Origin: Geodermatophilus sp. DSM 44513
GTDB taxonomy: Bacteria; Actinomycetota; Actinomycetes; Mycobacteriales; Geodermatophilaceae
Length of the DNA: 64,000 nt
NCBI RefSeq assembly: GCF_032460525.1
Contig: NZ_CP135963.1
Coordinates: 1,798,001 to 1,862,000, forward strand
Direction: 5' to 3'
Shown: piece by piece, positions 1 through 64,000 of the stretch
How the letters are laid out: each line of letters begins with the position of its first letter
Position numbering within the stretch: the first letter of the stretch is position 1
Translations under genes and position numbers: made by a program
Notes under the pieces: model-generated
Told to the model about the DNA's origin: nothing
The model's database searches: none
Seen by the model: the letters and a program-made list of their open reading frames with translations, nothing else

Positions 1-1671
1 GCGCTCGTCGTCGTGCCGCTGCTGGTCATCACCGGCCGGCTGTGGCTGCTGCAGGGCGTCGACAGCGGCGAGTACGCGCTTGCCGCGACGCAGGACCGCA
101 TCAGCGTGCGCGACGTCCTCCCGCTGCGCGGCCCGGTGGTCGACCGCGACGGCGACCCGCTGGCCTACACCGTCGAGGCCTCCCGGGTCACCGCCGACCC
201 CACCCTCGTCGCCGACCCCGCCCGCACCGCCCTGGCGCTGACCACGCTGCTCGACGTCCCGGTCTCCGAGCTCACCGACCTGCTGTCGGCCGACGGCCGC
301 TACGTCGTGCTGGCCTCCCGCGTGCGGCCGGAGACGGTGGACGCGATCGAGGAGCTGGGCCTGGACGGCGTGTACTCCGAGGACGACCCGGTGCGGCTCT
401 ACCCCGCCGGCTCCGTCGCCGGGCAGGTCGTCGGCTTCGTCGGCCGGGAGGGTGCGGGGCTGGCCGGCGTGGAGCAGACGATGGACGAGAAGCTCGCCGG
501 CACGCCGGGGGAGCGGCGGGTCGAGGTGGGCAGCGGCGGGCACCCGATCCCGTCGGGCATCGACGAGTCCACCCCCGCCGTCGACGGGCAGACCGTCGAG
601 CTGACGCTGGACTCCGACCTGCAGTTCGTCACCGAGCAGCGGCTGCAGGAGGCCTGCCAGGACGGCGCCACCACCCGCGCCTCGGCCGTCGTCCTGGAGG
701 TCGCCACCGGCCGGGTCGCCGCCATGGGCTCCTGCCCGGGCTACGACCCCGGCGACTACTCCCGGACCGACCCGGACCTGCTGGGCAACCCGATCGTGTC
801 CAGCGTCTTCGAGCCCGGCTCGGTGCTCAAGGCGGTCACCCTGGCCGCGGCGATCGAGGAGGGGCGGGCCACCCCGGACAGGGTCCTGAGCGTGCCGGGG
901 TCGATCGCGGCGGGGGACGTGGTCGTCCGCGACGCGCACCCCCACCCGCCGATCGACTGGACGGTCACCGGCGTGCTGGCCAAGTCCAGCAACGTCGGGA
1001 CGATCATGCTGGCCCGCGAGGTGGGCGACCAGCGGCTCGAGGAGTACCTGCGCGCCTTCGGCCTGGGCCGCACCACCGGCATCGAGCTGCCCGGCGAGAG
1101 CGCCGGCATCCTCCAGGACTCCGCCGAGTGGACCGCGAGCCGCGCGGCCAACGTCCCGATCGGGCAGGGCGTGTCGGTAACCACCCTGCAGATGGCGTCG
1201 ATGTACCAGGCGATCGCCAACGGCGGGGTGCGCGTGGAGCCCCGGGTCGTCGCCGCCGTCGGCGGCCAGGCCCCGCCGGCGCCGGCGAGCACCCGGGTGG
1301 TCGGCGAGTCCACCGCCGACGACGTCGCGGCCATGCTGGAGGCCGTCGTCGGCCCCGGCGGCACCGCCCCGCTGGCGCAGGTCGAGGGCTTCCGGGTGGC
1401 GGGGAAGACCGGCACCGCGCAGCGGGCCAACCCGGAGTGCAACTGCTACGCCGGCGGCGGCTACGTGACCACCTTCGTCGGGTTCGCCCCCGCCGACGAC
1501 CCGCAGTACGTCGTGGCGGTGGACCTCGAGCGGCCCGCCAGCGACGCCGAGGGCGGCCAGGTCGCCGCCCCGGTGTTCGCCGACGTGATGCGCCAGGCGC
1601 TGACCGCCGACGGCATCGTGCCGTCCGGCACGCCCCGGCCCGTCCCGGTGCTGACCGGCCCGCAGCCCTGA
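1..1671 (+). CDS. ftsI: Septal peptidoglycan transpeptidase FtsI/PBP3 (5' end outside window)
   Basis: Class B penicillin-binding protein that cross-links septal peptidoglycan on the outer face of the membrane, as the partner of FtsW. The reading frame is open from base 1, so the cytoplasmic tail and most of the membrane anchor are missing; the first residues in view are the end of that anchor. A dimerisation/pedestal domain follows. The catalytic motifs are all present: SVLK at 820-831 (nucleophile Ser), SSN at 985-993 and KTG at 1405-1413. No PASTA domain follows. A CNC cysteine pair lies shortly after KTG. It heads the visible dcw cluster and is followed by a hairpin element and a new promoter before murE. 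Confidence 0.96.
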   Translation, partial: ALVVVPLLVITGRLWLLQGVDSGEYALAATQDRISVRDVLPLRGPVVDRDGDPLAYTVEASRVTADPTLVADPARTALALTTLLDVPVSELTDLLSADGRYVVLASRVRPETVDAIEELGLDGVYSEDDPVRLYPAGSVAGQVVGFVGREGAGLAGVEQTMDEKLAGTPGERRVEVGSGGHPIPSGIDESTPAVDGQTVELTLDSDLQFVTEQRLQEACQDGATTRASAVVLEVATGRVAAMGSCPGYDPGDYSRTDPDLLGNPIVSSVFEPGSVLKAVTLAAAIEEGRATPDRVLSVPGSIAAGDVVVRDAHPHPPIDWTVTGVLAKSSNVGTIMLAREVGDQRLEEYLRAFGLGRTTGIELPGESAGILQDSAEWTASRAANVPIGQGVSVTTLQMASMYQAIANGGVRVEPRVVAAVGGQAPPAPASTRVVGESTADDVAAMLEAVVGPGGTAPLAQVEGFRVAGKTGTAQRANPECNCYAGGGYVTTFVGFAPADDPQYVVAVDLERPASDAEGGQVAAPVFADVMRQALTADGIVPSGTPRPVPVLTGPQP

Positions 1672-1707
1672 GCGCGCCGGCCCCCGGTGATCAGCTCGGC
1701 TCAAGAA

Positions 1708-1763
1708 GGACCCCCGTGCCCCCCGCCACTCGCACGCTCGCGGCGGGACCCTGCACGGGGGCC
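1708..1763 (+). repeat. Post-stop hairpin element, copy 1 (after ftsI)
   Basis: Imperfect palindrome starting 36 nt after the ftsI stop. The outer arms CCCCCGTGC (1711-1719) and GCACGGGGG (1753-1761) pair perfectly and the inner arms CCCGCC and GGCGGG also pair. The loop carries TCGCACGCTCGC. It is one of six related copies in the window, each lying 3' of a stop codon in the sense orientation. It is probably a transcription terminator or a REP-like element used as one. Confidence 0.75.
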
Positions 1764-1883
1764 GACCGGGTCCGGGCTCACCGCCGCCGGCGAGCCCGGA
1801 CCCGCCATGACTGGCTGAGCCGGTCATCGGGACGGGGCGGCGTGCGCGTGCGTGGGGGCGGCGGGTGCGACCGGGCCCGCCGG

Positions 1884-1889
1884 TAGATT
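1884..1889 (+). promoter_or_regulatory. Putative -10 hexamer of murE
   Basis: TAGATT ends 8 nt before the murE GTG. The same TANNNT-to-start spacing recurs at about ten genes here. It suggests a separate, nearly leaderless transcript starting at murE. No clear -35 box is visible. Confidence 0.45.
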
Positions 1890-1897
1890 GGAGTCCC

Positions 1898-3469
1898 GTG
1901 AGCGAGAGCGGGGAGGAGGCGGCGGTCCGGTCCCCGCGGCGCACCGCCCTGCCCCTCACCGACCTCGCCGACCTGCTCGGCCCGCCCGTCCAGGGCGACC
2001 CCGCCACCGTCGTCACCGGCGTGACGCTGGCCTCGGCCGAGGTCCGTCCCGGCGACCTGTACGCCGCCCTGCCCGGCGCGCGCACCCACGGCGCCCGCTA
2101 CGCCGCCGACGCCGCCGCCCGGGGTGCCTCCGCCGTCCTCACCGACCCGGCCGGCCGCCCGGACGCCGCCGCCACCGGGCTGCCGCTGTGCGTCGCCGGC
2201 GACCCCCGCGCGCTGCTCGGCCCGGTGGCCGCCCGCGTCTACGGCGAGCCCGCCCGGCGGCTGCAGGTCGTGGGGATCACCGGCACCAACGGCAAGACGA
2301 CGACCAGCTACCTGGTGGAGGCCGGCCTCGCCGCCGCCGGCCGGGCCAGCGGCCTGGTGGGCACCGTGGAGACCCGCACCCGCGGCGTGGCCTCCGACGG
2401 GACGCCGACGGTGACCGCCCTGCCCAGCGTCCGGACGACGCCGGAGGCCCCCGCCCTGCACGCGCTGCTGGCCAGGATGGCCGACGAGGGCGTGCAGACC
2501 GTGGTCATGGAGGTGTCCAGCCACGCCCTGGTGCTCGGCCGGGTCGGCGGCATCCCCTTCGCCGCCGCCGGCTTCACCAACCTCGGCCGCGACCACCTGG
2601 ACTTCCACCGCGACCTGGAGGACTACTTCCTCGCCAAGGCCCGGCTGTTCGACGGCCGCGCCGCCGTCGAGGTCGTCGACGTCGACGACCCCCACGGGCG
2701 TCGGCTGACCGGGATGCTCGGCGGCCGCCGCGCGGTCACCGTCTCCAGCCGGGGCGCCGCCGCCGACTGGCGGGCCACCGACCTCGCCCCGGCCCCCGGA
2801 GGCGGGACGGCGTTCGCCCTGCACGGCCCCGGCGGCCGCAGCTGGCCGGCCCGGGTGCGGCTGCCCGGGGCCTTCAACGTGGCCAACGCCGTCCTGGCCG
2901 TGGCGCTGCTGGCCGCCGTGGGCGTGCCGGTGGACGCGGCGCTGGCCGGCATCGCCGAGACGGTGGTGCCCGGCCGGATGGAGCCGGTGGACGCCGGCCA
3001 GCCGTTCGTCGCCGTCGTCGACTACGCGCACACCCCCGACGCGGTCGCCACCGCGCTGGCCGCGCTGCGGGCCGCCACGCCGGGCCGGGTGCTCACCGTG
3101 CTGGGCTGCGGCGGTGACCGCGACCCCGGCAAGCGGGCGGCGATGGGGCAGGCGGCGGCACGTGGCAGCGACCTGCTCGTGGTCACCGACGACAACCCCC
3201 GCTCGGAGGACCCCGCCGCCATCCGCGCGGCGGTGGTCGCCGGCGTCCCGGCCGACCGGCGCGGCGACGTGCGCGAGATCGGCGACCGCCGCGCGGCGAT
3301 CGCGGCCGCGGTCGCCGCCGCCCGGCCCGGCGACGCCGTGCTCGTGGCCGGCAAGGGCCACGAGACCGGTCAGGAGGTGGCCGGCACCCTGCACCCGTTC
3401 GACGACCGCGCCGTGCTGCGCGAGGCCCTGGCGCGACTCGCGCCGGCCGGAGGAGAGCCCCCGCCGTGA
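1898..3469 (+). CDS. murE: UDP-MurNAc-tripeptide synthetase MurE (meso-DAP adding)
   Basis: Cytoplasmic ATP-dependent ligase that adds meso-diaminopimelate to UDP-MurNAc-L-Ala-D-Glu. The 523-residue protein has the Mur ligase three-domain layout. The P-loop GTNGKTTTS begins near residue 129 and the DNPR motif at residues 432-435 is the family signature for meso-DAP rather than lysine. The GTG at 1898 is preferred over an upstream in-frame GTG at 1865 because TAGATT lies 8 nt before it and conserved sequence starts only later. The stop overlaps the murF start as GTGA, so the two are probably translationally coupled. Confidence 0.95.
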   Translation: MSESGEEAAVRSPRRTALPLTDLADLLGPPVQGDPATVVTGVTLASAEVRPGDLYAALPGARTHGARYAADAAARGASAVLTDPAGRPDAAATGLPLCVAGDPRALLGPVAARVYGEPARRLQVVGITGTNGKTTTSYLVEAGLAAAGRASGLVGTVETRTRGVASDGTPTVTALPSVRTTPEAPALHALLARMADEGVQTVVMEVSSHALVLGRVGGIPFAAAGFTNLGRDHLDFHRDLEDYFLAKARLFDGRAAVEVVDVDDPHGRRLTGMLGGRRAVTVSSRGAAADWRATDLAPAPGGGTAFALHGPGGRSWPARVRLPGAFNVANAVLAVALLAAVGVPVDAALAGIAETVVPGRMEPVDAGQPFVAVVDYAHTPDAVATALAALRAATPGRVLTVLGCGGDRDPGKRAAMGQAAARGSDLLVVTDDNPRSEDPAAIRAAVVAGVPADRRGDVREIGDRRAAIAAAVAAARPGDAVLVAGKGHETGQEVAGTLHPFDDRAVLREALARLAPAGGEPPP

Positions 3470-4851
3470 TCGAGATGAGCCTCGCCGAGGTGGCCCGCGC
3501 CGTGGGCGGTGGGCCGGTCCCCGGTGGCACCGTCACCGGCCGGGTCACCACCGACTCCCGCACCGTGGCCCCCGGCGACCTGTTCGTCGCGCTGCCCGGC
3601 GAGCGGGTCGACGGCTCCGACTTCCTGCCCGCCGCCGCGGCGGCCGGCGCGGTCGCCGCCCTCACCACCCGCCCGGACGGCGCGCTGCCCTGCGTGGTCG
3701 TCGACGACCCGGTCGACGCCCTCGGCCGGCTGGCCGGCGCGGTACACGCCCGGCTGGCCGCCGGCGGCCTGATCACGCTGGGCATCACCGGCTCCTCGGG
3801 CAAGACCAGCACCAAGGACCTGCTCGGGCAGGTGCTGGCCACCGCGGGCGCCACGGTCAGCCCGCCGGGCTCCTACAACAACGAGATCGGCCTGCCGCTG
3901 ACCGTGCTGGACGCCGACGCCGGCACCCGCTTCCTGGTGCTGGAGATGGGCTCCCGCGGGCGCGGGCACATCGCCCGGCTGTGCCGGGTGGCCCGGCCCG
4001 ACGTCGGCGTCGTCCTCAACGTCGGGTCGGCGCACCTGGGCGAGTTCGGCTCGGCCGACGGGATCGCCGTGGCCAAGGGCGAGCTGGTGGAGGCGCTGTC
4101 CGAGGGGGGCACCGCCGTCCTCAACGCCGACGACCCGCGGGTGCTCGGCATGGCGCCGCGCACCCGTGCCCGCGTGCTGACCACCGGCCGGGCGGACGGC
4201 GCCGACGTCCGCGCCGAGGACGTCGCCCTCGACGACACCGGGCGGGCCGCCTTCACCCTCGTCACCGGCGGCACCCGCGCCGCCGTCCGGCTGCGGGTCG
4301 TGGGGGAGCACCAGGTCGCCAACGCGCTGTCGGCCGCCGGGGCCGCGCTGGCCGCCGGGATGGCCCCGGACGCCGTCGCCGCCGCCCTGTCGGCCGCGGA
4401 GCCGCGCAGCCGCTGGCGGATGGAGGTGACCCGCCGGGAGGACGGCGTCACCGTGGTCAACGACGCCTACAACGCCAACCCCGAGTCGATGCGCGCCGCC
4501 CTGGCCGCCCTGGCCGGGCTGCCCGCCCGCCGCCGGGTGGCGGTCCTCGGCGCCATGGCCGAGCTCGGGCCCGACGCCGCCGCGGAGCACGAGCGGCTGG
4601 GCCGGGACGCCGTGGCCGCCGGGGTGGACCTGGTCGTGGCCGTCGGTGCCGATGCGGTAGGGATAGCGGACGGGGCGCTCGCCGCCGGCGCGCCGGACGG
4701 GCGCGCGGTGCGCGTGCCCGACCGGGCGGCTGCCCGGGAGCTGCTGACGGAGGTGCTGGTGCCCGGTGACGTCGTGCTGGTGAAGGCCAGCCGGTCCTAC
4801 GGGCTCGAGGTGCTCGCGGCCGACCTGCTGGGGGCCGGGGCGGGCACGTGA
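3466..4851 (+). CDS. murF: UDP-MurNAc-pentapeptide synthetase MurF
   Basis: Adds D-Ala-D-Ala to the UDP-MurNAc tripeptide, the last cytoplasmic step of the peptide stem. The 461-residue protein has the Mur ligase fold, with the P-loop GSSGKTSTK at about residues 109-117 and the NDAYNANPES substrate/ADP-binding stretch in the C-terminal half. It is of normal family length. The GTG start overlaps the murE stop and the TGA overlaps the mraY start, so murE-murF-mraY read as a tightly coupled block. Confidence 0.95.
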   Translation: MIEMSLAEVARAVGGGPVPGGTVTGRVTTDSRTVAPGDLFVALPGERVDGSDFLPAAAAAGAVAALTTRPDGALPCVVVDDPVDALGRLAGAVHARLAAGGLITLGITGSSGKTSTKDLLGQVLATAGATVSPPGSYNNEIGLPLTVLDADAGTRFLVLEMGSRGRGHIARLCRVARPDVGVVLNVGSAHLGEFGSADGIAVAKGELVEALSEGGTAVLNADDPRVLGMAPRTRARVLTTGRADGADVRAEDVALDDTGRAAFTLVTGGTRAAVRLRVVGEHQVANALSAAGAALAAGMAPDAVAAALSAAEPRSRWRMEVTRREDGVTVVNDAYNANPESMRAALAALAGLPARRRVAVLGAMAELGPDAAAEHERLGRDAVAAGVDLVVAVGADAVGIADGALAAGAPDGRAVRVPDRAAARELLTEVLVPGDVVLVKASRSYGLEVLAADLLGAGAGT

Positions 4852-5927
4852 GATCCATCCTCGTCGCGGCCGCGTTCGGCCTGGTGATCTCCATCCTGGC
4901 CACGCCGGTCGCGGTCCACCTGTTCCGCCGCAAGGGCTTCGGCCAGGAGATCCGGGACGACGGCCCGGAGAGCCACCTGTCCAAGAAGGGCACGCCCACC
5001 ATGGGCGGCACCGTGATCGTCGGGGCCACGGTCGGCGGCTACCTCATCGCGCACCTGTTCCTGCTCGACCAGCCCGGCCGCGGCCCGTCGGCCAGCGGGC
5101 TGCTCGTGCTGTTCCTCATAGTGGGCCTGGGCACCGTCGGCTTCCTCGACGACTACCTCAAGATCCGCTTCCGGCGCAGCCTGGGGCTCAACAAGACCTC
5201 CAAGCTGGTCGGCCAGCTGGTGGTCGGTGTGGCCTTCGCCGTGCTGGCGCTCAACTTCCCCGACGAGGGCGGCCTCACCCCGGCGTCCACGGTCGTCTCC
5301 TACGTCCGCGACATCGAGCCGCTGGCCCTCGGGACGGTGGGCTTCGTGGTGCTGGCCTACCTGTTCATCGCCGGGTTCTCCAACGCCGTCAACCTGACCG
5401 ACGGCCTGGACGGGCTGGCCGCCGGCTGCTCGGCGATGGTGTGCGGGGCCTACACCATCATCTCGTTCTGGCAGTTCACCCACGACTGCTCCAGCGAGCC
5501 GATCGTCGGCTGCTACACCGTCCGCGACCCGCTGGACATCACCCTGGTCGCCGCCGCCGGCCTGGGCGCGTGCCTGGGCTTCCTGTGGTGGAACACCAGC
5601 CCGGCGCGGATCTTCATGGGTGACACCGGGTCGCTGGCCCTGGGCGGGCTGCTGGCCGGGATGGCGGTGGTCACCCGCACCGAGCTGCTGCTGGTCGTGC
5701 TCGGCGGGCTGTTCGTCGCGGTCACCCTGTCGGTCGTCATCCAGGTGGCCTTCTTCCGGGCCACCCGCCGCCGGGTGTTCCGGATGGCGCCGCTGCACCA
5801 CCACTTCGAGCTGGCCGGCTGGACGGAGAACACGGTGATCGTCCGCTTCTGGCTGGTGACCGGGATGTCGGTCGCCTTCGGGCTGGGCCTGTTCTACGCC
5901 GACTGGCTCGCCTTCACCGGGCTGTGA
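4848..5927 (+). CDS. mraY: Phospho-MurNAc-pentapeptide translocase MraY
   Basis: Integral membrane enzyme that transfers phospho-MurNAc-pentapeptide to undecaprenyl phosphate and makes lipid I. The 359-residue protein has about ten hydrophobic segments. Diagnostic motifs are DDYLK (101-105), NLTDGLDGLA, the catalytic MGDTGSLALGG loop and the HHHFE motif (317-321). The start overlaps murF by 4 nt and the stop overlaps the ftsW frame as GTGA. In most actinobacteria murD follows here; it does not in this window. Confidence 0.96.
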   Translation: MRSILVAAAFGLVISILATPVAVHLFRRKGFGQEIRDDGPESHLSKKGTPTMGGTVIVGATVGGYLIAHLFLLDQPGRGPSASGLLVLFLIVGLGTVGFLDDYLKIRFRRSLGLNKTSKLVGQLVVGVAFAVLALNFPDEGGLTPASTVVSYVRDIEPLALGTVGFVVLAYLFIAGFSNAVNLTDGLDGLAAGCSAMVCGAYTIISFWQFTHDCSSEPIVGCYTVRDPLDITLVAAAGLGACLGFLWWNTSPARIFMGDTGSLALGGLLAGMAVVTRTELLLVVLGGLFVAVTLSVVIQVAFFRATRRRVFRMAPLHHHFELAGWTENTVIVRFWLVTGMSVAFGLGLFYADWLAFTGL

Positions 5928-7534
5928 GACAGCTGCTGCGACACGCCCAGGCGGTGCGCCGGGAGATCGTCGCCGGCGGAGACGATGGCTGGATGCAGTC
6001 CTCCGGCGCGCCCCCCGCCCCCGGCCGGCGCCGGCCCGTGCCGCCCCGGCAGCCGCCGGCGCGCCGGCTCGCCCTGCCGGCCTGGCTGGACGGGCCGATG
6101 ACCAGCTGCCAGCTGGTCGTCGGGGCGGCCGGCATGCTGCTGGCGATCGGCCTGGTCATGGTCTTCTCCGCCTCGGCGATCGAGGCGGCGCTGGACGACC
6201 AGCCCGCCTGGCGGCCCGGCGTGGACCAGGTGGTGTTCGCCGCCATCGGGCTGGGCGCGGCGCTGGTGGCGGTGCGGCTGCCGGTGGGCTTCCTGCGCCG
6301 GTGGGCGCTGCCCGGCCTGGTCGTGGCCGCGGTGCTGCTGGTCCTGGTGCTCGTGCCGGGCATCGGGCTGGAGCTCAACGGCTCACGGGCCTGGATCGAC
6401 CTGGGGTTCACCACCTTCCAGCCCTCCGAGCTGGCCAAGCTGGTGTTCGCGCTGTGGGGTGCCCACGTCCTGGCGGCGCGCGAGCGGTTCCTCACGGTCC
6501 GGACGCTGCTGGTCCCGCTGCTGCCGGTCTTCGCCGGCCTGTCCTTCCTGCTCTACCGCGAGCCGGACTTCGGCGGCATCGTCAGCCTCGGGCTGGTGCT
6601 GGCCGGCCTGCTGTGGGCCGGTGGCCTCCCGCTGCGGTACTGGGCCGGGTTCGTCGCCGCCGGCGGTGCCGCCCTCTACCTGATGGCGCGGTCGGCCCCG
6701 TACCGCTGGGAGCGGGTGACGTCCTTCCTCGACCCGTTCGCCGACCCGACCAACGCCGGGTTCCAGGCCGTCCGCGGCTTCTACGCGCTGGCCACCGGCG
6801 GGCTGTGGGGCGTGGGCCTGGGCAACAGCGCGATGAAGTGGAACCTGCTGCCCGAGGCGGAGTCGGACTACATCTTCGCGATCATCGGCGAGGAGCTCGG
6901 CTTCCTCGGCTGCCTGGTGGTGGTCGGCCTCTACGCGGTGCTGGCCTGGGCCGGCTTCCGGATCGCCCGCCGCTCGTCCGACCGTTTCGTGCAGCTGGCC
7001 TGCGTGGCGATCACCGTGTGGCTGGTCGGCCAGGCGGCCCTGAACATGGGCTACGTGGTGGGTCTGCTGCCGGTCACCGGCCTCACGCTGCCGCTGGTCT
7101 CCGCCGGCGGCACCTCCCTGGTGCTCACCCTGTTCATCGTGGGCCTGCTGATCCGCTTCGCCCGGTCGGAGCCCGAGGCCGTCGAGCACCTGCGCCGCGC
7201 CGACCGCGGCCGGCTGTCCCGCTGGGTGCTGCCGGTGCCTGAGCGGGCCGTCGACCCGGCGCACCCGCGCCGCGTCCGCCGCCCCGAGCGGCCGGGCCGG
7301 GCCGGGCACCCCGCACCGGACGGCGAGCCGCCGGCCCCGCGCCCGGCCGGCCCGGGCGCGCGCACCGTCGCCCGCGTCGTCCCGGCCCCACCGGGGGAGC
7401 GCGCGCCGCGGGAGCGCCTCCCCGCCCGCGAGCGTCGGACGGCGGACGGCCGCGGCCGGCTGCCCGAGGCCCGGCGCCAGCCCCCGCCGCGGGCCCGCGC
7501 CAGCGCGCCCGAGCAGCCCCGGCGGCCACGGTGA
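5924..7534 (+). CDS. ftsW: Septal glycosyltransferase FtsW with long basic C-terminal tail
   Basis: SEDS-family membrane protein that polymerises lipid II at the septum with FtsI. From the GTGA-overlap start it is 536 residues. The first hydrophobic segment begins near residue 60 and the typical SEDS core with its late conserved LPLVSAGGTS stretch follows. The last ~110 residues are a Pro/Arg-rich, probably disordered cytoplasmic tail. An ATG at 5993 is a reasonable alternative start; it would leave a 65-nt gap after mraY, exactly where murD normally sits. The TGA at 7532-7534 overlaps a GTG that opens an 83-bp duplicated unit. Confidence 0.93.
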   Translation: MRQLLRHAQAVRREIVAGGDDGWMQSSGAPPAPGRRRPVPPRQPPARRLALPAWLDGPMTSCQLVVGAAGMLLAIGLVMVFSASAIEAALDDQPAWRPGVDQVVFAAIGLGAALVAVRLPVGFLRRWALPGLVVAAVLLVLVLVPGIGLELNGSRAWIDLGFTTFQPSELAKLVFALWGAHVLAARERFLTVRTLLVPLLPVFAGLSFLLYREPDFGGIVSLGLVLAGLLWAGGLPLRYWAGFVAAGGAALYLMARSAPYRWERVTSFLDPFADPTNAGFQAVRGFYALATGGLWGVGLGNSAMKWNLLPEAESDYIFAIIGEELGFLGCLVVVGLYAVLAWAGFRIARRSSDRFVQLACVAITVWLVGQAALNMGYVVGLLPVTGLTLPLVSAGGTSLVLTLFIVGLLIRFARSEPEAVEHLRRADRGRLSRWVLPVPERAVDPAHPRRVRRPERPGRAGHPAPDGEPPAPRPAGPGARTVARVVPAPPGERAPRERLPARERRTADGRGRLPEARRQPPPRARASAPEQPRRPR

Positions 7535-7692
7535 GCGGACAGGGGCGTGAGCATCGCAGCGAGCTCTGCGAGCGAGGAGTGGAGCGCCCCGCGGGAGCGA
7601 ACGGGGGAGCACGGTGAGCGGACAGGGGCGTGAGCATCGCAGCGAGCTCTGCGAGCGAGGAGCGGAGCGCCCCGCGGGAGCGAACGGGGGAG
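7527..7692 (+). repeat. Tandem duplication of an 83-bp unit between ftsW and murG
   Basis: Two adjacent 83-bp units (7527-7609 and 7610-7692) differ at one base (GAGTGG versus GAGCGG). A shortened third version, with the unit's first and last parts joined, forms the murG start. Each unit holds nested inverted repeats: GGGGCG with CGCCCC, and TCGCAG with CTGCGA. Each carries GTGAGCGGAC, the same start-codon context as murG. A related unit of the same length lies at 52557-52643. Confidence 0.9.
7531..7617 (+). other. 28-codon coupled mini-ORF 1 inside the duplicated unit
   Basis: The GTG at 7531 overlaps the ftsW stop (GTGA). The frame stays open for 28 codons and its TGA (7615-7617) overlaps the GTG of the next unit. 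The peptide begins VSGQGREH and contains CERGVERP. Whether it is translated is unknown; its likely role is to carry ribosomes from ftsW towards murG. Confidence 0.4.
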
Positions 7693-7700
7693 CACGGTGA
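7614..7700 (+). other. 28-codon coupled mini-ORF 2 inside the duplicated unit
   Basis: Near-identical copy of mini-ORF 1 with one Val to Ala change (CERGAERP). Its GTG overlaps the stop of mini-ORF 1 and its TGA (7698-7700) overlaps the murG start GTG at 7697. The chain of stop/start overlaps from ftsW to murG is therefore unbroken. Confidence 0.4.
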
Positions 7701-8809
7701 GCGGACGGGGGAGCACGGGCAGCCCCAGCGTCGTGCTCGCCGGCGGCGGCACCGGGGGGCACATCGAGCCGATGCTGGCCCTGGCCGACGCGCTGCGGCG
7801 GCGCGAGCCCGCCCCGCGGGTCACCTGCCTGGGCACCGCCCGCGGCCTGGAGACCCGGCTGGTGCCCGCCCGCGGCTACGAGCTTCGGCTGATCCCGCCG
7901 GTGCCGCTGCCGCGCCGACCCACGCCGGACCTGCTGCGGGTCCCCGGTCGGGTGTGGGCCTCGGTCGCCGAGACCCGCGCGCTGCTGCGCGAGCTGGCCG
8001 CCGACGTCGTCGTCGGCTTCGGCGGCTACGTGGCGCTGCCGGCGTACCTGGCCGCCCGCCGCCAGGGGGTGCCGGTCGTGGTGCACGAGCAGAACGCGCT
8101 GCCCGGCCTGGCCAACCGGGTCGGCGCCCGGCTCGCCGCCCGGGTGGCCGTCACCACCCCGGGCACCCCCCTGCACGGCGCGGAGCACGTGGGCATGCCC
8201 CTGCGGACGGCGATCAGCACCCTGGACCGCCCCGCCCGCCGCGCCGAGGCCCGCGCCGCCTTCGGCCTGGACGCCGACCGGCCGACGCTGCTGGTGTTCG
8301 GCGGCTCACAGGGGGCGGCCTCGCTCAACCGGGCCGCCGCCGGGGCCGCCGACGCCCTCACCGCCGCCGGGGTCCAGGTGCTGCACGCCCGCGGACCGAA
8401 GAACACCGACGTCACCGTGCCGGCGCGGGCCCCGGGGCAGGCGCCGTACGTGGTCGTCGACTACCTGGAGCGGATGGACCTCGCCTACGCCGCCGCGGAC
8501 CTCGCGCTGTGCCGGTCCGGCGCGGTCACCGTGGCCGAGCTGTCCGCGGTCGGGCTGCCGGCGGTGTTCGTGCCGCTGCCCATCGGCAACGGCGAGCAGC
8601 GGCGCAACGCGCTGCCCGTGGTCGAGGCCGGGGGAGGGATGCTGGTCGAGGACGCCGAGCTGACGCCGTCCTGGATCGCCGAGCACGTCGTCCCGGTGGT
8701 CACCGACCCGGCCGTGCTGGCCGGGTACGCCCGGCACGCCGCGGCCGCCGGTGCCCGGGACGCCGACGAGCGGCTGGCCGACGTCGTGCTGGAGGTGGCG
8801 GGGAGATGA
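7697..8809 (+). CDS. murG: Lipid II synthase MurG (UDP-GlcNAc transferase)
   Basis: Peripheral membrane GT-B glycosyltransferase that adds GlcNAc to lipid I. The 370-residue protein has the N-terminal glycine-rich loop GGGTGGH (residues 16-22), the HEQNALPG motif, and the C-terminal donor-site GGSQGA. The GTG at 7697 lies in the third, shortened version of the upstream 83-bp repeat and overlaps the stop of mini-ORF 2. The ancestral arrangement was probably a direct GTGA overlap with ftsW. The stop overlaps murC as ATGA. Confidence 0.95.
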
Positions 8810-10281
8810 CGGCCGCTGCGGTCGCCGCGTGGAACGGGCCGGTGCCGGGCCTGGCCGAGCTGGGCGCGGTGCACTTCGTCGGCATCGGCGGGGCCGGGAT
8901 GAGCGGCATCGCCCGCATCCTGCTGGCCCGCGGCGTCCGCGTCTCCGGCAGCGACCGCCGCGACACCCCGACGCTGCTGGCGCTGCGCGCGCTGGGCGCC
9001 CGGGTGGAGCTCGGGCACGACCCGGCCCACCTGGGGGACGCCGACACCGTCGTGGTCTCCACCGCGATCCGGGAGGACAACCCCGAGCTGGCCGCCGCCC
9101 GCGCGCGGGCCCTGCGGGTGCTGCCGCGCGCCGTCGCGCTGGCCGCGGTGATGGCCGGCCGGCGCAGCGTCGCGGTGGCCGGCACGCACGGGAAGACCTC
9201 GACCACCTCGATGCTCACCGTCGCCGTGCAGGCCTGCGGCGCGGACCCCTCCTTCGCCATCGGCGGGGACCTCAACGAGTCCGGCAGCAACGCGCACGCC
9301 GGCGAGGGCGACGTGTTCCTCGCCGAGGCCGACGAGAGCGACCGGTCCTTCCTGCTGCTGGACCCGCACGCCGCGATCGTCACCAACGTCGAGGCCGACC
9401 ACCTGGACAACTACGGCGACCTGGCCGCGGTGGAGGCCGCCTTCGACCGGTTCCTGCAGACCCTGGACCCGGCCGGCTTCGCCGTCCTGTGCGCCGACGA
9501 CCCCGGCTCCGCCCGGCTGCGCGACGTGCCCACCCCGGCCCGCGTGCGCACCTACGGCACGCACCAGGACGCCGACCTGCGGCTGGTCGACGTCGAGGTC
9601 GGCGCGGAGACCACCGCGTGGACCGCCGTGCTGGACGGCGCGGTGCTCGGCCGGGTGACCATCCGGGTGCCCGGCGAGCACATGGCCCGCAACAGCGCCG
9701 CCGCCCTGCTGGCCGGGCTGGAGCTGGGCCTGCCCGCCGAGGGGCTGATCGCCGGCCTGGGCCGCTTCGGCGGCGTGCACCGGCGCTTCGAGCTCAAGGG
9801 CACCGTGGCCGGGGTGCGGGTCTACGACGACTACGCCCACCACCCGACCGAGGTCGAGGCGCAGCTGCGCGCCGCGCGGGCGGTCGCCGGGCAGGGGCGG
9901 GTGGTCGTGGCCTTCCAGCCGCACCTGTACAGCCGCACCCGGGAGTTCGCCACCGCGTTCGGCGCCGCGCTGGCCCTGGCCGACGAGGTCGTGGTGATGG
10001 ACGTCTACGGCGCCCGGGAGGACCCCGTCCCCGGCGTCACCGGCGCGATGGTCGCCGACGCCGTCCCGCTGCCGGCCGGGCGGGTGCGCTTCGAGCCGTC
10101 CTGGTCGGCCGCGGCACCCCTCCTGGCCGAGCGGGCGCGGCCCGGCGACCTGGTGATCACCATGGGGGCCGGCAACGTCTCCATGGTCGGCCCGGAGGTG
10201 CTCGAGGCGCTGCACGCGCTGCCCACCGGCCCGGGGCGGCCCGCGTCGGGGGGCGGCGACCCCGGGGGACCGCCGCGGTGA
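8806..10281 (+). CDS. murC: UDP-MurNAc-L-alanine ligase MurC
   Basis: First Mur ligase; adds L-Ala to UDP-MurNAc in the cytoplasm. The 491-residue protein has the N-terminal GIGGAGMSG nucleotide-binding loop (about 26-34), the P-loop GTHGKTST near residue 126 and the DDYAHHPTE motif that marks MurC. The ATG at 8806 overlaps the murG stop and the TGA overlaps the ftsQ start, so both neighbours are probably coupled to it. Order murG-murC-ftsQ is the normal actinobacterial one. Confidence 0.96.
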
Positions 10282-11072
10282 GCCGCTCGGGGACCACCAC
10301 CAGCGACCGCTCGCGGGGCGGGGGGTCCTCCCGGGCCGAGGTCCGCGCGCCGCGCCGCCCGCCCCGCCCCGTCCGTCCGGGCGACCGGCGGCGCCGGCTG
10401 CTGGTGCGCGCCGGCGTCGCCGTCGCGGTGCTCGGCCTGCTCGGGTGGCTGCTGTGGGGCAGTCCGGTGCTCGCCGTCGCCGCGGTGCGGGTCGACGGCG
10501 CCGGGACGCTCACCTCCGCCGAGGTCGTCGACGTCGCCGGGGTCGCGACGGGGACCCCGCTGCTGCGGGTCGACGTCGCCGCGGCCGAGGCCCGGGTGGC
10601 CCGGCTGCCCCAGGTGGCCGACGTCGAGGTGACCCGCGGCTGGCCGCGCAGCGTCGTGGTCACCGTCGTCGAGCGGGTGCCCGTCGCGGTGGTCGAGGAG
10701 GCGGGCGGGCGCTCGCTGGTCGACCGCGACGGCGTGCTCTTCGACGCGGTCACCGGCCGGCCGCCGGCCGGTGCGGTGCCGCTGGACGTCGCCGATCCCG
10801 GGCCGGACGACCGCGCCACCCGGGCGGCGCTGGCGGCGCTGGTCGCGCTGCCCGGGGACGTCCGCGCCGACGTCGCCGGCGCCCGCGCGCCCAGCCCCGA
10901 GGACGTCCGGCTCACCCTCGCCGACGGCACCACCGTGCTGTGGGGCAGTGCGGAGGAGGCGGGGGAGAAGGCCGAGACCCTGGTCGCGCTGCTCGGCCAG
11001 CTGCGGGCCGGGGCGCTCGCGCCCGCGGGGACGATCGACGTCAGCACCCCCTCCGCGGTCGTCCTCCGCTGA
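10278..11072 (+). CDS. ftsQ: Cell division protein FtsQ
   Basis: Bitopic divisome protein linking FtsW/FtsI to the early ring. The 264-residue protein has a basic, Arg-rich cytoplasmic tail (1-40), one transmembrane helix (about 41-60), then a POTRA domain from about residue 66 and a beta domain. This is the family layout and normal length. GTG start in a GTGA overlap with murC. Its stop is followed within a few bases by a hairpin element, so the upstream transcript probably ends here and does not run on into ftsZ. Confidence 0.93.
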   Translation: MSRSGTTTSDRSRGGGSSRAEVRAPRRPPRPVRPGDRRRRLLVRAGVAVAVLGLLGWLLWGSPVLAVAAVRVDGAGTLTSAEVVDVAGVATGTPLLRVDVAAAEARVARLPQVADVEVTRGWPRSVVVTVVERVPVAVVEEAGGRSLVDRDGVLFDAVTGRPPAGAVPLDVADPGPDDRATRAALAALVALPGDVRADVAGARAPSPEDVRLTLADGTTVLWGSAEEAGEKAETLVALLGQLRAGALAPAGTIDVSTPSAVVLR

Positions 11073-11074
11073 GA

Positions 11075-11128
11075 CGGGACCCCCTTCCCCCGCGCCTCGC
11101 AGGCTCGCCGCGGGACCGGGGGGTGGCC
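11075..11128 (+). repeat. Post-stop hairpin element, copy 2 (after ftsQ)
   Basis: Begins 3 nt after the ftsQ stop. It keeps the family pattern GGGACCCCC, then CTCGCAGGCTCG, then GGGACC and a G-rich closing arm, but the outer arms are the least well paired of the six copies. Probably a terminator of the murE-ftsQ transcript. Confidence 0.65.
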
Positions 11129-11158
11129 GTTCCAGCCTCTCCGGGGGAGGGTGGGCCG

Positions 11159-11743
11159 GTGAGCACCGGGCCGGTCAGCCGCTTCCCCGTCCCCCCGCGC
11201 GAGGAGCTGCCCGAGCAGCTGCGCGAGCGCTACGCCGAGGTCGAGGAGCGCGCCGGCTTCCTGCCCAACGTCTTCGCCGCGCTGGCCTGGCGCCCGGCCG
11301 AGGCGACGGCCTTCTTCGCGCTACACGACGCGCTGATGGACAAGGACACCCCGGGGCTGTCGACCGCCGACCGGGAGCTGGTCGTGGTCGCCACCAGCGC
11401 GGCCAACGACTGCCTGTACTGCGTGGTCGCCCACGGCGCGATCGCCCGCATCCGCGCCCGCGACCCCTACCTGGCCGACCAGGTGGCGGTCGACTGGCGC
11501 AAGGCCCCGGTGTCGGAGCGGCTGCACGCGGTCCTCGACGTCGCCGTCCGGCTGGCGGTGGACCCCGGGGCGGTGACCGCCGCCGACCTCGACCGGCTGC
11601 GCGGCCACGGGCTGACCGAGGACGACGTGTGGGACGTCGGTGCGATCGTCTCGCTGTTCGCGCTGTCCAACCGGCTGGCGCACTGGGCGGCGATCCCGCC
11701 GAACGAGGAGTTCTTCCTCATGGGCCGCGTCCCGCGCCGGTAG
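11159..11743 (+). CDS. AhpD-like peroxidase-related (carboxymuconolactone decarboxylase family) protein
   Basis: The 194-residue protein resembles the alkylhydroperoxidase D-like 'peroxidase-related' family. The redox motif is C85-x-x-C88 followed by H92 (NDCLYC, then VVAH), the geometry of the AhpD thiol/proton-relay site. The predicted role is thiol-dependent peroxide or lipid-hydroperoxide reduction in the cytoplasm; its substrate cannot be read from sequence. The GTG at 11159 is preceded by a good GGGGGAGGG ribosome-binding site. It stands alone between ftsQ and ftsZ, genes usually adjacent, with a hairpin before and a 355-bp gap after. Confidence 0.85.
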   Translation: MSTGPVSRFPVPPREELPEQLRERYAEVEERAGFLPNVFAALAWRPAEATAFFALHDALMDKDTPGLSTADRELVVVATSAANDCLYCVVAHGAIARIRARDPYLADQVAVDWRKAPVSERLHAVLDVAVRLAVDPGAVTAADLDRLRGHGLTEDDVWDVGAIVSLFALSNRLAHWAAIPPNEEFFLMGRVPRR

Positions 11744-12098
11744 CCACTGCACCGGGTCGCCGGCCGGTCGCACGTCGTGTGCGGCGCGGTCCCCGGCGAC
11801 ACGCGCGGCGCCACGACACGCCCGGGGCCGCAGACGACTTCGCCGGGTTCCCAGACGCGGGCGTGTCCGGGCTCTCGACCTGCACCTGAGCCGTCGACCG
11901 CGCGGGTCGTCACGGACGGTGGTGTGGGTGTGATCCCTGTGTCGCACGGGAACGGTGGGACGGGGGCAAGGCGACACGCCGGTCCGCGGCCGGTGCTTGT
12001 AGGCCCTGTCGAGGCGCACCTAACTTCGTGCGCGTCGACCTAGTTGACATAACCGTAAAGCTCCAGTTCAGGATGAGGGTCGAGGTCGGGAGCCCCAC
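11744..12098. other. 355-bp region upstream of ftsZ
   Basis: No convincing gene. The first third holds a GC-rich imperfect inverted repeat (GTCGTG near 11774 with CACGAC near 11811) that could end the AhpD-like transcript. The last 100 bases are AT-richer than the surroundings and hold the ftsZ promoter candidate. ftsZ therefore seems to have its own control region. Confidence 0.6.
12044..12074 (+). promoter_or_regulatory. Putative ftsZ promoter
   Basis: A consensus -35 TTGACA at 12044-12049 lies within AT-richer sequence. The -10 is unclear; TTCAGG (17-nt spacing) and CAGGAT (19-nt spacing) are candidates. The leader then carries a GAGGTCGGGAG ribosome-binding site before the ATG at 12099. 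Confidence 0.6.
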
Positions 12099-13373
12099 AT
12101 GACACCTCCGCACAACTACCTCGCGGTCATCAAGGTCGTCGGCATCGGCGGCGGCGGGGTGAACGCGGTCAACCGGATGATCGAGGTCGGCCTCAAGGGC
12201 GTCGAGTTCATCGCCATCAACACCGACGCGCAGGCGCTGCTGATGAGCGACGCCGACGTCAAGCTCGACGTCGGCCGCGAGCTCACCCGCGGGCTGGGCG
12301 CCGGCGCGCAGCCCGACGTCGGCCGGCAGGCCGCCGAGGACCACCGCGAGGAGATCGAGGAGGTGCTCAAGGGCGCCGACATGGTCTTCGTGACCGCCGG
12401 CGAGGGCGGCGGCACCGGCACCGGCGGCGCACCGGTCGTCGCCTCGATCGCCCGCAAGCTCGGCGCGCTGACCATCGGCGTGGTCACCCGCCCGTTCTCC
12501 TTCGAGGGCAAGCGGCGCGCGGTGCAGGCCGAGTCGGGCATCGAGGAGCTGCGCAACGAGTGCGACACGCTCATCGTCATCCCCAACGACCGGCTGCTCC
12601 AGCTCGGTGACCGCAACGTCAGCGTCATGGACGCCTTCCGCACCGCCGACCAGGTGCTGCTCTCCGGCGTCCAGGGCATCACCGACCTGATCACCACGCC
12701 GGGTCTGATCAACCTGGACTTCGCCGACGTCAAGTCGGTCATGTCCGGGGCCGGCTCGGCCCTCATGGGCATCGGCAGCGCGCGCGGGGACAACCGGGCG
12801 CTGCTGGCCGCCGAGCAGGCCATCGCCTCCCCGCTGCTGGAGGCCTCGATGGAGGGCGCCCACGGCGTGCTGCTGTCCATCTCCGGCGGCTCCGACCTCG
12901 GCCTGTTCGAGATCAACGAGGCCGCCTCGCTGGTGTCCGACGCCGCGCACGCCGACGCCAACATCATCTTCGGCGCGGTCATCGACGACGCCCTCGGTGA
13001 CGAGGTCCGGGTCACCGTCATCGCCGCCGGCTTCGACAGCGGGCGGCCCAGCGGCCGCAAGGACGCCGGGATCGCCTCGGTCCCGGCTGCCGCGCCGATG
13101 CCCTCGCGCCTGCCGGGGCACCCGCAGCCCGGAGGCGGGCTGCCCTCCGCGCCGGTGGGACAGCGCCCGGCCGCCCCGGCGCCGTCCCCGCAGGCCCAGC
13201 AGGCGCCGCCGTCGACGTCGCAGCTGCCCGGCCGGCCGGCCGCGGGCGGGGGCATCACCGTGCCGCCGCTGCCGCCCGTCCCCGGCTCCACCGCCGCCTC
13301 GGGCGGCCGGCGTCCGCTGTCGGAGGAGGACTTCGAGGAGGAGCTCGACATCCCCGAGTTCCTCCGCCAGTAA
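12099..13373 (+). CDS. ftsZ: Cell division GTPase FtsZ
   Basis: Tubulin-like GTPase that forms the Z-ring. The 424-residue protein has the N-terminal [13 protein letters not shown], the tubulin signature GGGTGTGG near residue 105, the T7-loop region NLDFADVK, a Pro/Ala-rich linker (about 325-405), and the C-terminal conserved peptide [10 protein letters not shown]. This tail normally binds SepF and, in some actinobacteria, FtsW. The ATG has a GAG-rich ribosome-binding site. A hairpin element follows the TAA at once, so ftsZ is probably a single-gene transcript. Confidence 0.98.
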
Positions 13374-13376
13374 GAG

Positions 13377-13431
13377 GACCCCGCTGCCCCCCGCGCCTCG
13401 CAGGCTCGGCACGGGGCCCTGCAGCGGGGCC
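13377..13431 (+). repeat. Post-stop hairpin element, copy 3 (after ftsZ)
   Basis: Starts 4 nt after the ftsZ stop. CCCCGCTGC (13380-13388) pairs perfectly with GCAGCGGGG (13421-13429), with GG/CC pairing beyond. The centre carries the family sequence CTCGCAGGCTCG. Likely the ftsZ terminator. Confidence 0.75.
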
Positions 13432-13440
13432 GCGCCCCGG

Positions 13441-13446
13441 TAGCGT
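13441..13446 (+). promoter_or_regulatory. Putative -10 hexamer of pgeF
   Basis: TAGCGT ends 7 nt before the ATG at 13454, directly after the ftsZ hairpin. It suggests a new, leaderless transcript for pgeF-yggS-sepF. Confidence 0.45.
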
Positions 13447-13453
13447 CGGTCCC

Positions 13454-14197
13454 ATGAGTCCTGTTCCGTCCGCCCCGCCGGCGGTGCGGCCCCGCCGGGT
13501 CGTCACCGACCGGCGGGGCGGCCGGTCCGCGCCGCCCTACGACTCGTTCAACCTCGGCGGTCACGTCGGCGACGACCCCGCCGCGGTCGCCGCCAACCGC
13601 GACCGGCTGGCCGGGGAGCTCGGCGTCCCCGGCGAGCGGCTGGTGTGGATGGACCAGGTCCACGGCACCCGGGTCGTCGTCGTCGACGGGCCGGCCGAGG
13701 GCCCGCTGGCCGCGACCGACGCCGTGGTCACCCGGACGCCCGGCCTGGTGCTGTGCGTGCTGGTCGCCGACTGCGTGCCGGTGCTGCTGGCCGACCCGGC
13801 CGCCGGCGTGGTGGCCGCGGTGCACGCCGGGAGGGAGGGCGTGCGCGCCGGCGTCGTCCCGGCCACGCTGTCCGCGATGGCGCGGCTGGGCAGCCGCCCC
13901 GCCGACGTCACCGCGTTGCTCGGCCCGGCCGTGTGCGGCGCCTGCTACGAGGTGCCGCGGGCCATGCAGGCCGACGTGGCGCGGGTGGCCCCGGCCGCCG
14001 CGGTGCGCACCCGGCAGGGGACGCCGGGGCTGGACCTGCGCGCCGGGCTGGCCGAGCTGCTGCGCGGCGCCGGCGTCGGGCAGGTCGTGCACGACCCCCG
14101 GTGCACGGTCGAGGACCGCCGCCTGTTCTCCCACCGCCGCGACGGCGTGACCGGGCGGCAGGCCGGCGTCGTCTGGCTCGACGGCCGCTCCTCGTGA
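13454..14197 (+). CDS. pgeF: PgeF-type laccase-domain protein (peptidoglycan editing / purine nucleoside phosphorylase-like)
   Basis: The 247-residue protein belongs to the YfiH/PgeF laccase-domain family. Members have been reported as peptidoglycan editing factors that remove mis-incorporated L-Ser-containing precursors and as purine nucleoside-cleaving enzymes. The copper/zinc-site features are visible: VADCVPVLL, HAGREG, GPAVCGACYEV and FSHRRDG. The dcw location, right after ftsZ, fits the peptidoglycan role. The ATG follows a TANNNT hexamer by 7 nt. Its stop overlaps a five-codon frame leading to yggS. Confidence 0.9.
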   Translation: MSPVPSAPPAVRPRRVVTDRRGGRSAPPYDSFNLGGHVGDDPAAVAANRDRLAGELGVPGERLVWMDQVHGTRVVVVDGPAEGPLAATDAVVTRTPGLVLCVLVADCVPVLLADPAAGVVAAVHAGREGVRAGVVPATLSAMARLGSRPADVTALLGPAVCGACYEVPRAMQADVARVAPAAAVRTRQGTPGLDLRAGLAELLRGAGVGQVVHDPRCTVEDRRLFSHRRDGVTGRQAGVVWLDGRSS

Positions 14198-14207
14198 CCA
14201 CGGCGCC

Positions 14208-14948
14208 GTGACCACCCCGGCCGACCGCCTGCGGGCCGTCCGCGACCGCGTCGACGCCGCCGCCCGTGCCGCCGGGCGCGACCCGGCGAGCGTCACGCTG
14301 CTCGCGGTGAGCAAGACCTGGCCCGCCGCCACCGTCCGGGAGCTCGCCGCGCTCGGCCAGGCCGACTTCGGGGAGAACCGCGCCCAGGAGCTGGCCGGCA
14401 AGGCCGCCGAGCTCACCGACCTGCCGCTGCGCTGGCACTTCGTCGGCCAGCTGCAGCGCAACAAGGCCGCCGCGGTGGCCCGCCTCGGAGCCGTCGTCCA
14501 CTCCGTCGACCGGCTGTCCCTGGCTCGCGCGCTCGGCCGCGCCGGGGCGGAGGCCGGCCGCCCGGTCGAGGTGTTCCTGCAGGTGGACCTGGGCGGGCCG
14601 CAGGGCGAGGCGGCCGCGCGGGGCGGCGCCGACCCGGCGGAGGTGCCGGCGCTGGCCGACGCGGTCGCCGACACCGAGGGCGTCTCCCTGCGCGGTCTCA
14701 TGGCGGTGGCACCGCGCGGCGCCGCCCCCGGGCCCGCCTTCGCCCGGCTCGCGGCGCTGGCCGAGCGGGTCCGCGCCGACCACCCCGGTGCCCGCGACCT
14801 CTCCGCCGGCATGAGCGCCGACCTGGAGGACGCGCTCGTCGCGGGCAGCACCCTGGTGCGTGTCGGTACCGCGCTGTTCGGGGTGCGGCCTCTACCCTGC
14901 GGGCAGGACGAGTCACACCAGTCACACGGGTCCCAGCAGCCCGGGTGA
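14208..14948 (+). CDS. yggS: PLP homeostasis protein YggS/PLPBP
   Basis: The 246-residue pyridoxal-phosphate binding protein has an alanine-racemase-like single-domain TIM barrel and no known catalytic activity. It controls free PLP and amino-acid balance. The PLP lysine lies in LLAVSKTWP; the GENRAQEL and [12 protein letters not shown] motifs are typical. The GTG at 14208 repeats the bases (GTGACCAC) found at the pgeF stop, and a five-codon frame connects the two by GTGA overlaps. A place between ftsZ and sepF is conserved in Gram-positive bacteria. Confidence 0.92.
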
Positions 14949-14979
14949 GTACGCGCGGCGACGACAGAGGGGCGGGCTG

Positions 14980-15789
14980 ATGGCCGGAGCCATGCGGAAG
15001 ATGGGCATCTACCTGGGGCTCGTGGAGGACGACGACGCCCGGACCTACGGCCGGTACGACGCCCACCCGGGTGAGGCCGAGCACCACTTCCGGCACGAGG
15101 ACCGCCGCTACCCCCGGTACGCCCCCGAGGACGGCTACCCCGAGCGCTACGAGGCGGCCGACCGGTACGACAGCGGCGACCGCTACGACCAGCCGGACTA
15201 CCGGGCCGACGGCTACCGGGACTCCGACTACCGGGTCGAGGCCCGCTTCGCCGACCTCGACACCGACCTCCCGCCGGCGCCGGAGCCCGAGCCGCTCGCG
15301 CTGCCCCGCCGCCCCGGGGCCGCCCGCGGCCTGGGTCTTGCCCCCGCCCCCGCCGGCGCCACCCGGCTGGGCGGGCTGTCCGGCACCGGCGTCTCCGTGC
15401 CCAGCCCCGCGACCGCCGTCTCCGGCCCGGTGGGCACCGCCGGACTGGCCGCCCGCGAGCCGGCCGCGCCGGCCCCGGCCCCCGAGCCCACCCCTGCCCC
15501 GCAGCCCTACCGGATCACCACGCTGCACCCGCGCACGTACAACGAGGCCCGCCAGATCGGGGAGAGCTTCCGCGACGGCAAGCCGGTGATCATGAACCTC
15601 ACCGAGATGGACGACGCCGACGCCAAGCGGCTCGTGGACTTCGCTGCGGGGTTGTCGTTCGGCCTGCGCGGTAGCATCGAGCGCGTCACGAACAAGGTGT
15701 TCCTGCTCAGCCCGCGGGACGTCGACGTGACGGCCGAGGACAAGGCGCGGATCCGCGAGGGCGGCTTCCGAGACACTGCCGAGGCCTGA
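14980..15789 (+). CDS. sepF: Cell division protein SepF with long Tyr/Asp-rich linker
   Basis: Membrane-tethering partner of FtsZ, the main Z-ring anchor in actinobacteria. The 269-residue protein starts with an amphipathic [17 protein letters not shown] helix, then has a ~150-residue low-complexity linker rich in RYD/YD repeats followed by Pro/Ala, and ends with the SepF core ([17 protein letters not shown], then [17 protein letters not shown]). The ATG at 14980 overlaps the stop of an 11-codon frame that opens at the yggS stop, giving TGATG. Confidence 0.95.
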
Positions 15790-15837
15790 CGGCAGCACCG
15801 ACCGGCACCGCAGGGTGCCCTGGGACGAACGAGGACC

Positions 15838-16134
15838 GTGGCTCTCTTCTGGAACATCCTCTCGTCGATCCTGCTCGTGTTCCTGGTCCTGCTCTTCGCG
15901 CGCTTCGTCGTCGACTGGGTGATGGTGCTGGCGCGCAGCTGGCGGCCCTCCGGGCTGGTGGCGGCGGGTCTGGAGGTCGTCTACGCCACGACCGACCCGC
16001 CCCTCAAGGCCATCCGGAAGGTGATCCCACCCCTCAACCTGGGGTCGATCCGGCTGGACCTCGCGTTCATGGTGTTATTGATCGCGGTGTACGTCCTGCG
16101 TGGCATCGTGAACAGCCTCGCGCTGGCCGCCTGA
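15838..16134 (+). CDS. YggT family membrane protein
   Basis: A 98-residue integral membrane protein with two hydrophobic segments flanking a basic loop (ARSWRPSG), the YggT family pattern. The family is conserved next to sepF and divIVA; its biochemical function is unknown, though a role in division or envelope organisation is usually inferred. The GTG at 15838 follows GAGGACC, a usable ribosome-binding site. The 48-nt gap after sepF is compatible with a shared transcript. Confidence 0.88.
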   Translation: MALFWNILSSILLVFLVLLFARFVVDWVMVLARSWRPSGLVAAGLEVVYATTDPPLKAIRKVIPPLNLGSIRLDLAFMVLLIAVYVLRGIVNSLALAA

Positions 16135-16235
16135 CCTCCACCCCTCGGGGCTGAGGACACCGGCGGCCGGCCGGAGTCGCCAGCCGCTCGTCCGACGTCG
16201 TCCCTGTACCCGTTGCCCGACCTGAGGTGAAGTCG

Positions 16236-16925
16236 ATGCCACTCACGCCTGCCGACGTGCACAACGTCGTCTTCAAGAAGCCACCGATCGGCAAGCGCGG
16301 CTACGACGAGGACGAGGTGGACGCCTTCCTCGACGTGGTGGAGGCCGAGCTGGCGCGGTTGATCGAGGAGAACAACGAGCTGCGCGCCGGCAACGCGACC
16401 GGTCGCACCCCCCGCGCCGTCGAGGCACCCGAGCCCCCCGCGCCGGCGCCCGTCGCCGCCCCGCCGCCCCCGCCGGCCCCCGCGCGCGAGGACGACAGCA
16501 TCCGCGCGTCGCGGATGCTGGCCCTGGCCACCGAGACGGCCGACAAGTACGTCAACGAGGCGAAGACCCAGGCCGACCAGGTGGTCAGCGAGGCCCGCGC
16601 CCGCAGCGAGCAGCTGGTCGCCGAGGCGAAGGCGCGGGCCGACTCGATGGTGGGCGACGCCCGCACCCGCGCGGAGACGATGGAGCGCGAGGCCCGCGCC
16701 AAGGCCGCCGCCCTCAGCCAGGACGCCGAGCGCCGGCAGGCCGAGGTCATGGGCCCGCTGGAGGAGAAGCGCACCAGCCTGGAGCGCAAGATCGAGGAGC
16801 TGCGCACATTCGAACGGGAGTACCGGACCCGGCTGCGCTCCTACCTCGAGTCCCACCTGCGCGACCTGGACAGCCGCGGCTCCGCCGAGCCGGCCACCAC
16901 CAACCGGCAGCACGCCAGCGCCTAG
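16236..16925 (+). CDS. divIVA: Polar growth/division scaffold DivIVA (Wag31)
   Basis: The 229-residue coiled-coil protein binds curved membrane and directs polar growth in actinobacteria. The N-terminal lipid-binding domain is canonical ([13 protein letters not shown], then [14 protein letters not shown]). A Pro/Ala hinge follows (about 60-90), then a long coiled coil rich in Ala/Glu/Arg heptads. The ATG at 16236 is chosen over an in-frame GTG at 16227 because GAGGTGA precedes it and the conserved N-terminus starts exactly there. It closes the dcw-associated block. Confidence 0.95.
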
Positions 16926-16938
16926 ACGACGACCACCT

Positions 16939-16957
16939 CCCCCCGCGGCGACGGGGG
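16939..16957 (+). terminator. Short hairpin after divIVA
   Basis: C-rich and G-rich arms (CCCCC and GGGGG) around an 8-base loop, 14 nt after the divIVA stop. There is no U-tract, which is usual in such GC-rich genomes. Confidence 0.4.
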
Positions 16958-16975
16958 CGGCGCTGTGGCCCCCGC

Positions 16976-16981
16976 TACAGT
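16976..16981 (+). promoter_or_regulatory. Putative -10 hexamer of the 16988 gene
   Basis: TACAGT ends 6 nt before the GTG at 16988. It fits the leaderless pattern seen at other genes in the window. Confidence 0.45.
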
Positions 16982-16987
16982 GCGCGG

Positions 16988-17812
16988 GTGGTCCTCGCCG
17001 CCGGTCTGCTGGTCCTGGTGGGGCTGGCGCTCTTCCTCGGCGGCGTCGTCACCGGCTCGGAGGGCCTCTACTGGGCCTGCGTGGCGGTGTGCGGGGTCGC
17101 GGCCGCCGTCCTGGTCGTCGGGTGGGTGCGCGTCCCCCGCGGGCCGGGACAGGCGGCGGGTCCGGAGCCCGACGCGGGGACCGGCGGGACGGCGGAGCTC
17201 CCGGCGGCGGACACCGCGCTGCAGCCCGCCGGCACCCCGGCCGCGCAGGAGGCGCCGTACCGGCCGGCCGGCGCGACGGCGCTGCGGGCCGAGCCGGCGC
17301 CGCCCGCCGGCCCACCCGGGACCGCCCCACCCGAGGCCAGTCCACCCGAGACCCTCCTGCCCGCCGGGTCACCCGGACCCGCCGGGCCCGCTCGTCAGCA
17401 GCACCCCGCGCACGCCGCCGACGACGACCCGGACGACGACCTGGCCGACCACGACCTGGTCGACGACGACCTGCCCGAGGACGACCCGGACGACGCGTCC
17501 GGGGTCCCGCGCCGCCGCGGCGCGCACGAGGCCCGCGGGTCCTCCGTCGACCCGCTGACCGGGGAGCCCGGCGAGGAGGACGTCGAGGTCACCGACCTGC
17601 TGCTCGTCGTCGACCTGGCCGACGAGGTGCTGGTGGTCGACGAGCACCCCCGCTACCACGTGCCCGGCTGCGCCACCCTGGACGGCCGGGCGACGGTGTC
17701 CCTGCCCATGGTCGAGGCGCGCACCGACGGGTTCACGCCGTGCGCGGTCTGCCGCCCGGTGCGCCACCTCGCCGACGTGGAGCGCTCCCGCCGGCGCGCC
17801 GCGCGCGGCTGA
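16988..17812 (+). CDS. Membrane protein with acidic linker and C-terminal His/Cys motif
   Basis: I do not recognise a named family. The 274-residue protein has two hydrophobic helices at the N-terminus (about 1-45), a Pro/Ala-rich stretch, then a strikingly acidic run of DD/DDD repeats (about 140-165). The C-terminal ~75 residues hold YHVPGC and PCAVC, i.e. His/Cys spacing like an Ada-type zinc-binding motif. The cytoplasmic tail probably binds a metal. It is followed convergently by ileS, with only 16 nt between stops. The function is unknown. Confidence 0.75.
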   Translation: MVLAAGLLVLVGLALFLGGVVTGSEGLYWACVAVCGVAAAVLVVGWVRVPRGPGQAAGPEPDAGTGGTAELPAADTALQPAGTPAAQEAPYRPAGATALRAEPAPPAGPPGTAPPEASPPETLLPAGSPGPAGPARQQHPAHAADDDPDDDLADHDLVDDDLPEDDPDDASGVPRRRGAHEARGSSVDPLTGEPGEEDVEVTDLLLVVDLADEVLVVDEHPRYHVPGCATLDGRATVSLPMVEARTDGFTPCAVCRPVRHLADVERSRRRAARG

Positions 17813-17828
17813 CGGCCGCCGCGGGGCC

Positions 17829-20800
17829 TCACCCGCCGGCGCGGGCCAGCCAGAACCGGGAACCGGCCGGGCCCTCGACGCCCTCGCCCTCGCCCGGCTG
17901 CTCGGCGTGCAGCCGGACGGCGAGCACCTCCTCGGCCAGCTGCCCGCCGTGCTCGCCCAGCGCCTCGGCCATCGCCCCGCCCGCGGTCCACCACAGCTCG
18001 ATGCGGTCGCTGACGGCCAGCCCGCTGCTCTTGCGGGCCTCCTGCACCAGCCGCACCGCCTCGCGGACCAGGCCGGCCCGCTCCAGCTCCGGGGTCAGCT
18101 CCAGGTCCAGCGCGACGGTGAGCCCGCCGCCACTGGCCACCGTCCAGCCCTCCCGCGGGGTCTCGGTGACCACCAGGTCGCCGTCCTGCAACGGCACGGG
18201 CGCCCCGTCGACCTCGACCGACGCGGTGCCGGCGCGGTAGGCGGCCACCAGGGCGGGCGCGTCGGCGGCGGCGACGGCCCTCGCCACGGCCTGCACCTGC
18301 CCGCCCAGCCGGCGGCCGACGGCGCGGAAGTCGACCTTGACGCCCACGTCGACCAGGTCGCCGCCGACCGCGGACAGGTCGGTCAGCCCGGCCACGTTGA
18401 GCTCGTCGGCGACCTCGGCCACCAGGTCGCGCGGCAGGTCCGCCCAGCCCGGGGCGGCCACGACCGCGCGGGCCAGCGGCTGGCGGGTGCGTACCCGGGC
18501 GCTGGTGCGGGCCGAGCGGCCGAGCTCCACCAGCCGGCGCACCAGCGCCACCTGCTCGACCAGCCGGGGGTCGCGGGCGGCCGCGTCGACGGCCGGCCAG
18601 GACGCCAGGTGCACCGAGTCCGGGGCGTCCGCGAGACCCGGCGTCACCGCGCGGGCCCACACCTCCTCGGTGACGAACGGGGTGAACGGCGCCATCAGCC
18701 GGGTCAGCGCGTCGAGCACCTCGTGCAGCGTGGCCAGCGCCGCGGGGTCGCCGTCCCAGAACCGCCGCCGGGAGCGCCGCACGTACCAGTTGGACAGGTC
18801 GTCGACGAACTCGGCGAGCAGCCGGCCGGCGCCGGCGGTGTCGAAGTCCTCCATCGCCGCGGTGACGCCCTCGGTGACCTCGGCGAGGGTGGCCAGGGCC
18901 CAGCGGTCCAGCAGCGGCCGGTCGGTGCGGGCCGGGGCGGGCGTCCGGGCCGGGTCCCAGCGGTTGGTCTCCGCGTACAGGGTGAAGAAGCTCGCGGTGT
19001 TCCAGTAGGTGAGCAGCACCTTGCGGACCACCTCGGACAGCGTCTCGTGCCCGACCCGGCGGGCCGACCACGGCGAGCCGCCGGCCAGCATGAACCAGCG
19101 GACGGCGTCGGCGCCGTGCCGGTCCATCAGCGGGATGGGCTCCAGGATGTTGCCCAGGTGCTTGCTCATCTTGCGGCCGTCCTCGGCCAGGATGTGGCCC
19201 AGGCACAGCACGTCCTCGTAGGAACTGCGCCCGAACACCACCGTGCCGACGGCCATCAGCGAGTAGAACCAGCCGCGGGTCTGGTCGATGGCCTCGGCGA
19301 TGAACTGCGCCGGGTAGGACGCCTGGAACTCCGCCTGGTTGCGGTGCGGCGCCCCCCACTGGGCGAACGGCATCGCGCCGGAGTCGTACCAGGCGTCGAT
19401 GACCTGCGGCACCCGCCGGTAGGTGCCCTCCTCGCCGGGCACGGTGAAGGTGACCTCGTCGATGAACGGCCGGTGCGGGTCCAGACCGGACAGGTCCTCA
19501 CCGGTCAGCTCCGAGAGCTCCGCCAGCGACCCGACGACGACCACCCGCGAGGGGTCGGCGTCGTTGCGCCACACCGGCAGCGGCGTGCCCCAGTAGCGGT
19601 CGCGGGACAGCGCCCAGTCGACGTTGTTGCGCAGCCAGTCGCCGTAGCGGCCCCACTGGATGGTCTCGGGGTGCCAGCGCGTCCTCGCGTTCTCGGCGAG
19701 GAGCTGGTCCTTCACCGCCGACGTGCGGATGTACCAGGACGGCTGCGCGTAGTACATGAGCGGGGTGTGGCACCGCCAGCAGTGCGGGTAGCTGTGCTCG
19801 TACCGCTGCTCGCGCCACAGCACGCCGCGGGCCTGCAGGTCCTCGACCAGCGCGGCGTCCGCGGCCTTGAAGAAGTGCCCGCCCACCAGCGGGACGTCGG
19901 CGTGGAAGTGCCCGGTCGCGTCGATCGGGTTGACCACCGGCAGCCCGTAGCCGCGGCACACCGCGAGGTCGTCGGCGCCGAAGGCGGGGGACTGGTGCAC
20001 CAGCCCGGTGCCGTCGTCGGTGGTCACGTAGTCGGCGAGGACGACGAAGTGCGCGTCCTGCCCGTCGGGGAAGTCGACCAGGTCGAACGGACGGCGGTAG
20101 TGCACCCGCTCCCAGTCCCGCCCGGGAGTGCGGGCCAGCACCTCGACGTCCCCGGTGTCGCCGAAGACGGACGCGAGCAGCGGCTCGGCGACCACCAGGG
20201 TGTCCGCGCCGCGCCGGGCCACCACGTAGGTCACCTCGGGGTTGACGGCCACCGCGGTGTTGGACGGCAGCGTCCACGGCGTCGTCGTCCAGACCAGCAG
20301 GTCGGCCCGCCCGGCCCACTCGCCGTCGGTGACCGGCAGCCGCACGTACACCGACGGGTCGGTGATCGACTCGTAGCCCTGGGCGACCTCGTGGTCGGAC
20401 AGGCCGGTGCCGCAGCGCGGGCAGTACGGCGCCACCCGGTGGTCCTCGACCAGCAGGCCCTTGGCGTGCACCTGCTGCAGCGACCACCACACGCTCTCCA
20501 CGTAGGCGGGGTCCATCGTCCAGTAGGCGGTGGACGTGTCGACCCAGTAGCCCATCCGGCGGGTCAGCTCGGAGAAGTCGCCCACGTGCCGCTCCACGGA
20601 CTCCCGGCAGCGGGCGTTGAACTCGGCGATGCCGTAGCGCTCGATGTCCGGCTTGCCGGCGAAGCCGAGTTCGCGCTCGACGGCGATCTCCACCGGCAGG
20701 CCGTGGCAGTCCCAGCCGGCCCGGCGGGGCACGTGCCAGCCCTGCATCGTCTTGAAGCGGGGGAAGACGTCCTTGAACGCGCGCGCCTCGATGTGGTGGG

Positions 20801-20981
20801 TGCCCGGGCGGCCGTTGGCGGTGGGCGGGCCCTCGTAGAACACCCACTGCGGGCGACCCGCGGAGGTCTCCAGCGAGCGGGTGAAGACCTTGTCGGCCTC
20901 CCAGCGGCCCAGGACCTCCTGCTCGAGCGCGGGCAGGTCGACCTGGGGGGGCAGCGCGCGGAAGGGGCCGGGTGAGCTCAC
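17829..20981 (-). CDS. ileS: Isoleucyl-tRNA synthetase, type 2 (GXHH variant signature)
   Basis: Charges tRNA-Ile with isoleucine and edits mischarged valine. The 1050-residue class I enzyme has Rossmann, editing (CP1) and anticodon-binding domains. The class I HIGH motif reads GTHH at residues 60-63 and the KMSKS motif reads KMSKH at 604-608. Length and the PTANGRPGTHH context place it in the eukaryote-like IleRS2 group. A GXHH signature has been linked to hyper-resistance to mupirocin. The start is an ATG giving MSSPGPFRALPP, divergent from the antiporter gene. Confidence 0.97.
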   Translation of the reverse strand: MSSPGPFRALPPQVDLPALEQEVLGRWEADKVFTRSLETSAGRPQWVFYEGPPTANGRPGTHHIEARAFKDVFPRFKTMQGWHVPRRAGWDCHGLPVEIAVERELGFAGKPDIERYGIAEFNARCRESVERHVGDFSELTRRMGYWVDTSTAYWTMDPAYVESVWWSLQQVHAKGLLVEDHRVAPYCPRCGTGLSDHEVAQGYESITDPSVYVRLPVTDGEWAGRADLLVWTTTPWTLPSNTAVAVNPEVTYVVARRGADTLVVAEPLLASVFGDTGDVEVLARTPGRDWERVHYRRPFDLVDFPDGQDAHFVVLADYVTTDDGTGLVHQSPAFGADDLAVCRGYGLPVVNPIDATGHFHADVPLVGGHFFKAADAALVEDLQARGVLWREQRYEHSYPHCWRCHTPLMYYAQPSWYIRTSAVKDQLLAENARTRWHPETIQWGRYGDWLRNNVDWALSRDRYWGTPLPVWRNDADPSRVVVVGSLAELSELTGEDLSGLDPHRPFIDEVTFTVPGEEGTYRRVPQVIDAWYDSGAMPFAQWGAPHRNQAEFQASYPAQFIAEAIDQTRGWFYSLMAVGTVVFGRSSYEDVLCLGHILAEDGRKMSKHLGNILEPIPLMDRHGADAVRWFMLAGGSPWSARRVGHETLSEVVRKVLLTYWNTASFFTLYAETNRWDPARTPAPARTDRPLLDRWALATLAEVTEGVTAAMEDFDTAGAGRLLAEFVDDLSNWYVRRSRRRFWDGDPAALATLHEVLDALTRLMAPFTPFVTEEVWARAVTPGLADAPDSVHLASWPAVDAAARDPRLVEQVALVRRLVELGRSARTSARVRTRQPLARAVVAAPGWADLPRDLVAEVADELNVAGLTDLSAVGGDLVDVGVKVDFRAVGRRLGGQVQAVARAVAAADAPALVAAYRAGTASVEVDGAPVPLQDGDLVVTETPREGWTVASGGGLTVALDLELTPELERAGLVREAVRLVQEARKSSGLAVSDRIELWWTAGGAMAEALGEHGGQLAEEVLAVRLHAEQPGEGEGVEGPAGSRFWLARAGG

Positions 20982-21124
20982 CGCCCCATCATCCCCGAGG
21001 GCGCCGGGCAGTTCCCGGACCCGTCCGCCGCGGTGCCCGACCGGCCGCGGCGCGGCCCCGGCCCCGCCGTCCGGGGAACGGGCGCCGGGGTACGGGAGAC
21101 TGCGCAGGTGGACGGGCGCGGGCG

Positions 21125-22636
21125 GTGAACGCGACGGTCACCGTCGCGCTCGCCGTGGGCGCCGCCGTCGTCCTGGTGTCGGCGATCGCGCTGCGGATCG
21201 CCGACCGGCTCGGCCTGCCCAGCCTGCTGCTCTACCTCGCCCTCGGGGTGGCGCTGGGGGAGAGCGGCCTGGGCGTGCAGTTCGAGGACTTCGCGCTCAC
21301 CCAGACCCTCGGCGTCGCCGCGCTGGTCGTCATCCTCGCCGAGGGCGGCCTGACCACCCGCTGGGCCGACGTCCGCCGCGCGGTGGGGCCCGGGCTGGCG
21401 CTGTCCACGGTCGGCGTGACGGTCAGCGTCGGCACGACGGCGGCCGTCGCGGTGTGGCTGCTCGGCCTGGACTGGCCCTTCGCCCTCCTGCTGGGCGCGG
21501 TGGTCAGCTCCACCGACGCCGCGGCGGTGTTCGCCACGCTGCGCCGGCTGCCCCTGCCGCGGCGCATGGTCGCCGCGCTGGAGGTGGAGAGCGGGCTCAA
21601 CGACGCCCCGGTGATCCTGCTGGTCGTCGTCCTGGCCGACCGGCTGACCGGCGGGGACAGCTCGTCGTGGTGGGTGACCGAGCTGCTCATCGTCGGCGAG
21701 CTGGCCGGTGGCGCGGTCATCGGCGTGGGCCTCGGGTTCGGCGGGGCCTGGCTGCTGCGCCGCTCCGCGCTGCCGCTGTCCGGCTTCTACCCGCTGGCCA
21801 CCCTGGCCCTGTGCGTGCTGGCCTTCGCGCTGGCCGACCTGCTGCACACCTCCGGCTTCGTCGCCGTCTACCTGTGCGGGCTGGTGCTCGGCAACGCCGC
21901 CCTGCCGCACCGCGCCGCCAGCATCGGGTTCGCCGAGGGCATGGCCTCCCTGGCCCAGATCGGGCTGTTCGTCCTGCTCGGCCTGCTGGTGTCCCCGAGC
22001 CGGCTGCCCGAGGCGCTGGGCCCGGCGCTGCTCGTCGGCCTGGCCCTGACGCTGGTGGCCCGGCCGCTGTCGGTGGCCCTGAGCCTGGTCTGGTTCCGGA
22101 TGCCGTGGCGCCAGCAGGCCTTCGTCTCCTGGGCCGGGCTGCGGGGCGCGGTCCCCATCGTGCTGGCCACCTTCCCGCTCACCGCCCAGGTGCCCGGGGC
22201 CACGTTCGTCTTCGACACCGTCTTCGTGCTCGTCGTCGTCTTCACCCTGGTGCAGGGCTGGTCGCTGCCCTGGGTGGCCCGGCGCCTGGGCATCGCCACG
22301 CCGGTCACGCCGCGGGACGTCGACGTGGAGTCCGCGCCGCTGGAGGAGCTCGACGCCGAGCTGATGCAGCTGACCGTGCCGGAGGGGTCCCGGCTGCACG
22401 GCGTCTACCTGCCCGAGCTGCGGCTGCCCGAGGACGCCGCGGTGGTGCTCATCGTCCGGGACGGGCGCTCCTTCGTGCCCGGCCCGACCACCCGGCTCAT
22501 GCGCGGCGACCAGGCGCTGCTGGTGTCGGCCCGCGAGTCCCGCGCGGAGGCCGAGCGCCGGCTGCGCGCGGTCAGCCGGGCCGGCCGGCTGGCCAGCTGG
22601 CGCGGTGAGACCGGCACCGCCACCGAGGCGGATTAG
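21125..22636 (+). CDS. CPA1-type cation/proton antiporter with C-terminal TrkA_C domain
   Basis: The 503-residue protein has about twelve hydrophobic segments of the Na+(K+)/H+ exchanger fold. A conserved acidic motif SSTDAAAVFATL and ESGLNDAPVILLVV mark the ion-binding core. A cytoplasmic TrkA_C/RCK_C-like domain follows (from about residue 400), as in NhaP2-type K+/H+ antiporters. The predicted role is pH or potassium homeostasis, possibly ligand-gated through the RCK domain. The GTG at 21125 overlaps the stop of a six-codon frame beginning at 21108, which itself follows a GAGACT hexamer by 6 nt. Confidence 0.88.
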   Translation: MNATVTVALAVGAAVVLVSAIALRIADRLGLPSLLLYLALGVALGESGLGVQFEDFALTQTLGVAALVVILAEGGLTTRWADVRRAVGPGLALSTVGVTVSVGTTAAVAVWLLGLDWPFALLLGAVVSSTDAAAVFATLRRLPLPRRMVAALEVESGLNDAPVILLVVVLADRLTGGDSSSWWVTELLIVGELAGGAVIGVGLGFGGAWLLRRSALPLSGFYPLATLALCVLAFALADLLHTSGFVAVYLCGLVLGNAALPHRAASIGFAEGMASLAQIGLFVLLGLLVSPSRLPEALGPALLVGLALTLVARPLSVALSLVWFRMPWRQQAFVSWAGLRGAVPIVLATFPLTAQVPGATFVFDTVFVLVVVFTLVQGWSLPWVARRLGIATPVTPRDVDVESAPLEELDAELMQLTVPEGSRLHGVYLPELRLPEDAAVVLIVRDGRSFVPGPTTRLMRGDQALLVSARESRAEAERRLRAVSRAGRLASWRGETGTATEAD

Positions 22637-22758
22637 AGGGACGTGCGCGGCCGGGAACGGCACCCACTGGGGTGGACCGGTCGCGGGGGTCCGCAGGGCC
22701 TCCCGACCGGGACATGGGCAGCGGCTCCGCGGCGGCCGGGGACGGTACCTGGTCGCGG

Positions 22759-22778
22759 TGTCGGCCGGTAGGCCGACA
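22759..22778 (-). terminator. Hairpin after mqo
   Basis: Perfect 8-bp inverted repeat TGTCGGCC/GGCCGACA with a four-base loop, 2 nt beyond the mqo stop on the minus strand. It could serve both convergent genes. Confidence 0.6.
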
Positions 22779-22780
22779 GA

Positions 22781-24274
22781 TCACCCGGTGAGCTCCAGGG
22801 TCCGCATCGTCTCGGCGCGGACCTCGGCCAGCAGCACCGGGTCCTCGTCCAGCCGGCGGCCGTAGGAGGGGATGACCTCCTGCAGCAGCGGGCGCCAGGC
22901 GGCGACCCGGTCGGGGAAGCAGCGCTCGAGCACCGTCAGCATCGCCGACACGGCGGTCGAGGCCCCGGGGGAGGCGCCCAGCAGCCCGGCGATGGTGCCC
23001 TCGCCGCCGACGACCAGCTCGGTACCGAACTGCAGCACGCCGCGCCCGGTCGCCGGGTCGCGCTTGATCACCTGCACCCGCTGGCCGGCGGTGACCACGT
23101 CCCAGTCGGCCTGCTCGGCCCGCGGGACGAAGTCGGTGAGGGTCCGGTGCCGGGCGCTGCGGGACTGCAGCACCTCACCGACCAGGTAGCGGGTCAGCGC
23201 CAGCTCGGTGCGGGCCACGCCCAGCATGGAGCCGAGGTTGTTCGCCTTGACGCTGCGCGGCAGGTCGAACACCGACCCGGCCTTGAGGAACCGCGGCGAG
23301 AAGCCGGCGTACGGGCCGAACAGCAGCGAGTGGTCGCCGTCGATGAGCCGCAGGTCCAGGTGCGGCACCGACATGGGCGGCGCGCCGACGGCGGCCTGGC
23401 CGTAGACCTTGGCCTGGTGGGCCGACACCAGCTCGGGGGAGCGGGTGCGCAGGAACAGCCCGCTGACCGGGAAGCCGCCGAAGCCGCGGATCTCGGGGAT
23501 GGCGGCCCTCTGCAGCAGCGGCAGCGCCCCCCCGCCGGCACCGACGAACAGGAACCGGGTGCGCACCGTGCGCTGCTCGCCGCTACGGGTGTCGCGCACG
23601 GTCACCGACCAGCGGCCGTCGTCCCGGCGTCGGACGTCGGTGACCCGCTGGTGCACGTGCACGTGCACCCCGCGGTCCTCGGCGGCACCGAAGAGCAGCC
23701 GGGTGAGCGACCCGAAGTCGACGTCGGTGCCGGCGGCCGCCCGGGTGGCGGCGACCACCTGGTCGGCCGGGCGGCCGGCCATCACCAGCGGCACCCAGCC
23801 GGCGAGGACGTCGGCGTCGTCGGTGTACTCCAGGCCCTCGAACACCGGCCGCGCGGTCATCGCCGCGTGGCGGGCGCGCATGTAGCGCCGGCCGTCCTCA
23901 CCGGTGACGAAGCCGACGTGCGGGACCGGGGTGATGAAGTCCTTGGGGGAGCCGGTCAGCCCCGAGCGCACCAGGTGCGACCAGAACTGCCGCGACACGG
24001 CGAACTGCTCGTTGATCGTCACGGCCTTGCTGACGTCGACGGTGCCGTCCGGGACGGCCGGCGTGTAGTTGAGCTCGCAGAGGGCCGCGTGGCCGGTGCC
24101 GGCGTTGTTCCAGGCGTCGGAGCTCTCGCCGGCGACCGCGGCCCCGGACTCGAAGACGGTGACGCTCCAGTCGGGTGCGACGACGCCGAGCAGTGACGCC
24201 AGCGTGGCGCTCATGACGCCACCACCGACCAGGACCACGTCGGGGTCGGTGGCTGGGGCGGGTTCGGGGGACAC
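22781..24274 (-). CDS. mqo: Malate:quinone oxidoreductase
   Basis: Peripheral membrane FAD enzyme that oxidises malate to oxaloacetate and passes electrons to the quinone pool; a TCA-cycle step. The 497-residue protein has the dinucleotide-binding loop VLVGGGVMSATL near the N-terminus and typical Mqo stretches such as WNNAGTGHAALCELNYTP. The GTG at 24274 is chosen over an upstream ATG at 24337 because GGAAGG lies about 6 nt before it. It faces lspA, with a 16-bp perfect palindrome in between. Confidence 0.95.
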   Translation of the reverse strand: MSPEPAPATDPDVVLVGGGVMSATLASLLGVVAPDWSVTVFESGAAVAGESSDAWNNAGTGHAALCELNYTPAVPDGTVDVSKAVTINEQFAVSRQFWSHLVRSGLTGSPKDFITPVPHVGFVTGEDGRRYMRARHAAMTARPVFEGLEYTDDADVLAGWVPLVMAGRPADQVVAATRAAAGTDVDFGSLTRLLFGAAEDRGVHVHVHQRVTDVRRRDDGRWSVTVRDTRSGEQRTVRTRFLFVGAGGGALPLLQRAAIPEIRGFGGFPVSGLFLRTRSPELVSAHQAKVYGQAAVGAPPMSVPHLDLRLIDGDHSLLFGPYAGFSPRFLKAGSVFDLPRSVKANNLGSMLGVARTELALTRYLVGEVLQSRSARHRTLTDFVPRAEQADWDVVTAGQRVQVIKRDPATGRGVLQFGTELVVGGEGTIAGLLGASPGASTAVSAMLTVLERCFPDRVAAWRPLLQEVIPSYGRRLDEDPVLLAEVRAETMRTLELTG

Positions 24275-24338
24275 GCGGGCACCTTCCGGGCGGAGACGTT
24301 GCTGGCTACCAACGTCGGCCTGGTCGGGCACGAACACG

Positions 24339-24354
24339 TCACCACGGGTGGTGA
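24339..24354. promoter_or_regulatory. 16-bp perfect inverted repeat in the mqo/lspA divergent region
   Basis: TCACCAC-GG-GTGGTGA, 65 nt upstream of the mqo start. It has the size and symmetry of an operator for a dimeric regulator. The factor is unknown. Confidence 0.4.
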
Positions 24355-24400
24355 GGTGCGTCGCACAGGGTCATGAGAAGGATCACACCGGCACCGCGGC

Positions 24401-24406
24401 TAAGGT
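24401..24406 (+). promoter_or_regulatory. Putative -10 hexamer of lspA
   Basis: TAAGGT would place the transcript start near 24413. That is downstream of the ATG at 24373, so it argues for a later lspA start codon. Confidence 0.4.
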
Positions 24407-24462
24407 CGGGACGGCGGTCTCCGGGCGCCCCGGCCCGCCGACCACTCGACCGAGGAGCCCCC

Positions 24463-25047
24463 CTGTCCGATCCCAGCGAGACCCCGGACGGCACCGTCGC
24501 CGGGACCGCGGGACGCCGTGCCCGCACCCGGCTGCTCCTCCTGCTGGCGCTGGTGGTGCTCGCCGTCGACCTCGGCACGAAGCTGCTGGTCGTCGCCACC
24601 GTCGAGCGGGGGGAGGACATCCGGCTGCTCGGCGGGGCGCTGTACCTGACCCACACCCGCAACACCGGCGCGGCGTTCTCCTTCGCCGAGGGATTCACGA
24701 TCGTGTTCACGCTCATCGCGGTCGCCGTCTCGGTGGTCATCGTGCGCGCCGCCCGCCGGCTGTTCTCCACCGGCTGGGCCGTCGCGCTCGGCCTGGTGCT
24801 CGGCGGTGCGCTCGGGAACCTCGTCGACCGCGTCTTCCGCGAGCCGGGCTTCCTGCGCGGCGGCGTCGTCGACTTCGTCTCGGTGTTCGCCCCGGACGGC
24901 GAGGTGTACCCGGTGTTCAACGTCGCTGACGCAGCGATCGTCTGCGGCGGCGTCCTCGGCGTGGTCCTCGCGCTGCGCGGCGTGGAGTTCGACGGCACGC
25001 GCAGCACCGGCCGCGACGCCGGGGACGACGCCACCGCGCGCGGCTGA
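24463..25047 (+). CDS. lspA: Prolipoprotein signal peptidase LspA
   Basis: Aspartyl membrane protease that cleaves lipoprotein signal peptides after Lgt acylation. The 194-residue protein has four hydrophobic segments and the family motifs [19 protein letters not shown] and FNVADAAI, with both catalytic Asp residues. Start choice is unusual. A well-placed GAGGAG (24452-24457) precedes a CTG at 24463, and the only upstream conventional codon (ATG 24373) lies before a putative -10 and encodes Arg/Pro-rich sequence unlike LspA. If that ATG is real the protein is 224 residues. A hairpin element follows the stop. Confidence 0.9.
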
Positions 25048-25051
25048 CGAA

Positions 25052-25107
25052 GGACCCCCCTGCCCCCCACCGCTCGCGAGCTCGCGGCGGGACCCTGCAG
25101 GGCGGCC
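25052..25107 (+). repeat. Post-stop hairpin element, copy 4 (after lspA)
   Basis: Starts 5 nt after the lspA stop. CCCTGC (25058-25063) pairs with GCAGGG (25097-25102); the inner CACCGC/GCGGCGGG region also pairs. The loop is GCTCGCGAGCTCGC. Same family and orientation as the other copies. Confidence 0.7.
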
Positions 25108-25143
25108 ATCCAACCGGCGGCGTTGTGCCTGCTCCCGCGACGG

Positions 25144-25149
25144 CACAAT
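25144..25149 (+). promoter_or_regulatory. Putative -10 hexamer of the pseudouridine synthase gene
   Basis: CACAAT ends 7 nt before the GTG at 25157, matching the leaderless spacing elsewhere. A weak -35 TTGTGC lies at 25123-25128. Confidence 0.4.
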
Positions 25150-25156
25150 GGAGGAC

Positions 25157-26095
25157 GTGACGCACCCCGCCGGCCAGCTCCGGGCCCTCCCGGTGCCCGA
25201 CGGGCTGGAGGGCCAGCGGGTGGACCAGGCGCTGTCCCGGCTGTTCGGCCTGTCCCGCGGGGCGGCGGCCGACCTCGCCGACGAGGGCCGGGTGGTCCTC
25301 GACGGCCGGGTGCGCGGCAAGGGCGACCGGGTCAGCGGTGGGTCCTGGCTGGAGGTGGAGCTGCCCCCGCCGCCGGGCGAGCCGGCGGCCCCCGAGCCGG
25401 TCGCCGGGCTGACCGTCGTGCACGACGACGAGGACCTCGTGCTGGTCGACAAGCCGGTCGGCGTCGCCGCGCACCCCAGCCCCGGGTGGCAGGGCCCCAC
25501 CGTGATCGGGGGGTTGGCCGCGGCCGGCTACCGCATCGCCACCTCCGGTGCGGCCGAGCGGCAGGGCGTCGTCCACCGGCTGGACGCCGGGACGACCGGG
25601 CTGATGGTCGTGGCCAAGAGCGAGCGGGCCTACACCGCGCTCAAGGCGGCGTTCAAGCAGCGCACGGTGGAGAAGGGCTACACCGCCCTCGTGCAGGGCC
25701 ACCCCGACCCCTCCCGCGGCACCATCGACGCCCCGATCGACCGGCACCCGAAGCACGACTGGCGGTTCGCCGTCGTCCAGGGCGGGCGCCCGTCGGTGAC
25801 CCACTACGAGGTGGTGGAGGCCTTCCCGGCCGCCAGCCTGGTCGACATCCGGCTGGAGACCGGTCGCACCCACCAGATCCGGGTGCACTTCGCGGCAGCG
25901 CGCCACCCCTGCGTCGGCGACACCACCTACGGCGCCGACCCGACCCTGGCCGCCCGGCTGGGCCTCGCGCGGCAGTGGCTGCACGCCGCGCGGCTGGGCT
26001 TCCCGCACCCCGCCGACGGGCGCTGGGTGGCGTTCACCAGCCCCTTCCCGGCCGACCTGGCCGGCGCGCTCGACGTCCTGCGCGCCGAGAGCTGA
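25157..26095 (+). CDS. RluA/RluD-family 23S rRNA pseudouridine synthase
   Basis: The 312-residue protein has an N-terminal S4 RNA-binding domain ([20 protein letters not shown]) and the RluA-type catalytic domain with [15 protein letters not shown], whose Asp is the nucleophile. RluD-like members modify the 23S rRNA helix 69 loop; the exact target is not certain. The GTG at 25157 is chosen because a -10-like CACAAT lies 7 nt upstream; an in-frame ATG at 25148 is the alternative. lspA-rluD adjacency is conserved in many bacteria. Confidence 0.93.
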
Positions 26096-26099
26096 CGCG

Positions 26100-26888
26100 G
26101 TGACCGGGCTGCCCGGCTCGCTCGCCGACCTCGGCCCGGCCGCGCTGGCGGCGGTGGTCGTCGCCGGCTACCTGGTGGTCGGCGAGCCGCTGGTCGGCCA
26201 CGTGCTGCACCGCCGCTTCGAGGAGCGGCTGCGCACCGACGCCCGCGCCCGCCGGTCCTTCTACGGGCGGCTGCTGGTGCTGGAGTGGGGCCTGGCCACC
26301 GTCGCCCTGGTGGTGTGGCTGGCCGCCCCGGGGGTGGACGCCGGGGCGGTCGGGCTGCGCTGGCCGCAGTCGTTCCCCGGCCCGCTGGCCACGGCGGCCA
26401 CCGTGCTGGTGCTCGGCTTCGTCGTCCTGTCCACCCGGGCGCTGCGCTCGGGGGTCCTGGCCCGGGCGGCCGAGGAGGTGCGCCGGTCCGGCGAGGGCCG
26501 GCACGCCGAGCCGGCCGTGCACGCCACCCTCGCGCTGCTGCCGCGCACGCCCGCGGAGCGGCGGCTGTTCACCGTCGTCGGCGTGACCGCCGGCGTGTGC
26601 GAGGAGTGGCTGTACCGGGGGTTCCTGCTCGCCGTCGTCGCCGCGGTCGGCGGTGGGCCGTCCACGCCGGTGCTGGTGGTCGTCGGCGCGGTGGCCTTCG
26701 GGCTGGCGCACGCCTACCAGGGGGTCGCCGGCGTGGTGACGACCGGCGTCCTGGGCGGCGTCATGGCCGCGCTGTACCTGGGCACCGGGTCGCTGCTGCT
26801 GCCGGTCCTGCTGCACGCGCTGGTCGACCTGCGGTTCCTGCTGGTGCCCGCCGCGGCCCTGCCCGACGCCGTCCCGGGGCCCGCGTGA
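26100..26888 (+). CDS. CPBP family intramembrane metalloprotease
   Basis: A 262-residue integral membrane protein with about seven hydrophobic helices. The CPBP (Abi/CAAX protease) motifs are in order in the second half: EEWLYRG (Glu-Glu-x3-Arg), FGLAHAYQG and HALVDLR, which supply the glutamate and histidine metal ligands. The substrate is unknown; family members process prenylated proteins or peptides or give bacteriocin immunity. GTG start 4 nt after the preceding stop, so it is probably co-transcribed with the pseudouridine synthase. Confidence 0.88.
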   Translation: MTGLPGSLADLGPAALAAVVVAGYLVVGEPLVGHVLHRRFEERLRTDARARRSFYGRLLVLEWGLATVALVVWLAAPGVDAGAVGLRWPQSFPGPLATAATVLVLGFVVLSTRALRSGVLARAAEEVRRSGEGRHAEPAVHATLALLPRTPAERRLFTVVGVTAGVCEEWLYRGFLLAVVAAVGGGPSTPVLVVVGAVAFGLAHAYQGVAGVVTTGVLGGVMAALYLGTGSLLLPVLLHALVDLRFLLVPAAALPDAVPGPA

Positions 26889-27105
26889 GCGGTGCGGGAC
26901 GGCGCGCGGGTCCCGGGTCGGACTGTGACGGACACCGACCTGTCGGTCCCCCGGGGTAGACCTCCGTGGTGCGAGGATCGCAGCCAGCCCCCGGCCCGCA
27001 CCCGGACCACAGCACCGCCGGTCTTCCCCGCCGGTCGCCCGCCGGACCCCTGACGGCCGGGCACGCACGACCCGTGAGGAGCACTCCGCCCGTGAGGACC
27101 CGCCC

Positions 27106-30100
27106 GTGAGCACCCCCGGCCCCCGACCCGGCGCTTCCGACTCCTTCGTGCACCTGCACGTGCACACCGAGTACTCCATGCTCGACGGCGCGGCCAAGCT
27201 GCCGGAGGTCACCCGGGCCGCCGCCGAGCAGGGCATGCCCGCGCTGGCGATGACCGACCACGGCAACGTCTTCGGCGCCTACGACTTCTACAAGCAGGCG
27301 AAGAACGCCGGCGTGAAGCCGATCATCGGCATGGAGGGCTACTACACGCCCGGCTCCCGCTTCGACCGGGCACCGTTCGACTTCGGTGACAACCTCATCG
27401 ACGAGGACGGCGAGGGCGGCTCCTCCCGGGGCAAGGCGGCCTACACGCACATGACGCTGCTGGCCCGGACGACGGAGGGGATGCACAACCTCTTCCGCAT
27501 CTCCTCGATGGCCAGCCTGGAGGGGCAGTACCGCAAGCCGCGGTTCGACCGGGACCTGCTGGAGCGGTACGGCACCGGCCTGATCGCCACCACCGGCTGC
27601 CCGTCAGGCGAGGTGAACATGTGGCTGCGGGCCGGCAGGGTCGACCGGGCGCGGCAGGCCGCGGCGGACTTCCAGGACATCTTCGGCCGGGAGAACTTCT
27701 ACGCCGAGGTGATGGACCACGGGCTGGCCATCGAGCGGAAGACGCGCCCGGCGCTGCTGGAGATCGCGGCCGACCTCGGCATCCCGCTGCTGGGCACCAA
27801 CGACCTGCACTACACCCACCGCGACGACGCCCAGGCGCACGACGCGCTGCTGTGCATCCAGACCGGGTCGCGGCTCAACGAGACCAACCGCTTCCGGTTC
27901 AACGGCGACGGCTACTACCTGAAGTCCGCCGCGGAGATGCGCGAGCTGTTCCGCGAGGTGCCCGAGGCGTGCGACAACACGCTGCTGGTCGCCGAGCAGT
28001 GCGAGGTGGAGTTCACCGAGGGTGCGGACCTGATGCCCCGGTTCCCGCTGCCGCCGGGGGAGGACGAGACCTCCTGGTTCGTCAAGGAGGTCGAGCGCGG
28101 CCTGCACAAGCGCTGGCCGGGCGGGATCCCCGACCACGTGCGCCGGCAGGCCGACTACGAGGTCGGGATCATCACCCAGATGGGTTTCCCGGGGTACTTC
28201 CTCGTGGTCGCCGACTTCATCAACTGGGCCAAGGACAACGGCATCCGCGTCGGCCCGGGGCGCGGCTCGGCGGCCGGCTCGCTGGCCGCCTACGCCATGG
28301 GCATCACCGACCTCGACCCGCTGGCGCACGGGCTGATCTTCGAGCGGTTCCTCAACCCCGAGCGCGTCTCCATGCCCGACGTCGACATCGACTTCGACGA
28401 CCGTCGCCGCGGCGAGGTCATCCAGTACGTCTCGCGCAAGTACGGCGAGGAGCGGGTCAGCCAGATCGTCACCTACGGCACCATCAAGGCCAAGGCCGCC
28501 GTCAAGGACGCCGCCCGGGTGCTTGACCGGCCGTTCTCGGTGGGCGACGAGCTGACCAAGCTCATGCCGCCGGACGTGATGGGCAAGGGCATCCCGCTGT
28601 CGGGGATCTTCGACCCGGCCCACCCGCGCTACCGGGAGGCCGCGGAGTTCCGCGCCCGCTACGAGTCCGACCCGGGCGCGGCCGAGGTCGTCGACCAGGC
28701 CCGCAAGCTCGAGGGCCTCAAGCGCCAGTGGGGCGTGCACGCCGCCGGCGTCATCATCGGCCGCCACCCGCTGATCGACTCCATCCCGATCATGCGGCGC
28801 GAGGCCGACGGCGCGGTCATCACGCAGTTCGACTACCCGACCTGCGAGACGCTCGGCCTGCTCAAGATGGACTTCCTGGGCCTGCGCAACCTCACCGTCA
28901 TCGACGACGCGCTGCGCAACATCGTGGCCAACGGCAAGGAGCCGATCGACCTCGAGGAGATCAGCAGGGACCTCACCGACCCGGCCACCTACGCGCTGCT
29001 GTCCCGCGGGGACACCCTCGGGGTCTTCCAGTTCGACGGCGGCCCGATGCGCTCGCTGCTGCGGCTGATGCGGCCGGACAACTTCGAGGACATCTCCGCC
29101 GTCGGTGCCCTCTACCGGCCCGGCCCGATGGGTGCGAACTCGCACACCAACTACGCGCTGCGCAAGAACGGCCAGCAGGAGATCACGCCGATCCACCCGG
29201 AGCTGGCCGAGCCGCTGGAGGAGATCCTCGGCACGACCTACGGCCTGATCGTCTACCAGGAGCAGGTCATGGCGATCGCGCAGAAGGTCGCCGGGTACTC
29301 CCTCGGCAAGGCCGACCTGCTGCGCCGGGCGATGGGCAAGAAGAAGAAGTCCGTCCTGGACGCGGAGTACGTCGGCTTCGAGGCCGGCATGAAGGCCAAC
29401 GGCTTCTCCGCCGCGGCGGTCAAGACGCTGTGGGACATCCTCGTCCCCTTCGCCGACTACGCCTTCAACAAGGCCCACTCGGCGGCCTACGGGCTGATCT
29501 CCTACTGGACGGCCTACCTCAAGGCCAACCACCCGGCCGAGTACATGGCCGGGCTGCTCACCAGCGTCGGCGACGACAAGGACCGCCGGCCGGTCTACCT
29601 GGCCGAGTGCCGGCGGATGGGCATCAAGGTGCTCCCGCCGGACGTCAACGAGTCCTCCTGGGACTTCACCGCCGTCGGCACCGACATCCGCTTCGGGCTG
29701 GCCTCGGTGCGCAACGTGGGGCACAACGTCGTCGACTCGATCCGCCGGGCCCGCGAGGAGAAGGGCGCCTTCAAGGACTTCGCCGACTTCATGCGCAAGA
29801 TCGACACGGTGGCCTGCAACAAGAAGGTCGTCGAGTCCCTCGCCAAGGCCGGCGCGTTCGACTCCCTCGGCCACTCCCGGCAGGGCATCGTCGCCGTCCA
29901 CGCGCAGGCCGTCGACTCCGCGATGGCGCTCAAGCGCAAGGAGGCCGAGGGCCAGTTCGACCTGTTCGGCAGCTTCGGGGACGCCGGGGACGACGACCCG
30001 TTCGGCGGGGCGCTGGACATCGCCGTCCCCATGGCCGACTGGTCGAAGTCCGAGCGGCTGGTCTTCGAGCGCGACATGCTCGGCCTGTACGTGTCCGACC

Positions 30101-30678
30101 ACCCGCTGCACGGCGTGGAGCACGTGCTGGCCGCCAACGCCGACACCCCGATCGCGGAGATCAACGCCGGGGGCGTGGAGGACGGCGCCACCGTCACCAT
30201 CGCCGGCATCCTGACCTCGGTCGCCCCGCGCACGAACAAGCAGGGCGCGCCCTGGGCGATCGCCACGCTGGAGGACCTCGAGTCCGGCATCGAGGTGCTG
30301 TTCTTCCCCAAGACCTGGGCAGAGGTCTCGGAGAAGGTCGTCCGCGACCAGATCGTGGTGGTCAAGGGCCGGATCAGCCGGCGCGACGACCAGCCCTCGC
30401 TGTTCGGCTCCGAGGTCACCATCCCCGAGCTCACCGAGGGCGCCCGCGGGCCGGTGCTGGTCTCGATGGCCGCCGCCCGCTGCACCCCGCCGGTCGTGGA
30501 GCGGCTGCGCGAGGTGCTCGGCAGCCACCCGGGCACCACCGAGGTGCAGCTGAAGCTGGTCAACGGCAGCCGGGAGACCGTGCTGCGGCTGGACCAGGGG
30601 CTGCGGGTGCGGCCCAGCACCGCGCTGATGGGCGACATCAAGGCGCTGCTGGGCCCAACCAGCGTCGCCCTGCTGTGA
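27106..30678 (+). CDS. dnaE: DNA polymerase III alpha subunit DnaE
   Basis: Replicative polymerase, the catalytic subunit of the Pol III holoenzyme. The 1190-residue protein starts with a PHP domain (HLHVHTEYS at residues 16-24), a proofreading domain in actinobacterial DnaE1. The polymerase palm follows, with PDVDIDF and its catalytic Asp residues at about 424-430, then the fingers, HhH and OB-fold (ATVTIAGILTS). The GTG at 27106 has GAGGA about 6 nt upstream; CCCGTGAG occurs three times in the last 40 bases before it. A strong terminator follows. Confidence 0.97.
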   Translation: MSTPGPRPGASDSFVHLHVHTEYSMLDGAAKLPEVTRAAAEQGMPALAMTDHGNVFGAYDFYKQAKNAGVKPIIGMEGYYTPGSRFDRAPFDFGDNLIDEDGEGGSSRGKAAYTHMTLLARTTEGMHNLFRISSMASLEGQYRKPRFDRDLLERYGTGLIATTGCPSGEVNMWLRAGRVDRARQAAADFQDIFGRENFYAEVMDHGLAIERKTRPALLEIAADLGIPLLGTNDLHYTHRDDAQAHDALLCIQTGSRLNETNRFRFNGDGYYLKSAAEMRELFREVPEACDNTLLVAEQCEVEFTEGADLMPRFPLPPGEDETSWFVKEVERGLHKRWPGGIPDHVRRQADYEVGIITQMGFPGYFLVVADFINWAKDNGIRVGPGRGSAAGSLAAYAMGITDLDPLAHGLIFERFLNPERVSMPDVDIDFDDRRRGEVIQYVSRKYGEERVSQIVTYGTIKAKAAVKDAARVLDRPFSVGDELTKLMPPDVMGKGIPLSGIFDPAHPRYREAAEFRARYESDPGAAEVVDQARKLEGLKRQWGVHAAGVIIGRHPLIDSIPIMRREADGAVITQFDYPTCETLGLLKMDFLGLRNLTVIDDALRNIVANGKEPIDLEEISRDLTDPATYALLSRGDTLGVFQFDGGPMRSLLRLMRPDNFEDISAVGALYRPGPMGANSHTNYALRKNGQQEITPIHPELAEPLEEILGTTYGLIVYQEQVMAIAQKVAGYSLGKADLLRRAMGKKKKSVLDAEYVGFEAGMKANGFSAAAVKTLWDILVPFADYAFNKAHSAAYGLISYWTAYLKANHPAEYMAGLLTSVGDDKDRRPVYLAECRRMGIKVLPPDVNESSWDFTAVGTDIRFGLASVRNVGHNVVDSIRRAREEKGAFKDFADFMRKIDTVACNKKVVESLAKAGAFDSLGHSRQGIVAVHAQAVDSAMALKRKEAEGQFDLFGSFGDAGDDDPFGGALDIAVPMADWSKSERLVFERDMLGLYVSDHPLHGVEHVLAANADTPIAEINAGGVEDGATVTIAGILTSVAPRTNKQGAPWAIATLEDLESGIEVLFFPKTWAEVSEKVVRDQIVVVKGRISRRDDQPSLFGSEVTIPELTEGARGPVLVSMAAARCTPPVVERLREVLGSHPGTTEVQLKLVNGSRETVLRLDQGLRVRPSTALMGDIKALLGPTSVALL

Positions 30679-30686
30679 GCCGCAGG

Positions 30687-30724
30687 CCCTCCTGCCCCGC
30701 CCTGGCAGGGTCCTGGCAGGAGGG
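30687..30724 (+). terminator. Terminator after dnaE
   Basis: Perfect 10-bp arms CCCTCCTGCC and GGCAGGAGGG with an 18-base loop, 8 nt after the dnaE stop. The layout resembles the post-stop hairpin family but the inner conserved sequence is different. Confidence 0.7.
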
Positions 30725-30766
30725 TCGCGGGATGAGGCCGGCCGCCTCGCGGGGTTGACTGGGTCC

Positions 30767-31429
30767 GTGGACACCACCCCCGGCCCGCCTCCCGCCGGGT
30801 CGCCGCCGGCCGTGCGCCCGGCCCGGTGGGGTGCCGGGCCGCGGTGGGCCGGGCGCGCCGAGCTGCGCGCCGACCTGCCCGGCTCGCTGGTGCTGGCCGG
30901 GGTGCTGCTGCTCACCGGGGTCCCGGCCGGGCTGCTGTGGTGGGCGCTGGCGCCACGGGCGACCTTCGAGGTCACCGCGGAGGGTCCGGTCCCCGTCGGC
31001 CGCCCCCCGACCGAGCTGCTCATCGCCGACGACGCCGTCTACAGCCTCCTGCTGGCCAGCCTCGGGCTGGTCGCCGGGCTGGTCGCCTGGCGGCTGCGCC
31101 GCCGCCGGGGGGTGGCCACCGTGCTCGCCGTCGCCGTCGGGACCGCGCTGGCCGCCCTCGTCGCCTGGCAGCTCGGGCAGGTCCTGGGCGCGGGGCCCAC
31201 CCCGGCCGAGCTGGCCGACGTCGGCACCCGGGTGATCACCCCGCTGCGGCTGACGTCCACGGCGGCGCTCGCGGTGGCCCCGTTCCTCGCCGTCCTGGCC
31301 TACGTGGTGGCCACCCTGCTCACCCCGTCCGAGGACCTCGACCGACCCGGTCCCGAACCGGCCGCCGGCCCGCTGCAGGGTCCCGCCGCGAGCGTGCGAG
31401 CGGAGGGGGGCAGCGGGTCCGTCAATTGA
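30767..31429 (+). CDS. DUF2567-type integral membrane protein
   Basis: A 220-residue membrane protein with four hydrophobic helices. The layout, with an extracytoplasmic loop containing ATFEVTAEGPVPV after the first helix, resembles the actinobacterial DUF2567 family of unknown function. The GTG at 30767 is preferred to an in-frame TTG at 30755. The last ~20 codons are unusual because they are supplied by copy 5 of the hairpin element read in the opposite orientation. The 3' end overlaps the stop of the convergent LON-domain gene by 8 nt. Confidence 0.75.
   Translation: MDTTPGPPPAGSPPAVRPARWGAGPRWAGRAELRADLPGSLVLAGVLLLTGVPAGLLWWALAPRATFEVTAEGPVPVGRPPTELLIADDAVYSLLLASLGLVAGLVAWRLRRRRGVATVLAVAVGTALAALVAWQLGQVLGAGPTPAELADVGTRVITPLRLTSTAALAVAPFLAVLAYVVATLLTPSEDLDRPGPEPAAGPLQGPAASVRAEGGSGSVN
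31367..31420 (-). repeat. Post-stop hairpin element, copy 5 (after the LON gene, inside the DUF2567 ORF)
   Basis: On the minus strand it starts 1 nt after the LON-domain gene stop. CCCGCTGC (31369-31376) pairs with GCAGCGGG (31410-31417), and GCTCGCACGCTCGC forms the loop. On the plus strand it encodes the C-terminus of the DUF2567 protein. Confidence 0.75.
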
Positions 31430-32234
31430 CGCTGCGCGGGCCGGCGAAGCGCTGGATCGGCGCGGGCACCGCGCCGACGGTCTCCAGCAGGGTCAGCTCG
31501 CGGCGCAGCAGCCGGGACTCCGTCTGCAGCCGCCGGCGCGTGGCGGACTCGGCGAGCAGGGTCTGCCGGTCCTCGGTGGTCAGCAGGGCCGCCGACGCCA
31601 CCAGGTAGGACAGCGCCCGCGGGTCCCCGGAGACGGCGTCGAGCAGGTCGGCGGTGTCGGGTTCCTCGCCGTCGACCTCGCCGGTGAGGGCGGTCACCGC
31701 CGCGACGTAGCGGGCGAACAGGCCGCCCACCCCCCGCACCAGCACCTCCATGGAGCCGCGGGCCACCGCGGAGACCAGGTCGTCGTGCGCGGCCAGGTCG
31801 CCGGCCGCGTCGGCCGGCCAGCCGCGCGGGGTGGCGAGCCCCTCGTGGTCTCCGGCGGCCTCCTCGGCCGCCTCCTCCTCGGCCAGCCACTCGACCTCGG
31901 CCTGCAGGTAGGGCGGGTCCTCGCCGACGAGCAGGTCCAGCAGCCGGAAGCGGTCCCCGCCGACGGTGACGATGCGGAACCCGCCGTCAGGTTGCGGGCG
32001 CACGCTCTGCAGCCGCGCGGTGCAGCCGACGTCGTAGAGGGCCTCGGCCGGGGCGACCTGCTCGACCTCCCAGCCCTGCCGGATGGCGACCACGCCGAAG
32101 CAGCGGGCGGTGCCCTCGGGCTGCTCCAGCAGGTCGCGCACCAGCCGCCGGTAGCGCGGCTCGAAGACCTGCAGCGGCAGGACCACCCCGGGGAACAGCG
32201 GCGTCCCCAGCGGGAACAGCGGGATGACGTCCAC
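31422..32234 (-). CDS. LON substrate-binding domain protein
   Basis: A 270-residue cytoplasmic protein of the stand-alone Lon N-terminal-like (LON/PUA) family. The signature is at the N-terminus: [21 protein letters not shown]. There is no ATPase or protease domain, so it is not Lon itself; its role is unknown, possibly substrate recruitment. The GTG is preceded by TAGGCT (minus strand, 32243-32248) at 8 nt, which suggests a leaderless transcript. It is convergent with the DUF2567 gene and divergent from hisD. Confidence 0.88.
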
Positions 32235-32242
32235 GGCGTGCG

Positions 32243-32248
32243 AGCCTA
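32243..32248 (-). promoter_or_regulatory. Putative -10 hexamer of the LON-domain gene
   Basis: TAGGCT on the minus strand, 8 nt before the GTG start. Confidence 0.45.
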
Positions 32249-32304
32249 CGGGTGACGGGCGTCCGAGGACCGCCCAGGACGCCGGGGCCCCGAGGCCGGA
32301 CGGC

Positions 32305-32310
32305 TACCCT
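32305..32310 (+). promoter_or_regulatory. Putative -10 hexamer of the hisD operon
   Basis: TACCCT, 33 nt before the hisD GTG. A good GGAGGTG ribosome-binding site (32332-32338) lies between, so hisD is probably leadered, unlike its neighbours. Confidence 0.4.
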
Positions 32311-32343
32311 GGGGCGTTCCCCCGCCACCCCCGGAGGTGTCCC

Positions 32344-33648
32344 GTGCTCGCCCGCATCGACCTGCGTGGAACCGCCCTGCCCGGGGTGCGTGAGCTCGCC
32401 GGCCTCCTGCCCCGCGCCGCCACCGACATCGACTCGGTGCTGGCCACCGTGCGGCCGCTGTGCGAGGACGTGCGGGTGCGCGGCGCCCAGGCCGTCCGGG
32501 AGATCACCGCGCGCCTGGACGGCGTGGACGCCGAGGACTTCGCCGTCCCGGCCGACGCGATCGAGGCCGCGCTGGCCGGGATCGACCCGGCGGTGCGCGC
32601 CGCGCTCGAGGAGTCCATCGCCCGCGTGCGGAAGGTGCACGCCGACCAGCGCCGCACCGACGTCACCACCGAGGTCGTGCCCGGCGGCTCGGTCACCGAG
32701 CGCTGGCTGCCGGTGCGCCGGGTGGGGCTCTACGTGCCCGGCGGGCTGGCGCCGCTGGTGTCCAGCGTGGTCATGAACGTCGTCCCCGCCCAGATCGCCG
32801 GCGTGGAGTCGATCGCGGTCGCCTCCCCGCCGCAGCGCGACCACGGTGGCCTGCCCGACCCCGGCGTCCTGGCGGCCTGCGCGCTGCTCGGCGTCCGCGA
32901 GGTGTACGCCGTCGGCGGGGCACAGGCGATCGCCGTCTTCGGCTACGGCGCGGGCTCCTGCGAGCCGGTGGACCTGGTCACCGGCCCGGGCAACGTCTAC
33001 GTGACGGCGGCCAAGCGGCTGCTGCGCGGCCTGATCGGCATCGACTCCGAGGCCGGCCCCACCGAGGTCGCCATCCTCGCCGACGACACCGCCGACCCGG
33101 TGCACGTCGCCGCCGACCTGGTCAGCCAGGCCGAGCACGACCCGCTGGCCGGCGCGGTGCTGGTCACCGACAGCGAGGCCCTCGCCGACGCCGTCCTGGA
33201 CCTGGTGCCCGGCCAGGTCGCCGCCACCAAGCACTCCGACCGGATCACCACGGCGCTGGACGGCAGCCAGTCCGGCATCGTCCTGGTGGACGACGTCGAC
33301 GCCGGCCTGCGCGTGGTCGACGCCTACGCCGCCGAGCACCTGGAGATCCAGACCCGGGACGCCCGCGCGGTGGCGCTGCGGGTGCGCAACGCCGGCGCGG
33401 TGTTCGTGGGCGCCTGGTCGCCGGTGTCGCTGGGCGACTACATCGCCGGGTCCAACCACGTGCTGCCCACCGGCGGCTGCGCCCGGCACTCCAGCGGCCT
33501 GTCGGTGCAGTCCTTCCTGCGCGGCATCCACCTGGTCGAGTACGACGAGCAGGCCCTCGCCGACGTCGCCGGGCACGTGGACGCCCTCGCCGGTGCCGAG
33601 GACCTGCCCGCGCACGCCGCCGCCGTCCGGGCCCGGCAGCGCCCGTGA
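32344..33648 (+). CDS. hisD: Histidinol dehydrogenase
   Basis: Catalyses the two-step NAD-dependent oxidation of histidinol to histidine. The 434-residue protein has the family signatures: [20 protein letters not shown], a PGNVYV segment, IDSEAGPTE, the zinc-site stretch SQAEHDP, and [12 protein letters not shown] with AEHLE near the C-terminus. GTG start with GGAGGTG about 5 nt upstream. It opens the his operon and its stop overlaps hisC as GTGA. Confidence 0.96.
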
Positions 33649-34778
33649 GCTCGCTGGAGGAGCTCCCGCTGCGGCCGGAGCTGCGCGGCCGCACGCCCTA
33701 CGGCGCTCCGCAGCTGCAGGTGCGGCACCGGCTCAACACCAACGAGAACCCGCACCCGCTCCCTCCCGAGCTGCTCGCCGACCTCGGCGCGGCCCTCGGG
33801 CAGGCGTCCGTGGACCTCAACCGCTACCCCGACCGGGACGCCCTCGCGCTGCGCACCGACCTGGCGGCCTACCTGACCCGGACCGGCGGCGAGCCGGTCG
33901 CACCGGGGCAGGTGTGGGCGGCCAACGGGTCCAACGAGGTGCTGCAGCAGGTGCTGCAGGCCTTCGGCGGGGCCGGGCGGACGGCGCTGGGCTTCACGCC
34001 GTCCTACTCGATGCACCCGATCATCTCCGCCGGCACCGGCACCGCGTGGGTCGACGGGCACCGCCGCGACGACTTCACCATCGACGCCGCGCAGGCCGTC
34101 GCGCAGGTGCGCGAGGTGCGCCCGGACGTCGTCTTCGTCACCAGCCCGAACAACCCGACGGGCACCGCGGTCGCGCTGGAGACGATCACCGCCATCCACG
34201 ACGCCACGTCCTACGGTGACGGGCGCGCGGCCGTGGTGGTGGTCGACGAGGCCTACACCGAGTTCGCCCGCACCGGCACCCGCTCCGCGCTGACCCTGCT
34301 GACCGGCCGCCCCCGGCTGCTGGTGAGCCGCACGATGAGCAAGGCGTTCGGGATGGCCGGCCTGCGGCTGGGCTACCTGGCCGCCGACCCCGCGGTGGTC
34401 GACGCGCTGCAGCTGGTGCGGCTGCCCTACCACCTGTCCTCGCTGACCCAGGCCGCGGCGCGGACGGCGCTGGCGCACACCGGTGCGCTGTTGGCCACCG
34501 TCGACGCGGTCCGGGCGCAGCGGGACCGGATCGTCGCCGCGCTGCCCGCCCTCGGCCTGACCAGCGTGCCCAGCGACGCCAACTTCGTGCTGTTCGGGCG
34601 GTTCCCCGACGCTCCGGCCGTGTGGAAGGCGCTGCTCGCGCACGACGTCCTGGTGCGCGACGTGGGGCTGCCCGGCTGGCTGCGCGTCACCGCGGGCACG
34701 CCGGAGGAGACCGACGCCTTCCTCACCGCGCTGGGTGAGGTGGCCCGCGAGCTGGACCTGGGAGGATCGGGGTCATGA
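33645..34778 (+). CDS. hisC: Histidinol-phosphate aminotransferase
   Basis: PLP-dependent fold-type I aminotransferase that makes histidinol phosphate. The 377-residue protein has [12 protein letters not shown] near the N-terminus, the SPNNPTGT motif, VVDEAYTEF and the PLP lysine in [16 protein letters not shown]. Start GTG overlaps the hisD stop; the TGA overlaps the hisB ATG. The order hisD-hisC-hisB is normal for actinobacteria. Confidence 0.95.
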
Positions 34779-35371
34779 CCCGCACTGCACGCGTCGAGCG
34801 GCAGACGAACGAGACCAAGCTCGTCGTCGAGCTGGACCTCGACGGCACCGGCTCCAGCTCGATCAGCACCGGGGTCGGGTTCTACGACCACATGCTGACC
34901 TCGCTGTCCCGGCACAGCGGCATCGACCTCACCGTGCAGGCCGACGGCGACCTGCACATCGACGCCCACCACACGGTGGAGGACGTGGCCATCGCCCTGG
35001 GGCAGGCCTTCGCGCAGGCGCTGGGCGACAAGCGGGGCATCACCCGCTACGGCGACGCCACCATCCCGATGGACGAGGTGCTCGCCCAGGCCGCCGTGGA
35101 CCTGTCCGGCCGGCCGTACTTCGTGCACGACGAGCCCGAGGGCATGACGCCGATGATCGGGCCGGACTACCCGACGTCGCTCACCAGGCACGTCCTGGAG
35201 TCCTTCGCGTTCAACGCCCGGATCAGCCTGCACGTGCGGGTGCTCTACGCCGGTCGGGACGCCCACCACATCGTCGAGTGCCAGTTCAAGGCGCTCGCGC
35301 GGGCGCTGCGGGCCGCGGTCGCCATCGACCCGCGGGTGACCGACGTGCCCTCCACCAAGGGCGCTCTGTAG
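34775..35371 (+). CDS. hisB: Imidazoleglycerol-phosphate dehydratase
   Basis: Monofunctional IGPD, 198 residues, without the phosphatase domain of the enterobacterial fusion. The manganese-binding histidine motifs DAHHTVED and DAHHIVE are present, as is [12 protein letters not shown]. The ATG lies in an ATGA overlap with hisC, with GGAGGATCGG upstream. After hisB the usual direct run to hisH is interrupted by about 2.7 kb of other genes. Confidence 0.96.
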
Positions 35372-35446
35372 CTCGATGCGCCCCGCTCCGCTGCCTCGCA
35401 CGCCCCCCGCTCCGGCGCCGCGCACGAACTCCTCTCGGTGCCTCGC

Positions 35447-35623
35447 ATGAGCTTCGGCGCGGGCTTGATGGTGCTCGGCGGGTTCCTGCTCGGTGGGGCC
35501 TGGAGCATCTGGCGGGCCGACCACGACACCAAGGGCCGCACCGGGCCGCAGGTCGTGTTCGCCGTCGTGCTGCTGGTCGCCGCCGTGCTGGCGACGGCCT
35601 CCGGCCTGCTCCGCCTGGTGTGA
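35447..35623 (+). CDS. Small two-helix membrane protein downstream of hisB
   Basis: A 58-residue protein with two hydrophobic helices separated by a charged loop containing WRADHDTKGRTG. No known domain. The ATG at 35447 is preferred; a GTG nine bases earlier is possible. The stop overlaps the GTG of the next gene (GTGTGA), which supports it as a real, coupled gene. Small membrane proteins at this his-locus position occur in other actinobacteria as far as I recall. The function is unknown. Confidence 0.7.
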   Translation: MSFGAGLMVLGGFLLGGAWSIWRADHDTKGRTGPQVVFAVVLLVAAVLATASGLLRLV

Positions 35624-36210
35624 GCGACGAGGCCCGCTTCCTCGACGTGGTCCTCGCCGACCCGACGGTGGCCGCGGTGCTGCAGCGAGCCCCTGGGCTG
35701 GGCATCGAGCAGTGGTGGCTCACCGCGGGGGTGCTGTTCCAGGCGGTGTGGAACGACCTGACCGGGCGACCGGCGGGAACCGGGGTGCGCGACGCCGACC
35801 TGTTCTACGTCGACGACGACACCTCCTGGGACGCCGAGGACGCCGTCATCCGCCGCGCTGCCGCCCTGTTCGGGGACCTGCCGGTGCCGGTGGAGGTCCG
35901 CAACCAGGCGCGGGTGCACCTCTGGTACGCCGACCGCTTCGGCGCGCCCACCCGGCCGCTGCACACCTGCACCGAGGCCATCGAGGGCTTCGCAGCCGTC
36001 TGCTGCTGCGTCGGCGTCACCGTGGGTGCCGACGGCCGCCCGCGGGTGTACGCCCCGTACGGCTACGACGACCTGTTCTCCCTCGTCGTGCGCCCGAACC
36101 GGCACACTCCGGCGCCGCGGCACGTCTACGAGGCCAAGGCAGCGCGGTGGTCGACGGTCTGGCCCGAGCTCACCGTGCTGCCGAGGGAGGACGTCGCCCC
36201 GCAACGCTGA
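35620..36210 (+). CDS. Nucleotidyltransferase-family protein (DUF925-like)
   Basis: The 196-residue protein resembles the DUF925/NTP_transf_6 group of nucleotidyltransferase-like proteins. Supporting stretches are WWLTAGVLFQAVWN (start of the NT fold), RDADLFYVDD (acidic pair), VEVRNQARVHLWY and the C-terminal APYGYDDLFSLVVRPN. The substrate is unknown. The GTG at 35620 overlaps the stop of the small membrane protein. A strong bidirectional hairpin separates it from the convergent HNH gene. Confidence 0.82.
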   Translation: MSDEARFLDVVLADPTVAAVLQRAPGLGIEQWWLTAGVLFQAVWNDLTGRPAGTGVRDADLFYVDDDTSWDAEDAVIRRAAALFGDLPVPVEVRNQARVHLWYADRFGAPTRPLHTCTEAIEGFAAVCCCVGVTVGADGRPRVYAPYGYDDLFSLVVRPNRHTPAPRHVYEAKAARWSTVWPELTVLPREDVAPQR

Positions 36211-36222
36211 CGCCCGCCCGGC

Positions 36223-36270
36223 AGCCGGCAGCGGACCCACTGCCCCATGGGCGCGGGTCGGCTGCCGGCT
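36223..36270. terminator. Bidirectional hairpin between convergent genes
   Basis: Sixteen-base arms (AGCCGGCAGCGGACCC and GGGTCGGCTGCCGGCT) pair with one mismatch. It lies between the stops of the nucleotidyltransferase-like gene and the HNH gene. Confidence 0.7.
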
Positions 36271-36308
36271 CGGTGCCGGCGGAGCTCGCTCGTGGTGGTG
36301 GACCCCGG

Positions 36309-37580
36309 TCAGGCGGCGGTGGTCAGGGGTGGGGGGGTGCTGCCTGGTCCGGTACTGCTCGGACCCGCGCCGATCGGGCCGGTGCGGATCGGGGTGCCGT
36401 CGGGGCGCCAGGTGTGCCATCGGCCGTCGGTGTCGCGTTGGACGCGGAAGCCGTGGTGGACCTTGGTGTGGTGGCGTTCGCAGAGGAGTGCGGCGTTGTC
36501 CAGGTCGGTGGGTCCGCCGTCGATCCAGGCGATCAGGTGGTGCACGTCGCACCACCAGGTGGGGGCCCCGCAGCCGGCGAAGACGCAGCCGCCGTCGCGG
36601 ACCTCGGCGGCGCGGCGGACGTGGGCGGGGAACAGTCGCACGTCCCGGCCGTGATCCAGCGGCCGCCCGTCGGGGTGCAGCACCACCCGGGTGACCGCGG
36701 CGTCGCAGGCCAGCCGCCGGGCCGCTGTCGCGGAGATCTCCGCCCCGGAGGCCAGTCGGCCGGCACCCGGGCCGGTGGCGGCGTCGGTGAGGTCGGCGAT
36801 GCCGATGGTGACGATGACCTGCGGCTTGTGGCCGCGCAGCACCGGCAGCGCGCCGGTGGCCAGGGCGGTGTCGGACAGCTGCACCAGCGCGTCGGCCTGC
36901 TGCTGGGTGCGGGTGCGCTGGTCTGCGGCGCAGCGGCCGGCCTGGGTGATCGCCTCGACCGCGGTGGTGAACCGTTCCCCGCCCACGGCGTCCAGGTCGA
37001 ACCGCCCCGACACCGACCCGTCGGCGTGCCGGGTGATCGACAACCGGCGGCCCTCGGTGGGGTCGGGCTCGGGGCCGTCGGCGTCCAGGCGGTCGGCGTA
37101 GTGCCGCACCACCCGGGTGGTGTCGGCGTACGGACGCTGACGGGCGACGCCGGTGAGCAGCTCGTCGAACGCGGCCACATCGACGCCCTGGTCGGCGGCC
37201 AGGGCCAGCATCCGGGGCTCGGCGATGGTGCCCAGCACCGCCGCCTGCTCCGCGGTGACCTCCCCGGCGGCGAACGCCGCGGCCATCGCCGGCAGATGGG
37301 TCAGCGCGCGGGCCGCCCGCACCACCCGGGCGGCCTCGGAGTCCGACAGGTGCCCGTGCCCGCGCAACCAGGAGCCCATGGTCTTCAGCCCGTCGTGCTC
37401 GGCGGCACCGACGCCGTCGCACTCGGCCACCGTGCGGGCGATCTCGGCGTCGATCCGGTTGGCCAGGACCAGCAGCGGGCGCAACCGCTCCAACAGCGCC
37501 GGACCGAACAACGGCGACAGGTCCTCGGCGGCCAGAGCATCGACGGAGGCCAGCAGCTCGTCCACGAACACCCCTCCCAC
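36309..37580 (-). CDS. DUF222 / HNH endonuclease (13E12-type) protein
   Basis: The 423-residue protein has an N-terminal DUF222 region (about 1-300) and a C-terminal HNH nuclease motif: CVFAGC, CDVHHLIAWIDGG, then LCERHHTKVH, supplying the zinc cysteines and HNH histidines. This is the 13E12-repeat protein family, present in many copies in some actinobacteria and suspected of behaving like a selfish or homing element; its function is not established. Here it sits alone on the minus strand between hisB and hisH. Its upstream sequence is noticeably less GC-rich than its neighbours. Confidence 0.9.
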   Translation of the reverse strand: MGGVFVDELLASVDALAAEDLSPLFGPALLERLRPLLVLANRIDAEIARTVAECDGVGAAEHDGLKTMGSWLRGHGHLSDSEAARVVRAARALTHLPAMAAAFAAGEVTAEQAAVLGTIAEPRMLALAADQGVDVAAFDELLTGVARQRPYADTTRVVRHYADRLDADGPEPDPTEGRRLSITRHADGSVSGRFDLDAVGGERFTTAVEAITQAGRCAADQRTRTQQQADALVQLSDTALATGALPVLRGHKPQVIVTIGIADLTDAATGPGAGRLASGAEISATAARRLACDAAVTRVVLHPDGRPLDHGRDVRLFPAHVRRAAEVRDGGCVFAGCGAPTWWCDVHHLIAWIDGGPTDLDNAALLCERHHTKVHHGFRVQRDTDGRWHTWRPDGTPIRTGPIGAGPSSTGPGSTPPPLTTAA

Positions 37581-37811
37581 CGGCCCGATCAGGTGTTCGA
37601 AGTCTACCGCGGACGAGGACCACGATCAACACGAATCCCCAGCTCAGAGACCTGTCCACAGATCACGAGCCGTCGTGGCAGAGCGGCCGTCGAGCGCGGT
37701 CGACGACCCCGATGCGGACGCGGACCGTCCGTCGAGCAGGACGCCCAGGTGCGCGGCAGGAACGGCGACGGGCACGCGTGGGCGCCGCACGGGAGTCAGC
37801 GGAGGAGGTGC

Positions 37812-37985
37812 TCAGGCCAGCAGGAAGACCAGTACCGTCGCGGCGAGGACGAGCACGACGAGGGCGAGCAGCATGCGGAGGGCTCGGCGCCGGCCGGATC
37901 GGTTGTGCCTCAGCCCGGCAGCCAGGTCACCCCACCGGTCCACCTCGCCGGCCGGTGACAGGGGGTGGTGCTCGTACCGCTCCAC
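37812..37985 (-). CDS. Small tail-anchored membrane protein
   Basis: A 57-residue frame beginning at the GTG at 37985, with a GAGGATGG ribosome-binding site about 8 nt upstream. The first ~37 residues are hydrophilic and basic (RHNRSGRRRALR); the last ~20 are a single hydrophobic helix ending at the C-terminus (VLVLAATVLVFLLA). No family recognised. The orientation matches the HNH gene downstream, but 231 bp separate them. Confidence 0.55.
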   Translation of the reverse strand: MERYEHHPLSPAGEVDRWGDLAAGLRHNRSGRRRALRMLLALVVLVLAATVLVFLLA

Positions 37986-38107
37986 CGCACCATCCTCGCG
38001 CAGGACGGCCTGCGCGGCGGGGACCTGGGCGATCGACGGGGTCACCGCGGTGCGACGGCCGCCACCCCAGCTGCGGGAATCCCGTCGGGCACGTGATCGC
38101 TCGCACG

Positions 38108-38113
38108 TACCGT
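38108..38113 (+). promoter_or_regulatory. Putative -10 hexamer of hisH
   Basis: TACCGT ends 7 nt before the GTG at 38121. It implies that hisH has its own promoter after the insertion. Confidence 0.45.
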
Positions 38114-38120
38114 GGCAGGC

Positions 38121-38759
38121 GTGAAGAAGGTGGCGGTCCTCGACTACGGCTCGGGCAACCTCCGCTCGGCCGAGCGCGCGCTGACCCGGGTCGGCGCCGA
38201 CGTGACGGTGACCGCGGACCCGCAGGTCGCGCTGGAGGCCGACGGTCTCGTCGTGCCGGGGGTGGGCGCCTTCGCCGCCTGCATGGCGGGGCTCAAGGCG
38301 GTCGACGGACCGCGGGTGATCGGCCGGCGGTTGGCCGGCGGCCGGCCGGTGCTGGGCGTCTGCGTGGGGATGCAGGTCCTCTTCGAGCGCGGTGTCGAGC
38401 ACGGACACGACGCCGAGGGCTGTGGTGAGTGGCCCGGCACCGTCGAGCAGCTGCAGGCCCCGGTGCTGCCGCACATGGGCTGGAACACCGTGCAGGCGCC
38501 GCAGCGGACGGTGCTGTTCGACGGGCTCGAGGGTCAGCGCTTCTACTTCGTGCACTCCTACGGCGTCCGCAACTTCCCGCTGGGCGCCGAGGGCGTTCCC
38601 TCGCCGCTCGCCCCGCCGCTGGTCACCTGGGCCGAGCACGGCGACCGCTTCGTCGCAGGCGTGGAGAACGGGCCGCTGTCGGCCACCCAGTTCCACCCCG
38701 AGAAGTCCGGGGACGCCGGCGCCCAGCTGCTCACCAACTGGCTCGGCACGCTGGGCTGA
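38121..38759 (+). CDS. hisH: Imidazole glycerol phosphate synthase, glutamine amidotransferase subunit
   Basis: Class I glutaminase that feeds ammonia to HisF. The 212-residue protein has VPGVGAF, the nucleophile elbow [11 protein letters not shown] with the catalytic Cys, and the His-Glu pair in TQFHPEKSG. The GTG at 38121 is chosen because TACCGT lies 7 nt upstream and the conserved [11 protein letters not shown] starts immediately; an in-frame GTG at 38112 overlaps that hexamer. Its partner hisF lies about 6.3 kb downstream. Confidence 0.94.
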
Positions 38760-38785
38760 CCGCCCAACTGCTCGGAGAGGTGGTC

Positions 38786-39223
38786 GTGCCCAGGACCGTG
38801 GACCTGATGGCGACGTTCCTCCCCGACCGTTCGCTCCGGCTGACGGCGCAGGGTGACCACGGCCCCATCGAGCTCGCCACGGGGGTCCGGTACTCCGAGC
38901 TGGGGCCACGGGCCACCGCAGCTGTGCGGGAACTGTTCCCCGGAGAGGACGCCACGCCCGCCCCCCTGGTGGCGGCACCACCGTGGGTGCACCTCGGAGA
39001 CCTGGTGCGCATCCACAGCACCTCCGACACCCTCGAGGGCACCACCACGCCGTACGCCCAGGTGGTCGGTTTCCTGCCCGTCGGCGGCGTCCAGGTGGTG
39101 CACTCCGAGGCCGGTGCGGGCATCTACTCGCCCGACGACCTCGACGTGGTGGGGGCGGACGCCATCGACCCGGCGTGGCGTGCGCGCATCGCCCGACGGT
39201 CGGGCATCCCGCCGGCCGGTTGA
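38786..39223 (+). CDS. Hypothetical protein after hisH
   Basis: A 145-residue soluble protein, family not recognised. It is mostly beta-predicted in feel, with no membrane helix or cysteine motif. The GTG at 38786 is chosen because GGAGAGG (38774-38780) lies 5 nt upstream; a second GTG at 38780 overlaps that site. It begins 26 nt after hisH and probably shares its transcript. It ends 8 nt before the convergent molybdoenzyme gene stop. Confidence 0.65.
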   Translation: MPRTVDLMATFLPDRSLRLTAQGDHGPIELATGVRYSELGPRATAAVRELFPGEDATPAPLVAAPPWVHLGDLVRIHSTSDTLEGTTTPYAQVVGFLPVGGVQVVHSEAGAGIYSPDDLDVVGADAIDPAWRARIARRSGIPPAG

Positions 39224-39231
39224 GCTCCGCG

Positions 39232-40272
39232 CTACTGCGGCGGGAACGGCGGCTGCAGCCACCACGGTGCGTCGACGACCTCGACCCGCGCCACCCACTT
39301 GACCCACCAGAAACCCCGGCGTCCGGGTGCCACCAGCCGCACCGGCGCCCCGTGCCCGGCCGACAGCGGCCGGCCCGCGGCGGAGGTCGCCAGCAGCAGG
39401 TCGCCGGCGTCCGCGAGCGGCAGCCGGCGCCGGAAGCCGGTCACCGAGACGACGTCGACGCTGCCGTCGGCCGGGAGGTCTGGGCCCAGGACGGCGAGCA
39501 GCCGGTCGAGGCGGACGCCGCCCCAGTCCTGCGCGGCGTACCAGCCGCCGGTGCAGTCGAGCACCGCCCGGACGGTGTCCCCGCGGTCGAGGTCGGCCAC
39601 CGGCACCCGCACCCGCCGGCCGGCGCCCACCAGCTCGACCGTCCCGGCGGCGGCGGAGGGCACGGTGTCGGTGAACCACTGGGTCACCGGCATCACGGCC
39701 GGATCGTCGGTGCCGCGCTCGAAGGAGCCGGTGGCCCGCCGCCGCGCACCCGGCGCGCCGGCCAGCCGCAGCAGTCCCTCGCCGGCGCCCCACAGGGCCG
39801 CCGCGCCGGCGACCAGCGCACCTGCCCTCAGCAGGCCGCGGCGGTCGAGGTCGGTGGCCCGCGGCCGCTGCCGCCGTCTCCACGCGTGGACGGCGACCAG
39901 CGCGCCGGTGGCCACGCCGAGGGCGACGTGCAGGTGCAGCACCGGGACCCCGGCCGACCACGACCACGGCCCGGTCACCCCGACCGCGTGCAGCACGCCG
40001 GTGAGCAGGGTGAGCAGGGTGGCGACGCCCAGGGCGGCGCCGCCGCCGCCCACCGGGCGCCGGTGCCAGCCGCGTCGCACGACGACCGCCTTCCACGGCA
40101 CGAGCAGCAGCAGCCCGAGCCCGGCCGCCCCGTGCGCGGCGACCACCACCCGCGCCGGCCCCGGCGACCCGACGCCGAAGGCCAGCACCCCGGTGCCACC
40201 GGCGAGCAGCAGCAGGCCGAGCAGCCCCACGTTGGTCCGCCGGCCGGCCCGGCGGGGGAGGAGGACGGCCAC
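39232..40272 (-). CDS. Membrane-anchored molybdopterin-dependent oxidoreductase (sulfite oxidase-like)
   Basis: The 346-residue protein has four hydrophobic helices in the first ~140 residues, with conserved His in AAHGAAGL and HLHVALG that could bind haem. An oxidoreductase molybdopterin-binding domain follows. The molybdenum-ligand Cys is in VLDCTGGWYA (about residue 238), and HGAPVRLVAPGRRG near the end is typical. The substrate is unknown. It is last in a four-gene minus-strand set (nitroreductase, TauE-like, SDR, this) with 17 nt or less between genes. Confidence 0.88.
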   Translation of the reverse strand: MAVLLPRRAGRRTNVGLLGLLLLAGGTGVLAFGVGSPGPARVVVAAHGAAGLGLLLLVPWKAVVVRRGWHRRPVGGGGAALGVATLLTLLTGVLHAVGVTGPWSWSAGVPVLHLHVALGVATGALVAVHAWRRRQRPRATDLDRRGLLRAGALVAGAAALWGAGEGLLRLAGAPGARRRATGSFERGTDDPAVMPVTQWFTDTVPSAAAGTVELVGAGRRVRVPVADLDRGDTVRAVLDCTGGWYAAQDWGGVRLDRLLAVLGPDLPADGSVDVVSVTGFRRRLPLADAGDLLLATSAAGRPLSAGHGAPVRLVAPGRRGFWWVKWVARVEVVDAPWWLQPPFPPQ

Positions 40273-40288
40273 GCCCCGAGTGTCCCCG

Positions 40289-41044
40289 TCAGCTGCGCAG
40301 GTAGGAGGCCCCGTTGACGTCGATGATCGTCCCGGTGGAGAACTGCGCGCCCGGCGACGCCAGCCACAGCACCGCGGAGGCGACCTCCTCGGGGCGGGCC
40401 ACCCGGCCGTAGGGCGACTGCGCGCGGACGGCGTCCCCGCCCGGCCCGTCGAGCACCTCGCGGGCCATCTCGGTCTGCACGAACCCCGGCGCGACGGTGC
40501 CCACGGAGATGCCGTGCGGCGCCAGGACCAGCGCCATCGACTGGCCGAAGGCGTTCAGCCCGGCCTTGGACGCGCCGTACGCCGGGGTGTCCGGCTCACC
40601 GCGGAAGGCACCCCGGCTGGAGACGTTGACCACCGCGCCGCCGCCCGCGGCGACCAGGTGCGGGACGGCGCGGAAGGTGGCGTTGGCCGCGCCGAGCAGG
40701 TTGACCGCCAGCGTCCGCGACCACGCCGCCTGCCACTCCTCGTAGGACACCGACAGCGGCGGGTGGGCGGTGAACACCCCGGCGTTGTTGACCAGCACGG
40801 ACAGCCCGCCCAGCGCCGCGGCGGCGTCGTCCACCATGGCGCCCACCGCGTCGGCGTCGGCGAGGTCGGCCTGCACCAGCACGTGCCCGTCGCCGGGCAG
40901 CTCGGCCAGCACGGCCTCCGCGCGGTCCCGGGAGGTGCCCCAGTGGACGGCGACCCGGTCGCCGGCGGCGGCGAAGGCCTGCGCGATGGCCCGGCCGATG
41001 CCGCGGGAGCCACCGGTGACCAGGACGGCTCGGGAGTCGCTCAC
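40289..41044 (-). CDS. SDR-family oxidoreductase
   Basis: A 251-residue classical short-chain dehydrogenase/reductase. It has the NAD(P) loop TGGSRGIGRA, NNAGV, the catalytic Ser and the YGASKAG motif with Tyr and Lys; VAPGFVQTEM follows. The substrate is unknown; FabG-like enzymes are the nearest general group. It starts 9 nt after the TauE-like gene's stop on the minus strand and probably belongs to the same operon. Confidence 0.9.
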   Translation of the reverse strand: MSDSRAVLVTGGSRGIGRAIAQAFAAAGDRVAVHWGTSRDRAEAVLAELPGDGHVLVQADLADADAVGAMVDDAAAALGGLSVLVNNAGVFTAHPPLSVSYEEWQAAWSRTLAVNLLGAANATFRAVPHLVAAGGGAVVNVSSRGAFRGEPDTPAYGASKAGLNAFGQSMALVLAPHGISVGTVAPGFVQTEMAREVLDGPGGDAVRAQSPYGRVARPEEVASAVLWLASPGAQFSTGTIIDVNGASYLRS

Positions 41045-41053
41045 GCCCGGCAG

Positions 41054-41785
41054 TCAACCAGCCAGCGCGACCAGGCCCCGCACCAGCGTGGCCACCCCGC
41101 CGGCCAGGGCGACGACGATCACCAGCTGCAGGCCCCGCGCCGCGCCCAGCCGCCGGGCCAGCAGCTCCCCGGCTGCCAGTCCCACGAGCAGGGCGACCCC
41201 GCTGACCAGCCACACGGAGGTGGCCAGCGGGGGGAGGCCCTTGCCGACCAGCGAGGCGACGTTGAGCAGCAGCAGGGTGGCCTGCGCGGTCGGGATGAAC
41301 ACCGGCAGCGGCCACTGCCGGGACACCGCGTAGGCGGTGACCATCGGCCCGCCGACCCCGGCGGTGACGTTCATGAACCCGGCCAGCGCACCGGCGACCA
41401 CCGCCGACCCACGGCCGGTCATCAGCGCCCGCCGGCGGCCCACCGCCACGACGGCGACGGCCGCCACCGACATCAGGCCCACGGCGACCAGCAGCGGCCC
41501 CTCCGGGAGGGCGCGCACGACGAAGACGCCCAGCGGGATGGCCAGCAGCGCGGGCACCGAGAGCAGGGCGACCTCCCGCCACAGCGTGCGGCGCCCGGTG
41601 CGGACCAGCACCAGCGCGCACAGCGACGCGGACAGCACGTTGGACAGCGAGACGCCGATCGCCGGGCCGGTCAGCAGGACGAGGAACGGGGCGGCCACCA
41701 GCGCGAACCCCAGGCCGGTGGCCCGCTGGGTGAGCGCGCCGAGCAGGACGGCGGCCGCGAGCAGCGCCGTCCCCAGGCCGCTCAC
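41054..41785 (-). CDS. TauE/SafE-family sulfite exporter-like permease
   Basis: A 243-residue membrane protein with about eight hydrophobic helices and the internal repeat typical of the TauE/SafE family. GFALVAAPFLVLLTGP and the second-half GFMNVTAGVGGPMV are the paired family motifs. Members export sulfite, sulfoacetate or other organosulfur anions. Its place beside a sulfite oxidase-like molybdoenzyme suggests sulfur-oxyanion handling, which is inference. The start overlaps the nitroreductase stop by 4 nt. Confidence 0.85.
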   Translation of the reverse strand: MSGLGTALLAAAVLLGALTQRATGLGFALVAAPFLVLLTGPAIGVSLSNVLSASLCALVLVRTGRRTLWREVALLSVPALLAIPLGVFVVRALPEGPLLVAVGLMSVAAVAVVAVGRRRALMTGRGSAVVAGALAGFMNVTAGVGGPMVTAYAVSRQWPLPVFIPTAQATLLLLNVASLVGKGLPPLATSVWLVSGVALLVGLAAGELLARRLGAARGLQLVIVVALAGGVATLVRGLVALAG

Positions 41786-42393
41786 CAGCGCCCGCGGTGC
41801 ACGACCTCGTCGACACCCCGGCGTCCGCGTCGCAGGGACGGCGACCGGCGGTCGTCCGCACCGGGGTAGCCCACCGTGACCAGGCCGACCGGGCGGTGGG
41901 TGTCCGGGACGCCGAACGCCGCGCGCAGCGCGTCCACCCGCTCGCCGGGGACGCCGGAGAAGGCGGCCCCGAGCCCCTCGTCGACGGCGGTCAGCAACAT
42001 CAGCAGCGCGGCCATCCCGGCGTCGACGTCCCAGTAGGGGACCGGCCAGCGGGCCGCGACACCGGCGGGGTCCCGCTCGGTCCAGCCCTTGTCCGGCTCG
42101 GCGTACCGCTCCAGGTAGGCGGCCTTCGACGACAGGGGCAGCACCAGCAGCGGGGCCCGGCGCATCCGGGTGAGCCAGCCGTCCGGTGCGCCCCCGGGTG
42201 AGGTCACCGACCAGAACAGCTCGCGGTCGGCAGGGTCCTCCAGGACGAGGAACGCCCAGCCCTGGGTGAACCCCGCGGACGGCGCGCGGATGGCGTGCTC
42301 CAGCAGCCGCTCGCGGACCTCGGCCGGCACCGGTCGGTCGGGGTCGTAGTCCCGGACCATGCGCCGCCGGCGGACGACGTCAGCGAACTCCAC
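41782..42393 (-). CDS. Nitroreductase-family protein
   Basis: A 203-residue FMN-dependent nitroreductase-like protein. RRRMVRDYDPDRPVP at the N-terminus carries the FMN-phosphate arginines, HAIRAPSAGFTQGW follows, and AVDEGLGAAFSG with GLVTVGYP closes the fold. The physiological substrate cannot be told. It is first in the four-gene minus-strand set; the next gene overlaps it by 4 nt. Confidence 0.88.
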   Translation of the reverse strand: MEFADVVRRRRMVRDYDPDRPVPAEVRERLLEHAIRAPSAGFTQGWAFLVLEDPADRELFWSVTSPGGAPDGWLTRMRRAPLLVLPLSSKAAYLERYAEPDKGWTERDPAGVAARWPVPYWDVDAGMAALLMLLTAVDEGLGAAFSGVPGERVDALRAAFGVPDTHRPVGLVTVGYPGADDRRSPSLRRGRRGVDEVVHRGRW

Positions 42394-42448
42394 CCCGCCA
42401 CCCTGTCACCCCGGGGCGGGACCCTTCGGACCCGTCCCGAGTCCCGAC

Positions 42449-42504
42449 GGCCCCCGTGCAGGGGCCCGTCGCGAGCGTGCGAGCGGCGGGGGGCACGGGG
42501 GTCC
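42449..42504 (-). repeat. Post-stop hairpin element, copy 6 (after the TIGR03086 gene)
   Basis: On the minus strand it starts 4 nt after the stop at 42509. CCCCCGTGC (42451-42459) pairs perfectly with GCACGGGGG (42493-42501); the loop is GCTCGCACGCTCGC. Its outer arms are identical to those of copy 1, 40 kb away. Confidence 0.8.
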
Positions 42505-42508
42505 TCTC

Positions 42509-43057
42509 TCAGGCCGTCCGGCCCAGCCGGGCCAGCACGCGGGTCTGCCGGTCGGCGTCCGCCGGCGGGTCCACCGCGGGCCGGCAGATGCCGTCCATGT
42601 GCAGCGCCGGACCGAAGCCGTCGGCGCCGGAGGCGACGCGGTCCAGTTCCTCGTCGGTGAGCCGGTCGTCGGCGCCGACCGCGCGGGCCACGTCCCACCG
42701 GTGCACCAGCACGTCCCAGACGTAGAACCGCGCGAGCGTGGTGCCGACCGTGGTCGGCCCGAAGAAGCCGTCGAACGGCCGCGCGAGCACGGACTCGTCG
42801 GCCAGCGCCGCGGCCACCGCGGCTGCGTGCGCCCGCCACGCGGCGGCCGGGTCGGCCGCCACGTCGGGTGCCCCGCCCAGGTCCACGCCGTGGCTCCCCA
42901 GGAAGTCCCGCTGGGTGGCGATCAGGTGCCCGACGACGTCGGCGGCCGACCACCCCGCGCACGGCGACGGGTTCGCCCACCTGCCGGCCGGCACGGCGTC
43001 CAGGAGTGCGGTGAGCGGCCGGCTCGCGGCCTCGTACTGCGTCGCTGTCGTGTCCAC
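42509..43057 (-). CDS. TIGR03086-type DinB/mycothiol-isomerase-like protein
   Basis: A 182-residue member of the DinB-like, metal-binding maleylpyruvate isomerase N-terminal family (TIGR03086-like). The NPSPCAGWSAADVVGHLIAT stretch carries the first metal-binding His. A second part, YVWDVLVHRWDVARAVG, supplies more. Relatives use mycothiol; the reaction here is unknown. The GTG is preceded by TACGGT at 7 nt on the minus strand. It is divergent from the AraC-type regulator. Confidence 0.85.
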   Translation of the reverse strand: MDTTATQYEAASRPLTALLDAVPAGRWANPSPCAGWSAADVVGHLIATQRDFLGSHGVDLGGAPDVAADPAAAWRAHAAAVAAALADESVLARPFDGFFGPTTVGTTLARFYVWDVLVHRWDVARAVGADDRLTDEELDRVASGADGFGPALHMDGICRPAVDPPADADRQTRVLARLGRTA

Positions 43058-43064
43058 GCGCCGG

Positions 43065-43070
43065 ACCGTA
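43065..43070 (-). promoter_or_regulatory. Putative -10 hexamer of the TIGR03086 gene
   Basis: TACGGT on the minus strand, 7 nt before the GTG at 43057. Confidence 0.4.
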
Positions 43071-43095
43071 GGGCGGTGCGGCAGGCTCGGTCTTG

Positions 43096-43962
43096 ATGGA
43101 ACCCGACAGCCCCCGGCCCGAGAGCGCCGCGCGGGACGCCGTCGAGCGCGCCCACCTGCGGGAGCCGGGCGACGCCTCGCACGTGATGTACCGGTACCCG
43201 GCCTCCGCGGAGTTCGAGGGGCTGCTGCGGCGGTTCTGGATCCCGGTCTGGTCGGTGCCGCCCGGCCAGGAGGCGCCGCAGCGGGTGCTGCAGTACCCGG
43301 TGGCGCTGGTGGTGGTCTCGGTCGACTACGCCCGCTTCTACGGGGTCGTGTCGGGGTTGTCGACGACCACGCTGACCGGCGACGGCTGGGCGGTCGGGGT
43401 GATGTGCGCGCCGGCCGCCGGCAGCCTGCTCGCCGGCGGCCCGATGACCGCCTACACCGACCGCTTCGTGGACGTCGCGGAGGTGCTGGGCGCCGCCGGG
43501 GAGCGACTCGCCGACCGGGTGCGGGCGGCGATGGCGGCCGACCCGCACGCGCCGGCCGCGCACGCCGCCGCCGTGGCCGCGTTCGGCGACGCGCTGCGCC
43601 CCCTCCTGCCGGTCGACGCCGAGGGCGAGCTGGTCAACCGGGTGGTGGCCTTCGTCGAGGAGCACCCCGAGGTCACCCGGGTCGCCCAGGTCTGCGAGCG
43701 GTTCGACCTGTCCGAGCGGGCGCTGCAGCGGCTGACCGCCCGCCGGCTCGGGCTGACCCCGAAGTGGCTCGTGCAGCGCCGGCGGCTGCAGGAGGCGGCC
43801 GGGCGGCTGCGCGCCTCCCCGTCGAGCATCGGCGAGGTGGCCGCGGCGCTCGGCTACGCCGACCAGGCGCACCTCACCCGCGACTTCGCCCGGGTGACCG
43901 GGACCACGCCCGGCCGCTTCGCCGCCCGGCACGCCCCCGGGGCCGGTGCGGGCACTCCCTAG
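43096..43962 (+). CDS. AraC-family transcriptional regulator
   Basis: A 288-residue protein with an N-terminal sensing domain (about 1-150) and a C-terminal double helix-turn-helix: [19 protein letters not shown], then [19 protein letters not shown] and TTPGRF, the AraC/XylS signature. The ATG at 43096 is preferred to the TTG just before it. Divergence from the TIGR03086 gene, with under 40 nt between starts, suggests that it controls that gene. The ligand is unknown. Confidence 0.9.
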
Positions 43963-43965
43963 GCT
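43960..43965 (+). promoter_or_regulatory. Putative -10 hexamer of hisA
   Basis: TAGGCT overlaps the end of the AraC-type gene and ends 7 nt before the hisA GTG. hisA-ridA-hisF therefore may have their own leaderless transcript. Confidence 0.45.
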
Positions 43966-43972
43966 GGGGTCC

Positions 43973-44707
43973 GTGCCGAAGCTCCAGTTGCTCCCCGCCG
44001 TCGACGTCGCCGACGGGCAGGCCGTCCGCCTCGTGCAGGGGGAGGCCGGCAGCGAGACCTCCTACGGCGACCCGCTGGACGCCGCCCTGCAGTGGCAGCG
44101 CGACGGCGCCGAGTGGGTGCACCTGGTCGACCTCGACGCCGCCTTCGGCCGCGGCTCCAACCGCGAGCTGCTGGCCCGCGTGGTCGGCGAGCTGGACGTC
44201 GACGTCGAGCTCTCGGGGGGCATCCGGGACGACGAGACGCTGGCCGCCGCGCTGGCCACCGGCTGCCGCCGGGTCAACCTGGGCACCGCCGCGCTGGAGT
44301 CGCCGGACTGGTGCGCCGGGGCCATCGCCGAGCACGGCGACCGGATCGCCGTCGGCCTCGACGTCCGCGGCACCCGGCTCGCGGCCCGCGGCTGGACCCG
44401 GGAGGGCGGCGAGCTCTACGAGACCCTCGCCCGGCTGGACGCCGAGGGGTGCGCCCGCTACGTGGTCACCGACATCACCAAGGATGGCACGCTGCGCGGG
44501 CCCAACCTCGACCTGCTGCGCGAGGTGTGCGCCGCCACGCCCCGCCCGGTCGTCGCCTCCGGCGGGGTCAGCTCGCTGGACGACATCCGCGCGCTGGCCG
44601 GGCTGAGCGCGGTCGGCGTCGAGGGCGCGATCGTCGGCAAGGCCCTCTACGCGGGCGCGTTCACCCTGCCCGAGGCGCTGGCCGTCACCCGCGAGGCGTC
44701 GGCGTGA
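43973..44707 (+). CDS. hisA: Phosphoribosyl isomerase A (HisA/PriA)
   Basis: A 244-residue TIM-barrel isomerase. In actinobacteria PriA does both the HisA step (ProFAR isomerisation) and the TrpF step (PRA isomerisation). PriA-like features are [15 protein letters not shown] near the N-terminus, [30 protein letters not shown] (the flexible loop with Arg and Trp) and [13 protein letters not shown]. No trpF lies in the trp gene run downstream, which fits the dual role. The GTG at 43973 follows TAGGCT by 7 nt. The stop overlaps the RidA gene. Confidence 0.94.
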
Positions 44708-45096
44708 CCGTCGTCCGGTTCGGCTCCGACGCGCCCTGGGAGGCGGTGGTCGGCTACAGCCGGGTCGTCGTGCACGGCGACATGGCCTGGGTGAGCGGCA
44801 CGACGGCCACGGTCGACGGCGCCGTCGCCCACCCCGGGGACGCCGGTGCGCAGACCCGGCAGGCCCTGGCGACCGTGGAGCGGGCCCTCGAGCGCGCCGG
44901 GTTCACCCTCGCCGACGTCGTCCGCACCCGGCTGTACGTCACCGACATCTCCCGCTGGTTGGAGGTCGGCCGTGCCCACGGCGAGGTCTTCGCCGGCATC
45001 CGGCCGGCCACCTCGATGGTGCAGGTCGCCGCGCTGATCGACCCCGCGATGCTGGTCGAGGTCGAGGCCGACGCGGTCCGCAGGACCCCGGCGTGA
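44704..45096 (+). CDS. RidA-family protein between hisA and hisF
   Basis: A 130-residue protein of the RidA/YjgF family. [12 protein letters not shown], then [17 protein letters not shown] and [13 protein letters not shown] sequence at the end match it. Canonical RidA deaminates reactive enamines/imines formed by PLP enzymes; the active-site Arg appears in the VRTR segment region, but canonical status is uncertain. GTG start overlaps hisA and the stop overlaps hisF as GTGA, so it is made together with the isomerase and cyclase. Confidence 0.87.
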
Positions 45097-45887
45097 GCCT
45101 CGCCGTGCGCGTCATCCCGTGCCTGGACGTCGACGCCGGCCGGGTGGTCAAGGGCGTCAACTTCGTCGACCTGCGCGACGCCGGCGACCCGGTGGAGATG
45201 GCCCGCGTCTACGACGCCGAGGGCGCCGACGAGCTCACCTTCCTCGACATCACCGCCAGCTCCGGGGACCGGGAGACCACCTACGACGTCGTCCGCCGCA
45301 CCGCGGAGAGCGTGTTCATCCCGCTCACCGTCGGCGGCGGCGTGCGGTCGGTACAGGACGTCGACCGGCTGCTGCGGGCCGGCGCGGACAAGGTCGCGGT
45401 CAACACCGCCGCCGTGGCCCGCCCGGAGCTCATCGCCGAGATCGCCGACCGCTTCGGCAACCAGGTGCTCGTGCTCTCCCTGGACGCCCGCCGGTGTCAG
45501 GACGGCGGGGCGTGCGACTCCGGCTTCGAGATCACCACGCACGGCGGGCGCCGCGGCACCGGGCGGGACGCCGTGGAGTGGGTGGTCCGAGCGGCGGAGC
45601 TCGGCGTCGGCGAGGTGCTGCTCAACTCCATGGACGCCGACGGCACCGAGGCCGGCTTCGACCTGGAGCTGATCCGCAGCGTGCGCCGCGAGGTCAGCGT
45701 GCCGGTCATCGCCAGCGGTGGCGCGGGGGAGACCGCGCACTTCCCCCCGGCCGTCGACGCGGGCGCCGATGCACTGCTGGCCGCCACGGTCTTCCACTTC
45801 GGCAAGCTGCGCATCGGCGAGGTCAAGGGCGCGCTGGCCGACGCGGGCGTCCCCGTGCGGCGGGAGGCCGACCACCCCCTGCGCTGA
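45093..45887 (+). CDS. hisF: Imidazole glycerol phosphate synthase, cyclase subunit
   Basis: A 264-residue TIM-barrel cyclase that uses HisH-derived ammonia to make IGP and AICAR. The N-terminus [17 protein letters not shown] carries the catalytic Asp; [17 protein letters not shown] and the second Asp in [13 protein letters not shown] are normal. The GTG start overlaps the RidA gene. It ends at a bidirectional hairpin shared with the convergent TIGR03085 gene. Confidence 0.97.
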
Positions 45888-45888
45888 C

Positions 45889-45927
45889 GGAGGCTCGGAG
45901 TGCAGGAAACCTGCGCTCTCAGCCTCC
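45889..45927. terminator. Bidirectional hairpin between hisF and the TIGR03085 gene
   Basis: Arms GGAGGCT and AGCCTCC, with inner GCAGG/CCTGC pairing around AAA. It starts 2 nt after the hisF stop and covers the stop codon of the minus-strand gene. Confidence 0.7.
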
Positions 45928-46542
45928 GGTGACCCGGGCGACGTCGCGGCGGCCGCTGGCCCACAGCAGCAGCTCCAGCGGCTCGCCGGTCACCACCGTC
46001 TCCGGCGTCCCGGTGCCGAAGCGCCGCTCCGCACCGGGCACGTCCCCGCGGCGCAGCACCAGCGCGCCGGGCACGGGGCCGGCGGCCATTCGGCCGAAGA
46101 GGAGCGCGTCCCGCCAGAACCGGTCCTGCGCCGCCCGCGGCAGCTCCCGCGGCGCCCAGCCGGGCTGCGCGCGCCGGACGTCCTCGTGGTGGATGGCGTA
46201 CTCGGTGGTGTCGACCAGCGCGGCGACCGGCGGCCAGGAGGTCGGCAGCCAGCGCGGCGGGCCGGAGCGCACCCGGGCGACGAGGTCGGCGTAGCCGGTG
46301 GTGGTGCGCAGCCGGTCCTCCACCGTGTGCGACCAGGCCGCCAGCGGACGGCCCACCGGCGTGGCCTCCAGGGCGAACCCGGGTGCGGCGTCCGGGCGGC
46401 GGTCGCGGGTGACGAGGTGTGCGGCCAGGTGCGCCGTCGTCCAGCCCGCGCAGCAGGTGGGTGCGTCCGGGCCGAGCTCGTCGAGGAGGTCGGCGAGCGC
46501 GGCACGCTCCCGCGCGGCCAGCGGACGGGAAGAGGAGGTCAC
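45919..46542 (-). CDS. TIGR03085-type DinB-like metal-binding protein
   Basis: A 207-residue actinobacterial protein of the mycothiol-dependent DinB-like group (TIGR03085-like). The signature is PTCCAGWTTAHLAAHLVTRDRRPDA near the N-terminus with metal-ligand His, and TEYAIHHEDVRRAQPGW later. The reaction is unknown. A GTG start gives MTSSSRPLA. It is convergent with hisF and divergent from the ABC exporter genes. Confidence 0.87.
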   Translation of the reverse strand: MTSSSRPLAARERAALADLLDELGPDAPTCCAGWTTAHLAAHLVTRDRRPDAAPGFALEATPVGRPLAAWSHTVEDRLRTTTGYADLVARVRSGPPRWLPTSWPPVAALVDTTEYAIHHEDVRRAQPGWAPRELPRAAQDRFWRDALLFGRMAAGPVPGALVLRRGDVPGAERRFGTGTPETVVTGEPLELLLWASGRRDVARVTGG

Positions 46543-46602
46543 CGGCCGGGGTTACCGATCGCGCGGTCCCCGGAAACGGTGGGCGATCACTTAGCCGTCC
46601 TC

Positions 46603-46608
46603 AGTATC
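46603..46608 (+). promoter_or_regulatory. Putative -10 hexamer of the ABC exporter operon
   Basis: TATCGT, 36 nt before the GTG at 46645, with a GAGGAG ribosome-binding site in between. Confidence 0.4.
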
Positions 46609-46644
46609 GTCAGGGGCACCGCCTGCACCGAGACGAGGAGAGCC

Positions 46645-48420
46645 GTGCCCACCCGCCGAGACGCCGTCGTCCGGCGAGGGATGCGCCACGTCGGGCGCGC
46701 GATCGTCGAGCAGCCGGGCATGTTCACCCTCGCCCTCGTCGCCAGCAGCCTCTACGGGGCCATGACCGTCGCCAGCGCCTACGTGCTCGGCGAGGTCGTC
46801 GACCGGGTCGTCCTCCCGGCGCTCGCGGACGGCGTCACCTCCGCCGGCGCGCTCGCCGTGGCCGCGGCGGCCATCCTGGGCGTCGCCCTGCTGAAGATCC
46901 TCGGCATCCTCGGCCGGCGGCTGTTCGCCGGCGTCATGAGCTTCCGGCTGCAGGCCGAGTACCGCCGCCGGGTCACCGGGCAGTACCTGCGGCTGCCGCT
47001 GTCCTGGCACCAGCGCCACCCCACCGGGCAGCTGCTGTCCAACGCCAACTCCGACGTCGAGGCGGCCTGGTTCTTCGTCGCGCCGCTGCCCTTCGCCTGC
47101 GGCGCGATCGTCATGATCGGCATCACCGTGGCCGCGCTGGTGGCCACCGACCCGCTGCTGGCCCTCGTCGGCCTGGTGGTCTTCCCGCTGGTGTTCGTGC
47201 TCAACGCCGTCTACTCGCAGGCGATGAGCCCGCGCATGCAGCGGGCCCAGCAGCTGCGCGCCGAGGTCAGCGAGATCGCCCACGAGAGCTTCGACGCCGC
47301 CCTGGTCGTCAAGACCCTCGGCCGGGAGGACGTCGAGACCCGCCGCTTCACCACCCGCGCCGAGGAGCTGCGCGACGGGCTGGTCGCCGTCGGCCGGGTG
47401 CGTGGGCTCTTCGACCCGCTGATGGAGGCGCTGCCCAACCTGGGCACCCTGGCCGTGCTGCTGATCGGCGCCACCCGCGTCGCCGAGGGCGCCACCGACG
47501 CCGGCGACCTGGTGTCCATCGCCTACCTGTTCACCCTGCTCGCGCTGCCCATCCGAGCCATCGGCTGGGTGCTGGCCGACCTGCCGCGCGCGCTGGCCGG
47601 CTTCGACCGGGTCACGCCGGTCCTGGACGCGACCGGCGAGACGCCGCACGGTGCGCACACGGCGGTCACCGGGACCGCGGGTGCGGGACTGGGCCTGCGC
47701 GGCGTCGACTACGGCTTCGAGGGCGCCGCCCGCGCCACGCTGTCCGGCGTCACCTTCGACGTCGCCCCCGGCAGCACGGTCGCCGTCGTCGGGCCCACCG
47801 GGTCGGGCAAGTCCACGCTGGCCGGGCTGCTGGTCCGCCTGGTCGACCCGGCCACCGGCGAGGTGCTGCTGGACGGCGTGGACCTGCGGGCGCTGCGGGA
47901 GGGCGAGGTCAGCGCCCAGGCGGCGTTCGTCCCGCAGGGCACCTTCCTCTTCGACGACACCGTGCGCGGCAACGTGACCCTCGGCGCGGACCTGTCCGAC
48001 GAGCAGGTGTGGGCCGCGCTGGCCACCGCGGCGGCCGACGACTTCGTCCGCCGGCTGCCCGACGGGCTGGACACCCGGGTGGGCGAGCGCGGCGCCACGC
48101 TGTCCGGCGGGCAGCGGCAGCGCATCGCGCTGGCCCGCGCGGTGGTCCGCCGTCCCCGGCTGCTGGTGCTCGACGACGCCACCAGCGCGGTCGACCCGGC
48201 CGTGGAGGCGCGCATCCTCGACGCGCTGCGCGGCGCGGAGCGGCCCTCCACCGTCGTCGTGGTCGCCTACCGGCAGGCCACGATCGCGCTGGCCGACGAG
48301 GTCGTGTGGCTGGAGGGCGGCCGGGTGCTGGCCCGCGGCAGCCACGAGCAGCTGCTGGCGGAGGTCCCCGGCTACGTGGCGCTGGTGCGCGCCTACGCGC
48401 AGACGGAGGTGGCCGCGTGA
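46645..48420 (+). CDS. ABC exporter half-transporter with degenerate ATPase site
   Basis: A 591-residue type IV exporter half: six transmembrane helices (about 20-310), then an ATPase domain. Walker A is GPTGSGKST (K389) and the signature LSGGQ (486-490) is canonical. The Walker B catalytic Glu is replaced (LVLDDATSAVD, D511), and the H-loop His is replaced by Tyr (VAYRQ, Y542). These are the hallmarks of the non-consensus half of a heterodimeric exporter. The GTG has GAGGAG about 6 nt upstream. The stop overlaps the partner gene by 4 nt. The substrate is unknown (drug or lipid). Confidence 0.93.
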   Translation: MPTRRDAVVRRGMRHVGRAIVEQPGMFTLALVASSLYGAMTVASAYVLGEVVDRVVLPALADGVTSAGALAVAAAAILGVALLKILGILGRRLFAGVMSFRLQAEYRRRVTGQYLRLPLSWHQRHPTGQLLSNANSDVEAAWFFVAPLPFACGAIVMIGITVAALVATDPLLALVGLVVFPLVFVLNAVYSQAMSPRMQRAQQLRAEVSEIAHESFDAALVVKTLGREDVETRRFTTRAEELRDGLVAVGRVRGLFDPLMEALPNLGTLAVLLIGATRVAEGATDAGDLVSIAYLFTLLALPIRAIGWVLADLPRALAGFDRVTPVLDATGETPHGAHTAVTGTAGAGLGLRGVDYGFEGAARATLSGVTFDVAPGSTVAVVGPTGSGKSTLAGLLVRLVDPATGEVLLDGVDLRALREGEVSAQAAFVPQGTFLFDDTVRGNVTLGADLSDEQVWAALATAAADDFVRRLPDGLDTRVGERGATLSGGQRQRIALARAVVRRPRLLVLDDATSAVDPAVEARILDALRGAERPSTVVVVAYRQATIALADEVVWLEGGRVLARGSHEQLLAEVPGYVALVRAYAQTEVAA

Positions 48421-50246
48421 GCGCGGCGGTCGCCGGGCACCGCGAGGAGGGCGCGTTCGCCACCCTGCGCCGGGGCCTGGCGATGATGCCGGAGTTCCGC
48501 CGCGGCCTGCCGGTCACCTTCGCCCTCGCGCTGGTGGCGACGGCCGGGCGGGTGGTCGTCCCGATCGCCGTCCAGCAGGTGATCGACCGCGGCCTGGCCG
48601 GCCCCGGCGGCCCGGACGCGGACTTCGTCCGCACCGTGGTGCTGGTCTGCGCGGTCGTCGTGCTGCTGACCGTCGTCGCCGTGTACCGGATGAACGTGCG
48701 GCTGTTCCGGACGACGGAGACCGCGCTGGCCGGCCTGCGCACCCGGGCGTTCCGGCACGTGCACGACCTGTCGGCGCTGCACCAGCAGGGCCAGCGCCGC
48801 GGCTCGCTGGTCTCCCGGGTCACCAGCGACGTCGACCAGCTGTCCACCTTCATGCAGTGGGGCGGCGTGCTGGGCGTGGTCAGCCTCGGGCAGCTGGTCG
48901 TGGCCACCGTCGTCATGTCCGTCTACTCCTGGCAGCTGACCCTCGTCGTGCTGGCCTGCTTCGTGCCGCTGGCCGCCGCCGTCCGGTTCCTGGCCGCGCG
49001 GCTGGCCGTCGCCTACGGCGTCGTGCGCGAGCGGGTCGGCGACGTGCTGGCCGCGGTGTCCGAGGCCGTCGTGGGCGCACCCACGGTGCGCGCCTACGGC
49101 ATCCGCGAGCGCACCGCCGCCCGCCTGGACCGCGCCATCCAGCGGCACTACCGGGCGCAGGTGCGGGCCCAGCGGGTCACCGCCGCGGTCTTCGTCAGCG
49201 GGGAGTTCGCCGCCGCCGTCGCCAACGTCGCCGTGGTCGTCGCCGGCGTCCTGCTCGGCCTGGACGGCGACATCACCCCGGGCACCCTGGTCGCGTTCCT
49301 CTTCCTCGTCACGCTGTTCGTCGCGCCGGTGCAGGTCGCCACCGAGGTGCTCAACGAGGGGCAGAACGCCATCGCCGGGTTCCGCCGGGTGCTGGACGTG
49401 CTGGAGACCGCACCCGACGTCCGCGACCCCGCCGTCGCCACCCCCGGGGACGCCCGGGAGCTGCCGCACGCGCCGCTCGGGGTGCGCTTCGAGCACGTCA
49501 CCTTCCGCTACGCGCCCGGCGCGCGTCCCGCCCTGGAGGACGTCGACCTGGAGATCGCGCCGCGCCGCCGGGTGGCGGTCGTGGGCGAGACCGGGTCGGG
49601 CAAGACGACCCTCGCCAAGCTGGTCACCCGGCTCATGGACCCCACCCAGGGGCGGGTGCTGCTCGGCGACGACGACGCCGGCTGGGTGCCGCTGGACCGG
49701 GTCGCGTTCGCCTCGCTGCGCCAGCGGGTGGTGATGGTGCCCCAGGACGGCTTCCTGTTCGACGCCACCGTCGCCGAGAACGTGCGCTACGGGCGGCCCG
49801 GGATCGCCGACGGCGACGTGCGCACCGCCCTGGAGGAGCTGGGCCTGGGCGACTGGGTGGCCGGGCTGCCCGACGGCGTGGCCACCCGGGTCGGCCAGCG
49901 CGGGGAGTCGCTGTCGGCGGGGGAGCGGCAGCTGGTCGCCGTCGCCCGCGCCTACGTCGCCGACCCCGACCTGCTGGTGCTCGACGAGGCCACCAGCGCC
50001 GTCGACCCGGCCACCGAGCGCCGGCTCACCCACGCCCTCGACCGGCTCACCGACGGGCGGACGACGCTGACCATCGCCCACCGGCTGTCCACCGCTGAGC
50101 GGGCCGACGAGGTGCTCGTCGTCGACGCCGGCCGGGTGGTCCAGCGCGGCACGCACGCCGACCTGGTGGACGCCGTCGGCCCCTACGCCCGGCTGCACGC
50201 CTCCTGGCGCCGCTCCTCGGCCGGGGAGCCCGCGCCGACGGCCTGA
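48417..50246 (+). CDS. ABC exporter half-transporter with intact ATPase residues
   Basis: A 609-residue partner with six transmembrane helices and an ATPase domain. Walker A is GETGSGKTT (K396), Walker B LVLDEATSAVD keeps the catalytic E524, and the H-loop IAHRLST keeps H555. Its signature motif is LSAGE (499-503) rather than LSGGQ. In a dimer the changed signature faces the degenerate Walker site of the first subunit, giving one dead and one live ATP site. The GTGA overlap with the upstream gene supports equal expression. A very strong hairpin follows. Confidence 0.93.
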   Translation: MSAAVAGHREEGAFATLRRGLAMMPEFRRGLPVTFALALVATAGRVVVPIAVQQVIDRGLAGPGGPDADFVRTVVLVCAVVVLLTVVAVYRMNVRLFRTTETALAGLRTRAFRHVHDLSALHQQGQRRGSLVSRVTSDVDQLSTFMQWGGVLGVVSLGQLVVATVVMSVYSWQLTLVVLACFVPLAAAVRFLAARLAVAYGVVRERVGDVLAAVSEAVVGAPTVRAYGIRERTAARLDRAIQRHYRAQVRAQRVTAAVFVSGEFAAAVANVAVVVAGVLLGLDGDITPGTLVAFLFLVTLFVAPVQVATEVLNEGQNAIAGFRRVLDVLETAPDVRDPAVATPGDARELPHAPLGVRFEHVTFRYAPGARPALEDVDLEIAPRRRVAVVGETGSGKTTLAKLVTRLMDPTQGRVLLGDDDAGWVPLDRVAFASLRQRVVMVPQDGFLFDATVAENVRYGRPGIADGDVRTALEELGLGDWVAGLPDGVATRVGQRGESLSAGERQLVAVARAYVADPDLLVLDEATSAVDPATERRLTHALDRLTDGRTTLTIAHRLSTAERADEVLVVDAGRVVQRGTHADLVDAVGPYARLHASWRRSSAGEPAPTA

Positions 50247-50281
50247 CCCCGCCGTCGTCCCGTAGCCACCGGAGCCGCCGT

Positions 50282-50323
50282 GCAGCCACCGGAGCCGCGC
50301 TGCGGGGCGGCTCCGGTGGCTGC
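50282..50323 (+). terminator. 17-bp perfect hairpin after the ABC exporter genes
   Basis: GCAGCCACCGGAGCCGC (50282-50298) pairs exactly with 50307-50323 around an 8-base loop. A partial direct copy of the left arm (AGCCACCGGAGCCGC) lies just upstream at 50264-50278. Confidence 0.75.
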
Positions 50324-50375
50324 AGCGCGGTTCCGGCCGTGAGCGCGGGATGCGAGGACGGAGGGGTGGGAGCCC

Positions 50376-50381
50376 TAGCCT
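50376..50381 (+). promoter_or_regulatory. Putative -10 hexamer of the 50388 gene
   Basis: TAGCCT, 6 nt before the GTG at 50388. Confidence 0.4.
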
Positions 50382-50387
50382 GCCGGT

Positions 50388-50831
50388 GTGGCCAGACCCC
50401 GCGACCCCGGCCGGGCGACGGCCGACCTGCCCCCGCCGGACGCCCGCACACCGCCGGCAGCGCTGGCGTCAGCCGCGTTGGGCGTCGTCGGCGCGGCCCC
50501 GACCGGCTTCCTCGCGGTCGTCGCGGTCGCGCTCGGCGGGGTGACCGCCGACGCCGGCGTCGACCCGTGGGCGATCCTGCTCCTCGTGGTGCCGGTGGTG
50601 CAGGTCTGCGCCGCGATCTGGCTGCTGGCCCGCCGCGGCTGGCTGCCGACGGTGCTCGCCCTCCTCCCGGTGGCGGTGCTGGCCGGCGTGGTGGTCTGGA
50701 CGGCGGTCCGGACCGAGGAGGCCGCGAACCCGGCCCTGCCGCTGCTGCTCCTGCTCGCCCCGCTGCTCGCCGCCGTGCTGGCCGCCACCCCGCGGGTGCG
50801 CCGGTGGGTGCGCGGGCGGCCCGGCCGCTGA
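50388..50831 (+). CDS. Hypothetical four-helix membrane protein
   Basis: A 147-residue protein with a hydrophilic, Pro-rich start (about 1-22) followed by four hydrophobic helices and a basic C-terminus (RVRRWVRGRPGR). No family recognised. The GTG at 50388 follows TAGCCT by 6 nt, so a leaderless transcript is likely. It lies between the exporter terminator and the flavoprotein gene, on the same strand as both. Confidence 0.65.
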   Translation: MARPRDPGRATADLPPPDARTPPAALASAALGVVGAAPTGFLAVVAVALGGVTADAGVDPWAILLLVVPVVQVCAAIWLLARRGWLPTVLALLPVAVLAGVVVWTAVRTEEAANPALPLLLLLAPLLAAVLAATPRVRRWVRGRPGR

Positions 50832-50894
50832 CGGCCCGGACCCGCCCGGACGACGCGGCCCCCCGGGCGCGGCCGCTCGACGCAGCGCACCGGC

Positions 50895-50900
50895 TAGCGT
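50895..50900 (+). promoter_or_regulatory. Putative -10 hexamer of the flavoprotein gene
   Basis: TAGCGT, 7 nt before the GTG at 50908. Confidence 0.45.
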
Positions 50901-50907
50901 GCCCTGC

Positions 50908-52560
50908 GTGAGCGACACCGACGTCGTCGTGGTGGGGGCGGGGCTGGCCGGGCTGGTCGCCGCCGCGGAGCTGGCCGACGCCGGCAGGCGGGTGGTGCTG
51001 CTGGACCAGGAGCCCGAGCAGTCCCTCGGCGGACAGGCGTGGTGGTCCTTCGGCGGGCTGTTCCTCGTGGACTCCCCGGAGCAGCGCCGGCTGCGGGTGC
51101 GCGACTCCCTGGAGCTGGCCCGGCAGGACTGGGCCGGCACCGCCACCTTCGACCGGCCGGAGGACCACTGGCCGAAGGCGTGGGCCGAGGCCTACCTGCA
51201 GTTCGCGGCGGGGGAGAAGCGGGCCTGGCTGCGCGAGCAGGGCATCGGGCTGTTCCCGGTGGTCGGCTGGGCCGAGCGCGGCGGCTACACCGCCACCGGC
51301 CACGGCAACTCCGTGCCCCGCTTCCACATCGTCTGGGGCACCGGGCCGGGCATCGTCGCGCCGTTCGCCCGCCGGGTGCGGGCGGCCGCCGAGCGGGGCG
51401 TGCTGCAGCTGCGGTTCCGCCACCGGGTCGACGAGCTGGTGGTCGAGGGCGGCGCGGTGACCGGCGTCCGCGGCACGGTGCTGGAGCCCAGCGACGCCGC
51501 CCGCGGCGAGGCCAGCTCGCGCACCGCTGTCGGGGAGTTCGAGCTGCGCGCGCAGGCCGTCGTCGTCACCTCCGGGGGCATCGGCGGCGACCACGACCTG
51601 GTGCGGCGCAACTGGCCGGCGCGGCTGGGCCCGCCGCCGCGGCGGCTGCTGTCGGGGGTGCCCGCGCACGTCGACGGCCGGATGCTGCAGGTCGCCCAGG
51701 ACACCGGCGCCAGCGTCGTCAACGCCGACCGGATGTGGCACTACACCGAGGGCGTCGCCAACCACTCGCCGGTCTGGGCGCGGCACGGCATCCGGATCCT
51801 GCCCGGGCCCTCGTCGCTGTGGCTCGACGCCACCGGCAAGCGGCTGCCGGTGCCGCTGTTCCCCGGCTTCGACACCCTCGGCACGCTGGCCCACATCGGG
51901 CAGACCGGCCACGAGCACACCTGGTTCGTCGCCACCCACAGGATCGTGGAGAAGGAGTTCGCCCTGTCGGGCTCCGAGCAGAACCCCGACCTCACCGGCC
52001 GGGACCTCAGGCTGCTGCTCGGCCGGGTCCGGGCCGGCGTCGCCGCCCCCGTCCAGCGGTTCCTGGACGACGGCGAGGACTTCGTCGTCGCCCGCACCCT
52101 GCCCGAGCTGGTCGACGGCATGAACCGGGTCACCGGCGGCACCCCCCAACTGCACCTGGGCGACGTCGAGCGCGAGGTGGTGGCCCGCGACCGCGAGGTG
52201 GCGCACCCGTTCACCAAGGACCTGCAGGTCACCGCCATCCGCGGCGCCCGCGGCTACCTGGGCGACAAGCTGATCCGGGTCGCGCCGCCGCACCGGCTGC
52301 TCGACCCGGCCGCCGGCCCACTGGTCGCCGTCCGGCTGAACCTGATCACCCGCAAGACCCTCGGCGGGCTGGAGACCGACCTGTCGGGGCGGGTGCTGCG
52401 ACCCGGTGGCGAGGTCTTCCCCGGGCTCTACGCCGCCGGCGAGGTCGCCGGCTTCGGCGGTGGCGGGATGCACGGCTACCGGTCGCTGGAGGGCACCTTC
52501 CTCGGCGGGTGCCTGTTCTCCGGCCGGGTCGCCGGCCGCGCGCTGGCGGCCGCGCTGTGA
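50908..52560 (+). CDS. FAD-binding dehydrogenase (fumarate reductase/ketosteroid dehydrogenase-like)
   Basis: A 550-residue flavoprotein of the FAD_binding_2 family. The N-terminal VVVVGAGLAGLVAAAELADAG is the dinucleotide loop; TSGGIGGDHD and the C-terminal FPGLYAAGEVAGFGGGGMHG complete the FAD site. The substrate is unknown; related proteins are annotated simply as FAD-binding dehydrogenases. The GTG at 50908 follows a TANNNT hexamer by 7 nt. The TGA overlaps a GTG that opens a 28-codon mini-ORF leading to the next gene. Confidence 0.88.
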   Translation: MSDTDVVVVGAGLAGLVAAAELADAGRRVVLLDQEPEQSLGGQAWWSFGGLFLVDSPEQRRLRVRDSLELARQDWAGTATFDRPEDHWPKAWAEAYLQFAAGEKRAWLREQGIGLFPVVGWAERGGYTATGHGNSVPRFHIVWGTGPGIVAPFARRVRAAAERGVLQLRFRHRVDELVVEGGAVTGVRGTVLEPSDAARGEASSRTAVGEFELRAQAVVVTSGGIGGDHDLVRRNWPARLGPPPRRLLSGVPAHVDGRMLQVAQDTGASVVNADRMWHYTEGVANHSPVWARHGIRILPGPSSLWLDATGKRLPVPLFPGFDTLGTLAHIGQTGHEHTWFVATHRIVEKEFALSGSEQNPDLTGRDLRLLLGRVRAGVAAPVQRFLDDGEDFVVARTLPELVDGMNRVTGGTPQLHLGDVEREVVARDREVAHPFTKDLQVTAIRGARGYLGDKLIRVAPPHRLLDPAAGPLVAVRLNLITRKTLGGLETDLSGRVLRPGGEVFPGLYAAGEVAGFGGGGMHGYRSLEGTFLGGCLFSGRVAGRALAAAL

Positions 52561-52643
52561 GGACGACGCGCGAGGGAGCACCGCAGGGAGCGCCGGCGAC
52601 CGAGGCGCGGATCGAGCGCGGAGTCGAACGGACGGCACTGTGA
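52557..52643 (+). other. 28-codon coupled mini-ORF between the flavoprotein and membrane protein genes
   Basis: The GTG at 52557 overlaps the flavoprotein stop and, after 28 codons, the TGA overlaps the GTG of the next gene. Start-to-start distance is 83 nt, the same as at the ftsW-murG repeat. The peptide contains IERGVERT, close to CERGVERP in the murG units, and the DNA aligns recognisably (GCACCGCAGGGAGC against GCATCGCAGCGAGC, then CGAACGG). Confidence 0.45.
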
Positions 52644-53278
52644 GTCCGAGCCCCTGGTCGGACCCGGCCACGGAGACCGAGCCGGGTGCGCCCTACAGCG
52701 GGCCGCCGCCGACCGCCCCCTACGCGCCCACCCCGTACCCACCGGCCTGGGCCTGGCCGCCGCAGCCGCCGCCGTGGTCGGGGCCGTGGCCGCCGGCACC
52801 GGCCCGCCCGCGGCGGCCCGGACAGGTGGTCGCCGCCGCGGTGCTCGTGCTCGTGCAGGCCGCCGGGGTGGCGCTGGTCACCGCCTACCTGCAGCTGCTG
52901 GCCTCGGTGCTCTCCGCGGCCGTCGGCCAGCCCGGCTTCCCGGCCGGCGCCGCGGTGCTGGTCGCCGAGGCGGGCACGCTCGCCGTCGTGCAGGTGGCCT
53001 CGGTGGTGCTCCTGGTGACCGCGGGGGTGCTGGCGCTGGCGACCCGCCGTCCCCTCGCGCGCTGGTCGCTGGTCGCGGCCTCCGGCCTGCAGCTGGCCCT
53101 GGCCGCCTACTGGGCGGTGCGCCTGCTGGCGCTGCTCGACGGCAGCGCGGCCGTGCTGGCCCTCCTGGTCCTCGTCGCGGCCGCTGCGCCGGCGGCGGCG
53201 CTGGGGCTGTCGGTCGGCCGGCCCGCCCGGGCCTGGTTCGCCGGTGACGCCGGGGGCAGTGGCCCGCCGCACCGGTGA
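52640..53278 (+). CDS. Pro-rich membrane protein upstream of hisI
   Basis: A 212-residue protein with a Pro/Tyr/Trp-rich cytoplasmic start (about 1-55) followed by four hydrophobic helices. No family recognised. The GTG at 52640 overlaps the stop of the 28-codon mini-ORF. Its own stop overlaps a GTG in the hisI frame as GTGA, so flavoprotein, this gene and hisI may be one coupled run. Confidence 0.68.
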
Positions 53279-53688
53279 CCGGGCCGGCTGCGCGCGGGTG
53301 GGACGATCGGGGGGTGTCCGCCGTCCCCGCCGCCGAGCCCACCCTGGACCCCGCCGTCGCCGCCCTGCTGCGCCGCGACCCCGCCGGCCTGGTCGCCGCC
53401 GTCGTCCAGCAGCACGACACCGGCGAGGTGCTCATGGTCGCGTGGATGGACGACGAGGCACTGCACCGCACCCTGACCACCGGGCGGGCCACCTACTGGT
53501 CGCGGAGCCGGCGCGAGTACTGGGTCAAGGGGGAGACCTCCGGGCACCGGCAGTGGGTCCGCGACGTCCGGCTGGACTGCGACGGCGACGCGCTGCTGCT
53601 GCTGGTCGACCAGGAGGGCCCGGCCTGCCACACCGGCGCGCGCTCCTGCTTCTCCCGCGAGCTGGAGGTCACCCGTGCGGCTGGGTGA
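53275..53688 (+). CDS. hisI: Phosphoribosyl-AMP cyclohydrolase
   Basis: Third step of histidine synthesis. From the GTGA-overlap start it is 137 residues; a GTG at 53314 (124 residues) is an equally good choice because conserved sequence begins after it. The zinc/magnesium motifs are clear: [25 protein letters not shown], and the cysteine set in [10 protein letters not shown] and [11 protein letters not shown]. No HisE domain is fused. It overlaps trpE by 14 nt, tying histidine to tryptophan gene expression. Confidence 0.95.
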
Positions 53689-55165
53689 GACCACCCCCAC
53701 CCGGGAGGAGTTCGCCGCACTCGACCAGCCGGTGGTCCCGGTCACCCGCCGGCTGCTGGCCGACGGGGAGACCGCCGTCGGCGTCTACCGCAAGCTGGCC
53801 GGCAACCGGCCTGGCACGGTGCTGCTCGAGTCCGCCGAGCAGGGCAAGCAGTGGAGCCGGTACAGCTTCGTCGGCGTGCGCAGCGCCGGGGTGCTCACCG
53901 AGCGGGACGGCGCCGCGCTGTGGCTGGGGGAGCCGCTGCCCGGCCTGACCGAGGACCTCCCCGGGGACCCGCTGGCCGCCGTCCGCACCCTGGCCCGCCG
54001 GCTGCGCTCCCCGCGCCGCCCGGACCTACCCCGGCTGACCGGCGGGCTGGTCGGCTACCTCGGCTACGACGTCGTCCGGCGGCTGGAACGGCTGCCGGAG
54101 ACCAGCACCGACGACCTCGGCATGCCCGAGCTGGCGCTCGCGCTGGTCACCGACCTCGCGGTGCTGGACCACCACGACGGCACGGTGCTGCTCATCGCCA
54201 ACGCGCTCACCGGCGACTACGACGACGCGGTGACCCGGCTGGACGCCATGGCGGCGGACCTCACCGAGGCCGGGCCGTCCGGGGTGGCCGCCTTCGCCAC
54301 CGCCGAGCCGCCGCCGGTGCGCTCCAACATGGCGCCGGGGGAGTACCAGGCCGGGGTCGAGACCGTCCGCGAGCACATCCGGGCCGGCGACGCCTTCCAG
54401 GTGGTCCTGGCCCAGCGCTTCGAGGTGCCCACCGACGTCGACGCGCTGGACCTCTACCGGGTGCTGCGGGCGACTAACCCGTCGCCCTACATGTACCTGC
54501 TGCGCTTCGCCGGCCGGGAGTCGCCGTTCGACGTCGTCGGCTCCTCGCCGGAGGCGCTGGTGACGGTGACCGGCAGCTCGGCCGTCGTCCACCCGCCGGC
54601 CGGCACCCGCCCGCGCGGGGCGACCCCCGAGGAGGACGTGCGGCTGGCCGAGGGCCTGCTGGCCGACCCCAAGGAGCGCGCCGAGCACGTGATGCTGGTC
54701 GACCTGGCCCGCAACGACCTTGGCCGGGTGTGCCTGCCGGGTTCGGTCGAGGTGCCCGACTTCATGCGCGTGGAGCACTACAGCCACGTCATGCACCTGG
54801 TGTCCACCGTCGCCGGGGAGGTCGCGCCCGAGTGGGACGCCCTGGACGTGTTCGACGCGACCTTCCCCGCCGGCACGGTGTCCGGGGCGCCCAAGCCGCG
54901 CGCGATGGAGATCATCGAGTCGCTGGAGCCCAGCCGGCGGGCGCTCTACGCCGGGACGGTGGGCTACGTGGACGCCAGCGGGGACCTCGACATGGCCATC
55001 GCCATCCGGACGGCGGTGCTGCACGAGGGCCGGGCCTACGTGCAGGCCGGAGCCGGGATCGTCGCCGACAGCGATCCGGCGACCGAGGAGGCCGAGACCC
55101 GGCACAAGGCGCGGGCGGTGCTCGCGGCGATCGCGACGGCGGAGGGGATGCGGGAGCTCCCGTGA
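53675..55165 (+). CDS. trpE: Anthranilate synthase component I
   Basis: Converts chorismate to anthranilate with glutamine-derived ammonia from TrpG (not in this window). The 496-residue protein has the Anth_synt_I N-terminal domain and the chorismate-binding domain. [12 protein letters not shown], the [10 protein letters not shown] stretch, GSSPEALV and the C-terminal [17 protein letters not shown] and [14 protein letters not shown] carry active-site residues. The GTG lies inside hisI, so there is no room for a classical trp attenuator leader. Confidence 0.96.
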
Positions 55166-55773
55166 GCGGGCGGTCCCGCCGGGAGCTGCCCGCGGCCGTC
55201 GCCGGTGCGGCGGTGGCCGGCGCGCTGGCGCTGTCCACCGGCGGCCAGACCTGGCTGGCCGCGACCGTCACCCGCCCGGCGCCCCTGCCGCCGGTCACCG
55301 AGCAGCTGACCGGCTCCGAGCTCGCCCCGCTGGTCCCGGCCGGCGGCCTGGTGCTGCTGGCCGCGGCCGCCGCGCTGCTCGCCGTGCGCGGCACCGGGCG
55401 GGTGCTGGTCGGCCTGCTGGCCGCCGTGGCCGGCGGGGTGCTGGGCTGGTCGGGCCTGCGCACCCTGCTCGCCGACGCGGACGCCACGGCCGCGGGGGTG
55501 CTCGCCGCGACCCCCGGCAGCACGACCAGCGCCTCGGTGCAGGCCGCGTGGCCGGTGCTCGCCGTCGTCGCCGGGCTGCTGGCGGCCGCGGCCGGCCTGC
55601 TGACCGTGCTGCGCGGGCGGGGCTGGCCGGGGCTGGGCCGCCGCCACGAGCGGCCCGCGGCCACCGGACCGGCCCCGCGGCGCGAGCGGAGCGACGAGGA
55701 CCGCGCCCTGGACGCCTGGCGGGCCCTGGACCGCGGTGAGGACCCCACCGAGGAGCGGACCGAACAGCGCTGA
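55162..55773 (+). CDS. Trp-operon-associated membrane protein (TIGR02234-like)
   Basis: A 203-residue protein with four hydrophobic helices and a hydrophilic, charged C-terminal tail (from about residue 155). It matches in size, layout and position the actinobacterial Trp-associated membrane protein family found between trpE and trpC. The function is unknown; transport or sensing of an aromatic compound is a guess from context. The GTG overlaps the trpE stop as GTGA. Confidence 0.85.
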
Positions 55774-55811
55774 GTACCCGGGCCCACCGGCGCCACACCC
55801 ACCCGGGGGAC

Positions 55812-55850
55812 GGCGGCGTCGCCCCCGCGGGGAGTGGGGCGGTCGCCGCC
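55812..55850 (+). terminator. Hairpin upstream of trpC
   Basis: GGCGGCG-T-CGCCCC (55812-55825) pairs with GGGGCG-GT-CGCCGCC (55836-55850). It follows the trp-associated membrane gene and stands just before a TAGAGT hexamer, so it may end or attenuate the trpE transcript. Confidence 0.5.
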
Positions 55851-55852
55851 TC

Positions 55853-55858
55853 TAGAGT
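55853..55858 (+). promoter_or_regulatory. Putative -10 hexamer of trpC
   Basis: TAGAGT, about 90 nt before the trpC GTG. It could drive trpC separately. Confidence 0.4.
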
Positions 55859-55949
55859 GGGTCCACGGATCGGGTCCCGGCCGGGGCCGCGCCCCGAGGT
55901 GGTCCGACACGGCCCTGCGGGCGGAGGACGAGCAGCAGCGGGAGGACTC

Positions 55950-56759
55950 GTGTCCGTGCTCGACGAGATCGTCGCCGGCGTCCGTGCGGACCTCGCCGTC
56001 CGCGAGGCCGGCACCCCCCTGGCGGAGGTCAAGGCCGCCGCCGCGGACGCCCGCCCACCCCTGGACGCCCTGGCCGCGCTGCGCGCCCCCGGTGTCGGCG
56101 TCATCGCCGAGGTCAAGCGGCAGAGCCCGTCCAAGGGCGCGCTCGCCGACATCCCCGACCCCGCGGTGCTGGCCCGGCAGTACGCCGACGGCGGCGCGCG
56201 GGTGGTCAGCGTGCTCACCGAGCGCCGCCGCTTCGGCGGGGGGCAGGCCGACCTGGCCGCGGTCCGCGCCGCGGTCGACGTCCCGGTGCTGTGCAAGGAC
56301 TTCGTCGTCACCAGCTACCAGGTGCACGAGGCGCGCGCGCACGGCGCCGACGTCGTCCTGCTGATCGTCGCCGCGCTGGAGCAGAACGCGCTGGTCGGCC
56401 TGCTGGAGCGGGTGGAGTCCCTGGGCATGACCGCGCTGGTGGAGGTGCACACCGAGGCCGAGGCCGACCGGGCACTCGCCGCCGGCGCCGCGGTGATCGG
56501 CGTCAACGCCCGCGACCTCACCACCCTGCAGGTCGACCGCTCCACCTTCGAGCGGATCGCGCCGGGGCTGCCGTCGGGGGTGGTCAAGGTCGCCGAGTCC
56601 GGCGTCCGCGGGCCGCACGACCTGATCTCCTACGCCGCGGCCGGGGCCGACGCCGTCCTCGTCGGCGAGGGCCTGGTCACCGCCGGCGACGCCCGCCAGG
56701 CGGTGGCCGACCTGGTGACCGCCGGGGCGCACCCGGCCACCCCGCACACCCCCCGCTGA
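55950..56759 (+). CDS. trpC: Indole-3-glycerol phosphate synthase
   Basis: A 269-residue monofunctional IGPS TIM barrel with no TrpF fusion. Signatures are [12 protein letters not shown] (catalytic Lys and Glu region), [18 protein letters not shown] with the catalytic Lys, [10 protein letters not shown] and VAESGVRG. The GTG at 55950 is chosen because GGAGGA lies 3 nt upstream and the conserved [10 protein letters not shown] starts there; an upstream extension is Arg/Gly-rich and unlike the family. Confidence 0.96.
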
Positions 56760-56788
56760 CCCCGGGCGCCGAGGGCGGCCCGTCGGGA

Positions 56789-56874
56789 TCCGGCGACTCC
56801 CGCGCCGTTGCCCCTTCTTGCGCGCTGCTGCTCCGGCGCCCGAGTGCAGGGAACGGCGCGAGAGTCGGAGCCGG
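56789..56874. repeat. Long imperfect inverted repeat between trpC and trpB
   Basis: The left arm TCCGGCGACTCCCGCGCCGT (from 56789) and the right arm ending near 56874 pair over GACTC/GAGTC, CGCGCCGTT/AACGGCGCG and TCCGGC/GCCGGA, separated by about 35 bases that themselves are palindromic in part. It looks like a REP element, terminator or structured RNA. Only one copy is in the window. Confidence 0.55.
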
Positions 56875-56939
56875 AGCCGGCGGCCCGGCGCGCTGACCCC
56901 CTCCACCACCTGCACCGCGAGACGCGGGACACTGGGGGC

Positions 56940-58331
56940 ATGACCACCAGCGCCGTCCGCCCGCCCGAGCCGCGACTCGAGCCGACGCGCCCGAGCTGGC
57001 CGGACGCCACCGGCCACTTCGGGGTCTTCGGCGGCCGCTTCGTGCCCGAGGCGCTGATCGCCGCCCTCGACGAGCTGACCGCCGCCTACCGCGCCATGCG
57101 CGTCGACCCGGCCTTCACCGCCGAGTTCGCCGCGCTGCAGCGGGACTACACCGGCCGGCCCAGCCCCATCACCGAGGTGCCCAGGTTCGCCGAGCACGCG
57201 GGCGGCGCGCGCATCTGGCTCAAGCGCGAGGACCTCAACCACACCGGCTCGCACAAGATCAACAACGTGCTGGGCCAGGCGCTGCTGACCCGGCGGATCG
57301 GCAAGCAGCGGGTCATCGCCGAGACCGGGGCCGGGCAGCACGGCGTGGCCACCGCGACCGCGGCGGCGCTCATGGGGCTGTCCTGCACGGTCTACATGGG
57401 CGAGGAGGACACCCGCCGCCAGGCGCTCAACGTCGCCCGGATGCGGCTGCTCGGCGCCGAGGTCGTGCCGGTCACCACCGGCTCGCGCACCCTCAAGGAC
57501 GCCATCAACGAGGCCTTCCGCGACTGGGTCACCAACGTCGAGACGACGAACTACGTCTTCGGCACCGTCGCCGGCCCGCACCCCTTCCCCGAGATGGTCC
57601 GCGACTTCCAGCGGGTGATCGGCGACGAGGCGCGCGCCCAGCTCCTCGAGCGGGAGGGCCGGCTGCCCGACGCCGTGCTGGCCTGCGTCGGCGGCGGCTC
57701 CAACGCCATCGGCGTCTTCACCGCCTTCGTGCCCGACGCCGGCGTGCGGCTGGTCGGCCTGGAGGCCGGGGGCGACGGCGTGGCCACCGGCCGGCACGCG
57801 GCCAGCATCACCGGTGGGACGCCGGGGGTGCTGCACGGCGCCCGCTCCTACCTGCTGCAGGACGACAACGGCCAGACCGTCGAGTCGCACTCGATCAGCG
57901 CCGGCCTGGACTACCCGGGCGTGGGGCCCGAGCACTCCCACCTGCACGACATCGGCCGGGCGGAGTACCGGCCGGTCACCGACGCCGAGGCCATGGAGGC
58001 CTTCGCGCTGCTGTGCCGCACCGAGGGCATCATCCCGGCCATCGAGTCCGCCCACGCGCTGGCCGGCGCGCTGACGCTGGGCCGCGAGCTCGGGCCGGAC
58101 GCCGTCCTGCTGGTCAACCTCTCCGGCCGCGGCGACAAGGACGTCGAGACGGCCAGCGCCTGGTTCGGCCTGGGCGGGCGCGGCGCCCCGACCGACGAGG
58201 ACGAGCGGGCGGTGGAGGCCGGCCGCGGCGCGGACCCCGGGCCGGGCCTGGACACCGACCAGCGGCCCACCGAGGGCGCGGTGGCCAACGGCGAGGCGGT
58301 CGCCGGGCCCGACGCCGGGAGCCAGGCGTGA
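56940..58331 (+). CDS. trpB: Tryptophan synthase beta chain
   Basis: PLP enzyme that joins indole and serine. The 463-residue protein has the PLP lysine in [27 protein letters not shown], the GGGSNAIG phosphate loop and the SGRGDKDV end of the fold. About 50 extra residues, acidic and Gly/Ala-rich, follow the normal C-terminus (ASAWFGL). The ATG at 56940 starts [11 protein letters not shown]. Its stop overlaps trpA as GTGA. Confidence 0.96.
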
Positions 58332-59128
58332 GTGGGCTCGCCGACCGCATCGGTGCCGCCCGCGCCGAGGGCCGGGCGGCGCTGATCGCCTACCTGCCGG
58401 TGGGCTACCCCGACGTCCCCGGCTCGATCGAGGCCATGGCCGCCGCGGTCGACGGCGGCGCGGACGTCGTCGAGATCGGCGTCCCCTACAGCGACCCGGG
58501 GATGGACGGCCCGGTCATCCAGCAGGCCGTCGACCCGGCCGTGCGCGCCGGCGTCGGCATGCCCGCCGTGCTGCAGGCCGTCGAGGCGGTCGCCGCGGCC
58601 GGTGCGGTGCCGGTCGTGATGAGCTACTGGAACCCGGTCGAGCGCTACGGCGTGGACCGCTTCGCCGCCGACCTGGCCGCCGCCGGGGGCGCCGGCGCCA
58701 TCACCCCCGACCTGATCCCCGACGAGGCCGGGCCGTGGCTGGCGGCCTCGGAGTCCCGCGACCTCGACCGGGTCTTCCTCGTCGCCCCGTCGTCCACCGA
58801 CGCCCGGCTGGCCGCGACCACGGCGGCCTGCCGCGGCTTCGTCTACGCCGCCTCCACCATGGGCGTCACCGGCACCCGGGCCACCGTGGGCGACGCGGCG
58901 GAGGAGCTGGTCGCCCGCACCCGGGCCGCGGCGCCGGACCTCGCCGTCTGCGTGGGCCTCGGCGTCTCGAACGGGGACCAGGCCGCCGAGGTCGCCGCCT
59001 TCGCCGACGGCGTGATCGTCGGGTCGGCCTACGTCCGCGAACTGCTCGAGGGCCGGGGCGCCGACGGGGTGCGCCGGCTGTCGGCGGACCTGGCGGCGGG
59101 CGTCCGCCGCCCGGTCGCCGCCCGGTGA
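58328..59128 (+). CDS. trpA: Tryptophan synthase alpha chain
   Basis: A 266-residue TIM barrel that releases indole from IGP and channels it to TrpB. The catalytic Glu and Asp lie in [38 protein letters not shown] and VGLGVSNG are standard. GTG start overlaps trpB and the stop overlaps lgt as GTGA, so trpB-trpA-lgt is a coupled set. Confidence 0.97.
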
Positions 59129-60111
59129 GCACCGGCACCGTGACCGTCTGGGCCGCCCTCCCCAGCCCCACGCAGAGCGTCTGGCAGCTGGGCCCGCTGC
59201 CGCTGCGCGCCTACGCGCTGTGCATCATCGCCGGCATCGTGGCGGCCGCCGTGCTCACCGAGCGCCGCTGGGTGGCCCGCGGTGGCGCCCCCGGCGACGT
59301 CCTGGACATCGCCGTGTGGGCGGTGCCGTTCGGGATCGTCGGCGGCCGGCTCTACCACGTGCTCAGCAGCCCCCGGCCCTACTTCGGCGAGGGCGGCGAC
59401 CCGCTGCGCGCGCTGGCCATCTGGGAGGGCGGTCTGGGCATCTGGGGCGCGATCGCCCTCGGCGGGGTCGGCGCCTGGATCGCCTGCCGCCGCCGCGGCA
59501 TCCCGCTGCCGGCCTTCGCCGACGCGCTGGCCCCCGGGCTGCTCGTCGCCCAGGCGATCGGCCGGCTGGGCAACTGGTTCAACAACGAGCTCTACGGCCG
59601 CGCCACCGACCTGCCGTGGGCCCTGACCGTCTACGAGTGGACCGGCACGCAGGCCGCCGTCGGCCCGGACGGGCAGCCGCTGGTGCTGGGCACCTTCCAC
59701 CCCACGTTCCTCTACGAGCTGCTGTGGAACCTGGCCGCCGCGGCCGTGGTGGTCTGGGCCGACCGGCGCTTCCGGCTCAGCCACGGGCGGGCCTTCGCGC
59801 TCTACGTCGCCCTCTACTGCGCCGGCCGGCTGTGGATCGAGCTGCTGCGCACCGACCCCGCGGAGACCATCGGCGGGGTCCGGCTCAACGTCTACACCTC
59901 CGTCGTCGTCGGGCTGCTGGCCGTCGCGTACCTGGTCTGGCAGCGCGGCCGGCCCCGCGAGGTGGTCACCCGGGGGAGTGTGGCTGCGGACACCCGCTCG
60001 CGCCCCACCGACGAGGGCGACACCGCCCCGGCGGTGGCCCCGGGCACGGCCGAGGCGCGCGACGGCGAAGACCCTGGTGGGGACGGCGTTCGGCGACACC
60101 CCGACACCTGA
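59125..60111 (+). CDS. lgt: Prolipoprotein diacylglyceryl transferase
   Basis: Membrane enzyme that attaches diacylglycerol to the lipobox cysteine of prolipoproteins, the step before LspA. The 328-residue protein has seven hydrophobic helices and the Lgt signature GRLGNWFNNELYG, preceded by VGGRLYHV and followed by HPTFLYELLWN. A hydrophilic tail of about 50 residues extends the C-terminus, common in actinobacteria. The trpA-lgt link is also common in this phylum. GTGA overlap with trpA. Confidence 0.95.
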   Translation: MSTGTVTVWAALPSPTQSVWQLGPLPLRAYALCIIAGIVAAAVLTERRWVARGGAPGDVLDIAVWAVPFGIVGGRLYHVLSSPRPYFGEGGDPLRALAIWEGGLGIWGAIALGGVGAWIACRRRGIPLPAFADALAPGLLVAQAIGRLGNWFNNELYGRATDLPWALTVYEWTGTQAAVGPDGQPLVLGTFHPTFLYELLWNLAAAAVVVWADRRFRLSHGRAFALYVALYCAGRLWIELLRTDPAETIGGVRLNVYTSVVVGLLAVAYLVWQRGRPREVVTRGSVAADTRSRPTDEGDTAPAVAPGTAEARDGEDPGGDGVRRHPDT

Positions 60112-60430
60112 GGACGACGCGCCGCCGGCTCGATCCGTCCGCACGAGATCGGTCGGTCGTCTGTGTACCCTTCTGCCAAGGCCCCACGGTGATCCTGGCG
60201 GGGCCGCAACGCGTCGGAACCGGGCCAGTGCTGCCCCGCGGACGACAGCCCCGGGCCACCACCCCGGGGCCTCGCCACGCCGGGTCGGCCGACGGTCCCG
60301 GACCGTGTGCGGCCTCCCCGCCTGCAGTGCCCCCGCTCCTCTGCCCTCAGACCACCGGCCGGGCCCCCGCCCCCGCCCCTCCCGTCAGCGCCGACGGTGA
60401 CCCGGGCGGCGTGCCGACGACGGGAGTGTC
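60112..60430. other. 319-bp leader/intergenic region upstream of gltB
   Basis: No gene seen. A short hairpin with arms GGCCCC (60180-60185) and GGGGCC (60200-60205) follows a possible -10 (TACCCT at 60166-60171, in GTGTACCCTTCTG). The following 200 bases are C-rich with short repeats. I do not recognise a known riboswitch. It may be a long regulatory 5' leader for gltB. Confidence 0.45.
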
Positions 60431-63400
60431 ATGTCCGACCCCACCGCCCCCGCCGCTCTCTCGCCGGCCCCCGGCGCGCCGACCCCCGCCCCCCGCCGCG
60501 GCGTGCCGTTCTCGGCCGTGCCGCCGGCGTCCGGGCTGTACGACCCGGCCAACGACACGGACGCCTGCGGCGTCGCCCTCGTCGCCGACGTGCAGGGTCG
60601 CCCCAGCCGCCGGATCGTGGCCGCCGGGCTCACGGCGCTGCACAACCTCGACCACCGGGGCGCGGCCGGGTCAGAGCCGAACTCCGGGGACGGCGCCGGC
60701 ATCCTCACCCAGGTGCCCGACGCGCTGCTGCGCGCCGAGGTGGACTTCGACCTCCCGCCGCTGGGCGAGTACGCCGTCGGCATCGCCTTCCTGCCGGTGG
60801 ACGACGCCGAGCGGGCCGCCCGGCTGGCCGACGTCGACCGCCTCGCCGCCGAGGAGGGCCTGACCGTCCTGGGCTGGCGCGAGCTGCCGGTCGACCCCGA
60901 CGGCGCCGACGTCGGCCCCACCGCGCGGGCGGTCATGCCGCACTTCGCGCAGCTGTTCGTCGCCGAGACCATCGGCGCGCGCGCGGACTCCCGGGCCTTC
61001 GGCGGCGGGGTCGCCGTGCACGGCGTCACCCGGCTGGAGCGGCGCGCCTTCGTGCTGCGCAAGCGGGCCGAGCGGGCCGCCACCGAGGCCGGCAGCTCCC
61101 TCTACGTCGCCTCGCTGTCCAGCCGCACCATCACCTACAAGGGCATGCTGACCACCGACCAGCTGCCCGCGTTCTTCCCCGACCTGCGCGACGAGCGCTA
61201 CGCGTCGGCGATCGCGCTGGTGCACAGCCGGTTCTCCACCAACACCTTCCCCAGCTGGCCGCTGGCCCACCCGTTCCGGCTGATCGCGCACAACGGCGAG
61301 ATCAACACCATCAAGGGCAACCGGAACCGGATGCGCGCCCGCGAGGCGAAGCTGGAGACGGCGCTGTTCGACGGCCCCGCCGGCCCCGCCTCCGAGCTGG
61401 GCCTGGAGCGCCTCTTCCCGGTCACCGCGAGCGACTTCAGCGACTCGGCGACCTTCGACGAGGTGCTGGAGCTGCTGCACCTGTCCGGCCGCTCGCTGCC
61501 GCACGCGGTGCTCATGATGATCCCGGAGGCGTGGGAGAACCACGACGAGATGGACCCGGCCCGCCGGGCCTTCTACCGGTTCCACGCCTCGATCATGGAG
61601 CCCTGGGACGGGCCGGCCGCGGTCGCGTTCACCGACGGCACGCTCATCGGCGCCGTCCTGGACCGCAACGGGCTGCGCCCCGGGCGCTGGTGGCACACCC
61701 GGGACGACCTGGTCGTGCTGGCCAGCGAGGTCGGCGTGCTGGACATCCCCGACGCCGACGTGGTCGCCAAGGGCCGGCTGCAGCCGGGCCGGATGTTCCT
61801 CGTCGACACCGCCGCCGGGCGGATCGTCTCCGACGAGGAGGTCAAGGGCGCCCTGGCCGCCGAGCACCCCTACGACGACTGGCTGCACGCCGGCCTGGTG
61901 CACCTGCCGCAGCTGCCCGAGCGGCGGCGGGCGCGGCCCAGCCACGAGTCCGTCGTCCGCCGCCAGCAGCTGTTCGGCTACACCGAGGAGGACCTGCGGG
62001 TCCTGCTCACCCCGATGGCGTCCTCGGGCACCGAGCCGATCGGCTCGATGGGCACCGACACCCCCGTCGCGGCGCTGTCGGACCGCTCCCGGCCGCTCTA
62101 CGACTACTTCGGGCAGCTGTTCGCCCAGGTGACCAACCCGCCGCTGGACGCCATCCGCGAGGAGCTGGTCACCAGCCTGGGCCGCACCTTCGGCCCCGAG
62201 CAGAACCTGCTGCAGGCCACCCCGGCGTCCTGCCGTCAGCTGTTCCTGCCCTACCCGGTCATCGACAACGACGAGCTGGCCAAGATCCTGCACATCGACG
62301 ACGACGGCGACCTGCCCGGCTACGCCGCCGTCCGGATCACCGGCCACTACGACGTCTCCGGTGGCGGGCCGGCGCTCACCCAGGCGGTCGAGCAGCTGCG
62401 CACCAAGGTGAGCAAGGCCATCGCCGCCGGCGCCCGGGTCATCGTGCTGTCCGACCGGGACTGCGACGAGAGCCGCGCCCCGATCCCCTCGCTGCTGATG
62501 ACCGCCGCCGTCCACCACCACCTCGTGCGGCAGAAGACCCGCATGGAGGTCGGCCTGGTCGTCGAGTCCGGCGACTGCCGCGAGGTGCACCACGTCGCGC
62601 TGCTGCTCGGCTACGGCGCGGCCGCGGTCAACCCCTACCTGGCGTTCGAGTCCATCGAGGACCTCATCCGCGACGGCGTGCTGACCGGCATCCAGCCGGC
62701 GCAGGCGGTGCGCAACGTGGTCAAGGCGCTCGGCAAGGGCGTCCTGAAGGTCATGAGCAAGATGGGCATCAGCACCGTCGGCTCCTACACGATGGCGCAG
62801 ATCTTCGAGGCGGTCGGCCTGTCCCAGGAGGTCGTCGACGAGTACTTCACCGGCACGTCGGCACCCCTCGGCGGCGTCGGCATCGACGTCCTCGCCGAGG
62901 AGGTGGCCATGCGCCACCGCCGTGCCTACCCGGAGAACCCCACCGAGCGCGCCCACCGGCGGCTGGAGACCGGCGGGGAGTACCAGTGGCGCCGCGAGGG
63001 CGAGGTGCACCTGTTCAACCCGGAGACGGTGTTCCTGCTGCAGCACGCCACCCGGTCCCGGCAGTTCGAGGTGTTCCAGAAGTACACCGACACCGTGGAC
63101 GGGCTGTCCCGGGAGTCGGCCACCCTGCGCGGGCTGTTCGACCTGCGCACCGGCGTGCGCCCCCCGGTGCCGATCGAGGAGGTCGAGCCGGTCAGCGAGA
63201 TCGTCCGGCGGTTCCAGACCGGGGCGATGAGCTACGGCTCGATCTCCCAGGAGGCGCACGAGACCCTCGCCATCGCCATGAACCGGCTCGGCGGCCGGTC
63301 CAACACCGGCGAGGGCGGCGAGGACCCCGACCGCTACGCGCCCGACCCCAACGGCGACCTGCGGCGCTCCTCGATCAAGCAGGTGGCCTCCGGGCGGTTC

Positions 63401-64000
63401 GGCGTGACCAGCGAGTACCTGGTGAACGCCGACGACATCCAGATCAAGATGGCGCAGGGCGCCAAGCCCGGCGAGGGCGGCCAGCTGCCCGGCGGCAAGG
63501 TGTACCCGTGGGTGGCCCGCACCCGGCACTCCACCCCCGGCGTCGGGCTGATCAGCCCGCCCCCGCACCACGACATCTACTCGATCGAGGACCTCAAGCA
63601 GCTCATCCACGACCTGAAGAACGCCAACAGCGACGCGCGGATCAACGTGAAGCTGGTGGCCGAGGTGGGCGTCGGCACGGTCGCGGCCGGGGTGAGCAAG
63701 GCCCACGCCGACGTCGTCCTCATCTCCGGGCACGACGGCGGGACGGGCGCGGCACCGCTGACCTCGCTCAAGCACGCCGGCTCGCCCTGGGAGCTGGGGC
63801 TGGCCGAGACCCAGCAGACGCTGCTGGCCAACGGGCTGCGCGACCGGATCGTGGTGCAGGCCGACGGGCAGATGAAGACCGGCCGCGACGTGGTCATCGC
63901 CGCGCTGCTCGGGGCCGAGGAGTACGGCTTCGCCACCGCGCCGCTGATCGTGGCCGGTTGCGTGATGATGCGGGTCTGCCACCTGGACACCTGCCCGGTC
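60431..64000 (+). CDS. gltB: Glutamate synthase large subunit (3' end outside window)
   Basis: Makes glutamate from 2-oxoglutarate and glutamine-derived ammonia. The frame is open from the ATG at 60431 to the window end, 1190 codons. A Pro-rich propeptide precedes Cys46 ([11 protein letters not shown]), the N-terminal nucleophile after processing. The class II glutaminase domain follows ([40 protein letters not shown]), then the central domain and the FMN synthase domain ([31 protein letters not shown], with the start of a CxxxxxC iron-sulfur region at the end). The C-terminal beta-helix domain is missing only because the window ends. Confidence 0.97.

Follow-up and report, generated by a model that had tools for sequence, protein, structure and literature searches.

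Here we describe a short structured repeat that sits on stop codons in genomes of the Geodermatophilaceae and that, at junctions between coupled genes, tends to leave the passage from one stop to the next start intact. Two 83-bp units of it separate ftsW from murG in the window (the whole 64,000-nucleotide stretch of DNA that was analysed). The unit is probably a small, non-autonomous, MIRU-like repeat, placed on stops and selected at coupled junctions to keep the stop-to-start chain, and its canonical form would consist of some 75 nt and a short repeat of the target. From the sequences we observe its dispersal, its position, a repeat of the junction at its far end, a covarying hairpin and a bias of phase at coupled junctions.

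The window contains two in-register copies (7527-7609 and 7610-7692) of 83 bp each, 99 % identical with one mismatch, a likeness far beyond what chance can explain. GTGA occurs at 7531-7534, where it carries the ftsW stop, at 7614-7617, and at 7697-7700, where it carries the murG start; from 7697 a third version matches the unit end at 88 % over 25 nt. Each GTG opens 28 codons that close on the TGA of the following GTGA. These measurements reproduce exactly the two units, the single mismatch and the shortened third version of the original prediction, and its description of three GTGA junctions and of each unit as an open 28-codon frame holds on the sequence. Gene names are assigned by eye throughout; the nearest MurG on a named contig, at 94 % identity, comes from Geodermatophilus pulveris. 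The features are as follows.

5924 to 7534, plus strand: ftsW (named by eye), its TGA stop within the first GTGA junction
7531 to 7613, plus strand: unit 1, 83 bp from GTGA to the next GTGA; mini-ORF 1 runs 7531-7617 including the stop, 28 codons
7547 to 7582, plus strand: conserved core of unit 1, about 35 nt, flanked by paired arms
7614 to 7696, plus strand: unit 2, 83 bp; mini-ORF 2 runs 7614-7700 including the stop, 28 codons
7697 to 7721, plus strand: shortened third version, now the first murG codons
7697 to 8809, plus strand: murG, starting on the third GTGA (named by eye, relatives compared)
52557 to 52643, plus strand: second family copy within the window, single, GTGA to GTGA, period 83, open 28-codon frame

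The original prediction saw in the units a local duplication and proposed a search for them at other junctions. That search finds many dispersed copies, among them the second one in the window, and replaces the local view with that of a dispersed structured repeat lying on stops whether coupled or not; a private tandem duplication at ftsW/murG is ruled out by the copies elsewhere in the same genome. Searching that genome with the unit gives 49 matches at E<=10, the top ones clear copies, and a profile built from sequence only (13 copies) gives 36 matches at E<=1, fragments counted. Several tandem arrays in this genome have 83-nt spacing and one holds seven copies. At E<=0.01 the profile matches at least 49 of 61 genomes (this one and its relatives). 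Within the family at least 35 of 37 genomes are matched, with 0 to 73 copies per genome among the matches listed, candidates in this family-wide search having been scored under stricter filters. Weaker members occur in other families of the order, where several inspected loci also lie at start-stop junctions, and in a class-wide sample 6 of 296 genomes, the genome of the window included, are matched at E<=1e-5.

Some individual genomes and loci deserve mention. One single-contig genome of the same genus (G023) has zero profile matches among the matches listed, its congeners having up to 73. What looks by eye like the end of fusA carries copies both in the genome of the window (L023) and in a genome of another family (L162, G052), with a long gene-end repeat. 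Also in the genome of the window, a copy lies between ispD-like and ispF-like genes (L008), where the upstream frame reads through and the copy forms its C-terminus.

Among the papers listed by searches of the open-licence literature, none describes such an element in Geodermatophilaceae. As far as that literature was searched, the family in Geodermatophilaceae, its placement on TGA stops, the covarying hairpin with its host-matched arm and the contrast between coupled and uncoupled sites are new. The site analyses below draw on 100 regions that are the best-scoring among the matches listed, not a random sample, with contig-edge matches, those of G026, G005 and G020 and one of G019 omitted. 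Flank similarity reduces 118 copy clusters, the genome of the window included, to 91 sites, rows L137, L207 and L209 having been dropped or moved before the cluster analysis.

Relatives retain the ftsW/murG junction in its empty form. In 60 of 68 readable relatives the two genes meet in a direct NTGA overlap in the murG frame, which supports the proposal that the units entered an ancestral overlap; the other 8 differ. This classification comes from a script anchored on an ftsW motif, by which 12 of 80 relatives were unreadable, and two of the eight (L044 and L076) look like misreads of the script. L070, another of the eight, has on inspection by eye a whole unit bounded by GTGA and ATGA, its frame open over 28 codons, and L032 and L037 show apparent remnants of the unit at ftsW/murG. 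Copy number also varies: at one site one genome has four units and another has one (L171, L251), both in chain phase.

At 78 of the 91 sites the TGA stop of a same-strand gene lies no more than 20 nt from the element start, with the element in sense orientation. Single copies followed by a same-strand coding frame mostly open on GTGA or ATGA (41 of 53), and those with no such frame downstream mostly on CTGA (17 of 20). By a rough comparison, the ends of 50 high-scoring ORFs in the window show a similar supply of GTGA and CTGA (GTGA 21, CTGA 18, TTGA 3, ATGA 2, other stops 6), so the element seems to take stops as available and overlaps are not specially favoured. The bases around the upstream stop recur at its other end. 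In a 15-nt comparison the best match averages 10.32 within a site and 8.79 across sites (p 8.6e-11, 78 sites), and the signal is present both in the GTGA/ATGA class (p 3.5e-4, 41 sites) and in the CTGA class (p 5.1e-5, 36 sites). An element arriving in sense orientation on a stop would thereby have a few bases around the TGA duplicated at its far end. Since the NTGA overlap lies within the duplicated bases, an insertion would destroy neither the stop of the first gene nor the start of the second.

The element is also matched to its host gene. Seven-base arms flank the conserved core, and the stop of the upstream gene, together with its last codons, is paired by an outer arm. Over 76 unselected sites the arms of one site form 5.95 standard pairs of 7, compared with 4.04 for arms taken across sites (p 1.3e-25); arm positions 5 to 7 alternate between C-G, G-C and G-U, and position 4 is paired in only about half. 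For the outer arm the best 7-mer is an exact complement at 22 of 36 CTGA sites and at 6 of 39 GTGA/ATGA sites; among cross-site pairs the corresponding shares are 9.5 % and 0.9 %. The full hairpin was aligned for 39 chosen sites out of the 62 that have a 36-nt core; most of the 23 excluded have a shifted left arm, and for a few no strict criterion governed the exclusion. In these rows 91.2 % of cells are paired, and sliding the alignment by 1-3 columns leaves at most 45.4 %. Changes on both sides affect 13 of 22 pairs in the same chosen rows (9.8 in shuffles) and amount to 117 cells (41.8 in shuffles). RNAalifold returns a similar but smaller structure of 19 pairs. Folded singly, the window copy does no better than its shuffles (z +0.92), and of three terminal copies two fold beyond shuffles (z -2.74 and -2.85) and one does not (z -0.80). 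A search of 8 loci against Rfam 15 at E up to 1 gave no curated RNA family at the element, and identity with a known RNA family was rejected for that reason. The sole Rfam match is a tRNA-Sec beside selD, away from the element (L006, 2679-2770, plus strand).

Two genes bear on which side of the match has changed. At selD in the genome of the window the gene end GTCCGCTGA, which is paired by the element of that gene, is shared exactly by 12 of 15 searched relatives, all 15 lacking the element by the pattern used. Because the paired gene end is present in those 12 element-free relatives, the comparison suggests that the element arm, and not the gene, is the side that changed. At sucD the element occurs in 1 of 15 relatives, and the target is not simply pre-existing, because most of the other 14, which are element-free, end one codon later. 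A separate observation concerns the selD end of L366 (G011), where three consecutive copies of the last bases with the stop occur and no element lies between them, like the footprint of a lost element or of slippage.

Guiding, templated copying, later quasi-palindrome correction and compensatory change are all possible sources of a matched arm. Template switching in quasi-palindromes can correct one arm to match the other. We regard it as quite possible, while leaning against it, that the arm covariation is mutational in this way, template switching having fitted the element arm to the gene end after insertion with neither a guide nor structural selection. The selD comparison favours such a course, given that the element arm appears to be the side that changed. 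The inner stem, both arms of which lie within the element, also covaries between copies, a point that tells against it and fits structural selection as well.

The preferred reading, selection for an unbroken stop-to-start chain, concerns what the element does to translation at coupled junctions. A ribosome stopping at the first TGA would begin again on the GTG or ATG that overlaps it, translate 28 codons and terminate at the next start, a relay made possible because the canonical unit of 83 nt is 2 modulo 3. At coupled junctions selection would then remove any copy that maintains neither this chain nor an in-frame fusion, and tandem growth would add whole links.

The phases of single copies are consistent with this. 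Among 67 copies before a same-strand coding frame, 38 continue the chain, 18 are in frame and 11 fall in neither class; with one member per site the figures are 33, 11 and 7 (51 sites). Where a start lies close downstream, 30 sites are in chain phase, 7 in frame and 4 in neither (41 sites), giving P 2.1e-7 for chain against 1/3 and P 4.8e-4 for chain and in-frame together against 2/3. These per-site counts take the first-listed member and stops within -60..+20 nt of the element, and retain L023 and L026, both judged uncoupled by eye. The in-frame class can read through with the old start kept. According to the original prediction, relatives with the unit in all three phases would speak against coupling: across sites the third phase does occur, at 4 of the 41 close junctions, whereas at the murG site itself L070, the sole relative with a complete unit, is in phase.

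Uncoupled sites are laxer. Of 37 coupled sites 28 are open and 7 fused, and among 21 uncoupled single-unit sites 11 have a frame that runs open until a stop close to the distal end. Counting open and fused sites together, coupled junctions reach 35 of 37, compared with the 11 of 21 that are open among the uncoupled (Fisher 2.8e-4); for open frames alone the contrast is weak (28 of 37 against 11 of 21, Fisher p 0.064), the fused class being definable at coupled sites only. Several of these labels were assigned by eye, L131 having been moved to the coupled sites and L023, L026, L195, one L179 copy, L245 and L172 to the uncoupled ones. The remaining two coupled sites, outside both classes (the second L191 copy and L268), have a short frame that closes on an internal GTGA lying in the frame of the downstream gene, and this would also hand ribosomes on. 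The proposed preservation of the chain stands as a strong bias at close junctions, but the open frame is partly the unit's own property, because 11 of 21 uncoupled single-unit sites keep it too.

Tandem arrays number 31 in total. Four of them (L190, L197, L246, L257) were excluded for their odd spacing, and orthologous arrays (for example L018/L193 and L180/L214) were kept unmerged. A period of 83 only is found in all 6 of the unit-spaced arrays that open on GTGA or ATGA before a coupled gene, and in 10 of the 21 remaining ones, the others being spaced by 82, 84 or a mixture (0.027 for the contrast, calculated by hand). Exceptions exist: 5 of 11 coupled-labelled arrays are not 83-only, beside the third-phase sites among single copies.

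Such numbers leave room for an intrinsic phase, that is, a fixed length of about 83 nt and a ribosome-binding run of its own, with the downstream start independent and the mini-ORFs functionless by-products. We consider this unlikely but far from negligible. The canonical length by itself gives the phase, which counts against selection, and 83 is the commonest period at uncoupled stops too, where about half of the single copies retain the open frame as noted above. Ahead of the closing start, 24 of 32 coupled copies and 11 of 28 others carry an SD-like run of at least 4 nt (p 0.008); the run being commoner in coupled copies, the downstream gene may do without the relay. On the other side stand the excess of chain phase over the 41 close sites and the behaviour of variant lengths: intact coupled mini-ORFs range from 25 to 33 codons and keep the phase, whereas the period of uncoupled arrays strays to 82, 84 and 88. 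Part of the phase bias comes from the canonical length of 83 and part looks like selection. The central idea of the original prediction, that ribosomes can still pass from gene to gene by termination and reinitiation, is well supported as a pattern in sequence and has a published mycobacterial precedent; as a mechanism it is a proposal, and so is the idea that unit number may tune the level of MurG.

The element might instead be kept for its hairpin, as a 3'-end stabiliser or terminator, or for an internal promoter, with coupling incidental. The strong covariation of the arms and the copies at uncoupled gene ends agree with that, and a MIRU in the senX3-regX3 region can, according to the accessible part of PMC4213456, drive senX3-independent expression of regX3. 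We nevertheless doubt it: sites differ between genomes and copy number runs from 0 to 73 per genome within the family among the matches listed, which gives no sign of a role conserved at any particular gene, and the fold of the window copy scores no better than folds of its shuffled versions.

It is improbable, although the selD comparison fits its direction with the paired end present in 12 of 15 element-free relatives, that the 3' arm acts as a guide by pairing with the last codons and the TGA of its target, so that new copies would arrive already complementary to their host and tandem growth would add relay links. Mobilisation in trans of a REP-type element by a Y1 (RAYT-like) transposase would suit a short dispersed hairpin with a conserved foot, but is very improbable and largely refuted by a search for Y1_Tnp (PF01797), positive in 5 of 14 control genomes and in 0 of 37 genomes of the family, those with 73 and 66 copies included; the enzyme may have been lost in a common ancestor.

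REP elements are small, palindromic, non-coding dispersed repeats, and the element resembles them in these respects. It differs in lying on stops in sense orientation, in genomes of a family where the Y1 transposase search was negative. Rickettsia palindromic elements are palindromic repeats tolerated within translated sequence, inside genes. Compared by description only, they are matched by the in-frame class (7 of 41 sites), while our element lies at stop codons.

MIRUs are a standard marker for the typing of tuberculosis, and the accessible literature seems to have settled little about the way they spread or about whether their small ORFs are of consequence. With an abundant element of the MIRU kind in desert actinobacteria, the spread and the role of the small ORF become testable, since genomes with 0 to 73 matches listed, empty and filled versions of one site and coupled as against uncoupled controls are all at hand. 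They form a natural series of insertions for gauging the strength of selection on translational coupling, and the hairpin arm that matches the end of its host gene is an added point of interest.

In the accessible text of PMC12548453, citing Supply et al. 1997, MIRUs appear to be mobile, to insert at start codons and to bring an ORF coupled at -4 nt, and the coupling proposal is credited to that work (its reference 77). Unit lengths of 77 and 53 bp are given in the portions available of PMC2453075 and PMC4213456, and both are likewise 2 modulo 3. As to range, the text available of PMC4213456 confines MIRUs to M. leprae and the tuberculosis complex, whereas that of PMC12548453 has them in many mycobacteria. 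In genus g19 we find both kinds: a MIRU core pattern occurs in 56 of 118 genomes, with none for the reversed control, and the profile of our element matches 27 of 118 at E<=0.001, the two hitting different loci with different cores. Of 20 MIRU-pattern loci among the matches listed, one was off the script pattern and three had no flanking start-stop tetramer; the 16 analysed comprise 13 whose chain reaches the closing start, 2 in-frame loci and 1 of neither kind. A MIRU-pattern unit of 52 nt (1 modulo 3) in L306 has an internal ATGA, by which the chain runs in two steps of 12 and 6 codons and still reaches the closing start. Five further loci of the genus (L315, L318, L323, L324 and L325), seemingly one junction by eye, are of MIRU type in some genomes and of our type in others.

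The element thus shares with MIRUs the form of a short, dispersed, intergenic and often tandem repeat, and an inner small ORF with 4-nt overlaps to the stop before it and the start after it, as in the window copy and at most close coupled sites. It has a core and a length of its own, a covarying hairpin with a host-matched arm, and a range of Geodermatophilaceae and some other families. Many of its copies occupy CTGA stops that no coupled gene follows, a placement absent from the MIRU description in the accessible part of PMC12548453. MIRUs are the closest known kind, and our element would work alike.
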